Of a stretch of DNA of 64,000 nt, positions 1 to 64,000 are shown piece by piece. The stretch is from the NCBI RefSeq assembly GCF_000187245.1, contig NC_027862.1:1266268-1330267 (forward strand). The letters run 5' to 3'. Within the stretch, counting starts at the first letter, position 1, and each line of letters starts with the position of its first letter. The notes beneath the pieces are model-generated. The model was not told where the DNA came from. It saw nothing but the letters and a program-made list of their open reading frames with translations, and ran no database searches. The position numbers were made by a program, and so were the translations under genes. The DNA comes from Ogataea parapolymorpha DL-1. Taxonomy: Eukaryota; Ascomycota; Pichiomycetes; Pichiales; Pichiaceae.

Positions 1-502
1 CGAAATCGAACATCTTGAGAAATGTACGCTTGGTCACCTTGTTGGTCATTATGGAAGGAATGGTGACGTAGCCTTCGAGCGACACTAAAAACATTTCAAA
101 GGGAACCCTTGTACTCGTCGGATTGTGCACCGTGACACAGCCGGTAACGATATCGCCAGCATGGAACTCCTTTAGTGGATTACCACGCTCAACGCTCTTT
201 CCCATCTCAGGGAAGGTTTTGGTGGCTCTGATGGTGATCTTGACTGACGAGGTGATTCTATCCAGCTGGTCCAGATTGTTCAGCAGCAGTTTCTCGTTAT
301 CGCGCACATGGAGGATTTCCTGATTCCGTATAGTGTTGTTTGGCCTGTACAAAGGAGGATCCTCGTTGACAGCAGTATGGTAGTCCGGCAGTCCATCAGC
401 GCGCGAAAACTGCTCTATCTGAGTCAATGTGCGGTTGAGTAGCTCGTTGTCGGTCTCGAACGTTGGCAGAACATCGTATGGAATGACTTCGGAGTCTGAC
501 AT
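1..502 (-). CDS. BUL1: BUL1/BUL2-like arrestin-related ubiquitin-ligase adaptor, N-terminal part
   Basis: The reading frame runs from an ATG at 502 off the left edge of the window, giving about 167 N-terminal residues; the C-terminus is missing. The visible part has a variable acidic head followed by a segment resembling the Bul1 N-terminal domain, with a beta-rich arrestin-like stretch containing FHAGDIVTGCVTVHNPTSTR and then FEMFLVSLEGYVTIPS. In yeast, Bul1 and Bul2 bind the HECT ligase Rsp5 and direct ubiquitination of permeases such as Gap1. The PPxY Rsp5-binding motif was not securely located: PPLYR (near residue 49) is only PY-like. The gene is divergent from PFA4 with a 64-bp gap. The family call rests on the VSLEGYV arrestin segment; a different alpha-arrestin is possible. 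Confidence 0.6.
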   Translation of the reverse strand, partial: MSDSEVIPYDVLPTFETDNELLNRTLTQIEQFSRADGLPDYHTAVNEDPPLYRPNNTIRNQEILHVRDNEKLLLNNLDQLDRITSSVKITIRATKTFPEMGKSVERGNPLKEFHAGDIVTGCVTVHNPTSTRVPFEMFLVSLEGYVTIPSIMTNKVTKRTFLKMFDF

Positions 503-566
503 TTTCAGAGCCAAATTTAAAAAGCTCTTTTTCTAAATGTGTATTTATTTTTCATCTGATCTATAA

Positions 567-1682
567 ATGGCCATCGTGTTTAAATGGCCCTGGCTGGGCA
601 TAGCGGTAAGTACGCGTTCAGGCCGCCTTCTAATTCAATAGATACCTAGTCTGCTGATCGCTTCCATCCAATTGTGTGCCCATTACCTGTTCTACAGAGA
701 CCGTGCCGATCAAACCAAGCTAGTGATTCTCGCTGCATTGGTCTGGTACTCCTACTATTTGGCCATCTATACGTCGCCAGGACACCCACCCAACAACTAT
801 ACCGTGGATAAATCTCAGAAGCCGCAGAAACAATGGTACAAGTACTGTTCCAAATGCAAACATTACAAACCAGAGAGAACTCACCATTGCAAAACATGTA
901 GACGCTGCATTCTGAAAATGGATCACCACTGTCCATGGACAATGAACTGCGTCGGCCACGAGAACATACCTCATTTCATGAGATTTCTCACCTGGGTTCT
1001 CGTAGCTGTCTCTTACACGTTTTCGTTCTTAGTGAGAAAATTGTCCTCCTACTACAAAAACAGGAACCTGCCAGCTTATTTGGTCGGCAAAAAGGAACTC
1101 GCTCTTGTGATTGTGTGCACATTGCTATGTGTATTCATCCTGTTCACTATAGGAATCCTATTCTTGCGCACTCTTTTCAATCTGATCAGCAACGAAACCA
1201 CAATAGAAAGCTGGGAGCGCGAAAGAGTCCACTCACAATTCTACACTGAAAAGTTCTGGACCAAGGTGAGAGCAAATTACCAGAGAATTCACGGCAAGCC
1301 GCTTCCAGAACTGACGTCCTGGAAAACAAATTACAGAGAACTGAGACGCGACTCGCAGATTCCTCCAAACTTCTCATACGATGATCTAGTCTTCCCATAC
1401 GACTCAGGCTCCACGTTCCAAAATCTGTGCATGGCTCTTGGCCCAGTGCATCTCTGGCTTTGGCCTTGGGGAAAACCCAAAGAAAACGGAATTGACTTTG
1501 AAAAGGTCAGTGAGGACGAAGACCAATTGAATCTGCCTTGGCCTCCGGATGGCTCCAACTACGATAACGATCCTTCTGATGAAACTACCGTCTCCTCGTG
1601 GATTAACGATCTTGGCGAGACTCTGGATGACTTTGGCGTCGACCTGGCCACAGAACCTTACGAAGCACCAAAAGATATCTAA
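567..1682 (+). CDS. PFA4: PFA4, DHHC palmitoyltransferase (two exons)
   Basis: Exon 1 is 567-605 and exon 2 is 642-1682, giving 359 residues. Exon 1 encodes MAIVFKWPWLGIA and exon 2 resumes with IPSLLIASIQLCAHY, which together match the N-terminus of yeast Pfa4 (KWPWLGIAIPSFLIASIG). The cysteine-rich domain has CSKCKHYKPERTHHC followed by the catalytic DHHC at residues 107-110 (C110 is the acyl-accepting cysteine), then NCVGHENIPHF. Hydrophobic segments flank it on both sides, as expected for a four-helix ER membrane protein. Pfa4 S-palmitoylates multi-spanning proteins in the ER, including chitin synthase Chs3. An ORF starting only at the downstream TTG would lose the first transmembrane helix, so the spliced start is preferred. 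Confidence 0.93.
606..641 (+). other. PFA4: PFA4 intron, 36 nt
   Basis: The donor is GTAAGT at 606-611. A weak CTAAT branch-like sequence lies a few bases before the acceptor AATAG ending at 641. Removal joins GCG to ATA in phase 0 and restores the conserved Pfa4 N-terminus. Its length is a multiple of three, but its last three bases are an in-frame TAG, so an unspliced message stops after 24 codons. Confidence 0.85.
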
Positions 1683-1725
1683 TCATAGTGACATACTTTA
1701 TTATACACAAACTGCCAAAAACCCA

Positions 1726-4700
1726 TTACTCACCCTCATTGTTGGTGTCGGCACTAGTGTGGTCGGTTTGGGAAGGGGCGCCCGCGGAAACAACAGTGTC
1801 CCGCCCAGTGCTCACTGTATCTCCCGCAGAATCGATCAGTTTGCTACCCGCTTGTTGATAAGCCTGCGGACCTTGCTCGATCCAAGCTTTGAACTGTTTA
1901 TTAGCTTCTTCAATCTCGCCTTCATCCAACTCCTTTCCAAGCCCGAATTCGCCATCTAAGGCTTCCTGTAAACTCCTCATCCTAATTTCTTTGCTTAAAC
2001 GTTTTTCGTCCTTGCTGAATGCAGTGTCCCGCACAAACACATCATAAGAGCCCGGCTCAAACACTAATCTGTACGTCTCCTTATCAATTTTGACCTTCAG
2101 CTTGGAGTCTGCGATACCATCAATCTCTCCTTCCTCCTCCTCTTCCTCTTCGACGTTGGACTTCAAGAAAGGAAGCAAAATTGCGTTTGGATCAATACCT
2201 TCTGTAGGATGGGACATGGCGTAACTGGTGAGATAGTAGTTCCACTTCTCTTCTGGTGTCTTCGAGTCATCACGGATCGTGGTATCGTCCAATGCCAAGA
2301 ATGTGATCGTCGTGTCGTTGGCAGCCTTGTTGAAAACAATCTTGAACATGTTCTCATCCGAAGCCATCAGGTTGCGGACCTGCATTCTGTAGATGATTTG
2401 GTCTCTTGCGGTCGTCTTGGAGTTGTTCCGGTCCTTCTCCATCAGCAGAACGATTTCGGTACACTTTGAGTCACTAACAATGTTGTGGCAGTGCTTCAAA
2501 AGACCAGAAATAACCTTGTCCACGGTGAACAGCTTAAATGCTTTGTTGCGGAATCCTTGACGGAGGGTCTCTTCAAAATTGTTTTGGTCCAAAGAGCCCT
2601 CAATGACTTTTGCGCAAAGTTCCAGAGCTTCATTGTACGAGTCATCGCCCTTAATGTTGATACCCATCTCCTCTAATTGATCATTGATCAGACCCAAATC
2701 CTTGGCAAAAGGTGTCACCTTTCTCGATTTGATCTCTTTGTTGACGCTTGGAGCCATCTGTTTGATTTCAAGTAAACGCTCATAAAGAGTGTTCAAAAAG
2801 CGGTAGAACACATAGAGCTGGGTGTTGCAGAACATGTTGAACTCGGTCCGATCGTCACCATAGGAGATATTCGGTCTGTCATTCGTAATCCAATTTGTTT
2901 GCGCTCTTTCGACTTCATCATTCTCTTCGCCCTGCGAAGCGGTCTGAGCAGAACCCGCGGAGTCAGATTCCTCATCGCCTTCGTTCTTCTTTGGTTTTTT
3001 AACTTTCTTTAAGACGTCCCTCAAAAGATCGTTTTCCCTCGATCTCTTCTTTGACTGGGACAGAGTAGGAACAGCTGGCACAGTTTCCTTATTGTCGGGA
3101 TCTTCTTTTTGCACTTCCTTCACTTGGCCGACAGATCTTCTTGCCATAGCATTATCGATGAATTTGGAGTCTAGGAAGAAAAATTTGGCAATGAAAGATC
3201 TGAGGAATCCTTCAATTTTTTCCTTATCATACTGGGAATACGTCTGGCTGTGAGATAAGTAGCAGTCAACTAGCTTGAGAATATCCATGAAAACCTCAAA
3301 GTCATCGTAATGATAACTCAATTGCGGAGCTGGGATAGGCATCAATGGGTGCAGCTTCTTTTGCATTTGCTCTTGCTTGATTGTAGAGATCTCACTAACT
3401 AGCTGCTTGTTGGTCAAAAGCTTCTTGTCTATCTGCTTAAATGTCAAACCAAGGTGGTCAAGAGACTTGTAGAAAGCTTTTTGTTCCAATTCCCTCCAAA
3501 CTTTGTTCCATTCACGATGAGCTCTCTTCCACTCCTCGTCCTTCTGCTTTAGTCTTTTCAGAACAACCGGAACAGCAACAGCAGGATTTTCATGAAGAGC
3601 CTCGATGACTTCAAAACCCTTATCCTTGTCATACACTTTTCTGATCACTTTCTTGTATATCGTGACAGATGTGTGGCCAAGCCCTGGTGGGAGCTTGAAC
3701 TTGGCCTTTTCATCTGGTGTCATATTTGCAAGTCGGTTGGCAATCGTTTCAAGCGTTTGAATGGTTCTAAGGTTGGCTTCCATGTAGAAATCATATTCGT
3801 GTCTTTCTTCTTCAATTCGGAACAGAATGTCCTCATACTGATTCTTACGATGAGCAATAAATCCAGACTCTTCCGAAGCCCAGACTGGGTGTCCTGCCCA
3901 TTCGTCATTCAGAACTTCCCAGCACATTTCATCTCTGCCAGAACAAGGCATGTATGTTTGTGACTTTGGAAGCAATCTATAGGACGGGCCACACGCTTTG
4001 CACATCATGAGATCCAGTTGCTGTTTCTTGATTGCAATATTCTCAATATGAAGGGGTTTCTCTTCCCACCCAACAAAGGACTTGAACCAGTCAAAGAGAT
4101 CAGGGAAGCCACCAATGAATCCTTCCGCCTTCTCAACCAGCGTGTCCTTATCAATAACTTCGCTGGTGTAAAGCCTGAGAAACTTGAGAAACTCGTTGTA
4201 GGTTTGCTTATTGTTGATAGCCTTCTTCACCTTATCGAAGAAGGTAACCTCATCCGTGAGATCAGACTCAACGGCATTTGGATAAACTGGCTCCGGAACA
4301 CCTGGTAGCAAAGAAGGGTTTTCGTCTTTCCGTCTGGGTTGCAAAGAAGCACGTATGTTGGAGACTGGAGGCTCATCATATGGTTGCGTCATCTGATAAG
4401 ACTTTTGCGAGGGAATAGATTGAGATAGCTGCTGTGAACCCCACCTCTTCTTTTTATCTTTAGAAGGCATTTGAGGCACAGGCTGGCGGAAAGTTGGAGG
4501 CTGGAAACTTCCAACAGGAGGGAGTTGAACATTCGACTGTTGCGGTTGGGCTTGTGAATGAGGCTGACCTAGATGCCCCGCCTGCTTCCCATCATAATAC
4601 ACCTGACCGTAGTTGTTGTATTCACCCAGCTGCGGTCCTTGCATCCTCCCCTGTTGATCCAGAACAGGAGCCGTTGTATCCGGCATGAAGAGCTTGAAAT

Positions 4701-5979
4701 CTTCCAACAAGTCGGGGGCATCTCTGAACAAAACCGAAATCTCTCGGTAAACCTCGTCGATCGGTTTTATTCCTTTTTGGTACATCTGCAGATTTTCGAG
4801 GAAATGCTTGTAAATGTCTGGCTCGTTGGCGTACCTCTGTTTGATCTTATTCACGTAGTTGATTGCTTGATCAAACTCAGCAGGGGATCCCTGCTTCACC
4901 TCCTGCTGCTGAAGTGGTTGAGAGGGAGGCTGCTGTTGTGCTTGGTAATATGGAGGCTGTTGGCCACCATTACCTAACATCTGGTGATATTGCGACTGGG
5001 ATTGCTGGGGATATTGGTACTCGAGCTGAGCAGCAGGATGCTGATTTTGAGGGTCATATGGAACCGGTCCTGGGTCCTGTCTCACAGTCTTCCCCATTGG
5101 GGTTGTAACAATGATGGTATTTGGATCGGCAGAAGAACACTCGATGGCAAAACCTTGAGGCAGAAATGTATTGAATCCATCAATCAGCTTGGGATGACCT
5201 CTGAACAGTGTAGACACTCTTTCAATCACCCCAGGAGTATCGATGCTGCACAATTGTTAGTAAAAATGGAAAAACAATGGAGGATCAAGTTTGGGATGGG
5301 GAAGGGGAGGAGAGAAAAGAAAAAACCACGCCAAACCGGACCCACCAGAAAAAAACCTAGCGGTGCAAGGTGTACTTACTTTTGGCTCTTGAAGTCCTTC
5401 ATTATGTCCAGGAAGTTGTTATAGACGTCTGTCTGGTTCTGGAACTGGATCTTGACCTGGTCAAGGTAGGAAAGGGCATCTTTGACATTCAAAGGCCGAT
5501 ACGACTGGGCGGTGGCAGCAACCTGTTGAGCCGCCTGATGTTCTGCCTGTCTCTGTGCCTGCGACTGGTCCTGGGTGTGTTGCTGAATGGCAGTAGAGAC
5601 CAGGTTTTGGTGCTGCGTCGACGGGGAGACCATGTTTATGTTTTCGGAAAGCTGCCTTGTTAGTCTTGTTCTCTATAACAAATTTAGGAGTTCACTTACG
5701 TGTTGGTTATCCATATTCTGGACCGAGTATCTGCCCAGATTGTTGATTCCCGGGAGGGAGGGCAGAGAGTAGAGCGGTTGGCCCGTTGTCATGGGTCTGT
5801 GTTCCATCTGGTACTCACCATTTTCGAGCGAGCTCGGAGGGGGAAGAACAGGTGCACCTTGTTGACGACTGCTGATGTTAGTAAGCGTACTTCTGGTTCG
5901 TAACATACCTATATGACTGCAAGTTCGCAGGCTGATGGTCTGACGACTCCTTGTTTTGCCACGAATCTTGTGTTGACAT
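1726..5979 (-). CDS. SIN3: SIN3, transcriptional corepressor scaffold of the Rpd3 deacetylase complexes (four exons)
   Basis: Exons on the minus strand are 5979-5909, 5871-5700, 5651-5380 and 5245-1726, together 4035 nt and 1344 residues. Paired amphipathic helix domains are visible: PAH1 at about 133-200 (split by the third intron), PAH2 at about 292-362 and PAH3 at about 505-565. The Sin3 deacetylase-interacting region follows at about 590-690 ([20 protein letters not shown]). Glutamine/proline-rich linkers separate the PAH domains, and acidic runs lie near the C-terminus ([12 protein letters not shown]). Sin3 recruits Rpd3 to promoters and is bound by repressors such as Ume6 through PAH2. 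The start was chosen at ATG 5979 because splicing the first intron gives a continuous frame into the conserved exons. It is convergent with PFA4 (43 bp) and divergent from RPB11. Confidence 0.95.
5246..5379 (-). other. SIN3: SIN3 intron 3, 134 nt
   Basis: On the minus strand the donor is GTAAGT from 5379. The branch point is a perfect TACTAAC, and the acceptor is GTGCAG ending at 5246. It interrupts an AA|C codon inside PAH1 and joins DFKSQ to [10 protein letters not shown]. It is the only intron in the window of ordinary yeast size and contains a pyrimidine-rich tract. Confidence 0.93.
5652..5699 (-). other. SIN3: SIN3 intron 2, 48 nt
   Basis: The donor is GTAAGT from 5699, the branch is GACTAAC, and the acceptor is GGCAG ending at 5652. 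Splicing is in phase 0 and joins MDNQH to [10 protein letters not shown]. An alternative AG three bases after the branch (CAAG) would shift the frame. Confidence 0.85.
5872..5908 (-). other. SIN3: SIN3 intron 1, 37 nt, with tandem acceptor
   Basis: The donor is GTATGT from 5908, the branch TTACTAAC, and the acceptor ATCAG ending at 5872. It joins LQSY to SSRQQGAP through an AG|C serine codon. The acceptor is followed at once by CAG, making an in-frame NAGNAG tandem acceptor that could drop one serine. Confidence 0.87.
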
Positions 5980-6404
5980 TGGGCAAAAAAGTGCTGGTTG
6001 ATCGGAAAACACTGAAAGTACACACAAGACACGCCCCAAGAATAGCTAGAGTTGTATACGAGCTTGCAACTAGTTTTCACTCAAATGAAACTTGTGTTCG
6101 TCTGAAGCAGAAAAAGATATTCGAAAAAGCGTGTGCGTGAAGCGGGAGCTATCAGGTCGTGCACCACCAAGGAAGGACAGCACAGGCCGGGTGACAGGGG
6201 CGTCGAGCTACAGGGCTGTAGCAAAGCCGACAGGACTTTGCTCCGTTTCTGTGTAAACAGGGAGGCTACCGAGATGCGATTTGTGACTCGCTTGGTTGGC
6301 TTGCTGTCTTGACTCTGTCTATTTGCCAAGCAAAACCTACATCGGATGATTTACACATCTCTACACCCCGCTCAAAAATTTATCAACACTTCTTTTGCTC
6401 ACCA
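5980..6404. promoter_or_regulatory. Divergent SIN3/RPB11 intergenic region
   Basis: This 425-bp region separates two genes transcribed away from each other and must hold both promoters. No TATA box or binding site could be assigned with confidence, and the open frames inside it resemble no protein. Confidence 0.5.
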
Positions 6405-6810
6405 ATGAACGCCCCAGATCGGTTCGAGCTATTCATCCTTCCCGATGGAGTGCCAAAGTACGTATTGTCCCTCAGAAATCTAACAGGCCAGGCTTCAGAT
6501 CACACCGGACTCGAAAGTGCCGAGCTGTGTGCTCATAAAGTTCGAGAGAGAGGACCACACGCTGGGCAACTTATTAAAACAAGAACTCGCCAACGACCCA
6601 CAGGTGCTCTTTGTGGCCTACAAAGTGGAACATCCTTTGTTTGCCAACTTTGTGATGAGATTGCAAACAGAAGAAGGTTACAAACCTCGGATTGCTCTTA
6701 AGAACGCATGCACTAGACTGATCTCGAAACTGGGCATTCTCAATGACAAATTCAAACGCGAGTGGGAGCTGAAGGCCTTGCTTGCCGAGGGCGAGTCGGA
6801 CGACATATAA
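6405..6810 (+). CDS. RPB11: RPB11, RNA polymerase II subunit (two exons)
   Basis: Exon 1 is 6405-6457 and exon 2 is 6492-6810, giving 123 residues (yeast Rpb11 has 120). Exon 1 encodes [18 protein letters not shown], matching the start of eukaryotic Rpb11. Exon 2 begins [10 protein letters not shown] and continues with the signature [16 protein letters not shown], then AYKVEHPLF and RIQTEEGY-like sequence ([18 protein letters not shown]). Rpb11 heterodimerises with Rpb3 as the equivalent of the bacterial alpha dimer and anchors Pol II assembly. The start and intron were set by homology, because the first 18 residues are encoded in a different frame from the rest. It is convergent with CDC5 (84 bp). 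Confidence 0.95.
6458..6491 (+). other. RPB11: RPB11 intron, 34 nt
   Basis: The donor is GTACGT at 6458 and the branch ATCTAAC ends at 6484. AG dinucleotides end at 6486, 6491 and 6498, but only the middle one (GGCCAG) keeps the frame and yields the conserved K-L-Q-I-T-P-D segment. Confidence 0.87.
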
Positions 6811-6894
6811 TGTACACTAGATATAGACTTAATTAAATTGCTTACTTTAAGGTATTTTTTCGCATTTTGTTATACATGCTAACTATTCCGCCTT

Positions 6895-8859
6895 TCATAT
6901 CGATATCTTATCTCTGAGAGCGTGCTTCATAAAGTCATACTTGACACTGAAGTACTCGTCGGGACTCTCATAAAAGTTGCCGTGACTGAGAACGTAGTCC
7001 AAAGGAAGCGTCTCGATCTCCTTGGACGGCGTGATATGCGTTAGGTACTGACCCAGCTCGGAAATCACCATCTTGTGATGATCCTTGAAGTTGAATTGAT
7101 AACTACCGTTGCTCAATTCAAACATGATGTAATTATCATCTCTAGTGTATCTGCGCAAAAAGACGTCTTTGCTGCGGCTCGAGGACTTGCGTGCTCCAGA
7201 CGAGACATCGGAAAGGTGAGCAGTCATATATTTGCGGAAGAAGTCGACCACTTCGATTTCACGGGACAACAAAGACGGCGTGGTTTCCTCCGTGTAATGC
7301 GCAACTTGCCAGCCTTCCTCGCTTGAGCTCGAAATATAAAAGACATCCGTCGTGTCAACCATCTTGAGGACAGTTTGGCCTGCATTGAACAAAACCCCAA
7401 TGGCACCGGATGAGAGCTGGTACGAAAATCCGTGTTTGTTGGAATAATCAACCCACTTGCTAACCACAATCGGCTTCTTCATGGCTCTCGCATCCGGCCT
7501 CAATTTCTGCTCTTCGATCTCTTTCATATTCATCAACGTGGCGGATAAGGTATCATTTAAAATGCGCATCATCTGGTTTTCCGGATGAGCGTTGGCCAGC
7601 TCGTTGGTGATCCGGCTTCTAACTGTGTTTCTCACGGCAACCGGGGGAATCTCCTTGTACTTGTTTTTGGTATTATTAGGCGACAGAGAGTGAGGGAGAA
7701 GCGTTTTTGGCTGCTCACTTTCGAGATCCGTCTTGAGGATCTCAACAGGGCTCTTGTAGGAATCGTTTATTCCCACTCGCTGCTTGCAGGTAGCAAAATT
7801 GATCAAAGATTCTTCCTTGGTGATGAAAGCAAGATTCTTTGGGATTTGTTTGAGCGACTCAGTCGAGATTTTGGCAGGGAATGGGCCACACTTGAACCAC
7901 TCGTGCTCAAGGATCTCGTCTAGCGAAGGTCTTAGGGTGGGGTCGGTCGAAAGCAGCTTTGTGATCAGGTTCTTGGACTCTGCTGACGCAGAAGAGTCGG
8001 CGGGGAACTTGTATTCGTTATTCTTGATCCGCTCGTAGATAACTTGAACATCCTTGGCCTGGAATGGAGGCTTACCAAAAAGCAGTGCGAACATCATGAT
8101 TCCAATGGCCCAGATGTCAACCTCGAAACTGTGGCCAGTGGCTTTACCACCCAGAACCTCGGGAGCAATGTAATTTGGGGTTCCGCAAATGGTGTATCTC
8201 TTGTTGGTGGATGGGCTCACAACAGTTGCCAGACCGAAATCTCCAATCTTGACGTTCATGTCAGGATCAAAAAAGATGTTTCCAAGTTTTAGGTCTCTGT
8301 GAACAACTCTTCTTCTGTGAAGATATTTGATGGCTCCAATGATTTGAACCATGAATAAACGCACCTCTGGCTCGCTGAGAACTTTTCTAGCTTTTAATAG
8401 GTCCATCAACGACTGATTAGGGCAGATTTCCAGCAAAATGTACACATTTACATCGTCTTCGAAGCAGTCCACGAACTGGACAATGTTAGGGTGAGACATG
8501 CTCTTGTGGATCTTGATTTCGCTGAGGAGTTTCGTTTTGGTCTTCTCATTTTTGATAGACGCCTTGGCCACCGTCTTGGCAGCAAAAATCCGACCAGATT
8601 CATCTTTCATCTGGAAACATCTGGCAAAGCCACCTTCCCCGAGAAACAGACCTCTGTGGTAGCCTCTTCCGTTCCTGGTGCGCACAACGCTTGGCGGCGT
8701 CTTACAAAGCGAACTGAGCTTCTCCTTCTTTTTTTTGCTCTTTGTCTCGGGCTTGGAAATAGAGCTGCGAACCGGCGTCTTAATGATTCCATTAGACGGT
8801 GTAGCTTTGGTATTCAATTGGACGTTATTCAACGCCTGCAAGGCTCTTCCGGTGCTCAT
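6895..8859 (-). CDS. CDC5: CDC5, Polo-like mitotic kinase
   Basis: The 654-residue protein has a basic N-terminal extension and then a Ser/Thr kinase domain from about 66 to 325. It contains the glycine loop LGEGGFARCF (about 73-82), the ATP lysine in FAAK (K95), the catalytic loop VVHRDLKLGNIFFD, the DFGLA motif and CGTPNYIAPEVLGG. The C-terminal third carries two polo-box repeats (WVDYSNKHGFSYQLSSGAIG and the FRKYMTAHL...YIMFELSNGSYQFNF region). Polo kinases phosphorylate cohesin, APC/C activators and mitotic-exit factors at spindle poles, kinetochores and bud neck. Length is close to yeast Cdc5 (705). The upstream region carries Mcm1/forkhead-like elements, consistent with G2/M transcription. 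Confidence 0.96.
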   Translation of the reverse strand: MSTGRALQALNNVQLNTKATPSNGIIKTPVRSSISKPETKSKKKKEKLSSLCKTPPSVVRTRNGRGYHRGLFLGEGGFARCFQMKDESGRIFAAKTVAKASIKNEKTKTKLLSEIKIHKSMSHPNIVQFVDCFEDDVNVYILLEICPNQSLMDLLKARKVLSEPEVRLFMVQIIGAIKYLHRRRVVHRDLKLGNIFFDPDMNVKIGDFGLATVVSPSTNKRYTICGTPNYIAPEVLGGKATGHSFEVDIWAIGIMMFALLFGKPPFQAKDVQVIYERIKNNEYKFPADSSASAESKNLITKLLSTDPTLRPSLDEILEHEWFKCGPFPAKISTESLKQIPKNLAFITKEESLINFATCKQRVGINDSYKSPVEILKTDLESEQPKTLLPHSLSPNNTKNKYKEIPPVAVRNTVRSRITNELANAHPENQMMRILNDTLSATLMNMKEIEEQKLRPDARAMKKPIVVSKWVDYSNKHGFSYQLSSGAIGVLFNAGQTVLKMVDTTDVFYISSSSEEGWQVAHYTEETTPSLLSREIEVVDFFRKYMTAHLSDVSSGARKSSSRSKDVFLRRYTRDDNYIMFELSNGSYQFNFKDHHKMVISELGQYLTHITPSKEIETLPLDYVLSHGNFYESPDEYFSVKYDFMKHALRDKISI

Positions 8860-8951
8860 TAGTACAAGGAGTCGAGATCGACGCAGCTGGGTGAAATGGG
8901 CTTCTTTTTAAGTATTAACTGGACGTCCTTAATAGGAAAAATAAAATATTC

Positions 8952-8988
8952 TTGTTTACTTTGACTGTTTACATGTTTCCCGATTGGG
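8952..8988 (-). promoter_or_regulatory. CDC5: Mcm1-like site with two forkhead sites upstream of CDC5
   Basis: Read on the minus strand toward CDC5: CCCAATCGGG (8988-8979, a CC-N6-GG Mcm1-like element), then GTAAACAG (8972-8965) and GTAAACAA (8959-8952, the exact forkhead consensus). The start codon lies about 93 bp further on. In S. cerevisiae, CDC5 belongs to the CLB2 cluster driven by Mcm1-Fkh2-Ndd1, with the same order of elements. Confidence 0.65.
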
Positions 8989-9090
8989 GCGAAATAGAAA
9001 TATATGTGTCAAGCCACATGCATAGCCACATGTACAGCCTCATTGAATAGATAACCGTTGGTTACTATGTACAAATGCCGGACGCGTTGT

Positions 9091-9645
9091 CTACCTGTCA
9101 AAACGAACATCCTGTCCGCAGACGTCCTTGATCAACGACTGGCTTCTTTCTTGTATTATCTCCTCCACCTCGATCTCGTTCTGGTATCGGTTTCTGATCT
9201 GTTCGGCAGAAGCCCTCTTCTCTCTGAGACTTCGCGTCAGGTCCTTCAATGCATAGGGGTCAATTCTCAAGAGCCGGTTTCTCTCTTCCTCATCCATTGC
9301 CAACTCTTGCGTCTCGACCTCTTTCACCATTTCATCTGCCTGGCCTAGACAGTATTTAATGCGGCTAGCTCTTGCCTGCCATTGTGGAATCAACAGTTCG
9401 TCCACAAACTGCTGGCATGAGTCTCTGCGGGGCAAAATGGAGCGGCGGGAGCGGTCTTCGTGATGTTTCGTTATGCTATTCAATCTGGTGCGTAATGTAT
9501 CGTCAAGTAGAGTTCTTGAGAGACGCAAAAAGTCCTGTAGTGAGCGCGACGATTCAATACATAGCTGGCGGTTAATTTCTGGGGGCACAGGAACCTCTCT
9601 CTCAGGAATAATATCTAATTCTGAGGCATCGCCTCTGGTCCACAT
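9091..9645 (-). CDS. Unrecognised 184-residue helical protein (possible Mis12-complex/Nsl1-like)
   Basis: The ATG at 9645 opens a 184-residue frame with no signal peptide or membrane segment. It is charged and predicted largely helical: an N-terminal acidic head, a central helix (SRTLLDDTLRTRLNSITKHH) and a C-terminal coiled-coil-like half (TRSLREKRASAEQIRNRYQN). No family was recognised firmly. A kinetochore Mis14/Nsl1-type protein is a weak guess from size, helical layout and an Arg-rich segment before a Pro (RRSILPRRD). It is divergent from the TPR gene across 233 bp. That it is a real gene is supported by its size, its isolation between well-placed neighbours and the absence of a better frame. 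Confidence 0.55.
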   Translation of the reverse strand: MWTRGDASELDIIPEREVPVPPEINRQLCIESSRSLQDFLRLSRTLLDDTLRTRLNSITKHHEDRSRRSILPRRDSCQQFVDELLIPQWQARASRIKYCLGQADEMVKEVETQELAMDEEERNRLLRIDPYALKDLTRSLREKRASAEQIRNRYQNEIEVEEIIQERSQSLIKDVCGQDVRFDR

Positions 9646-9702
9646 TATTTTAATTGTGAATATTTTTGGAATAAATTATATTTCATTGCCATCGAAATTA
9701 GC

Positions 9703-9723
9703 ATCGAATCGGACGGATTCGAT
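9703..9723. repeat. Perfect inverted repeat, 8-bp arms
   Basis: ATCGAATC (9703-9710) and GATTCGAT (9716-9723) flank a 5-bp spacer in the divergent promoter of the two neighbouring genes. It may be a palindromic protein-binding site; no known factor is assigned. Confidence 0.5.
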
Positions 9724-9878
9724 TTTCCATTTTCTCTACACAGAAGCTTTTCTATTCTGAATCGGCATTATTAGCATCATCGAAGAACATCCTTTTGTAT
9801 CGAAATCAACAGTAACTCTTAGACCGTTCACACCAGGCTGTGCTTATAGAATTTATCCGCTGGAATATTTTATTCAGC

Positions 9879-10874
9879 ATGTCGGTACAAGAACTCAGAT
9901 TAAAGGGCAATGAGAAGTTCAAAAATTGCAATTATCCAGGAGCTTTAATCCACTACACGGAGTGTTTGAACCTCGATTCAAATGCTTACGCTATCTACTG
10001 TAATAGGGCGGCAGCCTTGATCAAACTGGATTGCATGAAAGAAGCAGAAGAGGACCTGATCAAATCTCTGGAAATCAACCCAGACTACGTCCCCAGCTTG
10101 TGCAGACTGGGGTTCCTTTACTTGTACGAGGGAAACACTGTCAAATCACTGGAAAACTATGTGAGAGCCGTCCAAGTCTGTGCTAGAGAACCGCACCAAC
10201 TGGACAAATTCAAAGGACGCCTGAAGGAAGCAGTCCGTTTGGCAGAAGGTCGCGCAAAACAACAGGGCTATCCTCAGAGCTACATTGACAACATCATCCC
10301 GTCCACAGTGAGAGCAATTCTAGACAATTACAGAGGCTTGGCGAGCGAAGACGCCGGACACAGTACAGTGTCAAGTAATGCTACAAATCAATCGGGAGAG
10401 TCGTCAATACCTCGTGGGCGCACTTTTGCAACGGCAATCACGGGCACACCGATGTCGTTGGCCAGTCTTTTCGGCCAGGGAGCAAACCGCGGGGTGAATA
10501 CCTCCATCAGGGTCGAGACTGGGCAGCCATCACGTGACGAAAATCAGGCGGACAGAATGGACGAGGATCCAGAGGTGGATATTTCCGATGTGGAAACTAC
10601 TCATCGGCAGATACACGAGAGGGTCCAAAACTTCATGAGGCAACAACAGGGCCAACCTCTGCAGCCGATGGCGCTGGCACGGAGCCTTGCATCCACCATC
10701 ACGTCGCAGTTCCAGAACGAGCCTCAAGGAGGGAATCTAGCAGACCAAATTGCTCGCGGAATTTCGACTTTCATGGGGCAGACGCAGAGCGAACCACAGC
10801 AGTCCGAGCCAGCGCAATCATCGACGGGAGACGACCTGCATGAGATGGGCGAGCTTCAAGAGGATTTGGACTGA
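9879..10874 (+). CDS. TPR-domain co-chaperone-like protein (SGT2/SGTA-like)
   Basis: The start is set at ATG 9879 (MSVQELRLKGNEKF); the frame extends upstream only through a GTG. The 331-residue product opens directly with three TPR units (about 1-110: LRLKGNEKFKNCNYPGALIHY, YAIYCNRAAALIKLDCMKEA, YVPSLCRLGFLYLYEGNTVK). A helical linker follows, then a low-complexity Gln/Ser/Glu-rich C-terminus (TFMGQTQSEPQQSEPAQSS). TPR plus glutamine-rich tail resembles the Sgt2/SGTA co-chaperones that hand tail-anchored proteins to Get4/Get5. However, the N-terminal SGTA dimerisation domain is absent, so this may be a different TPR cofactor of Hsp70/Hsp90. The exact orthologue is not recognised. Confidence 0.7.
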   Translation: MSVQELRLKGNEKFKNCNYPGALIHYTECLNLDSNAYAIYCNRAAALIKLDCMKEAEEDLIKSLEINPDYVPSLCRLGFLYLYEGNTVKSLENYVRAVQVCAREPHQLDKFKGRLKEAVRLAEGRAKQQGYPQSYIDNIIPSTVRAILDNYRGLASEDAGHSTVSSNATNQSGESSIPRGRTFATAITGTPMSLASLFGQGANRGVNTSIRVETGQPSRDENQADRMDEDPEVDISDVETTHRQIHERVQNFMRQQQGQPLQPMALARSLASTITSQFQNEPQGGNLADQIARGISTFMGQTQSEPQQSEPAQSSTGDDLHEMGELQEDLD

Positions 10875-10928
10875 GTGTATAATAATAATGTAACGTTGGC
10901 TGTATCAATTAATCATATTTAAATCAGC

Positions 10929-11203
10929 TCAGATGTTTCCGGATCTCTTCAACTGAACGTAAGCAGCAAAAACAGGGATACCGAATCCAATAGCTAGTTG
11001 TTAGTGACGGGGCACGAAAGAGTTGAACACTTACCGAAAAATAAGAAATGTGGAACGGCGTATGGAATTCTTCTGTTGTGAACTTTGAAAGGCAAGTTGC
11101 TGTATGGACCCTCTGGGAAGTGGTGGCCATTAAGCTTGGCCACGGAGGACGAAAATTGTCTGGTGCTCTGTCTGGACTCTCTTGCAATGGCTCTGGCAAA
11201 CAT
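10929..11203 (-). CDS. COX8: COX8, cytochrome c oxidase subunit VIII (two exons)
   Basis: On the minus strand exon 1 is 11203-11035 and exon 2 is 10993-10929, giving 77 residues (yeast Cox8 has 78). Exon 1 encodes a basic, Ser/Arg-rich mitochondrial presequence (MFARAIARESRQSTRQFSSS) and then HFPEGPYSNLPFKVHNRRIP. Exon 2 supplies the single transmembrane helix and the tail AAYVQLKRSGNI. This matches the Cox8/COX7c family almost motif for motif. The product is an inner-membrane nuclear-encoded subunit of complex IV. No unspliced frame encodes the whole protein. It is divergent from COX9, another complex IV subunit gene, across a 283-bp shared promoter. Confidence 0.94.
10994..11034 (-). other. 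COX8: COX8 intron, 41 nt
   Basis: The donor is GTAAGT from 11034, the branch is CACTAAC, and the acceptor AACTAG ends at 10994. It splits a GCT alanine codon (G|CT) just before the transmembrane helix. Confidence 0.92.
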
Positions 11204-11486
11204 GTTTGGGAAGAAGAAAAATTAGCCACAGAGAAATTTGTTTTGGTGGCAGGCGGATGCTCAGGCAGGACCAGCTCGCGAATCCGCGACCATATATTTT
11301 TCTCAGGCATTTTTTTCCTCTATGCTCAGCTGCTCTTTTAAAAATTCCCTCCCCTTGATTGGCTCAGAAGAAAATAATACGATTTTCCAGCAGTTTTAGT
11401 GGCGGTGTGGTGTGGCTAGTATCACCTTACCGTGCAAAAATTAAAACAAACTTTCACCACTAGTACATCTATAGTCTATCGCAAAC
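11204..11486. promoter_or_regulatory. Bidirectional COX8/COX9 promoter with a CCAAT box
   Basis: The 283-bp region between two divergent complex IV subunit genes contains TGATTGGC, with the ATTGG core at 11358-11362. It matches the Hap2/3/4/5 (CCAAT-binding complex) consensus TNATTGGY. One central element could coordinate both genes with respiration. The rest shows no other assignable site. Confidence 0.65.
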
Positions 11487-11724
11487 ATGGCTATCGCTCC
11501 AATTCAAGGTTTCATGAAAAGAAGAATCATCACAGACATCTCGATCGGTAAGTCGCTATATTTCTTGTTGTTTAAGATGGGCCTTCGCTAACATTTCAGG
11601 TATCAGCACTGGTCTAGTCTTTGGAAGTCTGTGGTGGTGGGGATACCACAAGCCGGCTGTTGCTAGAAGAGAAGCATACTATGCTGAGTTGGCCAAGAAG
11701 AAGGAGATTGAAGACTCTGCTTAA
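11487..11724 (+). CDS. COX9: COX9, cytochrome c oxidase subunit VIIa (two exons)
   Basis: Exon 1 is 11487-11547 and exon 2 is 11600-11724, giving 61 residues (yeast Cox9 has 59). Exon 1 encodes MAIAPIQGFMKRRIITDISI, aligning with yeast MTIAPITGTIKRRVIMDIVL. Exon 2 has the membrane helix ending in SLWWWGYHKP and a charged matrix/intermembrane tail REAYYAELAKKKEIEDSA. Cox9 is a non-cleaved inner-membrane subunit of complex IV required for its assembly. Both exons are too short to be obvious without splicing. Confidence 0.94.
11548..11599 (+). other. COX9: COX9 intron, 52 nt
   Basis: The donor is GTAAGT at 11548, the branch is CGCTAAC, and the acceptor TTTCAG ends at 11599. It splits a GGT glycine codon (G|GT). 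Confidence 0.92.
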
Positions 11725-11820
11725 ACCTATTTGGTATAGAACAATTAAATGACAATACACTGATCACTTGGACTTGACCTACTGCCGTAAAAACGTGTAA
11801 GGATGCGTAGCTGAAAACTT

Positions 11821-13827
11821 ATGGGTGTTTTGTTTGATACCAAAACGGTTCCTCAAACATCTTTGGGAGATCTGGCCGCCATCTTTCGATCAATTGGAGT
11901 GTCCGGGGCAGCAAATGAACATCTCTTGGTGCTACAACACAGTCTTTCTCGACTGATAGACTCACTAACCAGTTTTTCTAATTTAAAGAAACTTACCAAA
12001 ATCAACAAGGTCGTATGGATTGACGAGCAAAATTTTGATCATGAGCACATGCAGACCATCTCTCCCAGCATAGTGTTTTTGTGCGATGGTGGTTTTGACA
12101 TTTTGGATGCCATTGCGGGGATTTTAAAGCGCAAAATCTTTCCTTTCAATAAGACCTCAAAAATCTCATTAATTGTCGCCAGTCGGCTGCCTTCCACGAC
12201 AGACCTTGCTATCGAAAACCTTGGCATAAAGGGAGATGTGAAAGTTTATCATTGGTCGAGCATCAGGCCCATAGCACTAGAATCCGATATCTTAGACCTC
12301 TGTTTGCCTCAGGGTGGCCTGGGCGAGCTGTTTTCAGGTTCAATTAATCCGTTGGACCAATTAGCTGGGTCTCTTTTGGCCCTGGTGATAAATTCAGGTT
12401 ACAAAGTGCGCATTACGAACACATTTATCAAGGGAGAAAACTCTGCCAAACTTTGGAGCATTTACCAACACAAGTACCAGACTCACCTCACAAAAGTCGA
12501 TCCAAAGACTAAAAAGCTCATCCAGGATCAGGACGAGACTCTATTTGTCGACCAGCACTCGTTTTTCAACCGGAATGTCGACTTTGTTTGTCTGGACCGG
12601 TCAGTCGACTTAGTCAGCGCCGTTCTTACGCAGCTCACGTATACAGGGCTATGCCACGAGTCTTTGGGAGTGCAGCTGGGCATGGTGTCAATACCAGAAG
12701 AAAATCTTAAACTTAGATTTGGAGACTTCAATGATGAGATCTACCAGTTGGTGCGAGATCTCAATTTTTCGATGGTGGGCTCGGTGCTAAACTCTAAAGC
12801 ACGCACATTGCAAGCTGAGTATGATAAACGCAACAATCTTACGGACATTGAAGAAATGAAGAAGTTTGTTGGAGAGCTTAACAATCTGAAAGAAAGCCAG
12901 AAATGGGTGCAAAAACACACCGTGGTCGCAGAAAATATATTGAAATCTGTGAAGGACGGTGACCAGGAACGTCAGATCCCCGGATTGGAGGTGGAAATGC
13001 CAAACAGTAATAAATTCAATGCGTTTGTGGAGCTGCAGCAGGAAATATTGAGCGACAGTCTAGACAACAAGCGCAACTGTGCTGCTATCTTGCAATACAT
13101 GTACCAATTCGAGCCGCCGCTATCGGAGGTGTTACGATTAATGATCCTCACAAGCATCGTGAAGAGAGGCGTCAGAGAACCGGAATACGAACACATGAAA
13201 ACAGAGATCTACCACATGTATGGAATGGACGCGTTCAAAATTCTAATCAGAATGAAAGAACTGAAAATGGTGTATCCTCGCGAGAGTCTCTCATTTTTGC
13301 CGACGAGTATGAGCGAGGAGGTGGTTACTAGTACGCATCAGCTCATCAGGGATTTTTCGTCGATTGGTAACAACCTAAATCTTATGCCCGTCTCTGATAC
13401 GGTGGATCCAGCCAACCCTCAGGATGCAGACTTCGGGCTTCCTGGGTATGTTCCTATTATTACCCGTCTTGTCGAGGCAATATACTCTCGGGAGTTTCTT
13501 GCAGCCCCGCGCGACACGCGAATCAGAAAGTACGGCTGGGACAATTTGGATCTTAGCGCATTGGATGGAGAGCTAAAGCAAGAGTTTCTGGTTCCAGAAA
13601 CTAAAAAATCCTTGTTCAATTCATCGATCCCCCCCAAAGCAAGCCAACTTGCCGACCGAAAAGATCTCATTATTGTCACCGTCGTGGGCGGAATGACGTA
13701 CAGCGAAATCTCAACTATCCGATTCGTGCTAAACAAAAATCCTGTTACCAAACCGAAGCAGGTAATTTTTCTTACCCCGGGAATTATTACCGGGGACGAT
13801 CTGATTGACAGTTTAAGGTATAAGTAA
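11821..13827 (+). CDS. VPS33: VPS33, Sec1/Munc18 protein of the HOPS and CORVET tethers
   Basis: The 668-residue product is a full-length Sec1/Munc18-family protein (yeast Vps33 has 691). Family landmarks are the N-terminal VVWIDEQNFDHEHMQTISPS segment, NRNVDFVCLDRSVDLVSAVL (the 'D-R-x-x-D' SM signature), TYTGLCHESLG, and the C-terminal TVVGGMTYSEISTIRFV. Vps33 is the SM subunit shared by HOPS and CORVET; it templates vacuolar and endosomal SNARE assembly during fusion. The start is the first ATG of the frame and is followed by a plausible conserved N-terminus. The next gene on the same strand starts only 44 bp after the stop. Confidence 0.92.
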   Translation: MGVLFDTKTVPQTSLGDLAAIFRSIGVSGAANEHLLVLQHSLSRLIDSLTSFSNLKKLTKINKVVWIDEQNFDHEHMQTISPSIVFLCDGGFDILDAIAGILKRKIFPFNKTSKISLIVASRLPSTTDLAIENLGIKGDVKVYHWSSIRPIALESDILDLCLPQGGLGELFSGSINPLDQLAGSLLALVINSGYKVRITNTFIKGENSAKLWSIYQHKYQTHLTKVDPKTKKLIQDQDETLFVDQHSFFNRNVDFVCLDRSVDLVSAVLTQLTYTGLCHESLGVQLGMVSIPEENLKLRFGDFNDEIYQLVRDLNFSMVGSVLNSKARTLQAEYDKRNNLTDIEEMKKFVGELNNLKESQKWVQKHTVVAENILKSVKDGDQERQIPGLEVEMPNSNKFNAFVELQQEILSDSLDNKRNCAAILQYMYQFEPPLSEVLRLMILTSIVKRGVREPEYEHMKTEIYHMYGMDAFKILIRMKELKMVYPRESLSFLPTSMSEEVVTSTHQLIRDFSSIGNNLNLMPVSDTVDPANPQDADFGLPGYVPIITRLVEAIYSREFLAAPRDTRIRKYGWDNLDLSALDGELKQEFLVPETKKSLFNSSIPPKASQLADRKDLIIVTVVGGMTYSEISTIRFVLNKNPVTKPKQVIFLTPGIITGDDLIDSLRYK

Positions 13828-13871
13828 AAAAAATAGCAATATTTTTATGTAACGGTCATTTCGAATTTAAC

Positions 13872-14131
13872 ATGTTCTTCTTCTTTCTATTTGGAGGTTA
13901 GTAGATTTGAGTGGCATCCGCTAACAATTAGCTAAATCGTTCAAAAAAGAGCTTAAACAATATGACGGTAAGAGAGTCTACTGTCCAAGATGTCACAACA
14001 TCTCGATGCAATATGTTCGCAATTGGAATTTCATCACCGTGTTTTTCGTCCCAATAATCCCATTCAGTTTCTATAAAGAACTCTACTGCCCTATATGCGG
14101 TAATCATACGATGGATGCCAACATCGTGTGA
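13872..14131 (+). CDS. Small zinc-ribbon protein, 74 residues (two exons)
   Basis: Exon 1 is 13872-13896 and exon 2 is 13932-14131. Exon 1 encodes only MFFFFLFG plus one base; exon 2 continues AKSFKKELKQYDGKRVYCPR. Two CxxC knuckles (CPRC and CPIC) are separated by a hydrophobic, proline-containing segment (FITVFFVPIIPFSF), and the protein ends NHTMDANIV. This layout (aromatic N-terminus, CPxC, FxxFFxPxxPxxF, CPxC) is that of the fungal zinc-ribbon family often annotated as zinc_ribbon_15, whose role is unknown. It is squeezed between VPS33 (44 bp) and the convergent RAD59 (11 bp). The call rests on exact splice signals and the family pattern. Confidence 0.85.
13897..13931 (+). other. Intron of the zinc-ribbon gene, 35 nt
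   Basis: The donor is GTTAGT at 13897, the branch is CGCTAAC, and the acceptor AATTAG ends at 13931. It splits a GCT codon (G|CT) after only 25 coding bases. Confidence 0.82.
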
Positions 14132-14142
14132 TGTTCAAGAAG

Positions 14143-14811
14143 TCAATCATAATAACCTTCGATAAGTTTCTCTTCATACTGTTCCAAAAGAGCAACCATT
14201 GCATAAAAGCAGGCCTTCAGCCCGTCTGTAGCAGCCTGTTTCTTGGCATAAGAAAATGCCAGCCCCTTTGACGGCATCCATTGCGCCACTCCAAACCCTG
14301 TTTTTCGTGCTACCGTCCCATCTGCCAATCTGAGACATGTGTCAATAGCATACTCTAGGTCGTACCGATAGCCTCGTTCGTCGTCGAACTCGTGCTTTCT
14401 GTATCGCACTACCCGTCCTGTGTCCTCCACCAAGGAGCTCTCCCACTGGTTGAATCCAAACGACTTGTTGGCAATCTCGATTACCGCATTGATGGGTGCA
14501 TTAGTGAATAGGGCAAACCCTCGAAGATGCCCGAACTTTTGCTTCTCGTTGGACCTGCGCTCGAGAAGATGATAAAACGTGTTGATGGCGCCCACAGACC
14601 ACACAGAGGCAGGTTTCAGGTCGACGCACCCGGCCCATTCCTGGATTTCGATGATATCCCACCTGGTGATATCAGGAAAGAATTGCAGGCCAGCTTCTTC
14701 AGAAGCAGGTCTACTTGCCTCTTCTTCATACTGCTGTTCGAGCGACCTGCGCATTAGCAGTTCGTGCCGTTCCTTGTGAAAACGTTCAGTTTCAGTTCTG
14801 ATCAAATACAT
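14143..14811 (-). CDS. RAD59: RAD59, Rad52-family recombination protein
   Basis: The 222-residue protein has a helical, charged N-terminal extension of about 45 residues and then a Rad52/Rad59 annealing domain. Visible family features are DIIEIQEWAG and PASVWSVGAINTFYHLLERR (compare the yeast Rad59 segment RPASAWSVQRIGLLQSKIER), IEIANKSFGFNQWESSLVED, LRLADGTVARKTGFG and SYAKKQAATDGLKACFYAMV. Rad59 stimulates Rad52 single-strand annealing and break-induced replication. Length compares with 238 in S. cerevisiae. It lacks the long C-terminal Rad51-binding tail of Rad52, which favours Rad59. An internal Met at residue 20 is an alternative start. Confidence 0.85.
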   Translation of the reverse strand: MYLIRTETERFHKERHELLMRRSLEQQYEEEASRPASEEAGLQFFPDITRWDIIEIQEWAGCVDLKPASVWSVGAINTFYHLLERRSNEKQKFGHLRGFALFTNAPINAVIEIANKSFGFNQWESSLVEDTGRVVRYRKHEFDDERGYRYDLEYAIDTCLRLADGTVARKTGFGVAQWMPSKGLAFSYAKKQAATDGLKACFYAMVALLEQYEEKLIEGYYD

Positions 14812-14864
14812 TCATTTAGTTTGTTTTTTTTTAGCTTAAAAAAGGTCCTTTATTTATTGTTTGA

Positions 14865-19550
<4,686 letters not shown>

Positions 19551-19559
19551 CTATACTTT

Positions 19560-19566
19560 TGACTCA
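19560..19566. promoter_or_regulatory. ARO1: Gcn4-type site TGACTCA upstream of ARO1
   Basis: A perfect TGACTCA lies 40 bp before the ARO1 start, within a 98-bp gap to the neighbouring stop. Aromatic biosynthesis genes including ARO1 are Gcn4 targets in yeast. The closeness to the ATG is unusual, so function is uncertain. Confidence 0.55.
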
Positions 19567-19618
19567 CCGATATTTTTTTGTCCTAGTCTGCTCGACCCTG
19601 GAAAAAATTGGGTGAAAA

Positions 19619-20956
19619 TTAAATGGGCGCGTCGATCGGCCTCTTAACAATTTCCAGGTTCCTAAGAGCCAACGCCAGGTCTGCAAAGTACTCCGTTAGC
19701 TTGCTATTCAGCACAGAAAACTGCTGGTAGTCAAACGCATGTCCACCATGGCTGCTGTTGGTGGTCTCTGGCGAGTTGTGCGGCCCCATCACCAAGGAGT
19801 CGTACAATTTCATGATCTCGTGTTTCTGCGTCCCGGCCACCAGACTGTCGGCAACTCCGCAGTTCACGAAGGGAATCAGCAGCTCCTGGTAGAGATATAT
19901 GAGCTGCGGCTTGATTTGCCGCATAATAGTGTCCTTTTTGTTGCATTCGCGCAAGTACTCGCCCGCATTAAACATGGCTTCCATTTTATCCTTCTGCACC
20001 TGGGCCATATCTGAGCGCAGTTTTCTCACCTCGTCGTCGAGGTCTTTCTCCACGCGCGACTCCAGCGTGTTGATTGTTGACGACAGGCTTTTGAGGAACT
20101 GTGCGAGCTTGTTGCTCATGGTTTCATCCTCCGGCTCTGTCTGGACTGACTTGATTCTGTCGAGCTCTTGCAGCGCTGCGTCTCGCTCGGCCATTGCCCG
20201 CTCTCTTTCCAGCTTGAAATAGCTGATCACGGCTTCTATATCTGGATTGCCTGGCTTCGTTTCTGACAAAGTGTCCAAGTGGAGTCGCACACTGCCGTTG
20301 ACAAATCTGGCAGCATTGACTTCCTGAAGCTGTACGGACTCTGTCTGTTGTCTTGAACGAGGTGGGGCATTGTATGGTTGGATTACGCACTCGTTCTCCT
20401 GCTGGCTCTGCTCGTCTAGAATAGTTTCCCTGGACACCGGTTGGTGCGAGTCGTGTGCTAGAATAGGAATGTCGTCGCCAAGGGACGCTCTGGTGTAGGT
20501 TTTCGTCGGCGACGAATCTCTCGACTCGTCGTTCTGGTAGAACGGAACCATGTAGCTGTAGTCTGTTTCCAACCGACGAGATATTTGTGGTGAGTTCATC
20601 GGGTTGTCGTAGATCGTGCTATTTTCAAAATACACTTCGTCCTGCTTGATAGGAGACGAGGTCACAAACTCCTCTGGCTCAAACACCTGTTGCAATGCCA
20701 ATCTGGCATCCATGCCCTTCTGGAACTCTGTATCGACTACAAACGAGCTGGTCGAGCCGCTGTACTCGCTGTCGTTCAGCGGTCTCTCGTTGATCTGGTT
20801 CTTATTCTCGTCAAATGCTACCGTCTTCTTTCCGCTGGCGTACGACGGAATTGGCGGGTCTTCGGAGTGGAATGCCTCGTCCTCAACGTTATCGCTGTCC
20901 TGGGTAATAACCGAGTCCTGATCGGCAATATGATCGGCCTCGCTGTCGCTATCCAT
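19619..20956 (-). CDS. Unrecognised coiled-coil protein, 445 residues
   Basis: The start is placed at ATG 20956 (MDSDSEADHIADQDSVIT); the frame continues upstream only with a hydrophobic stretch that would overlap the ALG1 start. The first half is acidic, Ser/Thr-rich and probably disordered, with several SP or TP sites (SSPIK, NSPQIS, SSPTK). A coiled coil follows from about 245 to 345 (FKLERERAMAERDAALQELD, then VRKLRSDMAQVQKDKMEAMF) and a helical C-terminal domain (QPLIYLY-like: QLIYLYQELLIPFVNCGVAD). The layout suggests a structural protein regulated by proline-directed kinases, as at spindle poles or kinetochores, but no orthologue is recognised. It is divergent from ALG1 by only 70 bp. 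Confidence 0.7.
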   Translation of the reverse strand: MDSDSEADHIADQDSVITQDSDNVEDEAFHSEDPPIPSYASGKKTVAFDENKNQINERPLNDSEYSGSTSSFVVDTEFQKGMDARLALQQVFEPEEFVTSSPIKQDEVYFENSTIYDNPMNSPQISRRLETDYSYMVPFYQNDESRDSSPTKTYTRASLGDDIPILAHDSHQPVSRETILDEQSQQENECVIQPYNAPPRSRQQTESVQLQEVNAARFVNGSVRLHLDTLSETKPGNPDIEAVISYFKLERERAMAERDAALQELDRIKSVQTEPEDETMSNKLAQFLKSLSSTINTLESRVEKDLDDEVRKLRSDMAQVQKDKMEAMFNAGEYLRECNKKDTIMRQIKPQLIYLYQELLIPFVNCGVADSLVAGTQKHEIMKLYDSLVMGPHNSPETTNSSHGGHAFDYQQFSVLNSKLTEYFADLALALRNLEIVKRPIDAPI

Positions 20957-21026
20957 GGTAAAGAAAAGGGAGATAACTAAACGCTGCACTGCCAGAAGTG
21001 AAAAATAAATAAATATACAAATTATC

Positions 21027-22382
21027 ATGAGCTGGATAGTTTACAAGGGGTTCCAGCCCGGACAGTTTGACTTTGGGTGGCCCGTGTGGACACTCATTGT
21101 GCTGTGGCTATGTGTACCCATTTTGTTCTATTTTTGCATGGCCCACGCAACATATCTCTGGCGGGTCCGCCAGAGACGCCTGGCTGGGCCCTTGGGAAAC
21201 GACGTTGCCATGATCGTCCTCGGCGACCTTGGCCATTCGCCCCGCATGGCATACCACGTGCGCAGCCTGGTGAGAAAGGGACGGTTTGTCCATCTGTGCG
21301 GCTATTTGGAGAGCACACTGCCGGACTTCCTTTACGATGACGACACTGTCGACCTTTACGAGATCCCTGTAATTCGGCGTCGCGCGTGGATGCCGTATCT
21401 GGTGTTTGCGGTCTACAAAGTTGCGGCCCAGTGTTTTGAGCTCACAAGACTGCTTTCGACAGTCATCGACGAAAACACAGAATACGTGCTCGTGCAAAAT
21501 CCTCCTTCCATCCCTGTGCTGGCCATCGTCGTCATTTTGAGAAAAACAATCTGTCCGCACGTCAAGATAGTTGTCGACTGGCACAACCTGAACTTTTCGA
21601 TCCTCAACCTCAAATACCACAACGAAAATCACCCTGCTGTGCAGCTACTCCGAAATTATGAGAAATATGTGGGGAAATTCGCCGATTACCATTTTACGGT
21701 AACTGAAAAGCTGAAAGAATACTTGCAAAAAGAGTTCGGAATCGATGGTACTAGAATCAGCGTTGTTCATGACCGTCCAAGCGACGAGTTTGTGCCGCTG
21801 GAAGGCGACAGGATGGAGGTCGTCAAAGAGCTAGCTGTGCTGGACGGATTCCAAGATGCTGACAAATTGATTGTGTCAGCAACATCGTTCACCGAGGACG
21901 AGGATTTCGGCGTGCTAGTGGAGGCGCTCAAGAAACTTGACTCAAAGCTCGACACCAGAGTGTTCATGGTGGTTACAGGGAAAGGCCCACTTCAGAAGAA
22001 GTTTTTGGATTTAGTGGCTCAAAACAAATGGAGTGAAAATATGATAATCAGAAATGCGTGGCTGTCGGTCTCCGACTATCCAAAACTACTCCAGGTGGCC
22101 GACGCGGGGGTTTCGCTACATTACTCGTCCTCGGGACTGGATCTCCCAATGAAGATTGTCGATCTTTTCGGCTGCGGAATACCTGTAGTGTCGATGAATT
22201 TTCCCGCGCTGCATGAATTGGTGACCTACGAAAACGGTCTTGTGATGGAAAATAATTCAGATGCCTCGGAACTTTGCGACAAAATTCACCAGCTGCTTTA
22301 CGGGGTAGACCTCAAACCAGGGGCTTTGCGCGAAAGCACACGCAGATGGGACCAAGAATGGCAAAACACAAGAATATTTTAA
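21027..22382 (+). CDS. ALG1: ALG1, beta-1,4-mannosyltransferase of N-glycan precursor assembly
   Basis: The 451-residue protein has an N-terminal membrane anchor (about 20-45) and a family-33 glycosyltransferase body. Features include MIVLGDLGHSPRMAYHVRSL, VQNPPSIPVLAIVVILRKTI, IVVDWHNLNFSILNLKYHNE, the nucleotide-binding segment VVTGKGPLQKKF, and the late SSGLDLPMKIVDLFGCGIPV characteristic of Alg1. Alg1 adds the first mannose, from GDP-mannose, to GlcNAc2-PP-dolichol on the cytosolic face of the ER. Length matches yeast Alg1 (449). The first ATG is used; it sits 70 bp from the divergent coiled-coil gene. Confidence 0.96.
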   Translation: MSWIVYKGFQPGQFDFGWPVWTLIVLWLCVPILFYFCMAHATYLWRVRQRRLAGPLGNDVAMIVLGDLGHSPRMAYHVRSLVRKGRFVHLCGYLESTLPDFLYDDDTVDLYEIPVIRRRAWMPYLVFAVYKVAAQCFELTRLLSTVIDENTEYVLVQNPPSIPVLAIVVILRKTICPHVKIVVDWHNLNFSILNLKYHNENHPAVQLLRNYEKYVGKFADYHFTVTEKLKEYLQKEFGIDGTRISVVHDRPSDEFVPLEGDRMEVVKELAVLDGFQDADKLIVSATSFTEDEDFGVLVEALKKLDSKLDTRVFMVVTGKGPLQKKFLDLVAQNKWSENMIIRNAWLSVSDYPKLLQVADAGVSLHYSSSGLDLPMKIVDLFGCGIPVVSMNFPALHELVTYENGLVMENNSDASELCDKIHQLLYGVDLKPGALRESTRRWDQEWQNTRIF

Positions 22383-22397
22383 TACAATAATTGGTAA

Positions 22398-22429
22398 TAT
22401 ATATAATGAACACTATATATAATGAACAC
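22398..22429. repeat. Two tandem copies of a 16-bp AT-rich unit
   Basis: TATATATAATGAACAC occurs twice in direct succession (22398-22413 and 22414-22429) in the 79-bp gap between the convergent ALG1 and STL1-like stops. It is probably slippage-prone 3' sequence and could act in 3' end formation, since TA-rich efficiency elements occur there in yeast. Confidence 0.75.
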
Positions 22430-22461
22430 TCTATTCAATAAAGCAAAAAGTAGGAATTAAT

Positions 22462-24123
22462 TTAAGCTGTTGGTTCTTGAGGCTTCTCCAAGATGCCCTC
22501 GTTCATTTCAGCCGTAGGCTTAGACTCATCCATGTCGAACAGGCCGAGCTTGTTACCTTCTTCCTCGACCTCTCTGACAGAGAGCTTGCCCAGTCTGCTA
22601 GCCACAAGGAAGGCAGGAGTACCCTCGGTGTAGGATCTGGCAAAGATGATGTCAATTTCCTCCAGAGATCTGCCAGCTGTCTCTGGGTAGAAGAAGTAAA
22701 TGATAGGAACGTAAATGAAGTTAATGATGGCAAAGAACAAGTAGCATCCCCATTTGGACTCGTTGATGAAAATTGGAGTGAACATCACCACGGCAAAGTT
22801 GCAAATCCAGTTGGTACACGTGGAGATGGAGGTGGCCACGGTTCTAGCTCTCAATGCATTGATTTCTGGTGGGTACACCCATGGTAGTGGCAAAATGGTG
22901 AAGGCGAAGACGGCAATGAACAAGAAGAGACCAACAGCGGCTCCCTTGGCAGTCTGCTCATTCTCCTTGACCAAGCAACCGAATGCGATGATGAAGGCAA
23001 TACCCTGACCTATGGCACCAATCAAGAACAATGGTCTTCTTCCGAGTCTGTCGATCAAGAAGAAAGATGGAATGGTGAAGACAGCGTAGACAATGGAGAA
23101 GATACCACCCATAATGAGGGCCTTTCTTCTGGCAAAGTTCAGGGTGTTCTCGAACAGGACAGTGGCGTAATAAATAGATGCGTTACAGCCGGTGAATTGC
23201 TGGAAGAATTGGGCACTGGCTCCCAACATCATTCTTCTGAAGTATTGATGCTTTCCTCCGCTGAAAAGCTCTTTGAATCCGAGCTGGGCGTTATCGAATC
23301 TATTCACAGCGTCGGCAATCATGGTGGACTCGGCAATGACACTGTCGTCATGAGCATCAACGCCGTTAATGGCTCCCAGAATAAATCTGGCCTCCTCCAT
23401 TCTTCCCTTGTGGATGAGCCATCTTGGAGACTCTGGCAAACCGATCATGAACAAAAGCAGCCACAGAGCGAACACGATCTGCAAAGCAATTGGCAGTCTC
23501 CACGAAACAGAACTGTTTGCGTAAGACAGACCAAAGTCGACCCAATAAGCAATAAGAGTACCGACAGCAATGACAGAACCTTCAAGGTTAACAAGACGAC
23601 CTCTGTTCTCTGGTTTGGAGTGCTCGGATTGCCACACAGGAATGGTGGCGGTGTTCATACCGTTACCGATACCAGTGACAGATCTAGCAATGATAAAGTG
23701 TCCCAGTTGCCAGTGAGGCTTGAATGGGAAAATCGACACGAAGGTACCAATGATAATGATAAGGGCACCGAGCATGATCACGTAACGTCTTCCAAGACGC
23801 TCACCCCAAATCATAGCAAACAGAGCACCAAAGAAACATCCAATCTCGTAACAAGCAGTCACAATACCTTGGATGACAGTGGCGTGTCTGGAGCTACCAC
23901 TAACGGCTGGGAACTCTTCCTGGAATTGTGGGGCAGTGATGATACCACTCATAAGGCCCTGGTCGTAGCCAAACAAGCTGAAACCCACCACAGAGGTGAG
24001 CGTAATAATCCATCTGAGCTTTCTGCCAGTAAGACCGAATGTATTGTGTTTATTTCTGAGACTATAATATCCAACAGTCAAGTTGGTCTCTTTGTAGTTG
24101 CCTGTGGATGATGTCTGAGACAT
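22462..24123 (-). CDS. STL1: STL1-type glycerol/H+ symporter (MFS sugar-porter family)
   Basis: The 553-residue, 12-helix protein matches yeast Stl1 throughout. Shared landmarks are the GFSLFGYDQGLMSGIIT start of helix 1, VTACYEIGCFFGALFAMIWG, TIPVWQSEHSKPENRGRLVN, LPESPRWLI, AQFFQQFTGCNASIYYATVL and the C-terminal signature FFYPETAGRSLEEIDIIFA. Stl1 imports glycerol with protons at the plasma membrane under osmotic stress and on glycerol. The diagnostic WQSE and TGCNA segments make Stl1 more likely than a hexose carrier. A TATA-like CATATAAAC lies about 40 bp upstream. The promoter contains paired ATGACGTA sites. Confidence 0.88.
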   Translation of the reverse strand: MSQTSSTGNYKETNLTVGYYSLRNKHNTFGLTGRKLRWIITLTSVVGFSLFGYDQGLMSGIITAPQFQEEFPAVSGSSRHATVIQGIVTACYEIGCFFGALFAMIWGERLGRRYVIMLGALIIIIGTFVSIFPFKPHWQLGHFIIARSVTGIGNGMNTATIPVWQSEHSKPENRGRLVNLEGSVIAVGTLIAYWVDFGLSYANSSVSWRLPIALQIVFALWLLLFMIGLPESPRWLIHKGRMEEARFILGAINGVDAHDDSVIAESTMIADAVNRFDNAQLGFKELFSGGKHQYFRRMMLGASAQFFQQFTGCNASIYYATVLFENTLNFARRKALIMGGIFSIVYAVFTIPSFFLIDRLGRRPLFLIGAIGQGIAFIIAFGCLVKENEQTAKGAAVGLFLFIAVFAFTILPLPWVYPPEINALRARTVATSISTCTNWICNFAVVMFTPIFINESKWGCYLFFAIINFIYVPIIYFFYPETAGRSLEEIDIIFARSYTEGTPAFLVASRLGKLSVREVEEEGNKLGLFDMDESKPTAEMNEGILEKPQEPTA

Positions 24124-24542
24124 GATGGATGGAAAAGGAAAAAAAGGGGTGGGGCCGTCTGGGTTTATATGGCAACTAGGTCTTTTCTTTTTTGCTAAAA
24201 AATGCGAAGTTAGGGTGGGTGGTGCACAATAAAAACTTTTGCTCTTGTGCAGAAAACAGACTTATGACGTAACCATGACGTATAGGAAATCTGGCAAAAT
24301 GCCGACGCTAAAAAAAATGGGAGAGCAGCCCACGAACCGGTGTGTGTTTCGGCCACTCTGAGGCCAGCTGCTAGCTTTCCCAGCTCGCACAAGCTCGCTA
24401 TGTATGTTGATAGATCAAGATTGATGCAACGCGGGCAAAACAGGTAGCATGCAAAACCCCCGCCCCGCCCCATATTTTGTTTACAAAAAGCCGTATGTGC
24501 AGAAGAAGTTTTGAGCCGCTTCCGGGATGAAACACTTTTCTT
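24124..24542 (-). promoter_or_regulatory. STL1: STL1-like promoter region with paired CRE-like sites
   Basis: This 419-bp region separates the STL1 homologue from the end of HOS1. ATGACGTA occurs twice, at 24264-24271 and 24275-24282, spaced 11 bp (about one helical turn). These match the ATF/CREB motif bound by Sko1, the Hog1-regulated repressor. GC-rich runs near 24459-24472 (CCCCGCCCCGCCCC) could be Mig1- or Msn-type sites, but that is weak. Confidence 0.6.
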
Positions 24543-25727
24543 TTAGCAACCGAGAATTGCACTTTGAAGATACAATAGGTACTCGTGCGTATTCTGCTCT
24601 GCCATATTACGCGGTGTGTCGTGTGTCCAGAACTCCAGCTCTCGAAAATCCACCAGCTCGTCGTCCAGGTCGTCCGGCAGCTGTGCCCAGCCTTGGCATT
24701 CTTCACCTAAAATTAATCCGGTGATGTAGCACCATAACTTGCATGTTTCGAGCGAGTTGTAGCCCCCGCCACCGAGAAGTAAAGACGGTATCCCGGTCCT
24801 GCGTACAAGTTGACACACTGTGCGCCCGAATCGGGAAACGGTCAGATTCCATTCTCTAAACTCCGAGTCTGTGCACAAACCGTCTGCTCCGCACTGGATC
24901 ACTAGACATTGTGGTCTGTACCCCTCAATTTTCGGCACAACAATATGCGCGACAATCCATTCAAGTGACGCGTCGCATAAACCTCTTTTAGTGGGTATAT
25001 TAATCTCGTAACCTGTTCCCCTGCCGAGCCCATCCACAGGCTTCAAACCAGTCCCGGGAAAAAATCCGGCATCTGCACGGTGCACCGACACTGTGAGCAC
25101 ATTGTTGCTCAGTTTGAACGCATTGGCCACGCCGTCCCCGTGGTGGAGGTCGAAATCAATGTACATGATACGCGAGTACTTGCGACGCAGTCTCAAAATA
25201 GCAAGCACTGCGTCGTTGACGTAGCAAAACCCGGCAGCATGTGATTTGTGTGCGTGATGCCGTCCGCCGGCCCAATTAATCGCGACTGTGGGGTTTCGGA
25301 TAAGAAACTCGGCTGCTTGGACTGAGCCACCGGCCACTACCGAGCAGTACTCATCCATGTGGGGGAATATCGGGCAGTCGAAAACGAGGCCGTACGAGGC
25401 GCAGGGCACCTGATCGAGCGAGCGACGATCGTCGGGACTTTCCCGCGTCGCTCGTCGTTTCAAGATCGTTCGCTGCAGCCGCGACAGCTCGTTTTCGTGC
25501 TCTTTCCAGTTTCTCGGCCTGAGCAGCTCGACGGCGTAGTCGCGGTCATGGAATTTCGCCAGATCGTCTACGGACGCCAGTTTCGGCGCCAAAAGCTGCA
25601 CTTTCGGGTGGTCAAGCAGGCCGTATCCCTTCATCAGCTGCTGCACCAGCGACTGGCGCCCCTCGTTCGAAGGCAGCAGATCCACAGCGTCCAGGCTCTT
25701 ACCACTAAAATGCACCAGTCCGATCAT
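24543..25727 (-). CDS. HOS1: HOS1, class I histone/protein deacetylase
   Basis: The start is set at ATG 25727 (MIGLVHFSGK), giving 394 residues; any upstream extension would run into POT1. The catalytic core is intact: the His-His pair in WAGGRHHAHKSHAAG (H157/H158), the zinc ligands in DFDLHHGDGV (D193, H195), the third zinc Asp in CGADGLCTDS and the catalytic Tyr in LLLGGGGYN. The N-terminal segment LAPKLASVDDLAKFHDRDY aligns better with HDAC8/Hos1 than with Rpd3. Yeast Hos1 deacetylates the cohesin subunit Smc3 at anaphase. It is shorter than yeast Hos1 (470). Another HDAC8-like class I enzyme cannot be excluded. It is divergent from POT1 by 88 bp. Confidence 0.85.
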   Translation of the reverse strand: MIGLVHFSGKSLDAVDLLPSNEGRQSLVQQLMKGYGLLDHPKVQLLAPKLASVDDLAKFHDRDYAVELLRPRNWKEHENELSRLQRTILKRRATRESPDDRRSLDQVPCASYGLVFDCPIFPHMDEYCSVVAGGSVQAAEFLIRNPTVAINWAGGRHHAHKSHAAGFCYVNDAVLAILRLRRKYSRIMYIDFDLHHGDGVANAFKLSNNVLTVSVHRADAGFFPGTGLKPVDGLGRGTGYEINIPTKRGLCDASLEWIVAHIVVPKIEGYRPQCLVIQCGADGLCTDSEFREWNLTVSRFGRTVCQLVRRTGIPSLLLGGGGYNSLETCKLWCYITGLILGEECQGWAQLPDDLDDELVDFRELEFWTHDTPRNMAEQNTHEYLLYLQSAILGC

Positions 25728-25815
25728 GGAAAAAAATAAATCCGGTGCAGGGTGTCTTCCCCACAAAGCATGTGCTTTTACACTATAAGAAGCAAAAGTG
25801 CCCTTCTTTCCCAGC

Positions 25816-27060
25816 ATGGAGAGACTACAGCAGATCAGCAACCATTTGTTTGCCAAACCGGCAGCAGGCGAAAAAAAGGCCAGCGACGTGGTAATCGTGA
25901 GCGCGTACAGAACCGCGCTGACCAGAGGCGGCAAGGGCAAGTTCAAGGACGTCAACTCGGACGAGCTGCTCATGAAGCTTGTTTCCGGGCTTCTGAAAAA
26001 GGATAAAATTAATGCTAATTTGATTGAGGAGGTGGTAGTCGGCAACGTCCTTAATCCTGGCGCCGGAGTGAATGAGCACCGCGCGGCTGTGCTTGCGGCA
26101 GGAGTGCCTGCTAGCTCCTCGTTTCTGGCGGTCAATAGACAGTGTTCCTCGGGGCTGATGGCAATCAACGACATTGCGAACAAAATCCTGGTTGGCCAGA
26201 TTAAGTGCGGGCTGGCGGCCGGTGTCGAGAGCATGTCGAAGAACTACGGGCCCCAGGCTGCACCCAAGATCAGCAAGTGTGTCCAGGACGCAAGCTACGA
26301 TGCCAAAAGCTGTCTATTGCCAATGGGCACCACGAGTGAGAACGTGAACGAGAAATACCACATTAGCAGGGAAGAGCAGGACGAGTTTGCGGCCGCGTCG
26401 TACCAGAAAGCAGAAAAAGCAGTCAAAACGGGGCTGTTCAAGGACGAGATCCTGCCAATCGAGGTCGAGATCGAGCATGACGATGACGATGATGAGGATG
26501 AAGCTACGCGCGAAAAAGTCGTCGTTGACACCGACGAGGGAACACGACCAAACGTCACAGCACAGTCTCTGGGCAAGTTGCGGCCTGCATTCAAGAAAGA
26601 CGGCACTTCGCACGCAGGTAATTCGTCGCAGGTCAGCGATGGTGCTGCTGCGGTGCTGCTCATGCGTCGCGACATGGCAGAGGAGCTGGGTTTGCCGATT
26701 TTGGGCAGATACGTTGCCACCACCACTGTGGGAGTGAGTCCAGACATTATGGGTGTCGGCCCTGCGTATGCGATCCCCAAGCTCCTGAAAGCTTGTGGAC
26801 TAACTGCCGACCAGATCTCTGTGTTTGAGATCAATGAGGCGTTCGCCGGACAGGCGCTATTTAGTCTCCGCTATAACGAGCTTCCACTGGAAAAAGTCAA
26901 TCCTCGCGGCGGAGCAATAGCCCTTGGACACCCCCTGGGAGCTACGGGAGCCCGCCAGGTGTGCACGCTATTGCGCGAGCTCTCGCCTGGTCAGATGGGT
27001 GTCACGAGTATGTGCATTGCTGGCGGACAGGGCGCGGCCGCACTATTTATTAGGGAGTAA
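25816..27060 (+). CDS. POT1: POT1, peroxisomal 3-ketoacyl-CoA thiolase
   Basis: The start at ATG 25816 gives 414 residues and places a perfect type 2 peroxisomal targeting signal, RL-x5-HL, at residues 3-11. Thiolase active-site motifs are complete: C110 in VNRQCSSGLMA, NEAFA, H372 in GGAIALGHPLGATGAR and C400 in CIAGGQGAAA. The enzyme performs the last step of fatty-acid beta-oxidation, splitting 3-ketoacyl-CoA into acetyl-CoA and a shortened acyl-CoA, after Pex7-dependent import. An acidic run (five Asp, then E-D-E) at about residues 221-229 precedes DEGTRPNVTAQSL; it is not present in the S. cerevisiae enzyme as I know it. The 88-bp gap to HOS1 leaves little room for an oleate-response element. 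Confidence 0.95.
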   Translation: MERLQQISNHLFAKPAAGEKKASDVVIVSAYRTALTRGGKGKFKDVNSDELLMKLVSGLLKKDKINANLIEEVVVGNVLNPGAGVNEHRAAVLAAGVPASSSFLAVNRQCSSGLMAINDIANKILVGQIKCGLAAGVESMSKNYGPQAAPKISKCVQDASYDAKSCLLPMGTTSENVNEKYHISREEQDEFAAASYQKAEKAVKTGLFKDEILPIEVEIEHDDDDDEDEATREKVVVDTDEGTRPNVTAQSLGKLRPAFKKDGTSHAGNSSQVSDGAAAVLLMRRDMAEELGLPILGRYVATTTVGVSPDIMGVGPAYAIPKLLKACGLTADQISVFEINEAFAGQALFSLRYNELPLEKVNPRGGAIALGHPLGATGARQVCTLLRELSPGQMGVTSMCIAGGQGAAALFIRE

Positions 27061-27103
27061 GTAGCATTTATTAAATTTATTTTTTAGATTTTTTAAAATC
27101 TTC

Positions 27104-28237
27104 ATGTCAGAGAATAAGATCGAACCCAAGCCTGGTGGAAGAGGGTCTAGAAGGTCATCAAAGAAGCAGAAGGATGGCCAAGATAACCGCAGCTCGCCAC
27201 AGCTGCTCGAGATCAACAAACTAATCAAAAAGTTCAAGCCGATCACAGTTAATGGAATACCCGTTAGTTCGCTTTCCAAGCCCCTGGATGAATTCCTGAC
27301 CATAGCCACCGCCGACAAGTCAAACGACCTGTACCTTTCCTTTCTCTTAAAACCCTCGGATCCTGACTTTCCCTACGATCTGGACTTTCTGAACCTCTCG
27401 CTCTGCATCCCTGGCACATACCCATACAAAGGCAAAACCCCGTCGCTTGTGGTTCTCAACGACGACATTCCGCGAGGATACAGTGTGAATGTGGAGATCG
27501 GGTTTCGCGAGATTGCCACGCTTGCAATGGAGCGAAGGAAAAAGAGGCCTGTAGAGTCTGAGCTCCAGTTGGTGTCCGGCAACGACTTGCTAAGCATGGT
27601 GTTGACCCTGGACAAATATTTGGAGAGGTTTCTGTCTATGGAGAAGAAAGACACCATTAAGTTTGTGAAGACAATAAGGAAAGAGGCTAAGCCGCAAAAA
27701 CAGGATAGGAAGGAAAAGGAGAAGCCCGTGGAAAACTCGTTACGGGCTGCAGAGATAGACAGATTTCTCACAAGGCTGCAGTCTCTTCAAATAAATCTGT
27801 TCAAGGAGACCAACCAGAACTCGATCTACAAGTTTGAGCTGCCGTTCGAGGACGACGCGTTCACCATCGCCATAGACAATCTCCAGGACATTGTGATCCA
27901 GAGACTTGCTGTGAAACTCAGCATACCGAAAGATTATCTCGTGAACGAAAAACGAGGAATTAAACTAGAAATAGATCTTTCCAACAGCAGCAACATGCAA
28001 CTGATCAACTCCATCGAAGACAAGAACCTCAAGCTGATATTCGGCAAGCTAATCAGCAACATGAACGCCAACTTCAGCCATGCGTCTGTGGAAATGGTGA
28101 AAGCGAAAAACACTAGTCTCACGTCGCAAATCAACATGTTTGTGCAGAACATCGAAAAGTTCCTTCGTCCGCCCGCGGACTTTGCTCGCTGGCTGGGAGC
28201 CAACGAGACGCTTAACGAGGAACTACAGGCTGCATAG
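27104..28237 (+). CDS. Unrecognised 377-residue protein with a possible RWD-like domain
   Basis: The protein begins with a basic, low-complexity head (GGRGSRRSSKKQKDGQD). A globular region at about 45-170 follows, whose pattern DLDFLNLSLCIPGTYPYKGK plus LVVLNDDIPRGYSVNVEIGF recalls the RWD/UBC-like fold (strand, then YPxxxP-like turn). A lysine-rich linker (about 185-205) and a helical C-terminal domain come next. There is no membrane segment, signal peptide or catalytic motif. It starts 43 bp after POT1 on the same strand and ends 67 bp before the formin. Real coding status is supported by length and by lack of any competing frame. The function is unknown; an RWD-containing ubiquitin or translation factor is speculation. 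Confidence 0.7.
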   Translation: MSENKIEPKPGGRGSRRSSKKQKDGQDNRSSPQLLEINKLIKKFKPITVNGIPVSSLSKPLDEFLTIATADKSNDLYLSFLLKPSDPDFPYDLDFLNLSLCIPGTYPYKGKTPSLVVLNDDIPRGYSVNVEIGFREIATLAMERRKKRPVESELQLVSGNDLLSMVLTLDKYLERFLSMEKKDTIKFVKTIRKEAKPQKQDRKEKEKPVENSLRAAEIDRFLTRLQSLQINLFKETNQNSIYKFELPFEDDAFTIAIDNLQDIVIQRLAVKLSIPKDYLVNEKRGIKLEIDLSNSSNMQLINSIEDKNLKLIFGKLISNMNANFSHASVEMVKAKNTSLTSQINMFVQNIEKFLRPPADFARWLGANETLNEELQAA

Positions 28238-28304
28238 ATGTGGTGTACGGATGTGTAAAAAATATACATGAAACAGATCGAAAAGTAAACAGTCTCACAT
28301 CATT

Positions 28305-31300
28305 ATGAGCATCGACCGCTGCTGGCAATTCTTTCAAATTGCCCAGCCCACGAATGGCACGCAGATGTCCCCCACGAGAGCCACTGTGAGTTCTGCGAAT
28401 GTTGTCAATTTGGGTCTGGGTCTTGCTGGTCGGGGCCTGGAATCAGGGCTCGAGCCAGGTTTCAGGCCTTCGAAACCAGATGCCCCTCTTGTGAGCCAGT
28501 TTACCTCCAAATTGCGCAACAAGATCATGCTTCAGCGCGATTTCGAGACTCTTGAGTCGATGCTTGCCGATTTTGACCGCAACAAAGGCTGGATCTCAGA
28601 GTTTGTGCAAAAAGGAGGTCTGGAGCTGCTAGCGATCAACGTGGGCGAGCTCAGACGGGACAAGGATGAGTGGGTAGATCTTGAGTTTCTAGCATTGACA
28701 TGTATGAAGCATATTGTCTCTTGTTGCAGCGAAGTCATTGACAGGATGAACTACGACGTGATAACTCTGATTGTATCATCTTTGATCTCTCCCAGCGTGG
28801 TAACGCGGAATCTGACAACTGGCATGCTCACGCTAGTGATTGCACACCGAGCCTCCAGTGCAAAACAAATTCTGAACGCTATAGCAAAGACTATCGGCGT
28901 TGGATCGTGGATATCTGCTGCGTGCTCCATGGTGAGCGAGCTATGGGCCAATCGCAGTCAGACGGCATCTTTTCGGTCGAGTCCTGCATATCTTGCAAAC
29001 GAATATGCTTTACTAACCACCTTCCTAATGCTCTCTGTGGTTACGGCGACGAAAAATGTGCGACGCCATCTAGAACAGCATGGTCTTCTGTCTTTTTTCG
29101 AACTTGCTGGAAAACTAAACAATAGCGCGATCAACGACCTAGTGCGAAACTACTTTGAGCACGAGGACGAGCCCAGCGACTCTTTGCAGCCCGAAACTGG
29201 GTATTTCGAGAATCCCAGTCTGGAGCGTCATGCCCGTGAGATTCTACGCTCGCTGTCGTTTCTTAGCCAGACAAGACCACCACACGAAGCAGAACGCTAC
29301 TTCCGCCTGATCAGCCTTCTGGTTAGCCATATAAGCCAGATGAAGAGCATTGGCGACGAGAACCTGTCATTCTCAATCCAGCTGATTCTAGATCGTTTAA
29401 GCTCAGATGAGGTCGCAATGCGCGCGACGACCGAGTCGCGCCATGCCTTGAAACTGCTAAGAGAGTATAAAAAAGAAATCAGTTCGTTGCAGCACGAAAT
29501 AGAGACTCTGCGCAAATTGCGTCGTCCCTTGGTGAGGATCAATGGGATGGAAAATAGGGGAAAAAGCGAGAACAGCAAAGTTGGCCACAGACAAGAAAGG
29601 CTTGCTGCAAAGGAAATTAGAGAACCGGACGCAACTTCTACAAATGGCTCCGTCAGGGTTTCTAGCTCAAGTCCTTCCAGAGCAAGCAACTCTGGTGGCA
29701 GCTATTTTGAGCCATACGATGATTACAAAATCAACTCGCCAGAACACCCAAAAGACACCAATTTTGTTGTTGCTTCGCCAAATAGCATAGCTCCGCCATT
29801 GCCGCCGTTCCTTCAACTTAAAGGTCCGGCTTCCATCGATGCACCGCCGCCACCGCCACCGCCACCGCCACCACCCTCGTTCCTGAAACCTGCCCCTCCA
29901 ACACCCCCGATACCAACTTCTGCTCCTGCTCCTCCGCCGCCCCCTTCGTTTCTGAAACCGGCAGCGGCAGGGCCGCCTGTGCCGCCGCCGCTCCCCAAAA
30001 TGTCCACCTCCGATCCCCAGAAGCTAGGCAAACGAAAAGATGACACACCAAAACCGGTTCTGCGAAGACCAACGTCCAAACTGAAACAAGTGCATTGGGA
30101 CAAGCTGGACGACGTGTCCAATACAATCTGGAAGACTGTGGATGACGCGGCCCTGGCATCGAAGCTGGAGGAACTGGGCGTTTTGGACGATCTGGAGAGC
30201 CAGTTCTATGCTGTCGAGACTAAAGCGTTCAAGCCCAAAGCTGTGGTAGCCAAGAACACCAAACGGAGCTTTTTGTCCCGCGACCTGCAGCAGCAGTTTG
30301 GAATTAATCTGTACCAGTTTAGTGGGCTACCGGAGATGGACTTTGTGGCCAAAGTGCTCCGATGCGATCGCAGCCTGGTACAGAACTCGAGTTTAGTGGA
30401 CTTTTTCTGCAACGACGCGCTGACGGAGATTTCGCCGAATCTGATGCGAGATTTTGCTCCGTATTCGACAAACTACATCCAGAATCACAAGCCCAAGAAG
30501 GACCCAGCAGAGCTCGACCGTCTGGACAGAATATATTTGGAATTGTGCTTCAATTTGCGCCATTACTGGACAGAAAGGTCCAAATGCATTTCAGTGTGCT
30601 ACAACTACGAACGCGATCTAGAGGATCTGGGCCGCGACCTGCAGGTGTTGGAGAATGCTGTGGAGGAGGTCCGTGAGTCCACATCTTTGGTTCAGGTTCT
30701 GTATATCATCAGGGGTCTGGGCAACTTCATGAACGATGCATCGAAATCGGCCAACGGGTTCAAGCTCAGCACCCTTCAAAGACTCAAATATCTAAAGGAT
30801 TCGAAAAATACCACTACTTTGCTTAACTACATTGAGAAAGTGATCAGAACGCGGTTCAGTGAGTACGCGAATTTTGCAGACGAGATCAGCGCCGTCCACA
30901 AGGCCCACAATATCTCGATAGATACTCTAGCAAGCGAATTCAGAGAGCTGCTGCGCAACGTCGAGTCTTGCAACAAGGCGCTCACGGACGGGTGTTTAAG
31001 CGACCCCACGAAGCTGCACCCTGACGACCGCATTGTGAGCTTTGCCAAGTCGCGGATCGCTGTGGCACAGACCAAAATGAGAGAATTTGACACTAAGCTA
31101 ACGAGCGTTATTGACAGTTTTGACGAGCTGATGGAAAAATTCGGGGAACGCGTTAAAGACGAAAGCGCGCGCGGCTCGTTCTTCTCCAAGTTCAAACTAT
31201 TTGTGGACGATTACAGAAAAGCCCAGGCTGACAACGCCCGCCTGGAAGAGGAAGAGAGAGCGTACGAAAAACGGAAGCGCATGATGGAGGAGTTTAAGAA

Positions 31301-31613
31301 AAGCAAGTGCGAGCAGGACCAGCCGCAGGACAACTTGATAGAATCGCTGCTGGACCAACTGCGCACACAGAAACCGACCACAAAGGCGCCGTCTGTACCT
31401 TTGGAAGTGCCCGAGCACGCGGAAACGCAGGATATCAGTGCCAAGGCGTTGCAAATACTGCAAAATCTGCCTCGGCTCGACGACGTGCCTGACCTGCCGC
31501 CCTCTACGCCTCCACGACAAAGCTCGTCTACAGAGGGCTCGCCAGACAAGCTGAGCATGATCCCGTATCTCATCACAGAAACTCTGAGCCCGAGCAAGGG
31601 GAAAGACAACTGA
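28305..31613 (+). CDS. Diaphanous-type formin (BNI1/BNR1 family)
   Basis: The 1102-residue protein shows the formin order. A GTPase-binding/FH3 armadillo-like region lies at about 60-380 and a short coiled coil at about 385-405. A proline-rich FH1 at about 495-566 contains a run of eleven prolines and repeated PPPPPSFLKP units. An FH2 domain from about 590 to 990 begins LKQVHWDKLDDVSNTIWKT. A DAD-like NLIESLLDQLR sits near residue 1010. Formins nucleate unbranched actin cables: FH1 binds profilin-actin, FH2 dimers cap barbed ends, and DAD-FH3 contact autoinhibits. It is shorter than yeast Bni1 (1953) and Bnr1 (1375) and lacks long insertions; which one it corresponds to cannot be decided here. 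Confidence 0.93.
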   Translation: MSIDRCWQFFQIAQPTNGTQMSPTRATVSSANVVNLGLGLAGRGLESGLEPGFRPSKPDAPLVSQFTSKLRNKIMLQRDFETLESMLADFDRNKGWISEFVQKGGLELLAINVGELRRDKDEWVDLEFLALTCMKHIVSCCSEVIDRMNYDVITLIVSSLISPSVVTRNLTTGMLTLVIAHRASSAKQILNAIAKTIGVGSWISAACSMVSELWANRSQTASFRSSPAYLANEYALLTTFLMLSVVTATKNVRRHLEQHGLLSFFELAGKLNNSAINDLVRNYFEHEDEPSDSLQPETGYFENPSLERHAREILRSLSFLSQTRPPHEAERYFRLISLLVSHISQMKSIGDENLSFSIQLILDRLSSDEVAMRATTESRHALKLLREYKKEISSLQHEIETLRKLRRPLVRINGMENRGKSENSKVGHRQERLAAKEIREPDATSTNGSVRVSSSSPSRASNSGGSYFEPYDDYKINSPEHPKDTNFVVASPNSIAPPLPPFLQLKGPASIDAPPPPPPPPPPPSFLKPAPPTPPIPTSAPAPPPPPSFLKPAAAGPPVPPPLPKMSTSDPQKLGKRKDDTPKPVLRRPTSKLKQVHWDKLDDVSNTIWKTVDDAALASKLEELGVLDDLESQFYAVETKAFKPKAVVAKNTKRSFLSRDLQQQFGINLYQFSGLPEMDFVAKVLRCDRSLVQNSSLVDFFCNDALTEISPNLMRDFAPYSTNYIQNHKPKKDPAELDRLDRIYLELCFNLRHYWTERSKCISVCYNYERDLEDLGRDLQVLENAVEEVRESTSLVQVLYIIRGLGNFMNDASKSANGFKLSTLQRLKYLKDSKNTTTLLNYIEKVIRTRFSEYANFADEISAVHKAHNISIDTLASEFRELLRNVESCNKALTDGCLSDPTKLHPDDRIVSFAKSRIAVAQTKMREFDTKLTSVIDSFDELMEKFGERVKDESARGSFFSKFKLFVDDYRKAQADNARLEEEERAYEKRKRMMEEFKKSKCEQDQPQDNLIESLLDQLRTQKPTTKAPSVPLEVPEHAETQDISAKALQILQNLPRLDDVPDLPPSTPPRQSSSTEGSPDKLSMIPYLITETLSPSKGKDN

Positions 31614-31660
31614 TGCATTATCATTACATAGCATTTATAAATTTGCACTTTGCAGACGCA

Positions 31661-33073
31661 TTATGCGGATGGCTTGATAGAGAGGTCGATTTTACGGAGC
31701 AAAAACAGGCCCAGCAGAGCGCCAAAAATGTAGACAGCCGCGGTGACCGGTTTGCGCAGCATGCCGGCTAGCCCGTACTCGTATTCGATCAGGATGTCCA
31801 CGTTTCTCATCTCGTCCACCAGGTTCTCAAGCACAAAAGTGACCTGCGTGTGGCCGGTCGTAATGTCGAGGTACGAAAACTTGTGGTCGATCTTCCACTC
31901 CTTGAGGTTCAGGATGTCGTCGAACCCGACAAACTTGGCGCCTTCCGGCAGGAAGAACGAGATTTCGACTCTGTCGTAGGTAGCATCGTTCAGACCGTCC
32001 AGTAGCGGCACACGAAGCACGTGGAGGTCGCCCTCGCTTTTTAAAAACTTCGACAGTGGACTGGTCCAGCCGACGGTGAAGTTGTAGTTCCAGCCTCCAA
32101 AAATAGGAAATCTCGGCTTGAGCACGAGCTCGTTGTTGTGGAACAGCGAGGTGCTCACGTTTCCGACCTTGTCCACGAAATACACCTCCGACGTCTCAAC
32201 CTTCGGGAGTGGAATCTGGATCGATGTGATGACTGGAGAAGGCCTCATTGTGTATCTCCCATTCATCCAGTCCACTCTGGAGAAGCCCTTGTCCAGCTGG
32301 ATACCCTTGTTTGTGAGCTCGTAGTACTCCTCCAATTGCAGCGAGTCGCTCCAGTGCGACACCCAGATATCTCTCTTGAGCAAATTGACGAACGGCAAGG
32401 GCTGGTTTTTGGTGAAAATGAGCGCCAATGGCAGGTTACTCAAAGGCTTGAATGTTTTTTGGTACGGTCCGTACACCAGGAACGGGTCTCTGCCTGAGGC
32501 TTTGAACTCTTCTGGATCGACGTCGCTTGGCAGCTCCAGTGTCATTTCCTGAGGCTTGTTGGCCCCGAGGATCTTGAGCTCGTAGCTCAGGGTATCGTAG
32601 GCCGAGAGCGCAAGTTTGGTAGTCTTGAAGAAAAGTCGCTGTTCGGCACCCATAGGGCCTTTTTCTGGAGCCGGCTCGAGCTGGTTGGTCAGCACGTACG
32701 ACACTGTGATGTGGATCTGCGATTTTGGCGCAATTGGATACGGCAATTCTATTTTGTAGTAGACAACATCCGGCGACGATAGTTCAGGCACACGTTGGGC
32801 CTGGAGCAGTGGATCCTGCTGTCTAGGCACCTCCAAAGTGGCAATAAACAGAGCAACGTCATCCCTGACAAAGCCAGGAACGGCAAAGTAGTACTCGCTG
32901 GTGGGTTCCGGGGCTATGTTTCGGGCATGGATGACATGGCGTTCCTTGACGTAAGACTTGAGCACGTCGACGAGTCTCTCATACTTCACGTTCTCCCAGC
33001 TTTGTGGAGGAGCCTGTGCGTGGACAGCAAGGAGAAACGAGCAAATGAGCGCAACAAGCGGGAACAGTCTCAT
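31661..33073 (-). CDS. OST1: OST1, oligosaccharyltransferase alpha subunit (ribophorin I)
   Basis: The start is set at ATG 33073, so the 470-residue product opens with a signal peptide (MRLFPLVALICSFLLAVHA). The lumenal domain follows, with WENVKYERLVDVLKSYVKER and ISHWSDSLQLEEYYELTNKG-like sequence (WVSHWSDSLQLEEYYELTNK), and FPIFGGWNYNFTVGWTSPLS. A single C-terminal transmembrane helix (VTAAVYIFGALLGLFLL) and a short basic tail end the protein. Ost1 is an essential subunit of the ER complex that transfers the glycan to Asn-X-Ser/Thr sites. Length matches yeast Ost1 (476). It is convergent with the formin (47 bp). Confidence 0.95.
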   Translation of the reverse strand: MRLFPLVALICSFLLAVHAQAPPQSWENVKYERLVDVLKSYVKERHVIHARNIAPEPTSEYYFAVPGFVRDDVALFIATLEVPRQQDPLLQAQRVPELSSPDVVYYKIELPYPIAPKSQIHITVSYVLTNQLEPAPEKGPMGAEQRLFFKTTKLALSAYDTLSYELKILGANKPQEMTLELPSDVDPEEFKASGRDPFLVYGPYQKTFKPLSNLPLALIFTKNQPLPFVNLLKRDIWVSHWSDSLQLEEYYELTNKGIQLDKGFSRVDWMNGRYTMRPSPVITSIQIPLPKVETSEVYFVDKVGNVSTSLFHNNELVLKPRFPIFGGWNYNFTVGWTSPLSKFLKSEGDLHVLRVPLLDGLNDATYDRVEISFFLPEGAKFVGFDDILNLKEWKIDHKFSYLDITTGHTQVTFVLENLVDEMRNVDILIEYEYGLAGMLRKPVTAAVYIFGALLGLFLLRKIDLSIKPSA

Positions 33074-33109
33074 TAGTATATATATATTGAACAAGCTAAA
33101 TATTTTTCG

Positions 33110-33880
33110 TCATGACACGTTGGAGCGCAGATCGACGCGTCGGTCCGAGTCGATCGAGATAAGCTCGTCGTCGCTGAGCATGTCGGGGTCCTGGGTGTAC
33201 ATTGAGCTCGACGCTCGCGAGCGCAGCAGCGTGGGAGCCAGCGTGGATATCACCGACTGGTTGGGGTCCTTGTGGAGGTCATCGAGACGGTACATATTGC
33301 CCATGCGGTTATCGAGCAACAGATACTCCTCACGTGACGTGATGGTCCTTCGTGTGATGCACAGCATCGTGCCGCAGATGGCAGTGCACAAGGCAGACAT
33401 CAGGATTGTCCAGCCGCACCATTCGAGGTGCGGGATGAACAGAATGAGGTCGACGAGAAAGGATAGCAAAGACAGCAGGAAGGTGGGCAGGGACCACAGA
33501 AGCACAGTCAGCAGGAACTTGGAGGAGCTGGAGAAGCGTGGATTGAGCAGCAGGAGCGTCAGCGTCATCTGGATAAAGGTGAATATGAGCGAGATGGGAT
33601 GCACGACCAGGAGATAGCTAATGCTGTGTCTTGCGTTAGAGGGCAGCGAGAAGCCCCCCAAATTCGTGAGCTGGGACGGGTTATAGCCCAGACTGGGTTC
33701 TGTGCACGAGTTCGCGTCGCAGAGGCCGAAAACCCCAAATTTGTAGCCCTCGAACTTGCAGAGGTAGATCGACTGTGTGAGCGGGACGGACAGTAAAGCT
33801 ATGAGCTGAAACAAAAATGACAGCAGCAACAGACTGGACTGAACAATGACCAGTTTTCGCTGGAACGATGTTTTCAACAT
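33110..33880 (-). CDS. RIM9: RIM9/PalI-like pH-signalling membrane protein
   Basis: Starting at ATG 33880, the 256-residue protein has four hydrophobic segments: one near the N-terminus (LLLLSFLFQLIALLSVPLT) and three between about 95 and 185. The loop after the first helix has the GVFGLCDANSC cysteine motif typical of the SUR7/PalI family. The C-terminal tail is cytosolic, acidic and Ser-rich. Rim9 stabilises the Rim21 pH sensor at the plasma membrane in the Rim101 pathway. Length is close to yeast Rim9 (239). The frame stays open upstream into the divergent DHR2 gene, but that extension is rejected. SUR7-type eisosome protein is the main alternative. Confidence 0.82.
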   Translation of the reverse strand: MLKTSFQRKLVIVQSSLLLLSFLFQLIALLSVPLTQSIYLCKFEGYKFGVFGLCDANSCTEPSLGYNPSQLTNLGGFSLPSNARHSISYLLVVHPISLIFTFIQMTLTLLLLNPRFSSSSKFLLTVLLWSLPTFLLSLLSFLVDLILFIPHLEWCGWTILMSALCTAICGTMLCITRRTITSREEYLLLDNRMGNMYRLDDLHKDPNQSVISTLAPTLLRSRASSSMYTQDPDMLSDDELISIDSDRRVDLRSNVS

Positions 33881-33944
33881 GTCATAGGGGCATAGGTAAT
33901 TAATTTTTGACTTTATTTTTTTAACACTGCCTCTAAAATTTTTT

Positions 33945-36116
33945 ATGGCCAATAGACAGAATAGGAAGATCAAGTTTGGGGACGATGTGTCTGGTGGAGC
34001 GGTGGAGGAGGCCGGGACGATGAAGAATACGCAAACGAAGGCAGATACCAAGTTTGTGGGGCGCCAAAGAGGACGGATAGGCAAAGCTCCCGTGACGGTA
34101 GACTTTGGATCAGACGAGGATAATAGCGAGGAGGAGAACGAGAAGCTCGCAACCGGACGCAAGCCCGTGGATATCCGGCTCATCAAACAAAAAGCGGCCA
34201 AGCTTCTCCCTGTGCGCGAGTCGCTGCCTGTTTATCAGGTGAAAAACGAGCTTCTGGCACAGGTCCGCTCAGCCAAGGTGTGTGTGCTAATTGGAGAGAC
34301 CGGTTCGGGAAAATCCACCCAGATCCCGCAATTTCTGATGGACGAGAACAAGAAGGGAATTGCTGTGACGCAGCCGAGACGAGTGGCTGCCATTAATCTC
34401 GCAACAAGAGTTTCAGAGGAATATGGGTGTGTTCTGGGACGAGAAGTTGGATACTCGGTTAGATTTAACAATGTGTCTAACCGTCAAACGAAACTGAAGT
34501 ATATTACGGACGGTATGCTGTTGAGAGAGCTGATGCTGGACCCGTTGTTGTCTAGATACAGCACGGTGATTATTGACGAGGCGCACGAGAGAACTATTCT
34601 GACAGACCTGCTGCTAGGATTTTTGAAAGATCTCATATTCAATAAACGAGCTGATGATGAGTTCAAGGTGATCATCATGTCTGCCACTCTGGATGCCGAG
34701 CGGTTTTCTCAATTTTTCGAGAACGCTCCGATTTTCTTTGTTGAAGGGCGAATGTATCCTGTCGAGAGATATTATTTAGGCCAGCCTGTGGAAGATATAG
34801 TGGACACGGTGATCAAGACGGTCGTTCAACTGAACCAGACCGAGCCGACTGGAGACATTTTGTGTTTTCTGGCCGGTCAGGAGGACATTGACAGAGTGGT
34901 AGACACACTGAACAAACTTGCTCCCGTTTTGCCCAAAGAGGCGCCTATCTTGGTTCCAATGCCTCTTTATGCCGCGTTGCCATCCCACGTGCAGATGGAG
35001 GTGTTTAGACCGGTCAAGGCAAATCAGCGGAAGGTCATCCTGGCCACAAATATCGCTGAAACGTCGGTCACTGTGCCCGGCATCCGGTACGTGGTGGACT
35101 CGGGACTGCGGAAGGTAAAGGTCTGGAGACACCAGCTGGGACTGTCGACGTTGCTCATAGCGCCGATCTCGAAAGCGTCGGCGGCCCAGCGTGCAGGACG
35201 TGCTGGCAGAGAGGCGCCTGGAAAATGCTACAGGCTGTACCGGGAGACAGATTATTTCAAGCTGAGCGACAACACAGAGCCGGAGATTTTGCGCTCGGAC
35301 GTGATCTCGCCCGTGCTCATGCTGAAAAAGATGGGTGTGAACGACATTTTGGGCTGGCACTGGCTTGAAAACCCAGGCCGCGAAAGCCTGGTGGCTGCGT
35401 TGCAGCAACTTTATTCTCTGAACGCTCTGAACGACAGAGGCCAGATCACAGAGCTGGGCGAGAAAATGGTGGTTTTGCCCGTCGCGCCTCACCTGGCAGC
35501 TGTTTTGATCCGAGCGCACGAGCTGGGGTGTCTAGGTCCCGTCATAGACATTGTGGCGTGTCTTTCCGTGGACAATCTGCTTATGTCTCCTCCGAGCGAG
35601 AGAAGAGACGAGGTGAATGAGCGCAGGAAGGACACGTGCAAGCTGGGCACTATCTACGGCGACCTTTTGATGCTAAAAGAGCTGTTCGACCTGTACATCT
35701 CTCTCGCAGACAACGCAGAGCGCAAGGAATGGTGCAAACAGCTGTGCATTAATTTCAAAGGTTTCAAGGACGTTCTGCGTGTGCGCAGACAAATCGCCGA
35801 ATACATGGGTATGCTGAAGATGCACGAGGGCGACGGTTCGCTCGATGCGAAGCTCGTGCTCAAGGCGTTTCTCTCTGGATTCCTAACCAACACAGCCATC
35901 GGAATGCCCGATAGAAGCTACCGCACAGTGGCCACTGGCGACCTGGTCAGTGTGCACCCGTCGTCGCTGCTATTTGGCCAGCGGAAGCCTGCAATCATGT
36001 ACATCGAGTACGTCTACACGGTCAAGGGCTACGCACGGGCGGTCTCCATGATTGAGCTCGAATGGTTGCAGGAGGTTGCACCACATCTCTTGGGTAGCAG
36101 AGAAAAAATTAATTAA
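33945..36116 (+). CDS. DHR2: DHR2, DEAH-box RNA helicase of ribosome biogenesis
   Basis: The 723-residue protein has a short, charged N-terminus and a complete DEAH helicase core: GETGSGKSTQ (motif I), TQPRRVAA (Ia), DEAH (II), SATLDAERFS (III), ATNIAETSVTVPG (V) and QRAGRAGREAPGKCYRLY (VI). Winged-helix, ratchet and OB-fold domains follow to the C-terminus. The brief N-terminus and total length fit Dhr2 (735 in yeast), which acts on 18S pre-rRNA in the nucleolus, rather than Prp2, Prp16, Prp22 or Dhr1 with longer N-terminal regions. Prp43 (767) is the main alternative, but FFVEGRMYPVERYYL and VEDIVDTVIKTVVQ read as Dhr2/DHX33-like. Confidence 0.82.
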   Translation: MANRQNRKIKFGDDVSGGAVEEAGTMKNTQTKADTKFVGRQRGRIGKAPVTVDFGSDEDNSEEENEKLATGRKPVDIRLIKQKAAKLLPVRESLPVYQVKNELLAQVRSAKVCVLIGETGSGKSTQIPQFLMDENKKGIAVTQPRRVAAINLATRVSEEYGCVLGREVGYSVRFNNVSNRQTKLKYITDGMLLRELMLDPLLSRYSTVIIDEAHERTILTDLLLGFLKDLIFNKRADDEFKVIIMSATLDAERFSQFFENAPIFFVEGRMYPVERYYLGQPVEDIVDTVIKTVVQLNQTEPTGDILCFLAGQEDIDRVVDTLNKLAPVLPKEAPILVPMPLYAALPSHVQMEVFRPVKANQRKVILATNIAETSVTVPGIRYVVDSGLRKVKVWRHQLGLSTLLIAPISKASAAQRAGRAGREAPGKCYRLYRETDYFKLSDNTEPEILRSDVISPVLMLKKMGVNDILGWHWLENPGRESLVAALQQLYSLNALNDRGQITELGEKMVVLPVAPHLAAVLIRAHELGCLGPVIDIVACLSVDNLLMSPPSERRDEVNERRKDTCKLGTIYGDLLMLKELFDLYISLADNAERKEWCKQLCINFKGFKDVLRVRRQIAEYMGMLKMHEGDGSLDAKLVLKAFLSGFLTNTAIGMPDRSYRTVATGDLVSVHPSSLLFGQRKPAIMYIEYVYTVKGYARAVSMIELEWLQEVAPHLLGSREKIN

Positions 36117-36162
36117 CTAATTCGTATAATTAATCTATAAACTCTATTAATCTATAAATTCA

Positions 36163-38880
36163 TCAGTACACCAATTTCCGCTGAACGTAATTTTTCCGCT
36201 CCAGACCTTCGATGTAAGACTGCCATAGCTGATCACCCTTCAAACAGTGTGCGTCGCCTACAAACAACAGACTGCACCGCGCACGGGTCAGCGCCACATT
36301 AAGCCGTCGGCGATCTCTTAAGAACCCGATGTTGCGCTCGCTGTTGGACCTCACACACGACATGACAATAAAATCTTTCTCTCGGCCTTGGAACGCGTCG
36401 ATCGACGCAACAAGAATGCCGTTCACCTGGTGCACCGTGGCGGCCTTGGAGTCGCTCTCAACGTCCTCTTTGTCGACCTGGACCTGGACTTCCTGTTTCT
36501 CCGGGTTGATGAGCAGGTTTTCTTTGAAACTGGCAGAAATTAGGTCTCTCTGGCCGGCATACGGCGTGATCACACCGATCCGCGACGGAGCAATCTGCTT
36601 GTCCACGATCAGTGTCTCCACAATTCTCGAGACGCGCTCGACCTCGCCGCGGTTCACATACGTGTATCCTGTCTCTTCTCCCACTCTAAGCGAGCGGACC
36701 CTGCTTTCTCTGGCCTCTCCAGCATGGTCCCAGAAAAACAGCGGGTACGAGATACCGGCAACTTTTCTGTCCTCGGCCGTGATACCATCTTTCAGCTTGC
36801 CCTCGTAAAACTCCATCCGCGGGAACTCGCTAATTTCTGGGTGCATTCTGTACTGTGTGTCAAACATTAGCGGAGATTGATACGTGCCATTTTTGAGCGT
36901 TCTTTCGAAAAGAGACATCTCCAGCGACTTCACGCGGGTGTATGAGCTCAGCTGAGCCTCATCCCCAACGAAAACCACCTTCTGGACATTTGGAGCGGCC
37001 AGCGGAATTAGCGAGCTGGGCTCGGACGATTGCGTGGCCTCGTCAATAATGACCACCGGCAGTTGCGCGAGATCACGCAAATGCGGGCCTCCGATGGCCA
37101 CCGTGGTCGAGAATATCACCTTCGCCTGGCCAATGAGCAGCCTGCTCAAGTCTTTGTTGGTCTCGATTAGCTTCTTGAACTGGTTCTTAGACACTTTGTG
37201 CGCTTTGCCAGTTGCCAGATTACGTAACGTTTCCTGAGCATGGGACGGCAGACGATCCCTAATTTTGTGATGCAGACATATGTCCGCAAGCGGGTGGTCT
37301 TTGTTATACTCGCTTTCCTTTGCCATCGAGAGCACTCTGATGATGTCGTCTTTGTGGTCCTTCATCATTTTTTCGGCAATGTTGTCCACGGCAATGTTGG
37401 AAGCCGCAACGACGAGAATTGGGTGGTAATGCAGCTGGTCCAGCAATTGCAAGATCATCTCGTAGATCGTCGATGTCTTCCCCGACCCCGGAGGGCCCTT
37501 CAAAATCGTAATTTGGTTGTTTAAAGCCGACTGTAAAGCAACAGACTGCGACTCGTTCAGGGTGTTTTTGAGGCTCGAGATTCTGTTTTTGAAGAAAATC
37601 TGCCGGATAGGCTTTTGGCCCAGCAACATGTCTTTGAAGTGGGTGTTCTCCAGTCTCTCGATCGCCTGCATCACTCTTGTGACCACAGCTCCGCAGGGAA
37701 GCAGCGCAAAACCCGAGACCGGGGCTCCCGACGGAATAGGCTCGAGGTTCCACTTGTAGACGTCCATCGGAATCGTGACTTTATTGGAATTGCGTGACAT
37801 CTTGGAGAATTGCGCCGCACAGCACCAGAACTCCGGCCTCTCCGCAAGTTTGACCGCCGACTTGCGCACCAGGAAAAACGCCTGGCCTCTGCTGAACGGT
37901 CCGTTTTTCAGGTGAGACAACGGGTCGTTTTTCGAATACTCCTCGGCCTCTTTTTTGTCAACCTCAGCAGTGAACTCTCCATAAGGGTCTTCACGAGACC
38001 ACGACACTGTCACCCTTGTTAAAAACTGGGTTTCGAATAACTCTTCAAGGAAAAGCCCGTAGCACAGGTGGTGGAAATATTCAGGCAGAGACTCATACTT
38101 GAGGGGGATTTCAGTGGCTGAGGACCTGATGAGCTGCTCCACAAGCATAATTTGGGAATTAAGAGATGGAGCAGGAACCAAAGGCGCCGGAGACTGTTTC
38201 TGCTTCGCTCCGACAGTCTTTCCTCTCTCCGAGGCCTTGGCTCTTGCTTTTGGTGGCTGGTTCTTGACGTGCCTACCGTTTGTCTCTTTGGGACCTCTTG
38301 GACCTTTTTGTCCCTTAACAGAGACCTTCTTGTCTTTGGCAGGTTTTTCAGGCTTTGAGGATGGTTTTTCCTGTGGTTTTGTGCCGTCTTTCTGTGCTTC
38401 ATTCTGTCTGTTCTGTGCGCTTTTTTCAGGCTGGAGAGAACCCTTTGGACCCTTTGGCGTCTCTCGCTTGGTGCTCGGACGGGAAGGTTTTCCAAAGGAG
38501 CGGCCCTTGCCTTTCTTGCGGTCTCGCAGACGATACTGATCATCCCCCGTGACCTTGGCCAGATAGTCGTCGTCATCGCCAGGACCGGCCTTCTTGACGA
38601 TAAAGTAATCTGCAACAACCTTCATGAAATTGTCCGTCTTGCCCAGAGCGTACTCACGCATGCCCTTGACGCCGCCTGCGCACCGTCTACACATTAGGTC
38701 CAGCTTGTTGCCTCCAAATTGTAGCACGACGAGATCTGCAATGTTCATCATCCCACACTTCTCACACGCCACGTCATTGGGCCCAGCCTTGAATCGATAG
38801 TGGTTGCTGGTGCTAATGTGTTTTTGGGCCTTGCGGAACCCGCCAAATACCTCCTGGCACAATCCGCAAGAAAAGTCCAT
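36163..38880 (-). CDS. ECM32: ECM32/MTT1-like SF1 helicase with N-terminal zinc finger
   Basis: Starting at ATG 38880 (MDFSCGLCQEVFGG), the 905-residue protein opens with a C2H2-like finger (C5, C8, then HxxxxNH) and a second CxxC pair (CEKC, CRRC). A Lys/Pro-rich disordered linker follows at about 130-250, then an Upf1-like superfamily 1 helicase: GPPGSGKTST (I), DEATQSSEPS (II), VGDEAQLSSY (III), DTQYRMHP, VITPYAGQRDLI (V) and RRRLNVALTRAR (VI). Ecm32 (Mtt1) binds release factors and influences translation termination. The yeast protein is longer (1121) with a different N-terminus. It is convergent with DHR2 (46 bp). Confidence 0.82.
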   Translation of the reverse strand: MDFSCGLCQEVFGGFRKAQKHISTSNHYRFKAGPNDVACEKCGMMNIADLVVLQFGGNKLDLMCRRCAGGVKGMREYALGKTDNFMKVVADYFIVKKAGPGDDDDYLAKVTGDDQYRLRDRKKGKGRSFGKPSRPSTKRETPKGPKGSLQPEKSAQNRQNEAQKDGTKPQEKPSSKPEKPAKDKKVSVKGQKGPRGPKETNGRHVKNQPPKARAKASERGKTVGAKQKQSPAPLVPAPSLNSQIMLVEQLIRSSATEIPLKYESLPEYFHHLCYGLFLEELFETQFLTRVTVSWSREDPYGEFTAEVDKKEAEEYSKNDPLSHLKNGPFSRGQAFFLVRKSAVKLAERPEFWCCAAQFSKMSRNSNKVTIPMDVYKWNLEPIPSGAPVSGFALLPCGAVVTRVMQAIERLENTHFKDMLLGQKPIRQIFFKNRISSLKNTLNESQSVALQSALNNQITILKGPPGSGKTSTIYEMILQLLDQLHYHPILVVAASNIAVDNIAEKMMKDHKDDIIRVLSMAKESEYNKDHPLADICLHHKIRDRLPSHAQETLRNLATGKAHKVSKNQFKKLIETNKDLSRLLIGQAKVIFSTTVAIGGPHLRDLAQLPVVIIDEATQSSEPSSLIPLAAPNVQKVVFVGDEAQLSSYTRVKSLEMSLFERTLKNGTYQSPLMFDTQYRMHPEISEFPRMEFYEGKLKDGITAEDRKVAGISYPLFFWDHAGEARESRVRSLRVGEETGYTYVNRGEVERVSRIVETLIVDKQIAPSRIGVITPYAGQRDLISASFKENLLINPEKQEVQVQVDKEDVESDSKAATVHQVNGILVASIDAFQGREKDFIVMSCVRSNSERNIGFLRDRRRLNVALTRARCSLLFVGDAHCLKGDQLWQSYIEGLERKNYVQRKLVY

Positions 38881-38935
38881 GAAAAATAAAAAATAAATCT
38901 TAATTACCAAAGAATATTTATTTAATTTTCTATGC

Positions 38936-40237
38936 TCAGTATAAATCTATAACGTCTTTAAATTTGGTCTGTTTAACATTGAATCCGCCATCGTCTGGAC
39001 GAACGTCTTTGATGTCCTTCCATGACTGAATATACTTCTTTATGACTGGCGAGTACCACATGTCTCCTTTAGGGTCCACATAGGCATAGTGTGCCCCCTT
39101 ATCAGTGCTAGCCATGTAGAGATACGGGTTGCGTTGCACTTCGGCGATAGGATAGTTGCAGCTGAGGAATGGGTCATCCAGCGAGTTCAAAATCACCATC
39201 GGTGTCTTAATCTTGAAAATCCTGATCAATGGAGACGCTGCCATGTAGTACGTGGAGGCCGAAGGAAGACCTGCCTCGCGACACGTGTAGCGGTCGTCAA
39301 TCTGGGACACGTGTGTGGCGTTTTTGTATAGGTCTAGGAACTCCTGTTCGTCAAAATTTGGATTGGCCTTTAAGCCCTGAATGTTCGATTTGAGCACTCG
39401 TAGCAGGATCTGTCGAATGTACGGCTCAAACATGTATCTGCCAGCAACCGAGCGGGTTAGCGCTTCCATGTCGCTCTGCAAGTTCCATGGTGCTCCAACG
39501 GTGAACGCGCTCGTGACCAGGGACTTGTCTGACTCCTCGGCTAAATAGTTGCTCAAAATCAGTCCACCTAGAGAAACACCAACGAGATGCAGCTGTCTGT
39601 CTGGGAACAGGGTGCGCAGATCCTGCACGGTCTGCCGCAGATCGTCGGTGTGCAGGCCCGAAAAGAGCGTTGGAGTGGTGATTTTAGACCGCGCACAGCC
39701 TCTGCTATTGAGAACAGCCACGTTAGCCGTGCCCTCCAGATGGTCCACGATCGAGCGAATATTCTGCTCATGCGAGCCGCCGGAAAGCCCATGCAACACC
39801 AGCACTATGGGGAGCGTGTTTTCCTGCCATCTCTTGTGCACCTGGTCTATTTCTTGCTCCGTGTAGTATCTGGTTCTGGGATGCAGTTTCGGATAGTTTT
39901 CGGGCTGTGTGACCAAGGACCGTTGAGCGAAAACTTCGGGATCTTCAGGGTCCACGTGGTAGTCGAGCGTGAATTGGCCGGGCAAGTATGTCGACTCAAT
40001 AATCCGGCGGCCGTAGTGCACAGTGTGTACTTTGGAAAAGTCGGCTTGGCCAAGATACATGTTCTGGAGGACGCTGTTAAAGAGCAGCGGATGCAGGCTG
40101 AACCGGTGCTTATCCCTAAGTTCGGGCGTCGAGGTGACAAGGCTGGCAAAGGGAATCTGCGAGCCAGGCTCAGACTCCTTCAGCTGTAGCTTGACGGTGT
40201 TCTTGGCGTGGTAAGCGTGGACGGTGGACGAATTCAT
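38936..40237 (-). CDS. EHT1/EEB1/MGL2-family alpha/beta hydrolase (acyltransferase or monoacylglycerol lipase)
   Basis: From ATG 40237 (MNSSTVHAYHAKNTVKL) the product is 433 residues; an in-frame ATG at 40309 would add 24 residues without family resemblance. Family marks are HPRTRYYTEQEI, the oxyanion region LVLHGLSGGSHEQNIRSIVD, VLNSRGCARSKITTPTLFSG, the nucleophile elbow GVSLGG, LNSLDDPFL (acid) and STDKGAHYAY (His). EHT1 and EEB1 make medium-chain fatty-acid ethyl esters from acyl-CoA and ethanol; MGL2 (YMR210W) is a monoacylglycerol lipase. The segment LKSNIQGLKANPNFDEQEF is nearer to MGL2, so a lipase role is at least as likely as ester synthesis. Confidence 0.8.
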   Translation of the reverse strand: MNSSTVHAYHAKNTVKLQLKESEPGSQIPFASLVTSTPELRDKHRFSLHPLLFNSVLQNMYLGQADFSKVHTVHYGRRIIESTYLPGQFTLDYHVDPEDPEVFAQRSLVTQPENYPKLHPRTRYYTEQEIDQVHKRWQENTLPIVLVLHGLSGGSHEQNIRSIVDHLEGTANVAVLNSRGCARSKITTPTLFSGLHTDDLRQTVQDLRTLFPDRQLHLVGVSLGGLILSNYLAEESDKSLVTSAFTVGAPWNLQSDMEALTRSVAGRYMFEPYIRQILLRVLKSNIQGLKANPNFDEQEFLDLYKNATHVSQIDDRYTCREAGLPSASTYYMAASPLIRIFKIKTPMVILNSLDDPFLSCNYPIAEVQRNPYLYMASTDKGAHYAYVDPKGDMWYSPVIKKYIQSWKDIKDVRPDDGGFNVKQTKFKDVIDLY

Positions 40238-40385
40238 TGAAATTTGGGAAAAAGTATCTCGGGTAAAAAATATTTCGGCATCGGGATGGGAAAAAAACAA
40301 TATATTCATTTAAGTATTAGCGCAGTCATAAATGTACGTAACTACGGAAAGAACCACAAACTGTGGATGCCAAGTGAGAACATCC

Positions 40386-41198
40386 TTATTCGGTCTTCCC
40401 TGGTCTAACGGCGTTAGGCATGTAGAACGGCTTGATGGTGAAGTAGCTGTTGGTCTCGTCCACAAGCCCTGCAAACATGTTGTAGAAGCCCATGATTCCA
40501 CTCAGCATACAGAGGTAGCCTCCTGCCTTGAATGTTCCCACAGAGGTGATGAACTGGCCGATGGTGAAAAGGAGAATGAAGAGCCAGATCAAAAACATCA
40601 GGAATGACAAGCTGTACGTGGATCTCCACGTGCAGGCAAACAGAGCAAACGAGAAGAGCGCCCAAGGAAGGAAATAGAGCGCAATGGCTTGATTGTACTC
40701 CTCGGTGGTGGCATAGCTAGCAGCAATTCCGCCAACGTCCATCAGCAGGAACGAGTAGGAACTCCAGAAGCCTCCAAACATGAGGAAAGTGCAGCAGGCC
40801 CAGGTGTTACCAATGATGAAGCAGAGCACACCAACAATGAGCTCGACGAGTCCTGCAGTGGTGAGGAAAGCGCCTAAAAGCACGTTCGGGGTGTGCACGG
40901 AACGTGCGTGCAACTGGACTAAACCGAGGGACAAAGCAGAGCAACTGAAGGCAGCCAGACCAGCAGGCACCGGGTCGCTGAGCTGTCTGGTTTGGGCGGT
41001 TTGTTTTCTAGCACCGACGTTGAGCGAGCCGCCGAAAGCGTAGATGAAATCATTTTTGTCGATGGGCTGGTCGTTGATGTAGATGTTCTGGTCATCGTGA
41101 CGGAAGGCCGACGCTGTGGAAGGCTTGTGCTTTGATTGCAGAGCATCTATCGTGGTTTGTTTTTCAATGTCGTGAGAAAAGGAATCCGAGTTAGACAT
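40386..41198 (-). CDS. ADY2: ATO/ADY2-family acetate transporter
   Basis: The start at ATG 41198 gives 270 residues (yeast Ady2 has 283). An acidic N-terminal tail leads into six hydrophobic helices. Family marks are FGGSLNVGARKQT-like sequence, NPxPxGL-like DPVPAGLAAFSCSALSLGL, ARSVHTPNVLLGAFLTTAGL, FGGFWSSYSFLL and a C-terminus that ends soon after YFTIKPFYMPNAV. Ato/Ady2 proteins (GPR1/FUN34/yaaH family) carry acetate, and some are linked to ammonium export. In most homologues the second motif reads NPAPLGL; here it is DPVPAGL. The gene is divergent from MNN9 over 551 bp and is probably carbon-source controlled. Confidence 0.9.
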   Translation of the reverse strand: MSNSDSFSHDIEKQTTIDALQSKHKPSTASAFRHDDQNIYINDQPIDKNDFIYAFGGSLNVGARKQTAQTRQLSDPVPAGLAAFSCSALSLGLVQLHARSVHTPNVLLGAFLTTAGLVELIVGVLCFIIGNTWACCTFLMFGGFWSSYSFLLMDVGGIAASYATTEEYNQAIALYFLPWALFSFALFACTWRSTYSLSFLMFLIWLFILLFTIGQFITSVGTFKAGGYLCMLSGIMGFYNMFAGLVDETNSYFTIKPFYMPNAVRPGKTE

Positions 41199-42814
<1,616 letters not shown>

Positions 42815-43120
42815 GCGAGCATAAACGTCGCGTCTATGTAAGCAGCCTAATTTTCTGTCAAATTTCATCGGCACGCGCAGCCATTATGTCATCGTCCACA
42901 CCTGCTATGCATATCTATGGCTCTTGGCCCAGGAATCCACCACTTGTGGCTGTGGCTGGAGGTGTGTGTCTCTCTGGCTCTTTTGTATGCGCATTTCCTG
43001 CGCACGTGATATGGCTCTCTGTGACGATTAAAATATACACCGTTTCACTTATCTCTAGTGACAGATTTTTCTGCCAAAAATTACTCTTATCTCAATCTAT
43101 CTTAAAAACAATCCGTCCTG
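42815..43120. other. Gap between MNN9 and the LEE1-like gene
   Basis: This 306-bp region must hold the MNN9 terminator and the promoter of the next gene. AAAATATACACC near 43028 is TATA-like, about 90 bp before the LEE1-like ATG. A CACGTG E-box core occurs near 43003. Nothing else is evident. Confidence 0.45.
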
Positions 43121-43779
43121 ATGGTGGAGATCAACAAGAGCCCTCCCAACAAGAGTGAGTATGAGCGGACACGCAGCCTGCTAATAGTGTAGATTTATCC
43201 CACGTACCTTGCAAGTTTTTCAAGCAGGGAGCCTGTCAGGCTGGCAACTCCTGCCCCTTTTCGCACTCTACGGAGTCGGCAAGCGAAACTAACGTTTGCA
43301 AGTACTTCCAAAAGGGCAACTGTCGGTTTGGGGCCAAGTGTGCGCTGGCCCACGTGCTGCCGGACGGCCGCCGCGTGAACTCCAAAAGCACGAAGCCGGC
43401 CCGGCCTAGAACGTCTGCGTCCAGCACGTCGAGCGAAACGAGCGAGTGGAGCCGGCCGCGGCTGAGTCTGTCGGGCTCGCCGTTCACGCAATCGATATGG
43501 TCCTATTCCACGACCGGCTCGCCAAAAGAACTGGGTCCTGCATTGTACGCATCGTTCACCACGGTGGACGATACCGCAGTTGAGTCGGACGACAATATGG
43601 ACAGTCTGGAGGACTTTGTGCCCGGATCTTTAAGCGAGCTGCTCACGACGGAGGAGCTGAGACGGCGCAGCAAGCCGGCAGACGAGCTCGTGAACGAGAG
43701 AAACGAATTTAGAGAGTTCCGCGACCGGATCGACAAGGGAGGCAGAGAGCTATGGGAGATGCAGTTTGTAATGGAATAG
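43121..43779 (+). CDS. LEE1: LEE1-like CCCH zinc-finger protein (two exons)
   Basis: Exon 1 is 43121-43154 and exon 2 is 43193-43779, giving 206 residues. Exon 1 encodes MVEINKSPPNK; exon 2 starts with NLSHVPCKFFKQGACQAGNS and contains two CCCH fingers: C-x5-C-x5-C-x3-H in CKFFKQGACQAGNSCPFSH and again in CKYFQKGNCRFGAKCALAH. The remainder is Ser-rich and disordered with a charged helical C-terminus (FREFRDRIDKGGRELWEMQF). Close pairs of CCCH fingers with HVPCKFF are typical of yeast Lee1 and its fission-yeast relatives, presumed RNA-binding proteins of unknown role. An unspliced reading misses the first residues and part of finger 1. Confidence 0.83.
43155..43192 (+). other. LEE1: LEE1-like intron, 38 nt
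   Basis: The donor is GTGAGT at 43155. A CTGCTAAT branch-like sequence lies 7 nt before the acceptor GTGTAG, which ends at 43192. It splits an AAT codon (A|AT). The in-frame continuation through the intron meets a stop. Confidence 0.8.
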
Positions 43780-43884
43780 GCACGGAAATATAGGATAGGG
43801 GCAATGGAATATTACTGAAAGTACTGGAAGTACTGGATTAGTTACTAGATAACTGTAGTGGCATGTATTGTCGATATTATGCGC

Positions 43885-45792
43885 TCATCTTCTGTCGGTC
43901 TTTCCCACTCCTCTCTTTCCGCTCATCAGGTGCTTAGGCATCATGGCCACCTCTCTGCGGTCAGCCTCTCCGGCCCGTGCCTGTCTGTTTCTCTCTCTTC
44001 TCTCTGCCTTGGCCATTCTCTCTGCCTTGCTGCGCAGAGCCCCGTCGCTCAGCCCGCTGTTTAGTCTGTCACTCTGGTTGGCAGGAGTAGGAGCCTTTCT
44101 GTCCTCATCCAGCGCACGCACATAGTCCGAACCGGTCAGTTCTCTGGCTCCGCCGGCCTTCTCGCGCTTCTCTCTCAGCTTGCTCACGTCGTGGCCCACG
44201 TGATACATGTGATTCTCCAGCTCGGAGTAGCTCTTGGTGATTTTGCTCCGCGGCATGATCGACTTGTTGTTGAGCGCCTTGCGCGACCGAGCAGCCTGGA
44301 TCATCTGCTTCTGCTTGTTTCTGATCCACTCGGCCTTCTCCCGCAGCTCGGCCACCTCGTCGTCCTCGATCTCCTCGTCAGAGTCGTAGAATCCTTCCTG
44401 CTCCAGTCTCTCCTCTTCCTCCTCCAGAGCCTGCAGTTTAGCACTGATCTCCGGGTCCAGGAAGTCGTACACGTTGCGACCGTCCAAAATCTCCGGCATC
44501 ACGTCGTTTTTCCACTCCTCGTCCTCCAAAAGATACTTCTCCTTCAGGTTGATGTTGAACACACCAGCACCGCCATTTTCCGCCTCGATGTCACGTGCCA
44601 GCTTCCGTCTGTTTGGATCCAGTGGATCGTAGCGGTCGAGCTTTTTGGCTTCCTCCGGGATGAACGGCACGCGCTCGACATCGTCTCTGGCCTGCGGTCT
44701 TGCAACGTGGATTTTGTTGAGTACGTTCGTCACTCTCGCAGTGCCCTTGAGCTTCTGCTCGATTCTCGACGTGAGCAGCTTCTCGCAGGCCTTGTTTCTC
44801 ACCTCCATCACGTTCTCCTCCTGGTAGCACGACGTCTGCATCAGCTCGACACCCGGAACGTCCATCACGCTCTTCACCAGCTGCGCCTGGCTCTCCTCGA
44901 GGTCCTCAATCCGGATGATATCGGTCTTGTTCACAACAACCAGCACAGACTTGTTGGCAAAAAGAGGCTTGATCGAGTGGAACAGTTTGACTTGGGCCTC
45001 AATGCTGAAACCACACTGTTCAGACAGGTCCATAAAGTACAAGACACACGATCTCAAATGTGCAATAGCATAGATACTCTGCATCTCAATGTTGTTCATC
45101 TCCTCTGTCGGACGGTCCAGAATACCCGGGGTGTCGATAGCCTGGAATCGTAGATACTTGTAGTCGAAATGGCCCACGTACAGGGACTTGGTCGTAAACG
45201 CGTACGGCTGGACCTCGACGTCGGCCTTAGTGATGCATTTGAGGAAACTGGATTTACCAACGTTGGGGTATCCACATATAAGCAATGTTCTGGTGTTTGG
45301 GTCGATCGACGGCAGACGACCTAAATGCTGTCTCACTTGCTCAAGATACGCAAACGGGTCTTTAAGTTTCTTAACAATCGTCGCCATCCGTCCCAAAGCA
45401 GCACGCTTGAGCTGCTTACACTGGAAAAGAGACTGGCCAAACTTCAATAGTCGCACGTAGTCTCTCGAAACCTGCTCGATCAGCGTCTTGGCACGAGAGA
45501 CAGCAGCCAGAGAGATCTTGTAATGATTTTTTTCGTACAACGTGTCCATCAAGTCTCTGTGGAAAGGATGGACGTCATTGATGTTTGGAAATCCTTTCAA
45601 AACATCCTCAAACTTCTCTGTGAATCCTTCAGCCGTAAATTTGACCTTGCGCATGTAGAAGGCACGGATACGCTGAATCTTGAAACCTGGACGGATAACG
45701 GTCGGCGTCTTTCTTTGGGTCCTGTTCAGGACAATGTCCAACATGTCGTTAGACGTGGGAACCGCCGGAATGTCTTTCCAGGTGAGTTGCAT
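43885..45792 (-). CDS. NOG1: NOG1, nucleolar GTPase of 60S ribosome assembly
   Basis: The 635-residue protein (yeast Nog1 has 647) has the conserved N-terminal helical bundle (TWKDIPAVPTSNDMLDIVLN and RPGFKIQRIRAFYMRKVKFT). The OBG-type GTPase domain carries G1 GYPNVGKSS, G3 DTPGILD and G4 VVNKTDI. A long charged C-terminal tail follows, with acidic runs and basic patches. Nog1 binds pre-60S particles, inserts its tail into the exit tunnel and is released by Drg1. The start is the first ATG, immediately followed by the conserved MQLTWKDIP. It is the last housekeeping gene before the sparse right part of the window. Confidence 0.97.
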   Translation of the reverse strand: MQLTWKDIPAVPTSNDMLDIVLNRTQRKTPTVIRPGFKIQRIRAFYMRKVKFTAEGFTEKFEDVLKGFPNINDVHPFHRDLMDTLYEKNHYKISLAAVSRAKTLIEQVSRDYVRLLKFGQSLFQCKQLKRAALGRMATIVKKLKDPFAYLEQVRQHLGRLPSIDPNTRTLLICGYPNVGKSSFLKCITKADVEVQPYAFTTKSLYVGHFDYKYLRFQAIDTPGILDRPTEEMNNIEMQSIYAIAHLRSCVLYFMDLSEQCGFSIEAQVKLFHSIKPLFANKSVLVVVNKTDIIRIEDLEESQAQLVKSVMDVPGVELMQTSCYQEENVMEVRNKACEKLLTSRIEQKLKGTARVTNVLNKIHVARPQARDDVERVPFIPEEAKKLDRYDPLDPNRRKLARDIEAENGGAGVFNINLKEKYLLEDEEWKNDVMPEILDGRNVYDFLDPEISAKLQALEEEEERLEQEGFYDSDEEIEDDEVAELREKAEWIRNKQKQMIQAARSRKALNNKSIMPRSKITKSYSELENHMYHVGHDVSKLREKREKAGGARELTGSDYVRALDEDRKAPTPANQSDRLNSGLSDGALRSKAERMAKAERRERNRQARAGEADRREVAMMPKHLMSGKRGVGKTDRR

Positions 45793-46892
45793 GATAGGAG
45801 ATTTGATTTAAAAATTTTTTCTAAAATTTTTTATAAATTTTTTTTACCAGCCGGTGCACGGATGAGATTGAGAGAAAGAAAAAATACATCACCGAATCAT
45901 ACCCAATAAGTTACGTAATCACATAGTCGCAAGCCTAGATCTTTGGGCCCTTTAGTGGCCGTACGATACCACCTGCAATGTCTGTTTAGCGAGTAAAATT
46001 TGACACTAACGGAAAATCGTCGTTTGCCGAGCAAAGATTAGATTGCCAAGGCCACACCGTGCTGGCAGAATAGCAATTCTGACACCGTTTAGCCGAAATT
46101 AGAGCAGGAAAACTCACTTGCGAGTGCAATTTGAGGCGCCAGGTGGCCCGAGCTCTGAAAGTGGCCGATCTGATCCACGAGTGAGAAGTCACCTCTACAC
46201 CGGCAGTTGAAAGCAGTTTCGTCCTGGAACAACTATCTGCAGGTTGTCATAAAAATTGCCCAATTGGGGATTGCAGCTTGTATTAGTCCAGGTACACCAA
46301 AGAGGATCGTCCAATTAAGCAACCCTCAGGTGCGTGCGGAATCTGGAGATTGTCCACAAACTGATTCTGGACGCATCATCAAGGTCCTTATGCAGGTGCG
46401 GGGAGTGGGGTTTGCACCGCGCCACATGGTTCAGGTGCGGAAATTTTAGCAAACTCCAGCAGACAGCGTCTGCTGGACCGTGATAGTCAGTGTGCCTGCG
46501 GGGTTGCCAGGCGTTGTATATATGTGTTGTGGCCCCAATAGACTACTAATATGTTGGGGATTTTCTTTTAAGAAAAAATAGAATCTCATATGCGCCGATG
46601 CGGCGCAATACGCATTTTATACGGTTCCCCTGGCTGTAGTTTACGCAACAAAAGAAACCCACGGCACCACGCATGGAGCACCATTAGGTTGATAAGATTG
46701 GAGACATCATTGTGACAACTTGGCATATGTATGCGACACCCGATTAATCGCCAACCAGCGTAATTTGTGTACTACCTTCCTGGCCTCCTGCAGTATAAAC
46801 CGTTAACCATCGACATCCTGCATATTTGCTCATATATAAACTGATGATTTCCCATTTGACTCGACAGCTCTGAATGATAGCCCAAACGCTCC
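45793..46892. promoter_or_regulatory. Long (1.1 kb) divergent region upstream of the C2H2 regulator
   Basis: No coding frame in this region looks like a protein. Three direct copies of CAGGTGCG lie at 46327-46334, 46393-46400 and 46432-46439. A 21-bp hairpin with 9-bp arms lies at 46456-46476. A GCGCC/GGCGC inverted repeat lies near 46589-46605, and a TATATAAAC box lies near 46842, about 50 bp before the C2H2 gene. The clustering suggests a complex regulatory region serving mainly that gene. Confidence 0.5.
46456..46476. repeat. Perfect inverted repeat, 9-bp arms and 3-nt loop
   Basis: CCAGCAGAC and GTCTGCTGG flank AGC. It may be a palindromic operator or a cruciform-prone site, about 415 bp upstream of the C2H2 gene. 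Confidence 0.6.
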
Positions 46893-47699
46893 ATGGATCC
46901 ATCAGCCTCTCTGCCCTATAACGAGTTCAATGAAGTGCTCACATTTGGCCAGTATGTGCCACAGCATTCAAACGTAACCCAGCCTGCTCACCACGACTTC
47001 ATCCTCGCAGTTCCCACCAGCTCCAACGGTCCTCAACTCCGAGCTAATTTTCAGCAAGGACCAAGACACACTGCCTCTTGCTTTGATCTGGGGCAGCTTG
47101 AATCTTACCATAACGGCCACAACCAGACACAGGGGAATTACGCGTTCTTACCGACCGAATCCCATCATTATCCACCGCTTCCCACGCCTCCGCAATCGAT
47201 AAACAAAGAAACCCCTTCTTTTGAGAAAAGCACCGTGCTTCCTACTGTTGACGCATTTTATACTCCTTCGCCGCACCAGGTGCCAGTGGGTGGACATCCG
47301 CTGCTTCACACACCCATCGACGTTGGCATGGACGGACTACTGGACCACAAAGCTATTCCGAGAGTCCAATCGTTCTCACTAGCAACACAGTCCCATCAAG
47401 AAGCTTTGCAGAAGGTGAGACGCCGAAATACATTCCCCGAACGGTCTGCCATAAGCAAAGAAAGAGAGGAATTGAAGTTGTCTCGCAAAAATAGATGCTG
47501 TTTCATCTGCCAAAAGGTTTTCAATAGGCCTTCCGGGCTCAAGATCCATATGTACAGTCATACTGGTGAGAAGCCGTTTAGATGCCAGTGGGAGAGCTGT
47601 GGAAAACCGTTCTCCGTGCGGTCAAATTTGATCCGCCACCACAAGATCCATCTACGGAAACAGGAACAAAGGGACAAGAACTACCGACAGGGTTACTAG
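46893..47699 (+). CDS. C2H2 zinc-finger transcription regulator, 268 residues
   Basis: The first 195 residues are low-complexity and rich in Pro, His, Ser and Gln, as in activation domains. The C-terminus carries two adjacent C2H2 fingers joined by the canonical HTGEKPF linker: [21 protein letters not shown] and then [20 protein letters not shown] (C-x4-C spacing), ending in a basic tail. A patch before the fingers ([12 protein letters not shown]) is basic. The finger type ([16 protein letters not shown]... [13 protein letters not shown]) is common among fungal regulators, and no named orthologue is recognised. Unusually long intergenic regions on both sides suggest complex control. Confidence 0.85.
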
Positions 47700-48861
47700 A
47701 AGGGACGACGATACACCATACTATACAGCCTCGATAGCTGAATAAACTAAGTGCACTTTTAGTAGAGCAAGTCCGATAAATGGCCGGCAAAGCTGTAATC
47801 ATCACGCCTTCCGTATTGGGTAATATTGTCAGGGGCGCAGTGTTTTGCAAAGTCGGCGTGTTCTTTTGCTAAAATATGATGCCACAATTCTTACATCGCG
47901 CAAAGGTGCATGATGTTCCGCTAAGCTGGTTCAAGAACATTACGGCGGGGCCTGGATTGAAAGAGCCCATACCATTGAGGTCGCTAAGATCCTGACTCCT
48001 ATCTGCAAGGCATTCACCCCAAATTATGCACCGCCAGTATTATACAGTTGCCTGCGTAGTATAATCTGAGTACATGCGCGGCCTCCACCCGTGGTGTATT
48101 CTACTTCCATTTCCCCTCACGTGCAGCAGTAAAATAGAAGTTATTCGGAAAATTTTCAAATGTAAAGAAAGTACTGTTGCTTAGTTGCCGAATAGGGAAA
48201 CGAGAAATAATAAGGCAGAAAATTTGTGTCTATTATTGTTCGAAACCGTGTCAGTGCATCCGCACTATGCAGGAAAACTACTTATAACGGGCGAGTTGGG
48301 TCCCAAAGAGGAGTTTTGGAGCAGTTCTGCTTCTAAGCATGTTGGCGGGAGCTCTAATAGCATCTTGTCTGAGGATCTGTGTGAATTAAACTTTATCGCG
48401 TTATCAGTATGGATGTGTGTTTGATTTTCCTCAAGGCTTTAATTTTCTAAATCGAGCTGAGTCTTTTCTTTTGAGCATAGCTCAGCACTTCACAGCCTAG
48501 AGTCTATGGAAATAACGGAGCATGTCGTAAAACCCACGGTTGCTTAACTCTAATTGTTTGAGCAACAAAGGTGCATTAGCACAAACAAGACACAATTATA
48601 CCGAGACAAATCCCATGATTTTGTTTTTTCCGAGCCAATCGCATTCAAAGATTCTGGACTATTTATTTGAAACTTTCGTTCCACAAACGGTCAAACGACG
48701 TTTACTTTTCTCCGATAGATGATCTTTGTAAGTCGTTGGAGCAGTACCTCCTTACTGTCAAATCCGTTGCTGATTTTGTAGAGGGGTTGCAAACATTCCT
48801 GTGAATTGCCTTTAGACTTTGGTAGTAAATCATATTAAACTGGTGGGGACAATCTAAGTAC
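47700..48861. other. Gene-free region of 1.16 kb
   Basis: The region lies between the stop of the C2H2 gene and the convergent stop of the sphingomyelinase-like gene, so it contains no promoter for either. The only open frames (for example 48185-48424) are short, lack family features and have no clear start. A TCACGTG core near 48118 and AT-rich stretches are present. An unrecognised ncRNA or a decayed gene is possible. Confidence 0.4.
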
Positions 48862-50847
48862 TCAAATATTTGAATCAAGTCCAAAGTGCTCGCAGCACTT
48901 GACGAACTGGTCAATTGTAAACGTCGAGACATAACAATAAGAAGTGTCACAATTGTCTGACTCCGAGCATTTGTAAGTGTACGGAGAGAACCTGGTCGCA
49001 AAGTTCTCGTACTGTTGAAGCGACGAGTTGCTGCTGCCAATTTTCTGCGACACCTCGTGCCAGTACGTGGCATTTAGCGGAGCAGATTGCGGCCAGTTCA
49101 CACCGTAAGCCGATCGGGCGTCGTACTCCAGCTGCCATTCAGGCTCCGTGCCATTGTTCGTGAAAGTTTCGTTCAGGTTGAAATAGTAGGTATAAGCATT
49201 CACCACCGAAAATGTCTTGGAGTCCACCTCAAGAAACCGAAACGAAGGATTCAGGCCAATCCAAGAGGTCACGGACGGAGCAATCCACGTGTTTGCAATT
49301 GCGTTTTCTGCGGTTTGGGCGTCCACGTTGGATCCGTTGAAGCCCGAGTACAGAACCTTAAACTCGTCTCTGTGCGTGTGTCCGTTAAAAATTCCCGCAA
49401 TAGTGTACGGCGAGAATCTCTCGACCACTTGTGCAAACACCTGAGACGCAACAGGAAGCATATCTGCTCCGGCCGGCACGTGCATTATCAGCCAGACCCT
49501 TTCGCTCTTTGATTCGGAGTCGAGCAGCTCGTCAACCAAAAATTGGAACTGGCCAAATGAGTCGTAGTCCTGGCTTATGTTGATGAAAGCATACAGGTTG
49601 GAAATGTACCACGAGTTGGAGTTGAGAGCGATGATCTTTAGGCCGCGCTTAGTCTTCACACTAAAGCCGGTGTAGTGCTCACGAACCTGCTGCTCCTCGT
49701 CAAAATCGATCCAACCATAGTCTCTCCAGAGCTCGGCCATCAGTTCATTGTTCCAATCGAACTTGTTGGAGAAGCCGTATTTCTCCTGCGCCAGCTGTCC
49801 ATAAGGGAATGTATCGTGGTTTCCAAGCACAGCAAACATCGGAATGTCGTCGAGCTGGTATTTAACGTCTCTGAAAGTGGACTCTTCTGCCAGCAAAGTG
49901 GACTCGTAGGTGATATATTGCGTCTCATCGTGGTCGACCAGGTCGCCCGTGAATATAGCAAACTCATAGCTCAGGTTGAGCTGCTGCATGAAACTGGTGG
50001 CTGCTTTCAACGTGCTATTGATTAGCAGCTCTGGAGCATCACAATTGTAGTGGCCAAAGCTGGATGCCGGCCACCAGGTTGATTCGTTATACCCAACATA
50101 GGGGCCCTTTTCGAAAATATTGTCCACATACGACGATTTATAAAACGACCAGCCCTCTCCAGGACCATCCTGTAGCAACAAGTTGTCGGAGATGTCATAG
50201 TCCTGAGGAACGGAGTTTTTGTTGAATGAATGAGGAGTGCAGCACATACTGACAGAACAGTTACCTTCTCCGCCGACGACATAATCGTTCTCAATGTGGA
50301 AGTCTGACATGTGAAGCACGTAGAACGTCTCGTTTCCGGCCTCGGGAGCAGATTTGTACTCATTCGGCTTGCTGCCTCCCCAGAGTTCCGACCCGTCGAT
50401 TTCTGGCGGCGAGACATAATTGCATGCCGACTCAGAGTAGTGACAGTAATAGTCGCCGTCGTAGGAAGTTGGGTCCATCAAAGACACCATGTCGGCGAAG
50501 TTAGAGCCTGCATATGAGTTTTGAACGGTAGTTCTACCAAAAATGCGCAAACACATATCTTTCTGCAATGCACTGGTCCCGATACACCACTTGGTGAAAA
50601 TTGAAGGAATTAACGTGGGCTTGACAAGGGCCAGGGATTTGGCGTAGAGCAATCTATGCTTGCATTTGTCACAATCGCTTAGCTTGGTATTATTGCCAAT
50701 GGAGTAAAGCTCGTCGAGCGAAATTTTGATTAGATCTTGGTCTGAAGGCCCAGAGTCTGCAGCAGGCCAGTTACTTAACTGGTTTTGCAGCTCGTCGAGA
50801 CGGACAGACTGGACAGCCACTAATAAGGCGGCAAAACTCAACCTCAT
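48862..50847 (-). CDS. Secreted acid-sphingomyelinase-like metallophosphodiesterase
   Basis: The 661-residue protein starts with a signal peptide (MRLSFAALLVAVQSV). A saposin-B-like segment with paired cysteines follows at about 55-105 (CDKCKHRLLYAKSLALVKPT ... KWCIG ... MCLRIFG). The calcineurin-type phosphoesterase domain carries LHMSDFHIENDY, FTGDLVDHDET, VLGNHDTFPYGQ, MHVPAG and GHTHRDEF, which hold the dinuclear metal ligands. Many N-glycosylation sequons and Cys pairs near the C-terminus fit secretion or a vacuolar/periplasmic location. Acid sphingomyelinases split phosphocholine from sphingomyelin; yeasts lack sphingomyelin, so the substrate is probably another phosphodiester such as an inositol phospholipid. 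That substrate is inference. Confidence 0.87.
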   Translation of the reverse strand: MRLSFAALLVAVQSVRLDELQNQLSNWPAADSGPSDQDLIKISLDELYSIGNNTKLSDCDKCKHRLLYAKSLALVKPTLIPSIFTKWCIGTSALQKDMCLRIFGRTTVQNSYAGSNFADMVSLMDPTSYDGDYYCHYSESACNYVSPPEIDGSELWGGSKPNEYKSAPEAGNETFYVLHMSDFHIENDYVVGGEGNCSVSMCCTPHSFNKNSVPQDYDISDNLLLQDGPGEGWSFYKSSYVDNIFEKGPYVGYNESTWWPASSFGHYNCDAPELLINSTLKAATSFMQQLNLSYEFAIFTGDLVDHDETQYITYESTLLAEESTFRDVKYQLDDIPMFAVLGNHDTFPYGQLAQEKYGFSNKFDWNNELMAELWRDYGWIDFDEEQQVREHYTGFSVKTKRGLKIIALNSNSWYISNLYAFINISQDYDSFGQFQFLVDELLDSESKSERVWLIMHVPAGADMLPVASQVFAQVVERFSPYTIAGIFNGHTHRDEFKVLYSGFNGSNVDAQTAENAIANTWIAPSVTSWIGLNPSFRFLEVDSKTFSVVNAYTYYFNLNETFTNNGTEPEWQLEYDARSAYGVNWPQSAPLNATYWHEVSQKIGSSNSSLQQYENFATRFSPYTYKCSESDNCDTSYCYVSTFTIDQFVKCCEHFGLDSNI

Positions 50848-51198
50848 TTTAGGTCTGCTATGCCAAGCCCATCACCGCTCTTTTATACATGTAAACAGCC
50901 TAGGCCCCCTTTAATGTTTATTGTGTACCATGTGCACAGACAAATATCTCGAGATCCAAATAGATTGCAAATTGAGGAACGTGTTCCGGAAATGGATCTG
51001 ACTCCTTTTGCTTCTCGACACGACAAGGCCGCTGATTGGAGGCACATTGCAGTACCCTCTACAAGACGAACCGTATCGCTGGAAACTCCGTGAACTATGG
51101 ATCTGTGCATGGCGCAGGGCCAAAATTAAGGAACGTGGGGCGCCGCACGCCGCTTCAATCGTACAATTATTCCAAGATGGGAAACACCGGAGTTTATA
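50848..51198. other. 351-bp region upstream of the phosphodiesterase
   Basis: It holds the promoter of the minus-strand sphingomyelinase-like gene and the 3' flank of the next minus-strand gene. The short overlapping open frames here resemble nothing. TTTATAC near 50880 is a weak TATA-like sequence. Confidence 0.4.
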
Positions 51199-51909
51199 TT
51201 ACTGCGTCTGTCCTAGAAATGCCAGTCTTTCCATGTAGAACATATCATCGAATCGGCAAATCTCGGGAAGGCCAAGTTCCACAACGTGGCCCTCCTGATG
51301 GAATTCATCATTGATTCTCTTCAGCTGCATCGACTCCTCCTCTGTAAATTCCTCGTTCAAATACGCGATAGTCAAGTGAAATTTATACGACTCGATACTA
51401 GGCAGCGGGATGCTCAATGCGTTCGCGATGCCTATGCGCAATTTCTTGATCTTCTGTTCCTCTTTCTCATCCACAGGCAACAAAGAAACTTTCCATGTAT
51501 CCATCCCCCCATGAGACGTCTGCTCAACGTAGCTCTTGTCGACCTGAAGCCGAATGGGCAAGTCAATCTCAAATGGTGTCTCGGTGAGCATCTTCACCAT
51601 CCATGCATTGCACTGTTCCATAGGCAAACTCCGTGGTAGATCCTTTGGCCAACTATCAGATTGGCGCTTGTACTCGTGCATGCAGTCAAAAATCGTCATA
51701 TGAAGACTCGACGACGGCAGCATGCTTATTTTATTTTTGAAAAGTAGAATAGGAAAGGCCCTGTAGAAGTCTAGCAGCCTTTTGAACAGCCCCCGAGCAT
51801 TACCCTGCTGAGGCAAATGGCATACAACAGTGTTGCCTGGAAACTTGTTAACTGTACCGTCGGCGTTGAATTTTCTACCCATCTTACTCAAAGATATACC
51901 AGGTGGCAT
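51199..51909 (-). CDS. 2H phosphoesterase-superfamily protein (DUF1868-like)
   Basis: From ATG 51909 the product is 236 residues; an ATG at 51882 (MGRKFNADGTVNKFPGNTVV) is an equally reasonable start. Two H-x-T motifs, H70-M-T72 in SSLHMTIFDC and H178-L-T180 in YKFHLTIAYL, are the catalytic signature of 2H phosphoesterases such as 2',3'-cyclic phosphodiesterases and tRNA ligase CPDs. The KFNADGTVNKFPGNTVVCHL opening is characteristic of the DUF1868 branch, found in bacteria and scattered fungi. The substrate is unknown. It lies 52 bp downstream of the Zn2Cys6 regulator on the same strand. Confidence 0.8.
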   Translation of the reverse strand: MPPGISLSKMGRKFNADGTVNKFPGNTVVCHLPQQGNARGLFKRLLDFYRAFPILLFKNKISMLPSSSLHMTIFDCMHEYKRQSDSWPKDLPRSLPMEQCNAWMVKMLTETPFEIDLPIRLQVDKSYVEQTSHGGMDTWKVSLLPVDEKEEQKIKKLRIGIANALSIPLPSIESYKFHLTIAYLNEEFTEEESMQLKRINDEFHQEGHVVELGLPEICRFDDMFYMERLAFLGQTQ

Positions 51910-51961
51910 AAAAAAAAATGCGTCCGGGGAAATCTTCGCGGTTCGAGGAGTGCACTTTTTA

Positions 51962-53890
51962 TCAGATATCCGACATGGTGGCAGCAGACTCGCCTCCAAA
52001 AAAGAAGTCCAGGAATTCGTACCAGCCCTTGTCGTCCAGCATTGCTGATGTAACGTTAAAGCCGTTCTCAGCATCTGTGAGAGGATCGCCTTCAGTAGGC
52101 GCAAAATCTCCATCTGTGCTGTTTGGGTGTGATGTTTCGTTGCCAAAACGTAGATATTGGGACTCAGTGATGTCTGGCACAATACGGTTTCTGGAAAGTT
52201 TGGAGCTGTACGGGTTTGCAATTTCCATCTCTTTCAAAAACTCGCGGAGCGATATTGCCTCGAGAGTTTCATTTTCCAGGTGGTCCAATCGCACTTTGGA
52301 CACGAGATAGCAGAGTTTTTCTATTATGGCAAAGCCAATTTTCACGGTGAAGTATGATTGCAATTTTTTGATGGTAGGGAATGTGCGCTTGACAGATTCA
52401 AGCTTGTATTTGTCGTCCTCGCTTTTGAAAAGTAGCATGTCTAAGAGCACAAACAAACACGCATAAATCAAATGTTGTGCAACAATCCAGTAGCGATTAT
52501 AAAAGGCAGGTATCCCAGTAGATGTGCTGTGAAAAAGTAGCTGCGTTGCAACCTCCAGACACTGGGGGCGGTATTGTTTGGCCCAGTCTTGGGTGCCAAC
52601 AAGAGATTGCAGGCGAATACCGATCTCTAGCCGTTCACGAGTGATGGAGGAAAATAAAAGGTATTTTGCGTACTGCGCGATTGATTTATCCCCAGGAGAG
52701 AATCCCTCAGAACCAAAGTACGTGTCTAATTTGGACCTCAGCACCTTCATTCTTTCAAGGCAAGAGACCAGTTCGGTAGCAGTGGGCTTCTCGTAACTTT
52801 CGTGCTTCAACTGCGCGAGTTCCACCATCATGCGCTCATACATTATGCCTGCAATTTCATCATTCTTGCAGGCTTCCGGAAATGTAAGAGGGCCGGGAAT
52901 CACCTTTTCGAGAAGCACGTCAGATGAGATTATGGATGGCAATGGGGTTGAGAAGTCAGCAATATATCTTTTGGGATAATTGCTTAATGAGTCTATAATC
53001 ATGAGGCTGTAGAAGAGACGTTTCAAGACCTCGCTTTGATAATCTGGAGCGCTGTCGGGTTGCAGTTGGTCCAGTCCCAAATTCTTTGCTGCCTCAACAG
53101 AAATGCGGAGAAGAGATTTGTGCAAATACGTGCTGCCTAATGCATGTAAACCCATTGAGAGGACACAGAAGACCTGGATACATCGTACGTCGGCATGTTC
53201 CAATGCCCCAGCCCTGAAGAGACAGTCCAGTGAGGCTCGGAAGAAAATTGCCGAAAACTCAGAGAGTTCTGCTTCTGTGTAAGTGAGATCTGATTGAATC
53301 TCATGGACTCCAAAATACATGCCTGTGGACAAGTTGGCATAAAGTAGTGACATCCAATAGTAGTAGTCTTTCGACGATTTGGTTTTGAGGGTATTATTAC
53401 TGGTGTGGTTTAGGCAGGCTGGGTTCTTAGATACATGAACTTCCCAGAAATTGTCGTGGTCCTTGAGAAATAGCTCGTTCACAACTCCTTGATGAATAAA
53501 AGTTGTGTAATTGCATGCACATTCGCATATCTTCCTAGAAAGCGCAGGAGTCAATTTATTAATTAATGTCGGAAACTGGTTCATATACTGATCCCATCTA
53601 TTGTACTTGAGCAAATCGTCCACAGGGACTAGGCCCTTGATTTGGGCTCTTCCATATGTCAGCAATTTGAGAGAGTACAAGTAATGTACTATTTGTCTAT
53701 TGTTGAATAGGTTTGACTCAGTATCAGTATTTGACTCTGGAAGTTCAGGCGATGGAACCAAGTTTCGTCGACGACACTCATGGGTGGTTTTCCGCTTTAT
53801 GCAGTTCTTGCAAGGAATAGTTTTGTCACACTTGACTTTTCGTATAGTACAGGGAATGCACGCAAGAGACGGACGGCTCTTAATTTTCAT
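51962..53890 (-). CDS. Zn2Cys6 transcription regulator, 642 residues
   Basis: A binuclear zinc cluster lies at residues 11-39: C11-x2-C14-x6-C21-x5-C27-x2-C30-x8-C39, with the basic stretch IRKVKCDK. A long helical middle region of fungal transcription-factor type follows (about 90-560, including FRASLDCLFRAGALEHADV and LGLDQLQPDSAPDYQSEVLK). The acidic C-terminus could activate transcription (TDGDFAPTEGDPLTDAENG). It begins 42 bp after the stop of the deaminase gene on the same strand. Regulators of this class often control neighbouring catabolic genes through CGG-type sites, and two TCGGCCGA elements lie in the deaminase/permease promoter. The specific orthologue is not recognised. Confidence 0.88.
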   Translation of the reverse strand: MKIKSRPSLACIPCTIRKVKCDKTIPCKNCIKRKTTHECRRRNLVPSPELPESNTDTESNLFNNRQIVHYLYSLKLLTYGRAQIKGLVPVDDLLKYNRWDQYMNQFPTLINKLTPALSRKICECACNYTTFIHQGVVNELFLKDHDNFWEVHVSKNPACLNHTSNNTLKTKSSKDYYYWMSLLYANLSTGMYFGVHEIQSDLTYTEAELSEFSAIFFRASLDCLFRAGALEHADVRCIQVFCVLSMGLHALGSTYLHKSLLRISVEAAKNLGLDQLQPDSAPDYQSEVLKRLFYSLMIIDSLSNYPKRYIADFSTPLPSIISSDVLLEKVIPGPLTFPEACKNDEIAGIMYERMMVELAQLKHESYEKPTATELVSCLERMKVLRSKLDTYFGSEGFSPGDKSIAQYAKYLLFSSITRERLEIGIRLQSLVGTQDWAKQYRPQCLEVATQLLFHSTSTGIPAFYNRYWIVAQHLIYACLFVLLDMLLFKSEDDKYKLESVKRTFPTIKKLQSYFTVKIGFAIIEKLCYLVSKVRLDHLENETLEAISLREFLKEMEIANPYSSKLSRNRIVPDITESQYLRFGNETSHPNSTDGDFAPTEGDPLTDAENGFNVTSAMLDDKGWYEFLDFFFGGESAATMSDI

Positions 53891-53932
53891 AGGTTTATGG
53901 GGCTTATTATATAGATAGATAAGAAAAAATTA

Positions 53933-54973
53933 TTATAATGACTCGAAATATTTATTGCATTCGTGTTTCCACTTGGATTTTAAATCCTCGTCCACCCACG
54001 CGCTATCAATCGCGTTATATGCAAACCTTTTGAGGTCTGGAATGGTTGCACCGAAACATTCCACCATCATCATCCATGCTTTCGTAGGCTCAACACAATG
54101 GAACGAAGGATCATCTGTGTTTGGATAGATATTAAGCCCAAGCTTGATCATCTTCCTGATAGGGTGCTTTTGGGCCCATTCTTCCGGATTAAACAACCTA
54201 AGATAATACGAATTCGTAGGAACAACGCTAATTGATCGCTGTTCTTCCAAAAATTGGTCAACCAGTTCTTGATTATCAATGATTGTGTATCCGTGATCAA
54301 CCCGGTCTGCGTGGATGGTGTTGGCAACGTAATCTATATTATTCCACGGCATGCCAAACTCACCGGCGTGAGCGGTGATCTTGTACCCTTCACTTTTCGC
54401 ACGCTTGAAAGTATCCTCAAATAGCTCTGGAGGGAAGCCATCTTCCTTGTAATCAATTCCAATACCGATCGTCATTGATGACGGAGACTCCAGCATCCAA
54501 TCCAACATTTGTGCAGCTTTTTCTGGTTCGGCTTGTCGGTCAATAGCGCATATGAGCCTGCTCATAATTCCGATCTCTTTCTCTGAATCTATCATAGCGT
54601 CATGGATTGCCTTCTGTGCTGAAGCAAACGGAATTTTAGATTCCAAAACCGTTCCGGTAGGATTCCAGGAGAGCTCTATATAAATGACATTATGGCTCTT
54701 TGCGACCGCCAGATGCTCCTTCGTGATTCTATATAGATCTTCAGGGAACTTGATCAGATCAGAGTCGAGTCCTCTGAAAATTGCCAGGACCCCAACTGGT
54801 TTGGTACCTCTAATGTAGAAACGCTCTATTTGCTCATCCGTGAACGGCTTGCCAGCACGGTTATTGAAATAGGTGATTGTGTCCTTGCAAATGGTGCCAT
54901 ACAAGTGACAATGAGTCTCAACCTTAGGTAGGTTATGACAGATCTCGTACAAAGAAGTCTTATTCCTAGTCAT
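53933..54973 (-). CDS. Adenosine/adenine deaminase-family enzyme with an atypical substrate motif
   Basis: The 346-residue protein has the full metal and catalytic set of the adenosine deaminase family: H21-x-H23 near the N-terminus, H202 and E205 in TAHAGEFG, H228 in RVDHGY and D287/D288 in NTDDP. Length is like yeast Aah1 (347). The N-terminal motif reads HCHLYGT; adenosine deaminases have HxHLDG and adenine deaminases HxHLEG at the substrate-contacting position. The strand that is usually CPxSN reads VPTNS. A different purine or amine substrate is therefore likely. It is divergent from a DAL5-type permease, with shared palindromes between them. Confidence 0.85.
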   Translation of the reverse strand: MTRNKTSLYEICHNLPKVETHCHLYGTICKDTITYFNNRAGKPFTDEQIERFYIRGTKPVGVLAIFRGLDSDLIKFPEDLYRITKEHLAVAKSHNVIYIELSWNPTGTVLESKIPFASAQKAIHDAMIDSEKEIGIMSRLICAIDRQAEPEKAAQMLDWMLESPSSMTIGIGIDYKEDGFPPELFEDTFKRAKSEGYKITAHAGEFGMPWNNIDYVANTIHADRVDHGYTIIDNQELVDQFLEEQRSISVVPTNSYYLRLFNPEEWAQKHPIRKMIKLGLNIYPNTDDPSFHCVEPTKAWMMMVECFGATIPDLKRFAYNAIDSAWVDEDLKSKWKHECNKYFESL

Positions 54974-55306
54974 GAGGAAAAAAAAGAGCCCTGTTAAGAT
55001 AAATACTGCATTTAATCAATTTTGACTCTAAAACCTCGGCCGACCAGCACAGCCATGATTGATATGAGTTTCGGCCGAGATTTATTCTGCTGATTTCTAG
55101 TGAACGAGGGACCTTAGAGACTCTGGGAAAGTGGCATCATATTCAGAAGAAAGTACTAGTTCTATCCTCAGAAAAGTTTCGATTTTGCATCATCAAAACT
55201 GGCCCCAATAGATCTATCGTTATTTAGGCTGATAAGACTTGCAGATAAAAATCTCGCGTTAACAAAAAAAAAGTATTTAAGTGATGAAAAAATCCTTATT
55301 TCGTTA
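54974..55306. promoter_or_regulatory. Shared deaminase/permease promoter with two TCGGCCGA palindromes and GATAA sites
   Basis: TCGGCCGA occurs at 55036-55043 and 55071-55078, 35 bp apart; each contains CGG facing CCG with no spacer, as expected for a dimeric Zn2Cys6 factor. GATAAG lies at 55231-55236 and GATAAA at 55244-55249 and 54999-55004; paired GATAA elements mediate nitrogen-catabolite control of DAL genes in yeast. A TATA-like AAAGTATTTAAG lies about 35 bp before the permease ATG. Confidence 0.65.
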
Positions 55307-56689
55307 ATGGATAACTATATTGAAAAAGAGACCATGAGCGATAAGGACGAGCTTCATGTTTCTGAAGCTTCCGTCTACATCGACAAGGAGAAGCTTTTCC
55401 GCAAAGTGGATCTCCGTATTCTCCCGCTGATGATGGTCACTTACGGATTGCAATTTATGGATAAGCTGGCTTTGGGTCAGTCTTCAGTTTTCGGTCTCAA
55501 AAAAGATTTAGGGCTAGTGGGTCAAGATTATTCATGGTCTTCATCGATCTTCTATTTCGGTTATATGTTTGGAAACTTGGCGAGTGTCAGAGTGCTTCAA
55601 ATCGTGCCAATTGCAAAATTTGTCTCAGTCGCCGTCTGTCTGTGGGGTATCACGCTAGCTTGCACAGGAGCCTGTGAAAATTATGCAGGTATTCTTGCTG
55701 CCAGATTCTTCCTAGGCCTTCTTGAGAGTGTTGTCAGTCCTTCGTTTGTGCTGATCACGGGTATGTGGTGGAAGCCAGAACAACAATCTGCCAGATCGGG
55801 TATCTGGTTTGCCGGTAACGACGCCGGTGCAATTGTTGGATCTTTCTTGTCGTTTGGTCTGGGTCACATCACCGGAAAGTTATCCCCATGGAGATACATT
55901 TTTATCGTTTATGGGTGCATCACATTTGTGTGGAGTTTCGCTATCTTCTTTTTCCTCCCAGATTCTCCATCTAAGGCCAGTTTCCTTACAGAAGCTGAGA
56001 AGCAGTATTATGCTGAAAATATGAAGAACCAAAAGGTGGAGAATGACTGGAGTTGGGACGAGTTTTTCTCCTGTGTGAAAAACATCAACTTCTGGCTTCT
56101 TCTTGGATCCGTTGTGCTTTCTATCTTGCCTAACAGTGGAGTTCAAAGTTACGGAAATATTATCTTGAACAACTTTGGATTCAGCGCCATAAACACCACG
56201 TTGCTCAATTTGCCAGGCTCTATAATTGCCTGGATCGCTATCACTGGATCTGGACTAATTGCCAGTAGAAAGAAAGGGCTCAGATGCTTGATGATCTCTG
56301 TGTGTTGTATGTTTGCAATCATTGGAGGCTCTCTCATTTATAAGGGCCAAACTTTAGGAGCCAAATTGACTGGATTTTATTTCGTGCTAGTTCAGACCGC
56401 AACCTTCCCATTACTGCTGTCGATGGCCTCCTCAAATTTCGTTGGCTCAACGAGAAAAACTGTCGTCAGCAATTCTATGTTCCTCATTTACTGTGCCAGT
56501 AACATTGCGGGACCACAACTTTTCCGCAGCCAAGATGCCCCAACATACACGTACGCTTTCAGATCCTGGGTCATTTGCTTTTGCTTGAACGTCGCTGTTG
56601 CTGTGGCGATGGCCATCAACTCACGCATCCAAAACAAGAGACAACAGGCTTCTTCAGATGGCGTTCCTGAGTTCCAGTACTTATATTAA
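55307..56689 (+). CDS. DAL5-family anion:H+ symporter (MFS)
   Basis: The 460-residue, 12-helix protein has a charged N-terminal tail ending KVDLRILPLMMVTYGLQFMD, the hallmark start of the Dal5/Tna1/Seo1 anion:cation symporter family. LESVVSPSFVLITGMWWKPE (helix 4-5 signature), FFLPDSPSKASFLTEAEK (central loop) and MASSNFVGSTRKTVVSN follow. Yeast Dal5 carries allantoate and ureidosuccinate, and relatives carry nicotinate, biotin or pantothenate. Pairing with an adenosine-deaminase-family enzyme suggests import of a purine-derived or other nitrogenous anion. The stop is only 3 bp from that of the convergent SRPBCC gene. Confidence 0.87.
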   Translation: MDNYIEKETMSDKDELHVSEASVYIDKEKLFRKVDLRILPLMMVTYGLQFMDKLALGQSSVFGLKKDLGLVGQDYSWSSSIFYFGYMFGNLASVRVLQIVPIAKFVSVAVCLWGITLACTGACENYAGILAARFFLGLLESVVSPSFVLITGMWWKPEQQSARSGIWFAGNDAGAIVGSFLSFGLGHITGKLSPWRYIFIVYGCITFVWSFAIFFFLPDSPSKASFLTEAEKQYYAENMKNQKVENDWSWDEFFSCVKNINFWLLLGSVVLSILPNSGVQSYGNIILNNFGFSAINTTLLNLPGSIIAWIAITGSGLIASRKKGLRCLMISVCCMFAIIGGSLIYKGQTLGAKLTGFYFVLVQTATFPLLLSMASSNFVGSTRKTVVSNSMFLIYCASNIAGPQLFRSQDAPTYTYAFRSWVICFCLNVAVAVAMAINSRIQNKRQQASSDGVPEFQYLY

Positions 56690-56692
56690 TTA

Positions 56693-57130
56693 TTAAGCTT
56701 CGCACTTGCTTTTCAAAGCCTCAGTAAATAGTCTAAAATCCTTCTTCAGATCCCCGACAAAGTATAACAGCGGGCCTCTGAGCAATCCCCCAAAGACCTC
56801 CTTATGAACAAACTCTGTTTTGCCGTCTTCCGTAGGGTTGAACTCATAACTGTGTATGCCATTAAAAATTGTGTCATATCCAACATTTCCCTTCCATCTG
56901 AATGCAGACAGAGAGTTTTCAACAACAACTGGGTTGATCCTCAATGTTTTGTTTCCTTCCAAGACAACATCAAGCTTATCTCCCGGAGCAATTGAAGCAG
57001 ATGGCTTCGGCGGATTCGTTTTGATAGACTTCACAAAAGCGGACCATTCGTAATTATCAAAGTCAAGAAAAATTGAACGCACAGTCTCTGGCGCTGCGTT
57101 GATGATAATACTGGTTGAAACTAAAGACAT
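56693..57130 (-). CDS. Small SRPBCC/START-like ligand-binding protein
   Basis: From ATG 57130 (MSLVSTSIIINAAPETVRSI) the product is 145 residues and covers exactly one SRPBCC (polyketide-cyclase/CoxG-like) fold. It has an opening strand plus IINAAPETVRSIFLDFDNY, a middle FRWKGNVGYDTIFNGIHSYE, and KTEFVHKEVFGGLL before the long C-terminal helix (FVGDLKKDFRLFTEALK). In-frame ATG 57196 would add 22 residues not typical of the family. Such proteins bind hydrophobic ligands or act as cyclases/dehydratases; in fungi they are often uncharacterised. Its position in a block of transporters and oxidoreductase suggests a metabolic role. Confidence 0.75.
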   Translation of the reverse strand: MSLVSTSIIINAAPETVRSIFLDFDNYEWSAFVKSIKTNPPKPSASIAPGDKLDVVLEGNKTLRINPVVVENSLSAFRWKGNVGYDTIFNGIHSYEFNPTEDGKTEFVHKEVFGGLLRGPLLYFVGDLKKDFRLFTEALKSKCEA

Positions 57131-57248
57131 AATCACGGATAATCTTATCAATCGTTTTAATTTATACACTTCAAAGAGCACGGAATTCGGAGCCATCTTG
57201 ATGACTAATCGTGTTCGCTCAAAGGCCACTGACTAAGCAACAACAGTG

Positions 57249-58910
57249 CTAATGCGAGTCGAGCTTCCACACCTCTTTGAATCTCAAGTGAATTAGGGCA
57301 TTCCAAGTCTTTTTCAGATTGCGCACGTTGGTGTGCATGGTATGTGTCAGAGGCCGTTGGAAAATTTCGTTTATTTCCTCCAATGTCAAACCTTTGGTTT
57401 CTGGCATAAACAAAGTTAAGTAGAATGCTCCCAAAAGAAGGAATCCACAGTACAGTCCTGCAAAGACGCCTGTAGAAGTCATAGAATTGGCCATATATTG
57501 GAAAGGATAGGTCGTCACGAAGGTTCCTGTCCAGTTACAAAACGAGGCAAGACTCATTCCGTAACTTCTCAGGTATGTTGGATAGACTTCTGCAGCAAGA
57601 AGATAAGGAACAGGACCAAGTCCCGGGGACCAGAAAATTGTGTAAGTGATGATACCCCAGAAATAGATTCCTAGTTTGACACCAAGATTTGTAGCCAAAA
57701 AGGAACAGCCCGTAATAACTAGTCCTATTGCAATACCTGGGATAAGGGTCAACGTCAAAGTACGTCTTCCAAGGCGGTCCATAAGGTAAATAGCGGGAAT
57801 TGTGGAGAGAAACATGACACCTCCACCGACCAAACTTGTGTAGACGGCATTCTGCGGCGATAGCCCTGCGGCCTGCACCAAAGTAGCTTGATAGTACTCG
57901 ATGGAGTTGACACCGGACATCTGCTGACAGATCAAACTGCAGGTTACTGCAACCGATATTGCCCGTAAACATCTTTTTGTGCCAAATAGATCCAAGATGA
58001 GCCATCTGTCTTGCGCCATTTCCTTTTCATACAACAGAACGTGCTCCATAATGTAGAACTCTTGTCTCTCATCCACAGAATCCAATCCGCGAGCGTACTT
58101 CCACACCTGATATGCGTCCAGCTTCCGGCCTCGTTTCATGAGCCACCTTGTGGACTCAGGCAAGGTCAGCATTCCAAAGAACAAAATAGTTGAGAACACC
58201 ACAGAACTTCCCAAAACATATCTCCAATTCCCCTTCACCGAGTTGAAGATCGCTGCAATCACATATCCCATCATAACGCCGAAAGCAACCATCACCTGGT
58301 ACAGCGACACCAGGCCTCCACGCCATCTGCGAGCACAGTTCTCAGAAATATATGCAGGAACCGTTCCAGAAAGAAGACCAAGTGCAAGTCCTAAAACGAT
58401 TCTTCCAACCAACATGACGGCAAAATTCTTTGCTGCAGCTTCCAAAATCGCACCAACTGTGAAAACAATCGAGGATATGATAATCGTTCCTTTTCTTCCA
58501 AAGATGTCGTTCAAGGGCATCAAAGCTAGAGCACCTCCCATGGCGCCCAATGGCGTAAAACCAACCACCATAGACTCTTGTGAATCTGATAAGTTGAGGT
58601 CTTTTGGCAAATACAATGCAGCTCCACTGATTAACGACTGGTCGACACCGAATAACAGCCCCCCGACAGAGGCTAGACTGGCCAGATACCAAATAAACCG
58701 CTCTGGTCTTTTGAGCCATCTACTTGACAGAAATGGCTTTTTGCCTGAAACTTGTAATTCTTGTTCCAATGTATCGATGCCCTCGGCGATCTTGGCATCG
58801 TTCACTTCCAGGTATTTACCAGCATCAATTTGGATAATGCGAACTCCCGAGTCGGAGTCGCCCTCAAAATGCTCAGTCTCGTTTTTCTTCTCCAAGTCAA
58901 ACGAGCTCAT
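57249..58910 (-). CDS. MFS sugar/polyol transporter (inositol-transporter-like)
   Basis: The 553-residue protein has a long acidic N-terminal tail (about 70 residues) and 12 helices. Sugar-porter landmarks are LLFGVDQSLISGAALYLPKD (helix 1), NDIFGRKGTIIISS, LGLLSGTVPAYISENCARRW, LPESTRWLMKRGR, CQQMSGVNSIEYYQATLV, LMDRLGRRTL and FMPETKGLTLEEINEIF. Helix 1 reads GVDQSLISGA, like Itr-type and polyol carriers (GYDTGVISG) but with Gln replacing Thr. The substrate could be inositol, a polyol or a sugar acid. It lies on the same strand as, and 118 bp upstream of, the SRPBCC gene. Confidence 0.85.
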   Translation of the reverse strand: MSSFDLEKKNETEHFEGDSDSGVRIIQIDAGKYLEVNDAKIAEGIDTLEQELQVSGKKPFLSSRWLKRPERFIWYLASLASVGGLLFGVDQSLISGAALYLPKDLNLSDSQESMVVGFTPLGAMGGALALMPLNDIFGRKGTIIISSIVFTVGAILEAAAKNFAVMLVGRIVLGLALGLLSGTVPAYISENCARRWRGGLVSLYQVMVAFGVMMGYVIAAIFNSVKGNWRYVLGSSVVFSTILFFGMLTLPESTRWLMKRGRKLDAYQVWKYARGLDSVDERQEFYIMEHVLLYEKEMAQDRWLILDLFGTKRCLRAISVAVTCSLICQQMSGVNSIEYYQATLVQAAGLSPQNAVYTSLVGGGVMFLSTIPAIYLMDRLGRRTLTLTLIPGIAIGLVITGCSFLATNLGVKLGIYFWGIITYTIFWSPGLGPVPYLLAAEVYPTYLRSYGMSLASFCNWTGTFVTTYPFQYMANSMTSTGVFAGLYCGFLLLGAFYLTLFMPETKGLTLEEINEIFQRPLTHTMHTNVRNLKKTWNALIHLRFKEVWKLDSH

Positions 58911-59390
58911 ATTCTTGTGTTAGCTGAAAAGGGGTCTCCTGAGGCAATTTATACTGTGGAGCTAGTATATATGCACGGGGAACGCGATGAATCAAGAAAT
59001 TTGCGGGGGCCCAGCCGCACCATGGCGAAATTTAACTCATCTGGCCACTGACGGACATGCGGGGTATTGTTTTCCCGCCCTCCACACAGTCGGAGCTCTT
59101 CGTCAGATAAGCCCGATGGGGTATCTGAATACAGTGCTTAAATTTTATAATCAATTAGTGACGTCATCATTCTCTTGTTCAATTCTTGGAGCCTAGAAAT
59201 AGCAAGATTAGTCGGAAACACCTTATTGTCTTAAGAGACTAGTAATTTAGAATGCATTGCATAGTTTTACTTACTGCCTTTAATCTGGGGTATTATCACA
59301 AGGGTGAGAGACACCTCATTGTTCATAACGTCAACAAATCCCTGTACTGATACGTTCATGCAACAACCCAAAAATTATATGCCTTTCCTC
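58911..59390 (-). promoter_or_regulatory. Promoter region of the sugar/polyol transporter (480 bp)
   Basis: It lies between the transporter start and the stop of the GRE2-like gene. TATATACTAGCTCC (minus strand, near 58960-58973) gives a TATA box about 55 bp before the transporter ATG. GC-rich GCGGGGGCCC near 59007 and CCCGCC near 59077 may be zinc-finger sites. No gene is evident. Confidence 0.45.
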
Positions 59391-60395
59391 TTAATCAGTC
59401 ATTTTCCAGTACTGAGAGACCGTATCAACGACTGACCGTTCAAGAGGGATGAACTCGTAGCCTCCGAGAGATTCAATTACATTGTCAATGTCGAATCCAA
59501 ATACTTTGCTTGGATCATCTTTCTCTGGGGCTCCAACAGCAAGTTTTTTATCTGGGAAGTTCTTATTCAGTATATTGAGCAATGTCTGGCCCGTAAACGT
59601 TTGACAGCCAATAAACAATCTGGTTCCATATGAAGCCTCCTTTTCCAATGCAAGCCTGTGGATTTTTGCCACATCTCTCACGTCAACAAAAAGACCGCTA
59701 GGCTTTTCCACGAATTCCGTGGTTTGCGGAGCTTTGATTAAGTTTGTAATCAGCTCGTTGGAGGTATTCAGTTTACGAGCAGCCATCCAATCAAAAACTT
59801 GAGGTCCAAACACGTAAGGTGGACAAATCGTAGATATCTTGAAGTTTGGCTTTTCCTGTTCCACAAATTCCCAAGCAGCCTTTTCAGCATACTTTTTGGA
59901 TGCACAGTAAGCAAGAACCTCATTGTCAACATGGTCCCATTCGAGCGGACTCCAATGCTTGTTTGTATACGTGACGAATTCTTTGTTAAAACCAAATATG
60001 GCAGCAAACGAAGATGTAATAACCACGTTTGTCACCTGAGGAGCATGCTCTTTGATGGATTTGAGAATACTGAGAGTACCCGCCAATGCTGGATCCAAGT
60101 ATGCCTCTTTTAAAGGTTTATCCAGTCCGAGTGTTGCAGGGGAAGCAGTATGAAGGACGTACTTGACATCTTGATAGTTCTGCAGTACTCCATCAAATGC
60201 ACCCTCCACTGTAATGTCTTCCACGACTTCAAAAGTCAATTTTCCAGTTGGGTACTTCTTGAGGAAATCTCTACGCAGGGGCTCGGCCTTTGTAGCCGAT
60301 CTGACAGTGCCAATGACTGAGTAGCCTGCTTCAAGCAGAGTGTCGACAATATGTGTTGCAATGAATCCATTGGCTCCTGAGATAAGAACTGACAT
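59391..60395 (-). CDS. GRE2-like NADPH-dependent ketoreductase (extended SDR)
   Basis: The 334-residue protein has the extended-SDR nucleotide motif GANGFIA (G7-x2-G10-x2-A13), VRSATKAEPLRR for NADPH preference, HTASPATLG, S129 in VVITSSFAAIFG and the catalytic pair Y163-x3-K167 in YCASKKYAEK. ICPPYVFGPQ also matches the Gre2/dihydroflavonol-reductase type. Yeast Gre2 (342 residues) reduces methylglyoxal, isovaleraldehyde and many ketones. It sits between a sugar/polyol transporter and a double-cluster zinc regulator, which might control it. The natural substrate is unknown. Confidence 0.87.
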   Translation of the reverse strand: MSVLISGANGFIATHIVDTLLEAGYSVIGTVRSATKAEPLRRDFLKKYPTGKLTFEVVEDITVEGAFDGVLQNYQDVKYVLHTASPATLGLDKPLKEAYLDPALAGTLSILKSIKEHAPQVTNVVITSSFAAIFGFNKEFVTYTNKHWSPLEWDHVDNEVLAYCASKKYAEKAAWEFVEQEKPNFKISTICPPYVFGPQVFDWMAARKLNTSNELITNLIKAPQTTEFVEKPSGLFVDVRDVAKIHRLALEKEASYGTRLFIGCQTFTGQTLLNILNKNFPDKKLAVGAPEKDDPSKVFGFDIDNVIESLGGYEFIPLERSVVDTVSQYWKMTD

Positions 60396-61022
60396 TTGAA
60401 TACTAGAATTTAATTGGCTGTCTGATGCTGATTGAACCAGCGAGAAAATAGCCTAACCTATTTATATGAGATTGAACAGCATAGCTTTTCTTCGGTGAAA
60501 TTATCTCCGAACTCCTAGTAAAATAATTTCAGGTAAAAGCTGTCTTTTTTTTTTCGATATTATGTTAGATCTGGAGAAGTAGGCCAAAAAAGTAACCGAA
60601 GTCAAATGTATGATCAACCAAAAAACTGTTCAGACTTTCCTCTCTTGAGTTTAAATTATTTTAACCTGCCAGTAATAGTCGAACCACCCAGCTCACGCGT
60701 CGTCGCTCATAAGATCACAATCGTAGTCGAAGATCAAATTTTTACCTGCTGCTAATTTGAAATCTGGATGTCACATATGGTATCTGCAAGCACACCATTC
60801 TAGAAAATTTCAGTTACGAAGTGATGTCGCCGACATATCAATCGCAAGTAGTACGAGTAGCAAGCTATCTTTTTCCAGGAAAGGTCTGACTAACGTAAAG
60901 GAGTTGGAGAAGCGTAGATGATTAACATATGAGGCTATGGCGTTTATGGTTTACAGATTGAAACACTATCAACAACTACTCATTTACTCCAAGAGTTAGG
61001 GTGAAATAACATATGCGAGCTA
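60396..61022 (-). promoter_or_regulatory. Upstream region of the GRE2-like gene (627 bp), with palindrome
   Basis: It serves the minus-strand ketoreductase; the regulator on its far side ends here. A perfect inverted repeat, ATGTCG-C-CGACAT, lies at 60824-60836 and could be a zinc-cluster target. A TATA-like TTTATATGAG lies near 60459. No coding frame stands out. Confidence 0.45.
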
Positions 61023-62411
61023 CTAAATACACCAGGAAAGATTGTGGGCTGGGTGGAGCTCGGACAGCGACAGAAGACCCCCGAAAAGGCGGTCCTCGCA
61101 GAGTTCGCGCAGGAATATGTTCACAACATCCGGGTCTGCCCATTTCGCGGCAGTAATGACATCCATATTTGATTTCACATCGAGGCCAGCATGAAGCATA
61201 ATTCTTGACGCTTCGAATAGTGCAAATGCCAACGTGGTAGTTGTGCGTGAGTTTGCAAGGATATCACTGTTATCGCGTGCAATGGAAGAAATGGCAAGTG
61301 CAAGATCGAGCGACCTTGCCGGCCCCTCAAGTCTATTCAAGTCGCATTGATTGAGCAAAAGCAGGAGATGCATGTTGATGAAGAGAGATCTCTGATTTGC
61401 AGGCAGTGCCGCAACGTTGGCTGCAGAATAGCGGAGATTATCCGGAAGCAAATCCAAAGTCAAATGCATGTCATGAGCGACGTCTTGAAGAGATCCAGAT
61501 CCACGCTCAACGAGTTTCACGGCGTTCAAAGTGTTGTATTTTAGTTGTGCTAGATGCACAACTAGTGAAAAGAGATTAAAGGGTGCAACGTAGCGTGGAA
61601 GCTGGGTGCGAAACGGTGAGGGCTCTGAGGTAGGATTTGTTGATGGCGGATGGATAGATACCAGACTGATATCGCACGAAACGAATTCTGGCACTCCTGC
61701 CGCATATATCTTATCCAGAACAAAAATATTCCAAACCATGCGGCGACGACGCTCTTTTTCAAAAGGGTCCTTGACCCAGTTAAGTTCGTGGTTCAATATG
61801 AGCCCATACGCCATACGGGAAAGCACAGGAATAAGAAGAAAGTGCTTGATCGAGCTGCGTGCGCATATGAGTGTTATAAGAAGCGCTTGAAGATGATCGA
61901 GTGAGGGCACAGATAGTAGAGAGTCCGAAAGCAGTCTCTCGTACCAGTAGTTGGAAAAGCTTACCAGACGGTACTCAGGAACCACGAGATCGAGCGATAA
62001 TCCTGCCACAGCTTTCGCAAGTGGCATGGAAACCTGGCCCTCGCGCAGTTTGGAGATAAATCGCTTATCAAGAAAATTGCCAGCGAAAAACGGCGGATCT
62101 CTACGAATTGTAGATTCGCAGAGCATCTCGATTTCCGAAATTGGAGCCTCATAAAGAGCATCAAGGACTTCAATTGATTGAACTGTCACCGCCGATGGAT
62201 ATTCGCATTTTTTGCCTAATTGTCTGCATCTATCACATGTAGGCTTTGTTCGCGAGCAGCGACGTCGTCCACGTTTGCAGTGAATACAGGCTAGAGAGTC
62301 AGTAGGCTGCGGCTTGTAATAACATGGGACATCTGACTTGAGACAGCGTAAGCACCGCGGCTTGGTTGCATCGCACTGAATCTTGCGGGAACGACAAGCA
62401 AGACACGACAT
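61023..62411 (-). CDS. Transcription regulator with two tandem Zn2Cys6 clusters
   Basis: The 462-residue protein begins directly with two complete binuclear clusters, each C-x2-C-x6-C-x6-C-x2-C-x6-C. The first has cysteines 3, 6, 13, 20, 23 and 30; the second has 42, 45, 52, 59, 62 and 69. Only eleven residues separate them. Each has its own basic face (RSRKIQCD; KRGRRRCSR). A helical middle domain resembling fungal transcription factors follows (about 150-440), including the EKERRRRMVWNIFVLDKIYA element. Most fungal regulators carry one cluster. No orthologue is recognised. The gene is divergent from the YMR226C-like gene across 668 bp. Confidence 0.88.
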   Translation of the reverse strand: MSCLACRSRKIQCDATKPRCLRCLKSDVPCYYKPQPTDSLACIHCKRGRRRCSRTKPTCDRCRQLGKKCEYPSAVTVQSIEVLDALYEAPISEIEMLCESTIRRDPPFFAGNFLDKRFISKLREGQVSMPLAKAVAGLSLDLVVPEYRLVSFSNYWYERLLSDSLLSVPSLDHLQALLITLICARSSIKHFLLIPVLSRMAYGLILNHELNWVKDPFEKERRRRMVWNIFVLDKIYAAGVPEFVSCDISLVSIHPPSTNPTSEPSPFRTQLPRYVAPFNLFSLVVHLAQLKYNTLNAVKLVERGSGSLQDVAHDMHLTLDLLPDNLRYSAANVAALPANQRSLFINMHLLLLLNQCDLNRLEGPARSLDLALAISSIARDNSDILANSRTTTTLAFALFEASRIMLHAGLDVKSNMDVITAAKWADPDVVNIFLRELCEDRLFGGLLSLSELHPAHNLSWCI

Positions 62412-63079
62412 CCAAAAGGAAAAAAAATTATCCAGTTCACTTTTAGCGCGCTGTCACATTACGTAACAATAGGCGCTAAAATGAAGATCGCTAGTGTTTG
62501 AGGTGATGAAACCCCAGTCACTATTTTGATCCACGTATGTAATTGAAGACAGTATACCCACCGCCCCCTGGTTACTAAACTTAGTATAGGCACCATTCTT
62601 GGGTTTCTGAAGAGAGTATGAGCGCTAGCTTATTACTCAAGCCACGAAATTATAGAATAGCAATGTAGTCTCGTGGAAAAGGTTTCAGAAAAATTGCCGA
62701 AACTGGAGCCTCAATCAGCGGGACGTAGGATTTTTAAAATTACACACGGACATGTTCCGCACGCACGAAACCGAGCACAACGGTCCTGATAGGCGGGGAA
62801 CTCGGAGTTGCAACAGACTAAGTGCCAGTGTTGGAGCAGGCGCTCCGAGGGACGGGACCAGGCGGAGGTGAGAAGCTGGGAAACAGTGTCAAGCAGCAAT
62901 TCAGCCGAAGACCTTTAGACATTTTGAAGCCTGCGGGTATGAAGCACGTGCCATTGGTAGAACTACCGGTTGCAGGACTCAACGGAGTTATCTGATGCTC
63001 GGACTAAAGATTACGTAAATGGTTGCTTTAAATTATTAATAAACAATTTATTTTTAATTGCAACTTAAACCAGAACCAC
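62412..63079. promoter_or_regulatory. Divergent region between the double-cluster regulator and the SDR gene (668 bp)
   Basis: It holds the promoters of both divergent genes. A TTATTAATAAACAATTTATTT tract just before 63080 is AT-rich. CGG triplets occur (near 62718 and 62858) without a clear pair. No coding frame with family features was found; a 62-codon minus-strand frame at 62711-62899 was rejected. Confidence 0.4.
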
Positions 63080-63904
63080 ATGTCATTGGGACCACAAGCA
63101 CAGGCAAATCTTGAACAAAAAACAGTGCTCATCACTGGGGCATCTGCGGGCATTGGCGAAGCCATTGCGCGCGAGTTTGTGGAGGCAGCCGGCGGAAACA
63201 TCAGGCTAGTGCTGGCGGCCAGAAGGGCCGACAGACTGGCAGAACTGAGCCGGCAATTAAAGCAAAGTGGGGCCCAAGTTCATACTGCAGAACTCGATGT
63301 CAGCGATAGAGCAAAGATCAACGCGTTTTTTGCAGCTCTTCCGCCGGATTATCGTAACATCGATGTGCTTGTCAACAACGCTGGCAAGGCGTTGGGAGTT
63401 GAGCACGCTGGAAACATTAGGGATGAAGATGTTGAGGAGATGTTTTCGACAAATGTTATCGGGCTGATCAAGATGACACAGACGGTGATTCGGGGGATGA
63501 AGGAGAGGAATAGTGGGGACATTGTGCAGGTTGGATCGATAGCTGGGATCGAGAGTTACCCTGGGGGTAGTATCTACTGCGCCACAAAGTCTGCCGTGCG
63601 GAGCTTCACCCAAGCAATTCGGAAGGAGCTGATCAGCACTAGGATCCGTGTGATGGAGATTGACCCTGGTGCTGTGGAGACGGAGTTCTCGCTGGTGCGG
63701 TTTGGCGGCGATGCCACAAAAGCCAGCAAGGTGTACGAAGGCTACGAGCCGCTGAGTGCGAAGGACATTGCAGACGTGGTTGTGTTCAACTGCAGTCGGC
63801 GGGCGAACGTGGTTGTGGCGGAGTCGGTGGTGTTTCCAACTGCGCAGGCGGGAAGCTACCATAGACATAGGAGTGAGCCAAGGGAGGGAACAGAGAAGAA
63901 TTAG
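63080..63904 (+). CDS. YMR226C-type NADP-dependent 3-hydroxy acid dehydrogenase (classical SDR)
   Basis: The 274-residue protein has the TGASAGIGEAIA cofactor loop (G20, G24, G26), an ARR basic pair for NADP, NNAGKALG, and the catalytic S153, Y166 and K170 in SIYCATK. The C-terminal stretch VVVAESVVFPTAQAGSYHRH aligns with the end of yeast YMR226C (267 residues). That enzyme oxidises L-allo-threonine, L-serine and 3-hydroxy acids in the cytosol. The terminal 15 residues (SEPREGTEKN and preceding) look like an unconserved extension encoded partly by the start of a GAATTAGAG repeat. Confidence 0.9.
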   Translation: MSLGPQAQANLEQKTVLITGASAGIGEAIAREFVEAAGGNIRLVLAARRADRLAELSRQLKQSGAQVHTAELDVSDRAKINAFFAALPPDYRNIDVLVNNAGKALGVEHAGNIRDEDVEEMFSTNVIGLIKMTQTVIRGMKERNSGDIVQVGSIAGIESYPGGSIYCATKSAVRSFTQAIRKELISTRIRVMEIDPGAVETEFSLVRFGGDATKASKVYEGYEPLSAKDIADVVVFNCSRRANVVVAESVVFPTAQAGSYHRHRSEPREGTEKN

Positions 63905-63972
63905 AGAGGGAATTAGAGAGGAATTAGAGCAAGTAGAGCTATAGAAGAGATAAGCTAAGTCAAGAATTAGAG
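63898..63972. repeat. Imperfect GAATTAGAG repeats at the stop codon
   Basis: GAATTAGAG occurs at 63898-63906, 63910-63918, 63921-63929 and 63964-63972, the last two followed by CAAGTAG. The TAG stop of the dehydrogenase is part of the first copy, so repeat slippage could move the C-terminus. Confidence 0.7.
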
Positions 63973-64000
63973 CAAGTAGGGGCAAGTTTAATATATGTGG

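What the first reader, a model, noticed from the sequence alone, without database searches (positions are those of the whole stretch)
51962..56689. Possible nitrogen-catabolic unit: Zn2Cys6 regulator, atypical deaminase and DAL5-type permease
Seen: a zinc-cluster regulator, an adenosine-deaminase-family enzyme and a DAL5-type anion permease are adjacent. The enzyme and permease are divergent across 333 bp that holds two identical TCGGCCGA palindromes and three GATAA elements. Established: Zn2Cys6 dimers bind paired CGG triplets, and paired GATAA sites give nitrogen-catabolite control of DAL genes. Inference: imported nitrogenous anion is deaminated, with induction by the neighbouring regulator. 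I know of no described cluster of this make-up.
Basis: partly seen in the sequence, partly recalled or inferred. Interest (0 to 1): 0.75.

Follow-up and report, generated by a model that had tools for sequence, protein, structure and literature searches.

The report
Yeast base-deaminase cluster with bacterial enzyme
In a methanol-using yeast, a deaminase gene that came from bacteria sits with a likely importer and a likely switch gene, and much the same set reappears in distant yeasts, which suggests a portable kit for taking nitrogen from a nucleobase-like compound.

Summary
The paired TCGGCCGA palindromes are real and the only pair 10-40 bp apart in the genome. The three GATAA elements are not above chance. 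By locus tags the genes are linked elsewhere: Lachancea mirantina, of another class of yeasts, has permease, deaminase and regulator within four gene numbers; Brettanomyces nanus has deaminase and permease side by side; Ogataea philodendri has deaminase and regulator two numbers apart. The deaminase is a bacterial gene; its transfer into Dekkera and its presence in Ogataea are already in print (passages). In 13 of 13 loci of Pandoraea and its family the bacterial gene lies with porin, nucleoside hydrolase, LysR regulator and an AZG-like purine permease. That points to a free purine-type base rather than an "anion", although 67 of 80 loci of a wider set have a TctC receptor instead. The exact base is open. 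Best reading: a self-regulated uptake-and-deamination unit built around a bacterial enzyme, perhaps passed between yeasts; a new member of a known kind (yeast metabolic gene clusters). Function, regulation and nitrogen control are untested.

The parts
51962..53890 (-). Zn2Cys6 regulator (642 aa) with Cep3-like middle region and C-terminal LDDKGWYEFLDFFF, kept as LD[DE][KT]GW.EFL.FF in 8 of the 12 relatives found
   Evidence: Zn_clus above cut-off; relatives OGAPHI_006828 64%, LAMI_0B05996g 49%, FOA43_001874 40%
53933..54973 (-). COG1816-type deaminase (346 aa) of bacterial kin; H21, H23, H202, E205, H227, D287, D288 kept; Y25 where paralogues have Glu
   Evidence: best solved match 4gxw, E 4.2e-113, next 1.7e-39; 14 yeast or yeast-like rows one clade 100/99
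54974..55306 (.). Divergent promoter region between deaminase and permease
55036..55043 (.). TCGGCCGA palindrome 1 (CGG-N0-CCG)
55071..55078 (.). TCGGCCGA palindrome 2, 35 bp from the first
54998..55002 (+). GATAA; not above chance
55231..55235 (+). GATAA; not above chance
55244..55248 (+). GATAA; not above chance
55307..56689 (+). ACS-branch MFS permease (460 aa)
   Evidence: LAMI_0B05930g 59%, FOA43_000468 54%, CANARDRAFT_176857 54%; its best long match elsewhere in the own genome is 32%

Best explanation
A three-gene catabolic unit. The ACS-branch permease imports a purine-type nucleobase or a derivative of one. The zinc deaminase, taken long ago from a bacterial donor, removes the exocyclic amine as ammonia. 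The neighbouring Zn2Cys6 protein senses the substrate and, as a dimer on the two TCGGCCGA sites, turns on both divergent genes. Shown: gene content, linkage in several yeasts by locus tag, bacterial kinship of the enzyme, the single site pair, the purine-salvage setting of part of the bacterial homologues. Inferred: substrate class, direction of transport, binding and induction, use as a nitrogen source.
For: Linkage by locus tag: LAMI_0B05930g (permease), 05974g (deaminase), 05996g (regulator); FOA43_000467/000468; OGAPHI_006828/006830; C. arabinofermentans deaminase and permease on contigs of the same length (461,436). Catalytic residues kept. Palindrome pair single in the genome and holding all CGG/CCG of the promoter. 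Of three A_deaminase-related genes found in the own genome, two lie beside an ACS permease.
Against: In 67 of the 80 loci (recounted) the gene is followed by a TctC receptor instead, a class usually tied to carboxylates, and ACS permeases mostly carry anions (both recalled), so an anionic substrate is not excluded. None of the 74 loci outside Pandoraea showed the NCS2 permease. Linkage is not universal: the regulator's relatives in B. nanus and B. naardenensis are not close by locus tag, and no permease was listed for O. philodendri, B. naardenensis or Hyphopichia (best 120 of 330 permease hits shown). Linkage rests on locus-tag numbers, not on DNA. No expression or binding data. The own genome has a uricase but no MoCoBD_1 (xanthine dehydrogenase) match, so a hypoxanthine product might give only one ammonium.
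Confidence: 0.5

Rival explanations
1. The unit imports and deaminates an organic anion (for example a carboxylated aminopurine, pterin or other amino-heterocycle).
For: ACS-branch permease; TctC receptor 16-202 bp downstream of the bacterial gene, same strand, in 67 of 80 loci.
Against: Purine permease and nucleoside hydrolase with the enzyme in 13 of 13 loci of Pandoraea and its family, and nucleoside hydrolase in 15 of the other 74.
Confidence: 0.22
2. It is simply a second adenine deaminase for purine salvage; the permease is an unrelated neighbour and the regulator acts elsewhere.
For: The enzyme shares the PP-loop (GIDYKEDGFPPELF) with the adenine-type paralogues; the Dekkera relative was named adenyl deaminase (PMC3923673 passages); the regulator's relatives in two Brettanomyces species are not near the deaminase by locus tag.
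Against: Permease and deaminase adjoin in B. nanus and lie within three gene numbers in L. mirantina; site pair in the shared promoter; the genome already has an Aah1-like gene (L096); the Glu of the adenine-type paralogues is Tyr, Phe or Leu in 20 of 20 rows of this family.
Confidence: 0.2
3. The unit detoxifies a base analogue or an aminopurine made by plants or bacteria instead of feeding on it.
For: Enzyme pocket unlike the adenine-type paralogues; patchy spread among the yeasts listed.
Against: Nothing tested; many bacterial homologues lie with uptake or salvage genes.
Confidence: 0.05

Closest known systems
DbHAD1, horizontally acquired adenyl deaminase of Dekkera/Brettanomyces bruxellensis (Woolfit et al. 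2007, not held, recalled; PMC3923673 and PMC2459174, passages seen)
   Same: Same enzyme family: 62% identity to the Dekkera protein P0004; [quoted passage not shown] bruxellensis and O. parapolymorpha
   Different: The passages seen speak of the enzyme alone, not of a permease, regulator or cluster
Purine-salvage locus of Pandoraea and its family (porin, nucleoside hydrolase, LysR, NCS2 permease, COG1816 deaminase)
   Same: Same deaminase family beside a regulator and an importer
   Different: Importer and regulator are of other protein families; no nucleoside hydrolase among the yeast genes beside the unit
Yeast metabolic gene clusters such as the DAL cluster and the nitrate cluster of Ogataea and Dekkera (recalled; nitrate cluster also in PMC3923673 passages)
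   Same: Permease and enzyme genes side by side for a poor nitrogen source
   Different: No DAL or nitrate enzyme among the ten window genes scanned; enzyme of bacterial kin
Second unit in the own genome, C4 subtelomere (L095)
   Same: A_deaminase gene beside an ACS permease
   Different: Deaminase 25% identical, with HIEG at the first motif and HCDVG where others have HAGE; neighbours are a proline-racemase-family gene, a sodium:solute symporter and a C2H2 regulator

Membership tests
Classical adenosine deaminase (ADA) | Zinc/catalytic residues HxH, H, E, H, DD | tested here: met
   H21, H23, H202, E205, H227, D287, D288
Classical adenosine deaminase (ADA) | Curated score TIGR01430 (216.55) and the Asp of HxHLDG that holds the ribose (motif and role recalled) | tested here: not met
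   185.2 bits; Y25 here, F, L or Y in 20 of 20 family rows
Adenine deaminase (Aah1 / Pa0148 type) | Glu in HxHxEGT | tested here: not met
   Y25; Aah1-like L096, L095 and L103 all have Glu
Adenine deaminase (Aah1 / Pa0148 type) | Activity on adenine | not testable with these tools
   No assay; part of the bacterial settings makes a free base likely
DbHAD1 / 4gxw family of bacterial kin | Falls in one clade with the Dekkera gene, among bacterial sequences | tested here: met
   14 yeast or yeast-like rows one clade 100/99, 99/97; nearest bacterial branch unresolved, outgroup branches very long
Zn2Cys6 transcription factor | Cluster domain above cut-off | tested here: met
   PF00172 28.2 bits, cut-off 21
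Zn2Cys6 transcription factor | Binds the paired CGG sites | not testable with these tools
   Site pair shown to be single in the genome; binding needs a gel shift
DAL5 / anion:cation symporter branch of the MFS | MFS family and best match to an ACS-type model | tested here: met
   PF07690 above cut-off; TIGR00893 best but below its cut-off
DAL5 / anion:cation symporter branch of the MFS | Orthology to Dal5 or transport of allantoate | not tested
   No Dal5 sequence was at hand; own-genome matches are 32% or less apart from one 63-residue piece at 33%
Nitrogen-catabolite-controlled gene | Excess of GATAA sites in the promoter | tested here: not met
   3 against mean 1.2, P = 0.13; expression untested
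Cytokinin deaminase (Patl2390) | Sequence kinship or N6-isopentenyladenine activity | not tested
   Sequence not at hand; only described in PMC13296781 (passages)
Horizontally transferred gene cluster (Ogataea lineage to L. mirantina) | All three genes reject one clade of the Pichiales-type rows without L. mirantina | tested here: inconclusive
   AU p: regulator 0.011, permease 0.074, deaminase 0.30; the sets were named after the first trees were seen and hold unnamed rows

The most novel reading that the evidence does not exclude
A bacterial deaminase for a modified purine base (for example an N6-substituted adenine such as a cytokinin or N6-methyladenine) was rebuilt in yeast into a self-regulated uptake-and-deamination cartridge by recruiting a fungal permease and a fungal Zn2Cys6 regulator, and the finished cluster was then passed whole between classes of yeasts.
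Probability: 0.2. Interest if true: 0.7.

Novelty: new member of a known kind. Interest (0 to 1): 0.5.

Why it matters
The horizontal transfer of the enzyme was known; what it is for was not told in the passages seen. Showing that it is linked to a permease and a regulator in several yeasts, and that part of the bacterial homologues lie in nucleobase-salvage loci, turns an orphan transferred gene into a testable pathway with a named class of substrates, in yeasts (Ogataea, Brettanomyces) that matter for biotechnology and for wine spoilage. It would also be an example of eukaryotic cluster assembly around a bacterial gene, and possibly of transfer of the assembled cluster.

Tried and rejected
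Nitrogen-catabolite control through GATAA: rejected as evidence, no excess. Adenosine as substrate: made unlikely by the missing ribose-binding Asp (role recalled) and the sub-cut-off TIGR01430 score. Regulon search by single TCGGCCGA sites: 98 places, fewer than the 141 of the reversed control, so not informative beyond the doubled site. Synteny by DNA: no other yeast genome was reachable with the collections at hand; locus-tag numbers had to serve. Identity of LAMI_0B05952g (a number inferred from the step of 22, recalled) and of OGAPHI_006829: could not be read. Kinship to cytokinin deaminase Patl2390: sequence not available; papers 10.1128/EC.00338-06 and PMC3199332 not held. A search for 4gxw found one paper, on tryptophan geometry, nothing on its activity (listing). 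Passages of PMC7052964, PMC6921048 and PMC3866509 were searched: the word deaminase occurs 0 times in each; PMC7052964 says that twelve Brettanomyces orthogroups are predicted transfers from bacteria, and the rows of its table that were shown do not name this enzyme. No paper of the held library was found that describes the permease-deaminase-regulator cluster (searches; listings, of which one search shows 20 of 24,483 and one search shows 20 of 21); subscription journals are not covered. No structure was predicted, since a relative (4gxw) is solved.

Tree detail: the row named L135_Burk holds the protein of L137, so its printed origin is wrong; both loci are from genomes of the Pandoraea family and nothing rests on it. 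The groups tested were chosen after the trees had been seen.
Full report
What is there. Pfam calls them Zn_clus plus a Cep3-like region, A_deaminase and MFS_1, all above cut-off. Regulator and deaminase are only 42 bp apart in tandem; deaminase and permease diverge across 333 bp. The genome holds 8.87 Mb in 7 contigs and the regulator is 99% identical to an Ogataea parapolymorpha protein, so this is that species or a very near one.

The promoter. TCGGCCGA occurs twice in the 64-kb window, both times in this promoter; two in the window is not odd by itself (16 of 100 shuffles). All CGG and CCG triplets of the 333 bp are in these two sites, and CGGCCG twice was seen in 0 of 5000 first-order Markov resamplings; any palindromic 8-mer twice was seen in 1.7%. 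Genome-wide there are 98 single sites and one pair 10-40 bp apart, this one; the reversed control has 141 and one pair. The pair is thus notable because it falls here, not because the word is common. GATAA is at chance level: 3 against 1.2, P = 0.13.

The enzyme is of bacterial kin. Its best solved relative is 4gxw at E 4.2e-113, against 1.7e-39 for the next (that 4gxw is a Burkholderia COG1816 protein is recalled). Of 1877 hits 120 were listed: the first eight are yeasts, one of them an unnamed row close to Brettanomyces (P0005); Hyphopichia comes thirteenth; the other rows that carry an organism name are bacterial (Variovorax, Herbaspirillum and the like) at 49-51% identity. In the tree of 43 rows the 14 yeast or yeast-like rows (9 named, the window included, and 5 unnamed) form one clade at 100/99 among bacterial rows, many of them unnamed; which bacterial branch is nearest is open, and the outgroup branches are very long. 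[quoted passage not shown] bruxellensis and O. parapolymorpha (passages). Woolfit et al. 2007 itself is not held.

The cluster is conserved in part. By locus tags Lachancea mirantina has permease LAMI_0B05930g (59% identity), deaminase 05974g (64%) and regulator 05996g (49%), all on a contig of 809,466 bases; tags of this kind rise by 22 per gene (recalled), so one gene number lies between permease and deaminase. Brettanomyces nanus has deaminase FOA43_000467 and permease FOA43_000468, with its regulator relative elsewhere (FOA43_001874). Ogataea philodendri has regulator OGAPHI_006828 and deaminase 006830; no permease of it was listed. C. arabinofermentans has deaminase and permease on contigs of equal length. 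B. naardenensis has deaminase DEKNAAC101076 and a regulator relative DEKNAAC100921, not close by tag, and no listed permease. Priceomyces has a permease relative (51%) but no deaminase among the listed hits.

Possible transfer between yeasts. L. mirantina belongs to the class Saccharomycetes, Ogataea and Brettanomyces to Pichiomycetes, and no other Saccharomycetaceae protein is named among the listed hits. L. mirantina groups with Ogataea, apart from Brettanomyces, for the deaminase (97/92; 80/93 in the smaller tree) and the regulator (99/96); for the permease it is unresolved and does so weakly (75/82). Holding the Pichiales-type rows together without L. mirantina is rejected for the regulator (p 0.011), borderline for the permease (0.074) and not rejected for the deaminase (0.30). 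Transfer of the whole cluster is therefore suggested by its spread but not proven by the trees.

What the bacteria tell. Of 301 related stretches found in genome contigs the best 80 were kept, mostly Variovorax and kin. In 67 of the 80 a TctC receptor gene follows the deaminase at 16-202 bp on the same strand, 56 of these with a divergent LysR gene within 400 bp; in 6 (all Pandoraea) an NCS2 permease precedes it; 7 show neither, one of them (L062) because its contig ends there. Among 299 genomes of the family of Pandoraea, 53 have the gene at E 1e-80 or better. Of these 53, 30 were cut out as loci, and all 30 have the NCS2 permease directly upstream on the same strand; the 27% paralogue L103 has one downstream (31 of 31). 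For one of them (L134) Pfam confirms Xan_ur_permease, IU_nuc_hydro with a TAT signal just under its cut-off, LysR and porin, and for L015 it confirms TctC and LysR. The NCS2 protein's best solved relatives are AZG1 and AZG2, named adenine/guanine permeases, which are also reported to carry cytokinins (titles in the reference list of PMC8037549). Nucleoside hydrolase also occurs in 15 of the other 74 loci, 10 downstream and 5 directly upstream; NCS2 in none of the 74. A route nucleoside, base, import, deamination is the simplest reading of the 13 loci, so the substrate should be a free purine-type base; the TctC loci leave room for an anion.

Which base. The metal and catalytic residues are kept (H21, H23, H202, E205, H227, D287, D288), but the position that is Asp in adenosine deaminases (recalled) and Glu in the three adenine-type paralogues aligned here is Tyr, Phe or Leu in 20 of 20 rows of this family; DSSE/DSDE becomes DYRE/DYKE, FFDPQ becomes WNPTG, and the CPL/CPM stretch becomes VPTNSYY, VPSNSYY in Hyphopichia. 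One Pandoraea genome and the yeast itself carry separate adenine-type paralogues (L103; L095, L096). So plain adenine is possible, but an N6-substituted or otherwise altered adenine would explain the second enzyme better; a member of the same COG, Patl2390, is a cytokinin deaminase that does not take adenine (PMC13296781, passages). The host has a uricase but no MoCoBD_1 match, so a hypoxanthine product would probably yield one ammonium and then be salvaged.

The permease. It belongs to a family with 34 further matches in this genome (some of them parts of one gene), the best at 32%, so it is not a recent copy of a resident gene; among the listed hits its kin outside yeasts are filamentous fungi at 34-41%. 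Of the three A_deaminase-related genes found in this genome, two lie beside an ACS permease. With about 5000 genes (recalled) chance would give this in well under 1% of cases, though the second pair lies in a subtelomere and such permeases are common near contig ends.

Verdict. Its make-up is best explained as a self-regulated uptake and deamination cluster for a nucleobase-type compound, built around a known transferred bacterial enzyme. The anion part of the reading is weakened and the GATAA part is not supported. The cluster as a whole was not found in the papers held.

Noticed in passing
L095 181-8995 (G000:C4, about 10 kb from the contig end): A second A_deaminase gene beside an ACS permease, with a C2H2/fungal_trans regulator, a sodium:solute symporter and a proline racemase / trans-3-hydroxy-L-proline dehydratase family gene: another candidate nitrogen-catabolic cluster.
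   Followed up: partly
L095 5151-6287: In this second deaminase the HAGE motif of the family reads HCDVG and a stretch is inserted after it, so its chemistry may differ.
   Followed up: no
window 61023-62411: Regulator with two Zn2Cys6 cluster domains in tandem at its N terminus (two Zn_clus stretches), an unusual architecture.
   Followed up: no
window 56693-57196: SRPBCC (Polyketide_cyc2) gene convergent with the permease, the two ORFs 3 bp apart.
   Followed up: no
window 51199-52113: 2H-phosphoesterase (DUF1868) ORF whose likely start lies about 50 bp after the regulator's stop, same strand; whether it belongs to the unit could not be tested.
   Followed up: no
L103: A Pandoraea paralogue of the deaminase (27%) also lies beside an NCS2 permease (37%), so the pairing of COG1816 enzyme and NCS2 permease recurs.
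   Followed up: partly
G000:C3:318721-319572: Uricase present while no MoCoBD_1 (xanthine dehydrogenase) match was found in the genome.
   Followed up: partly
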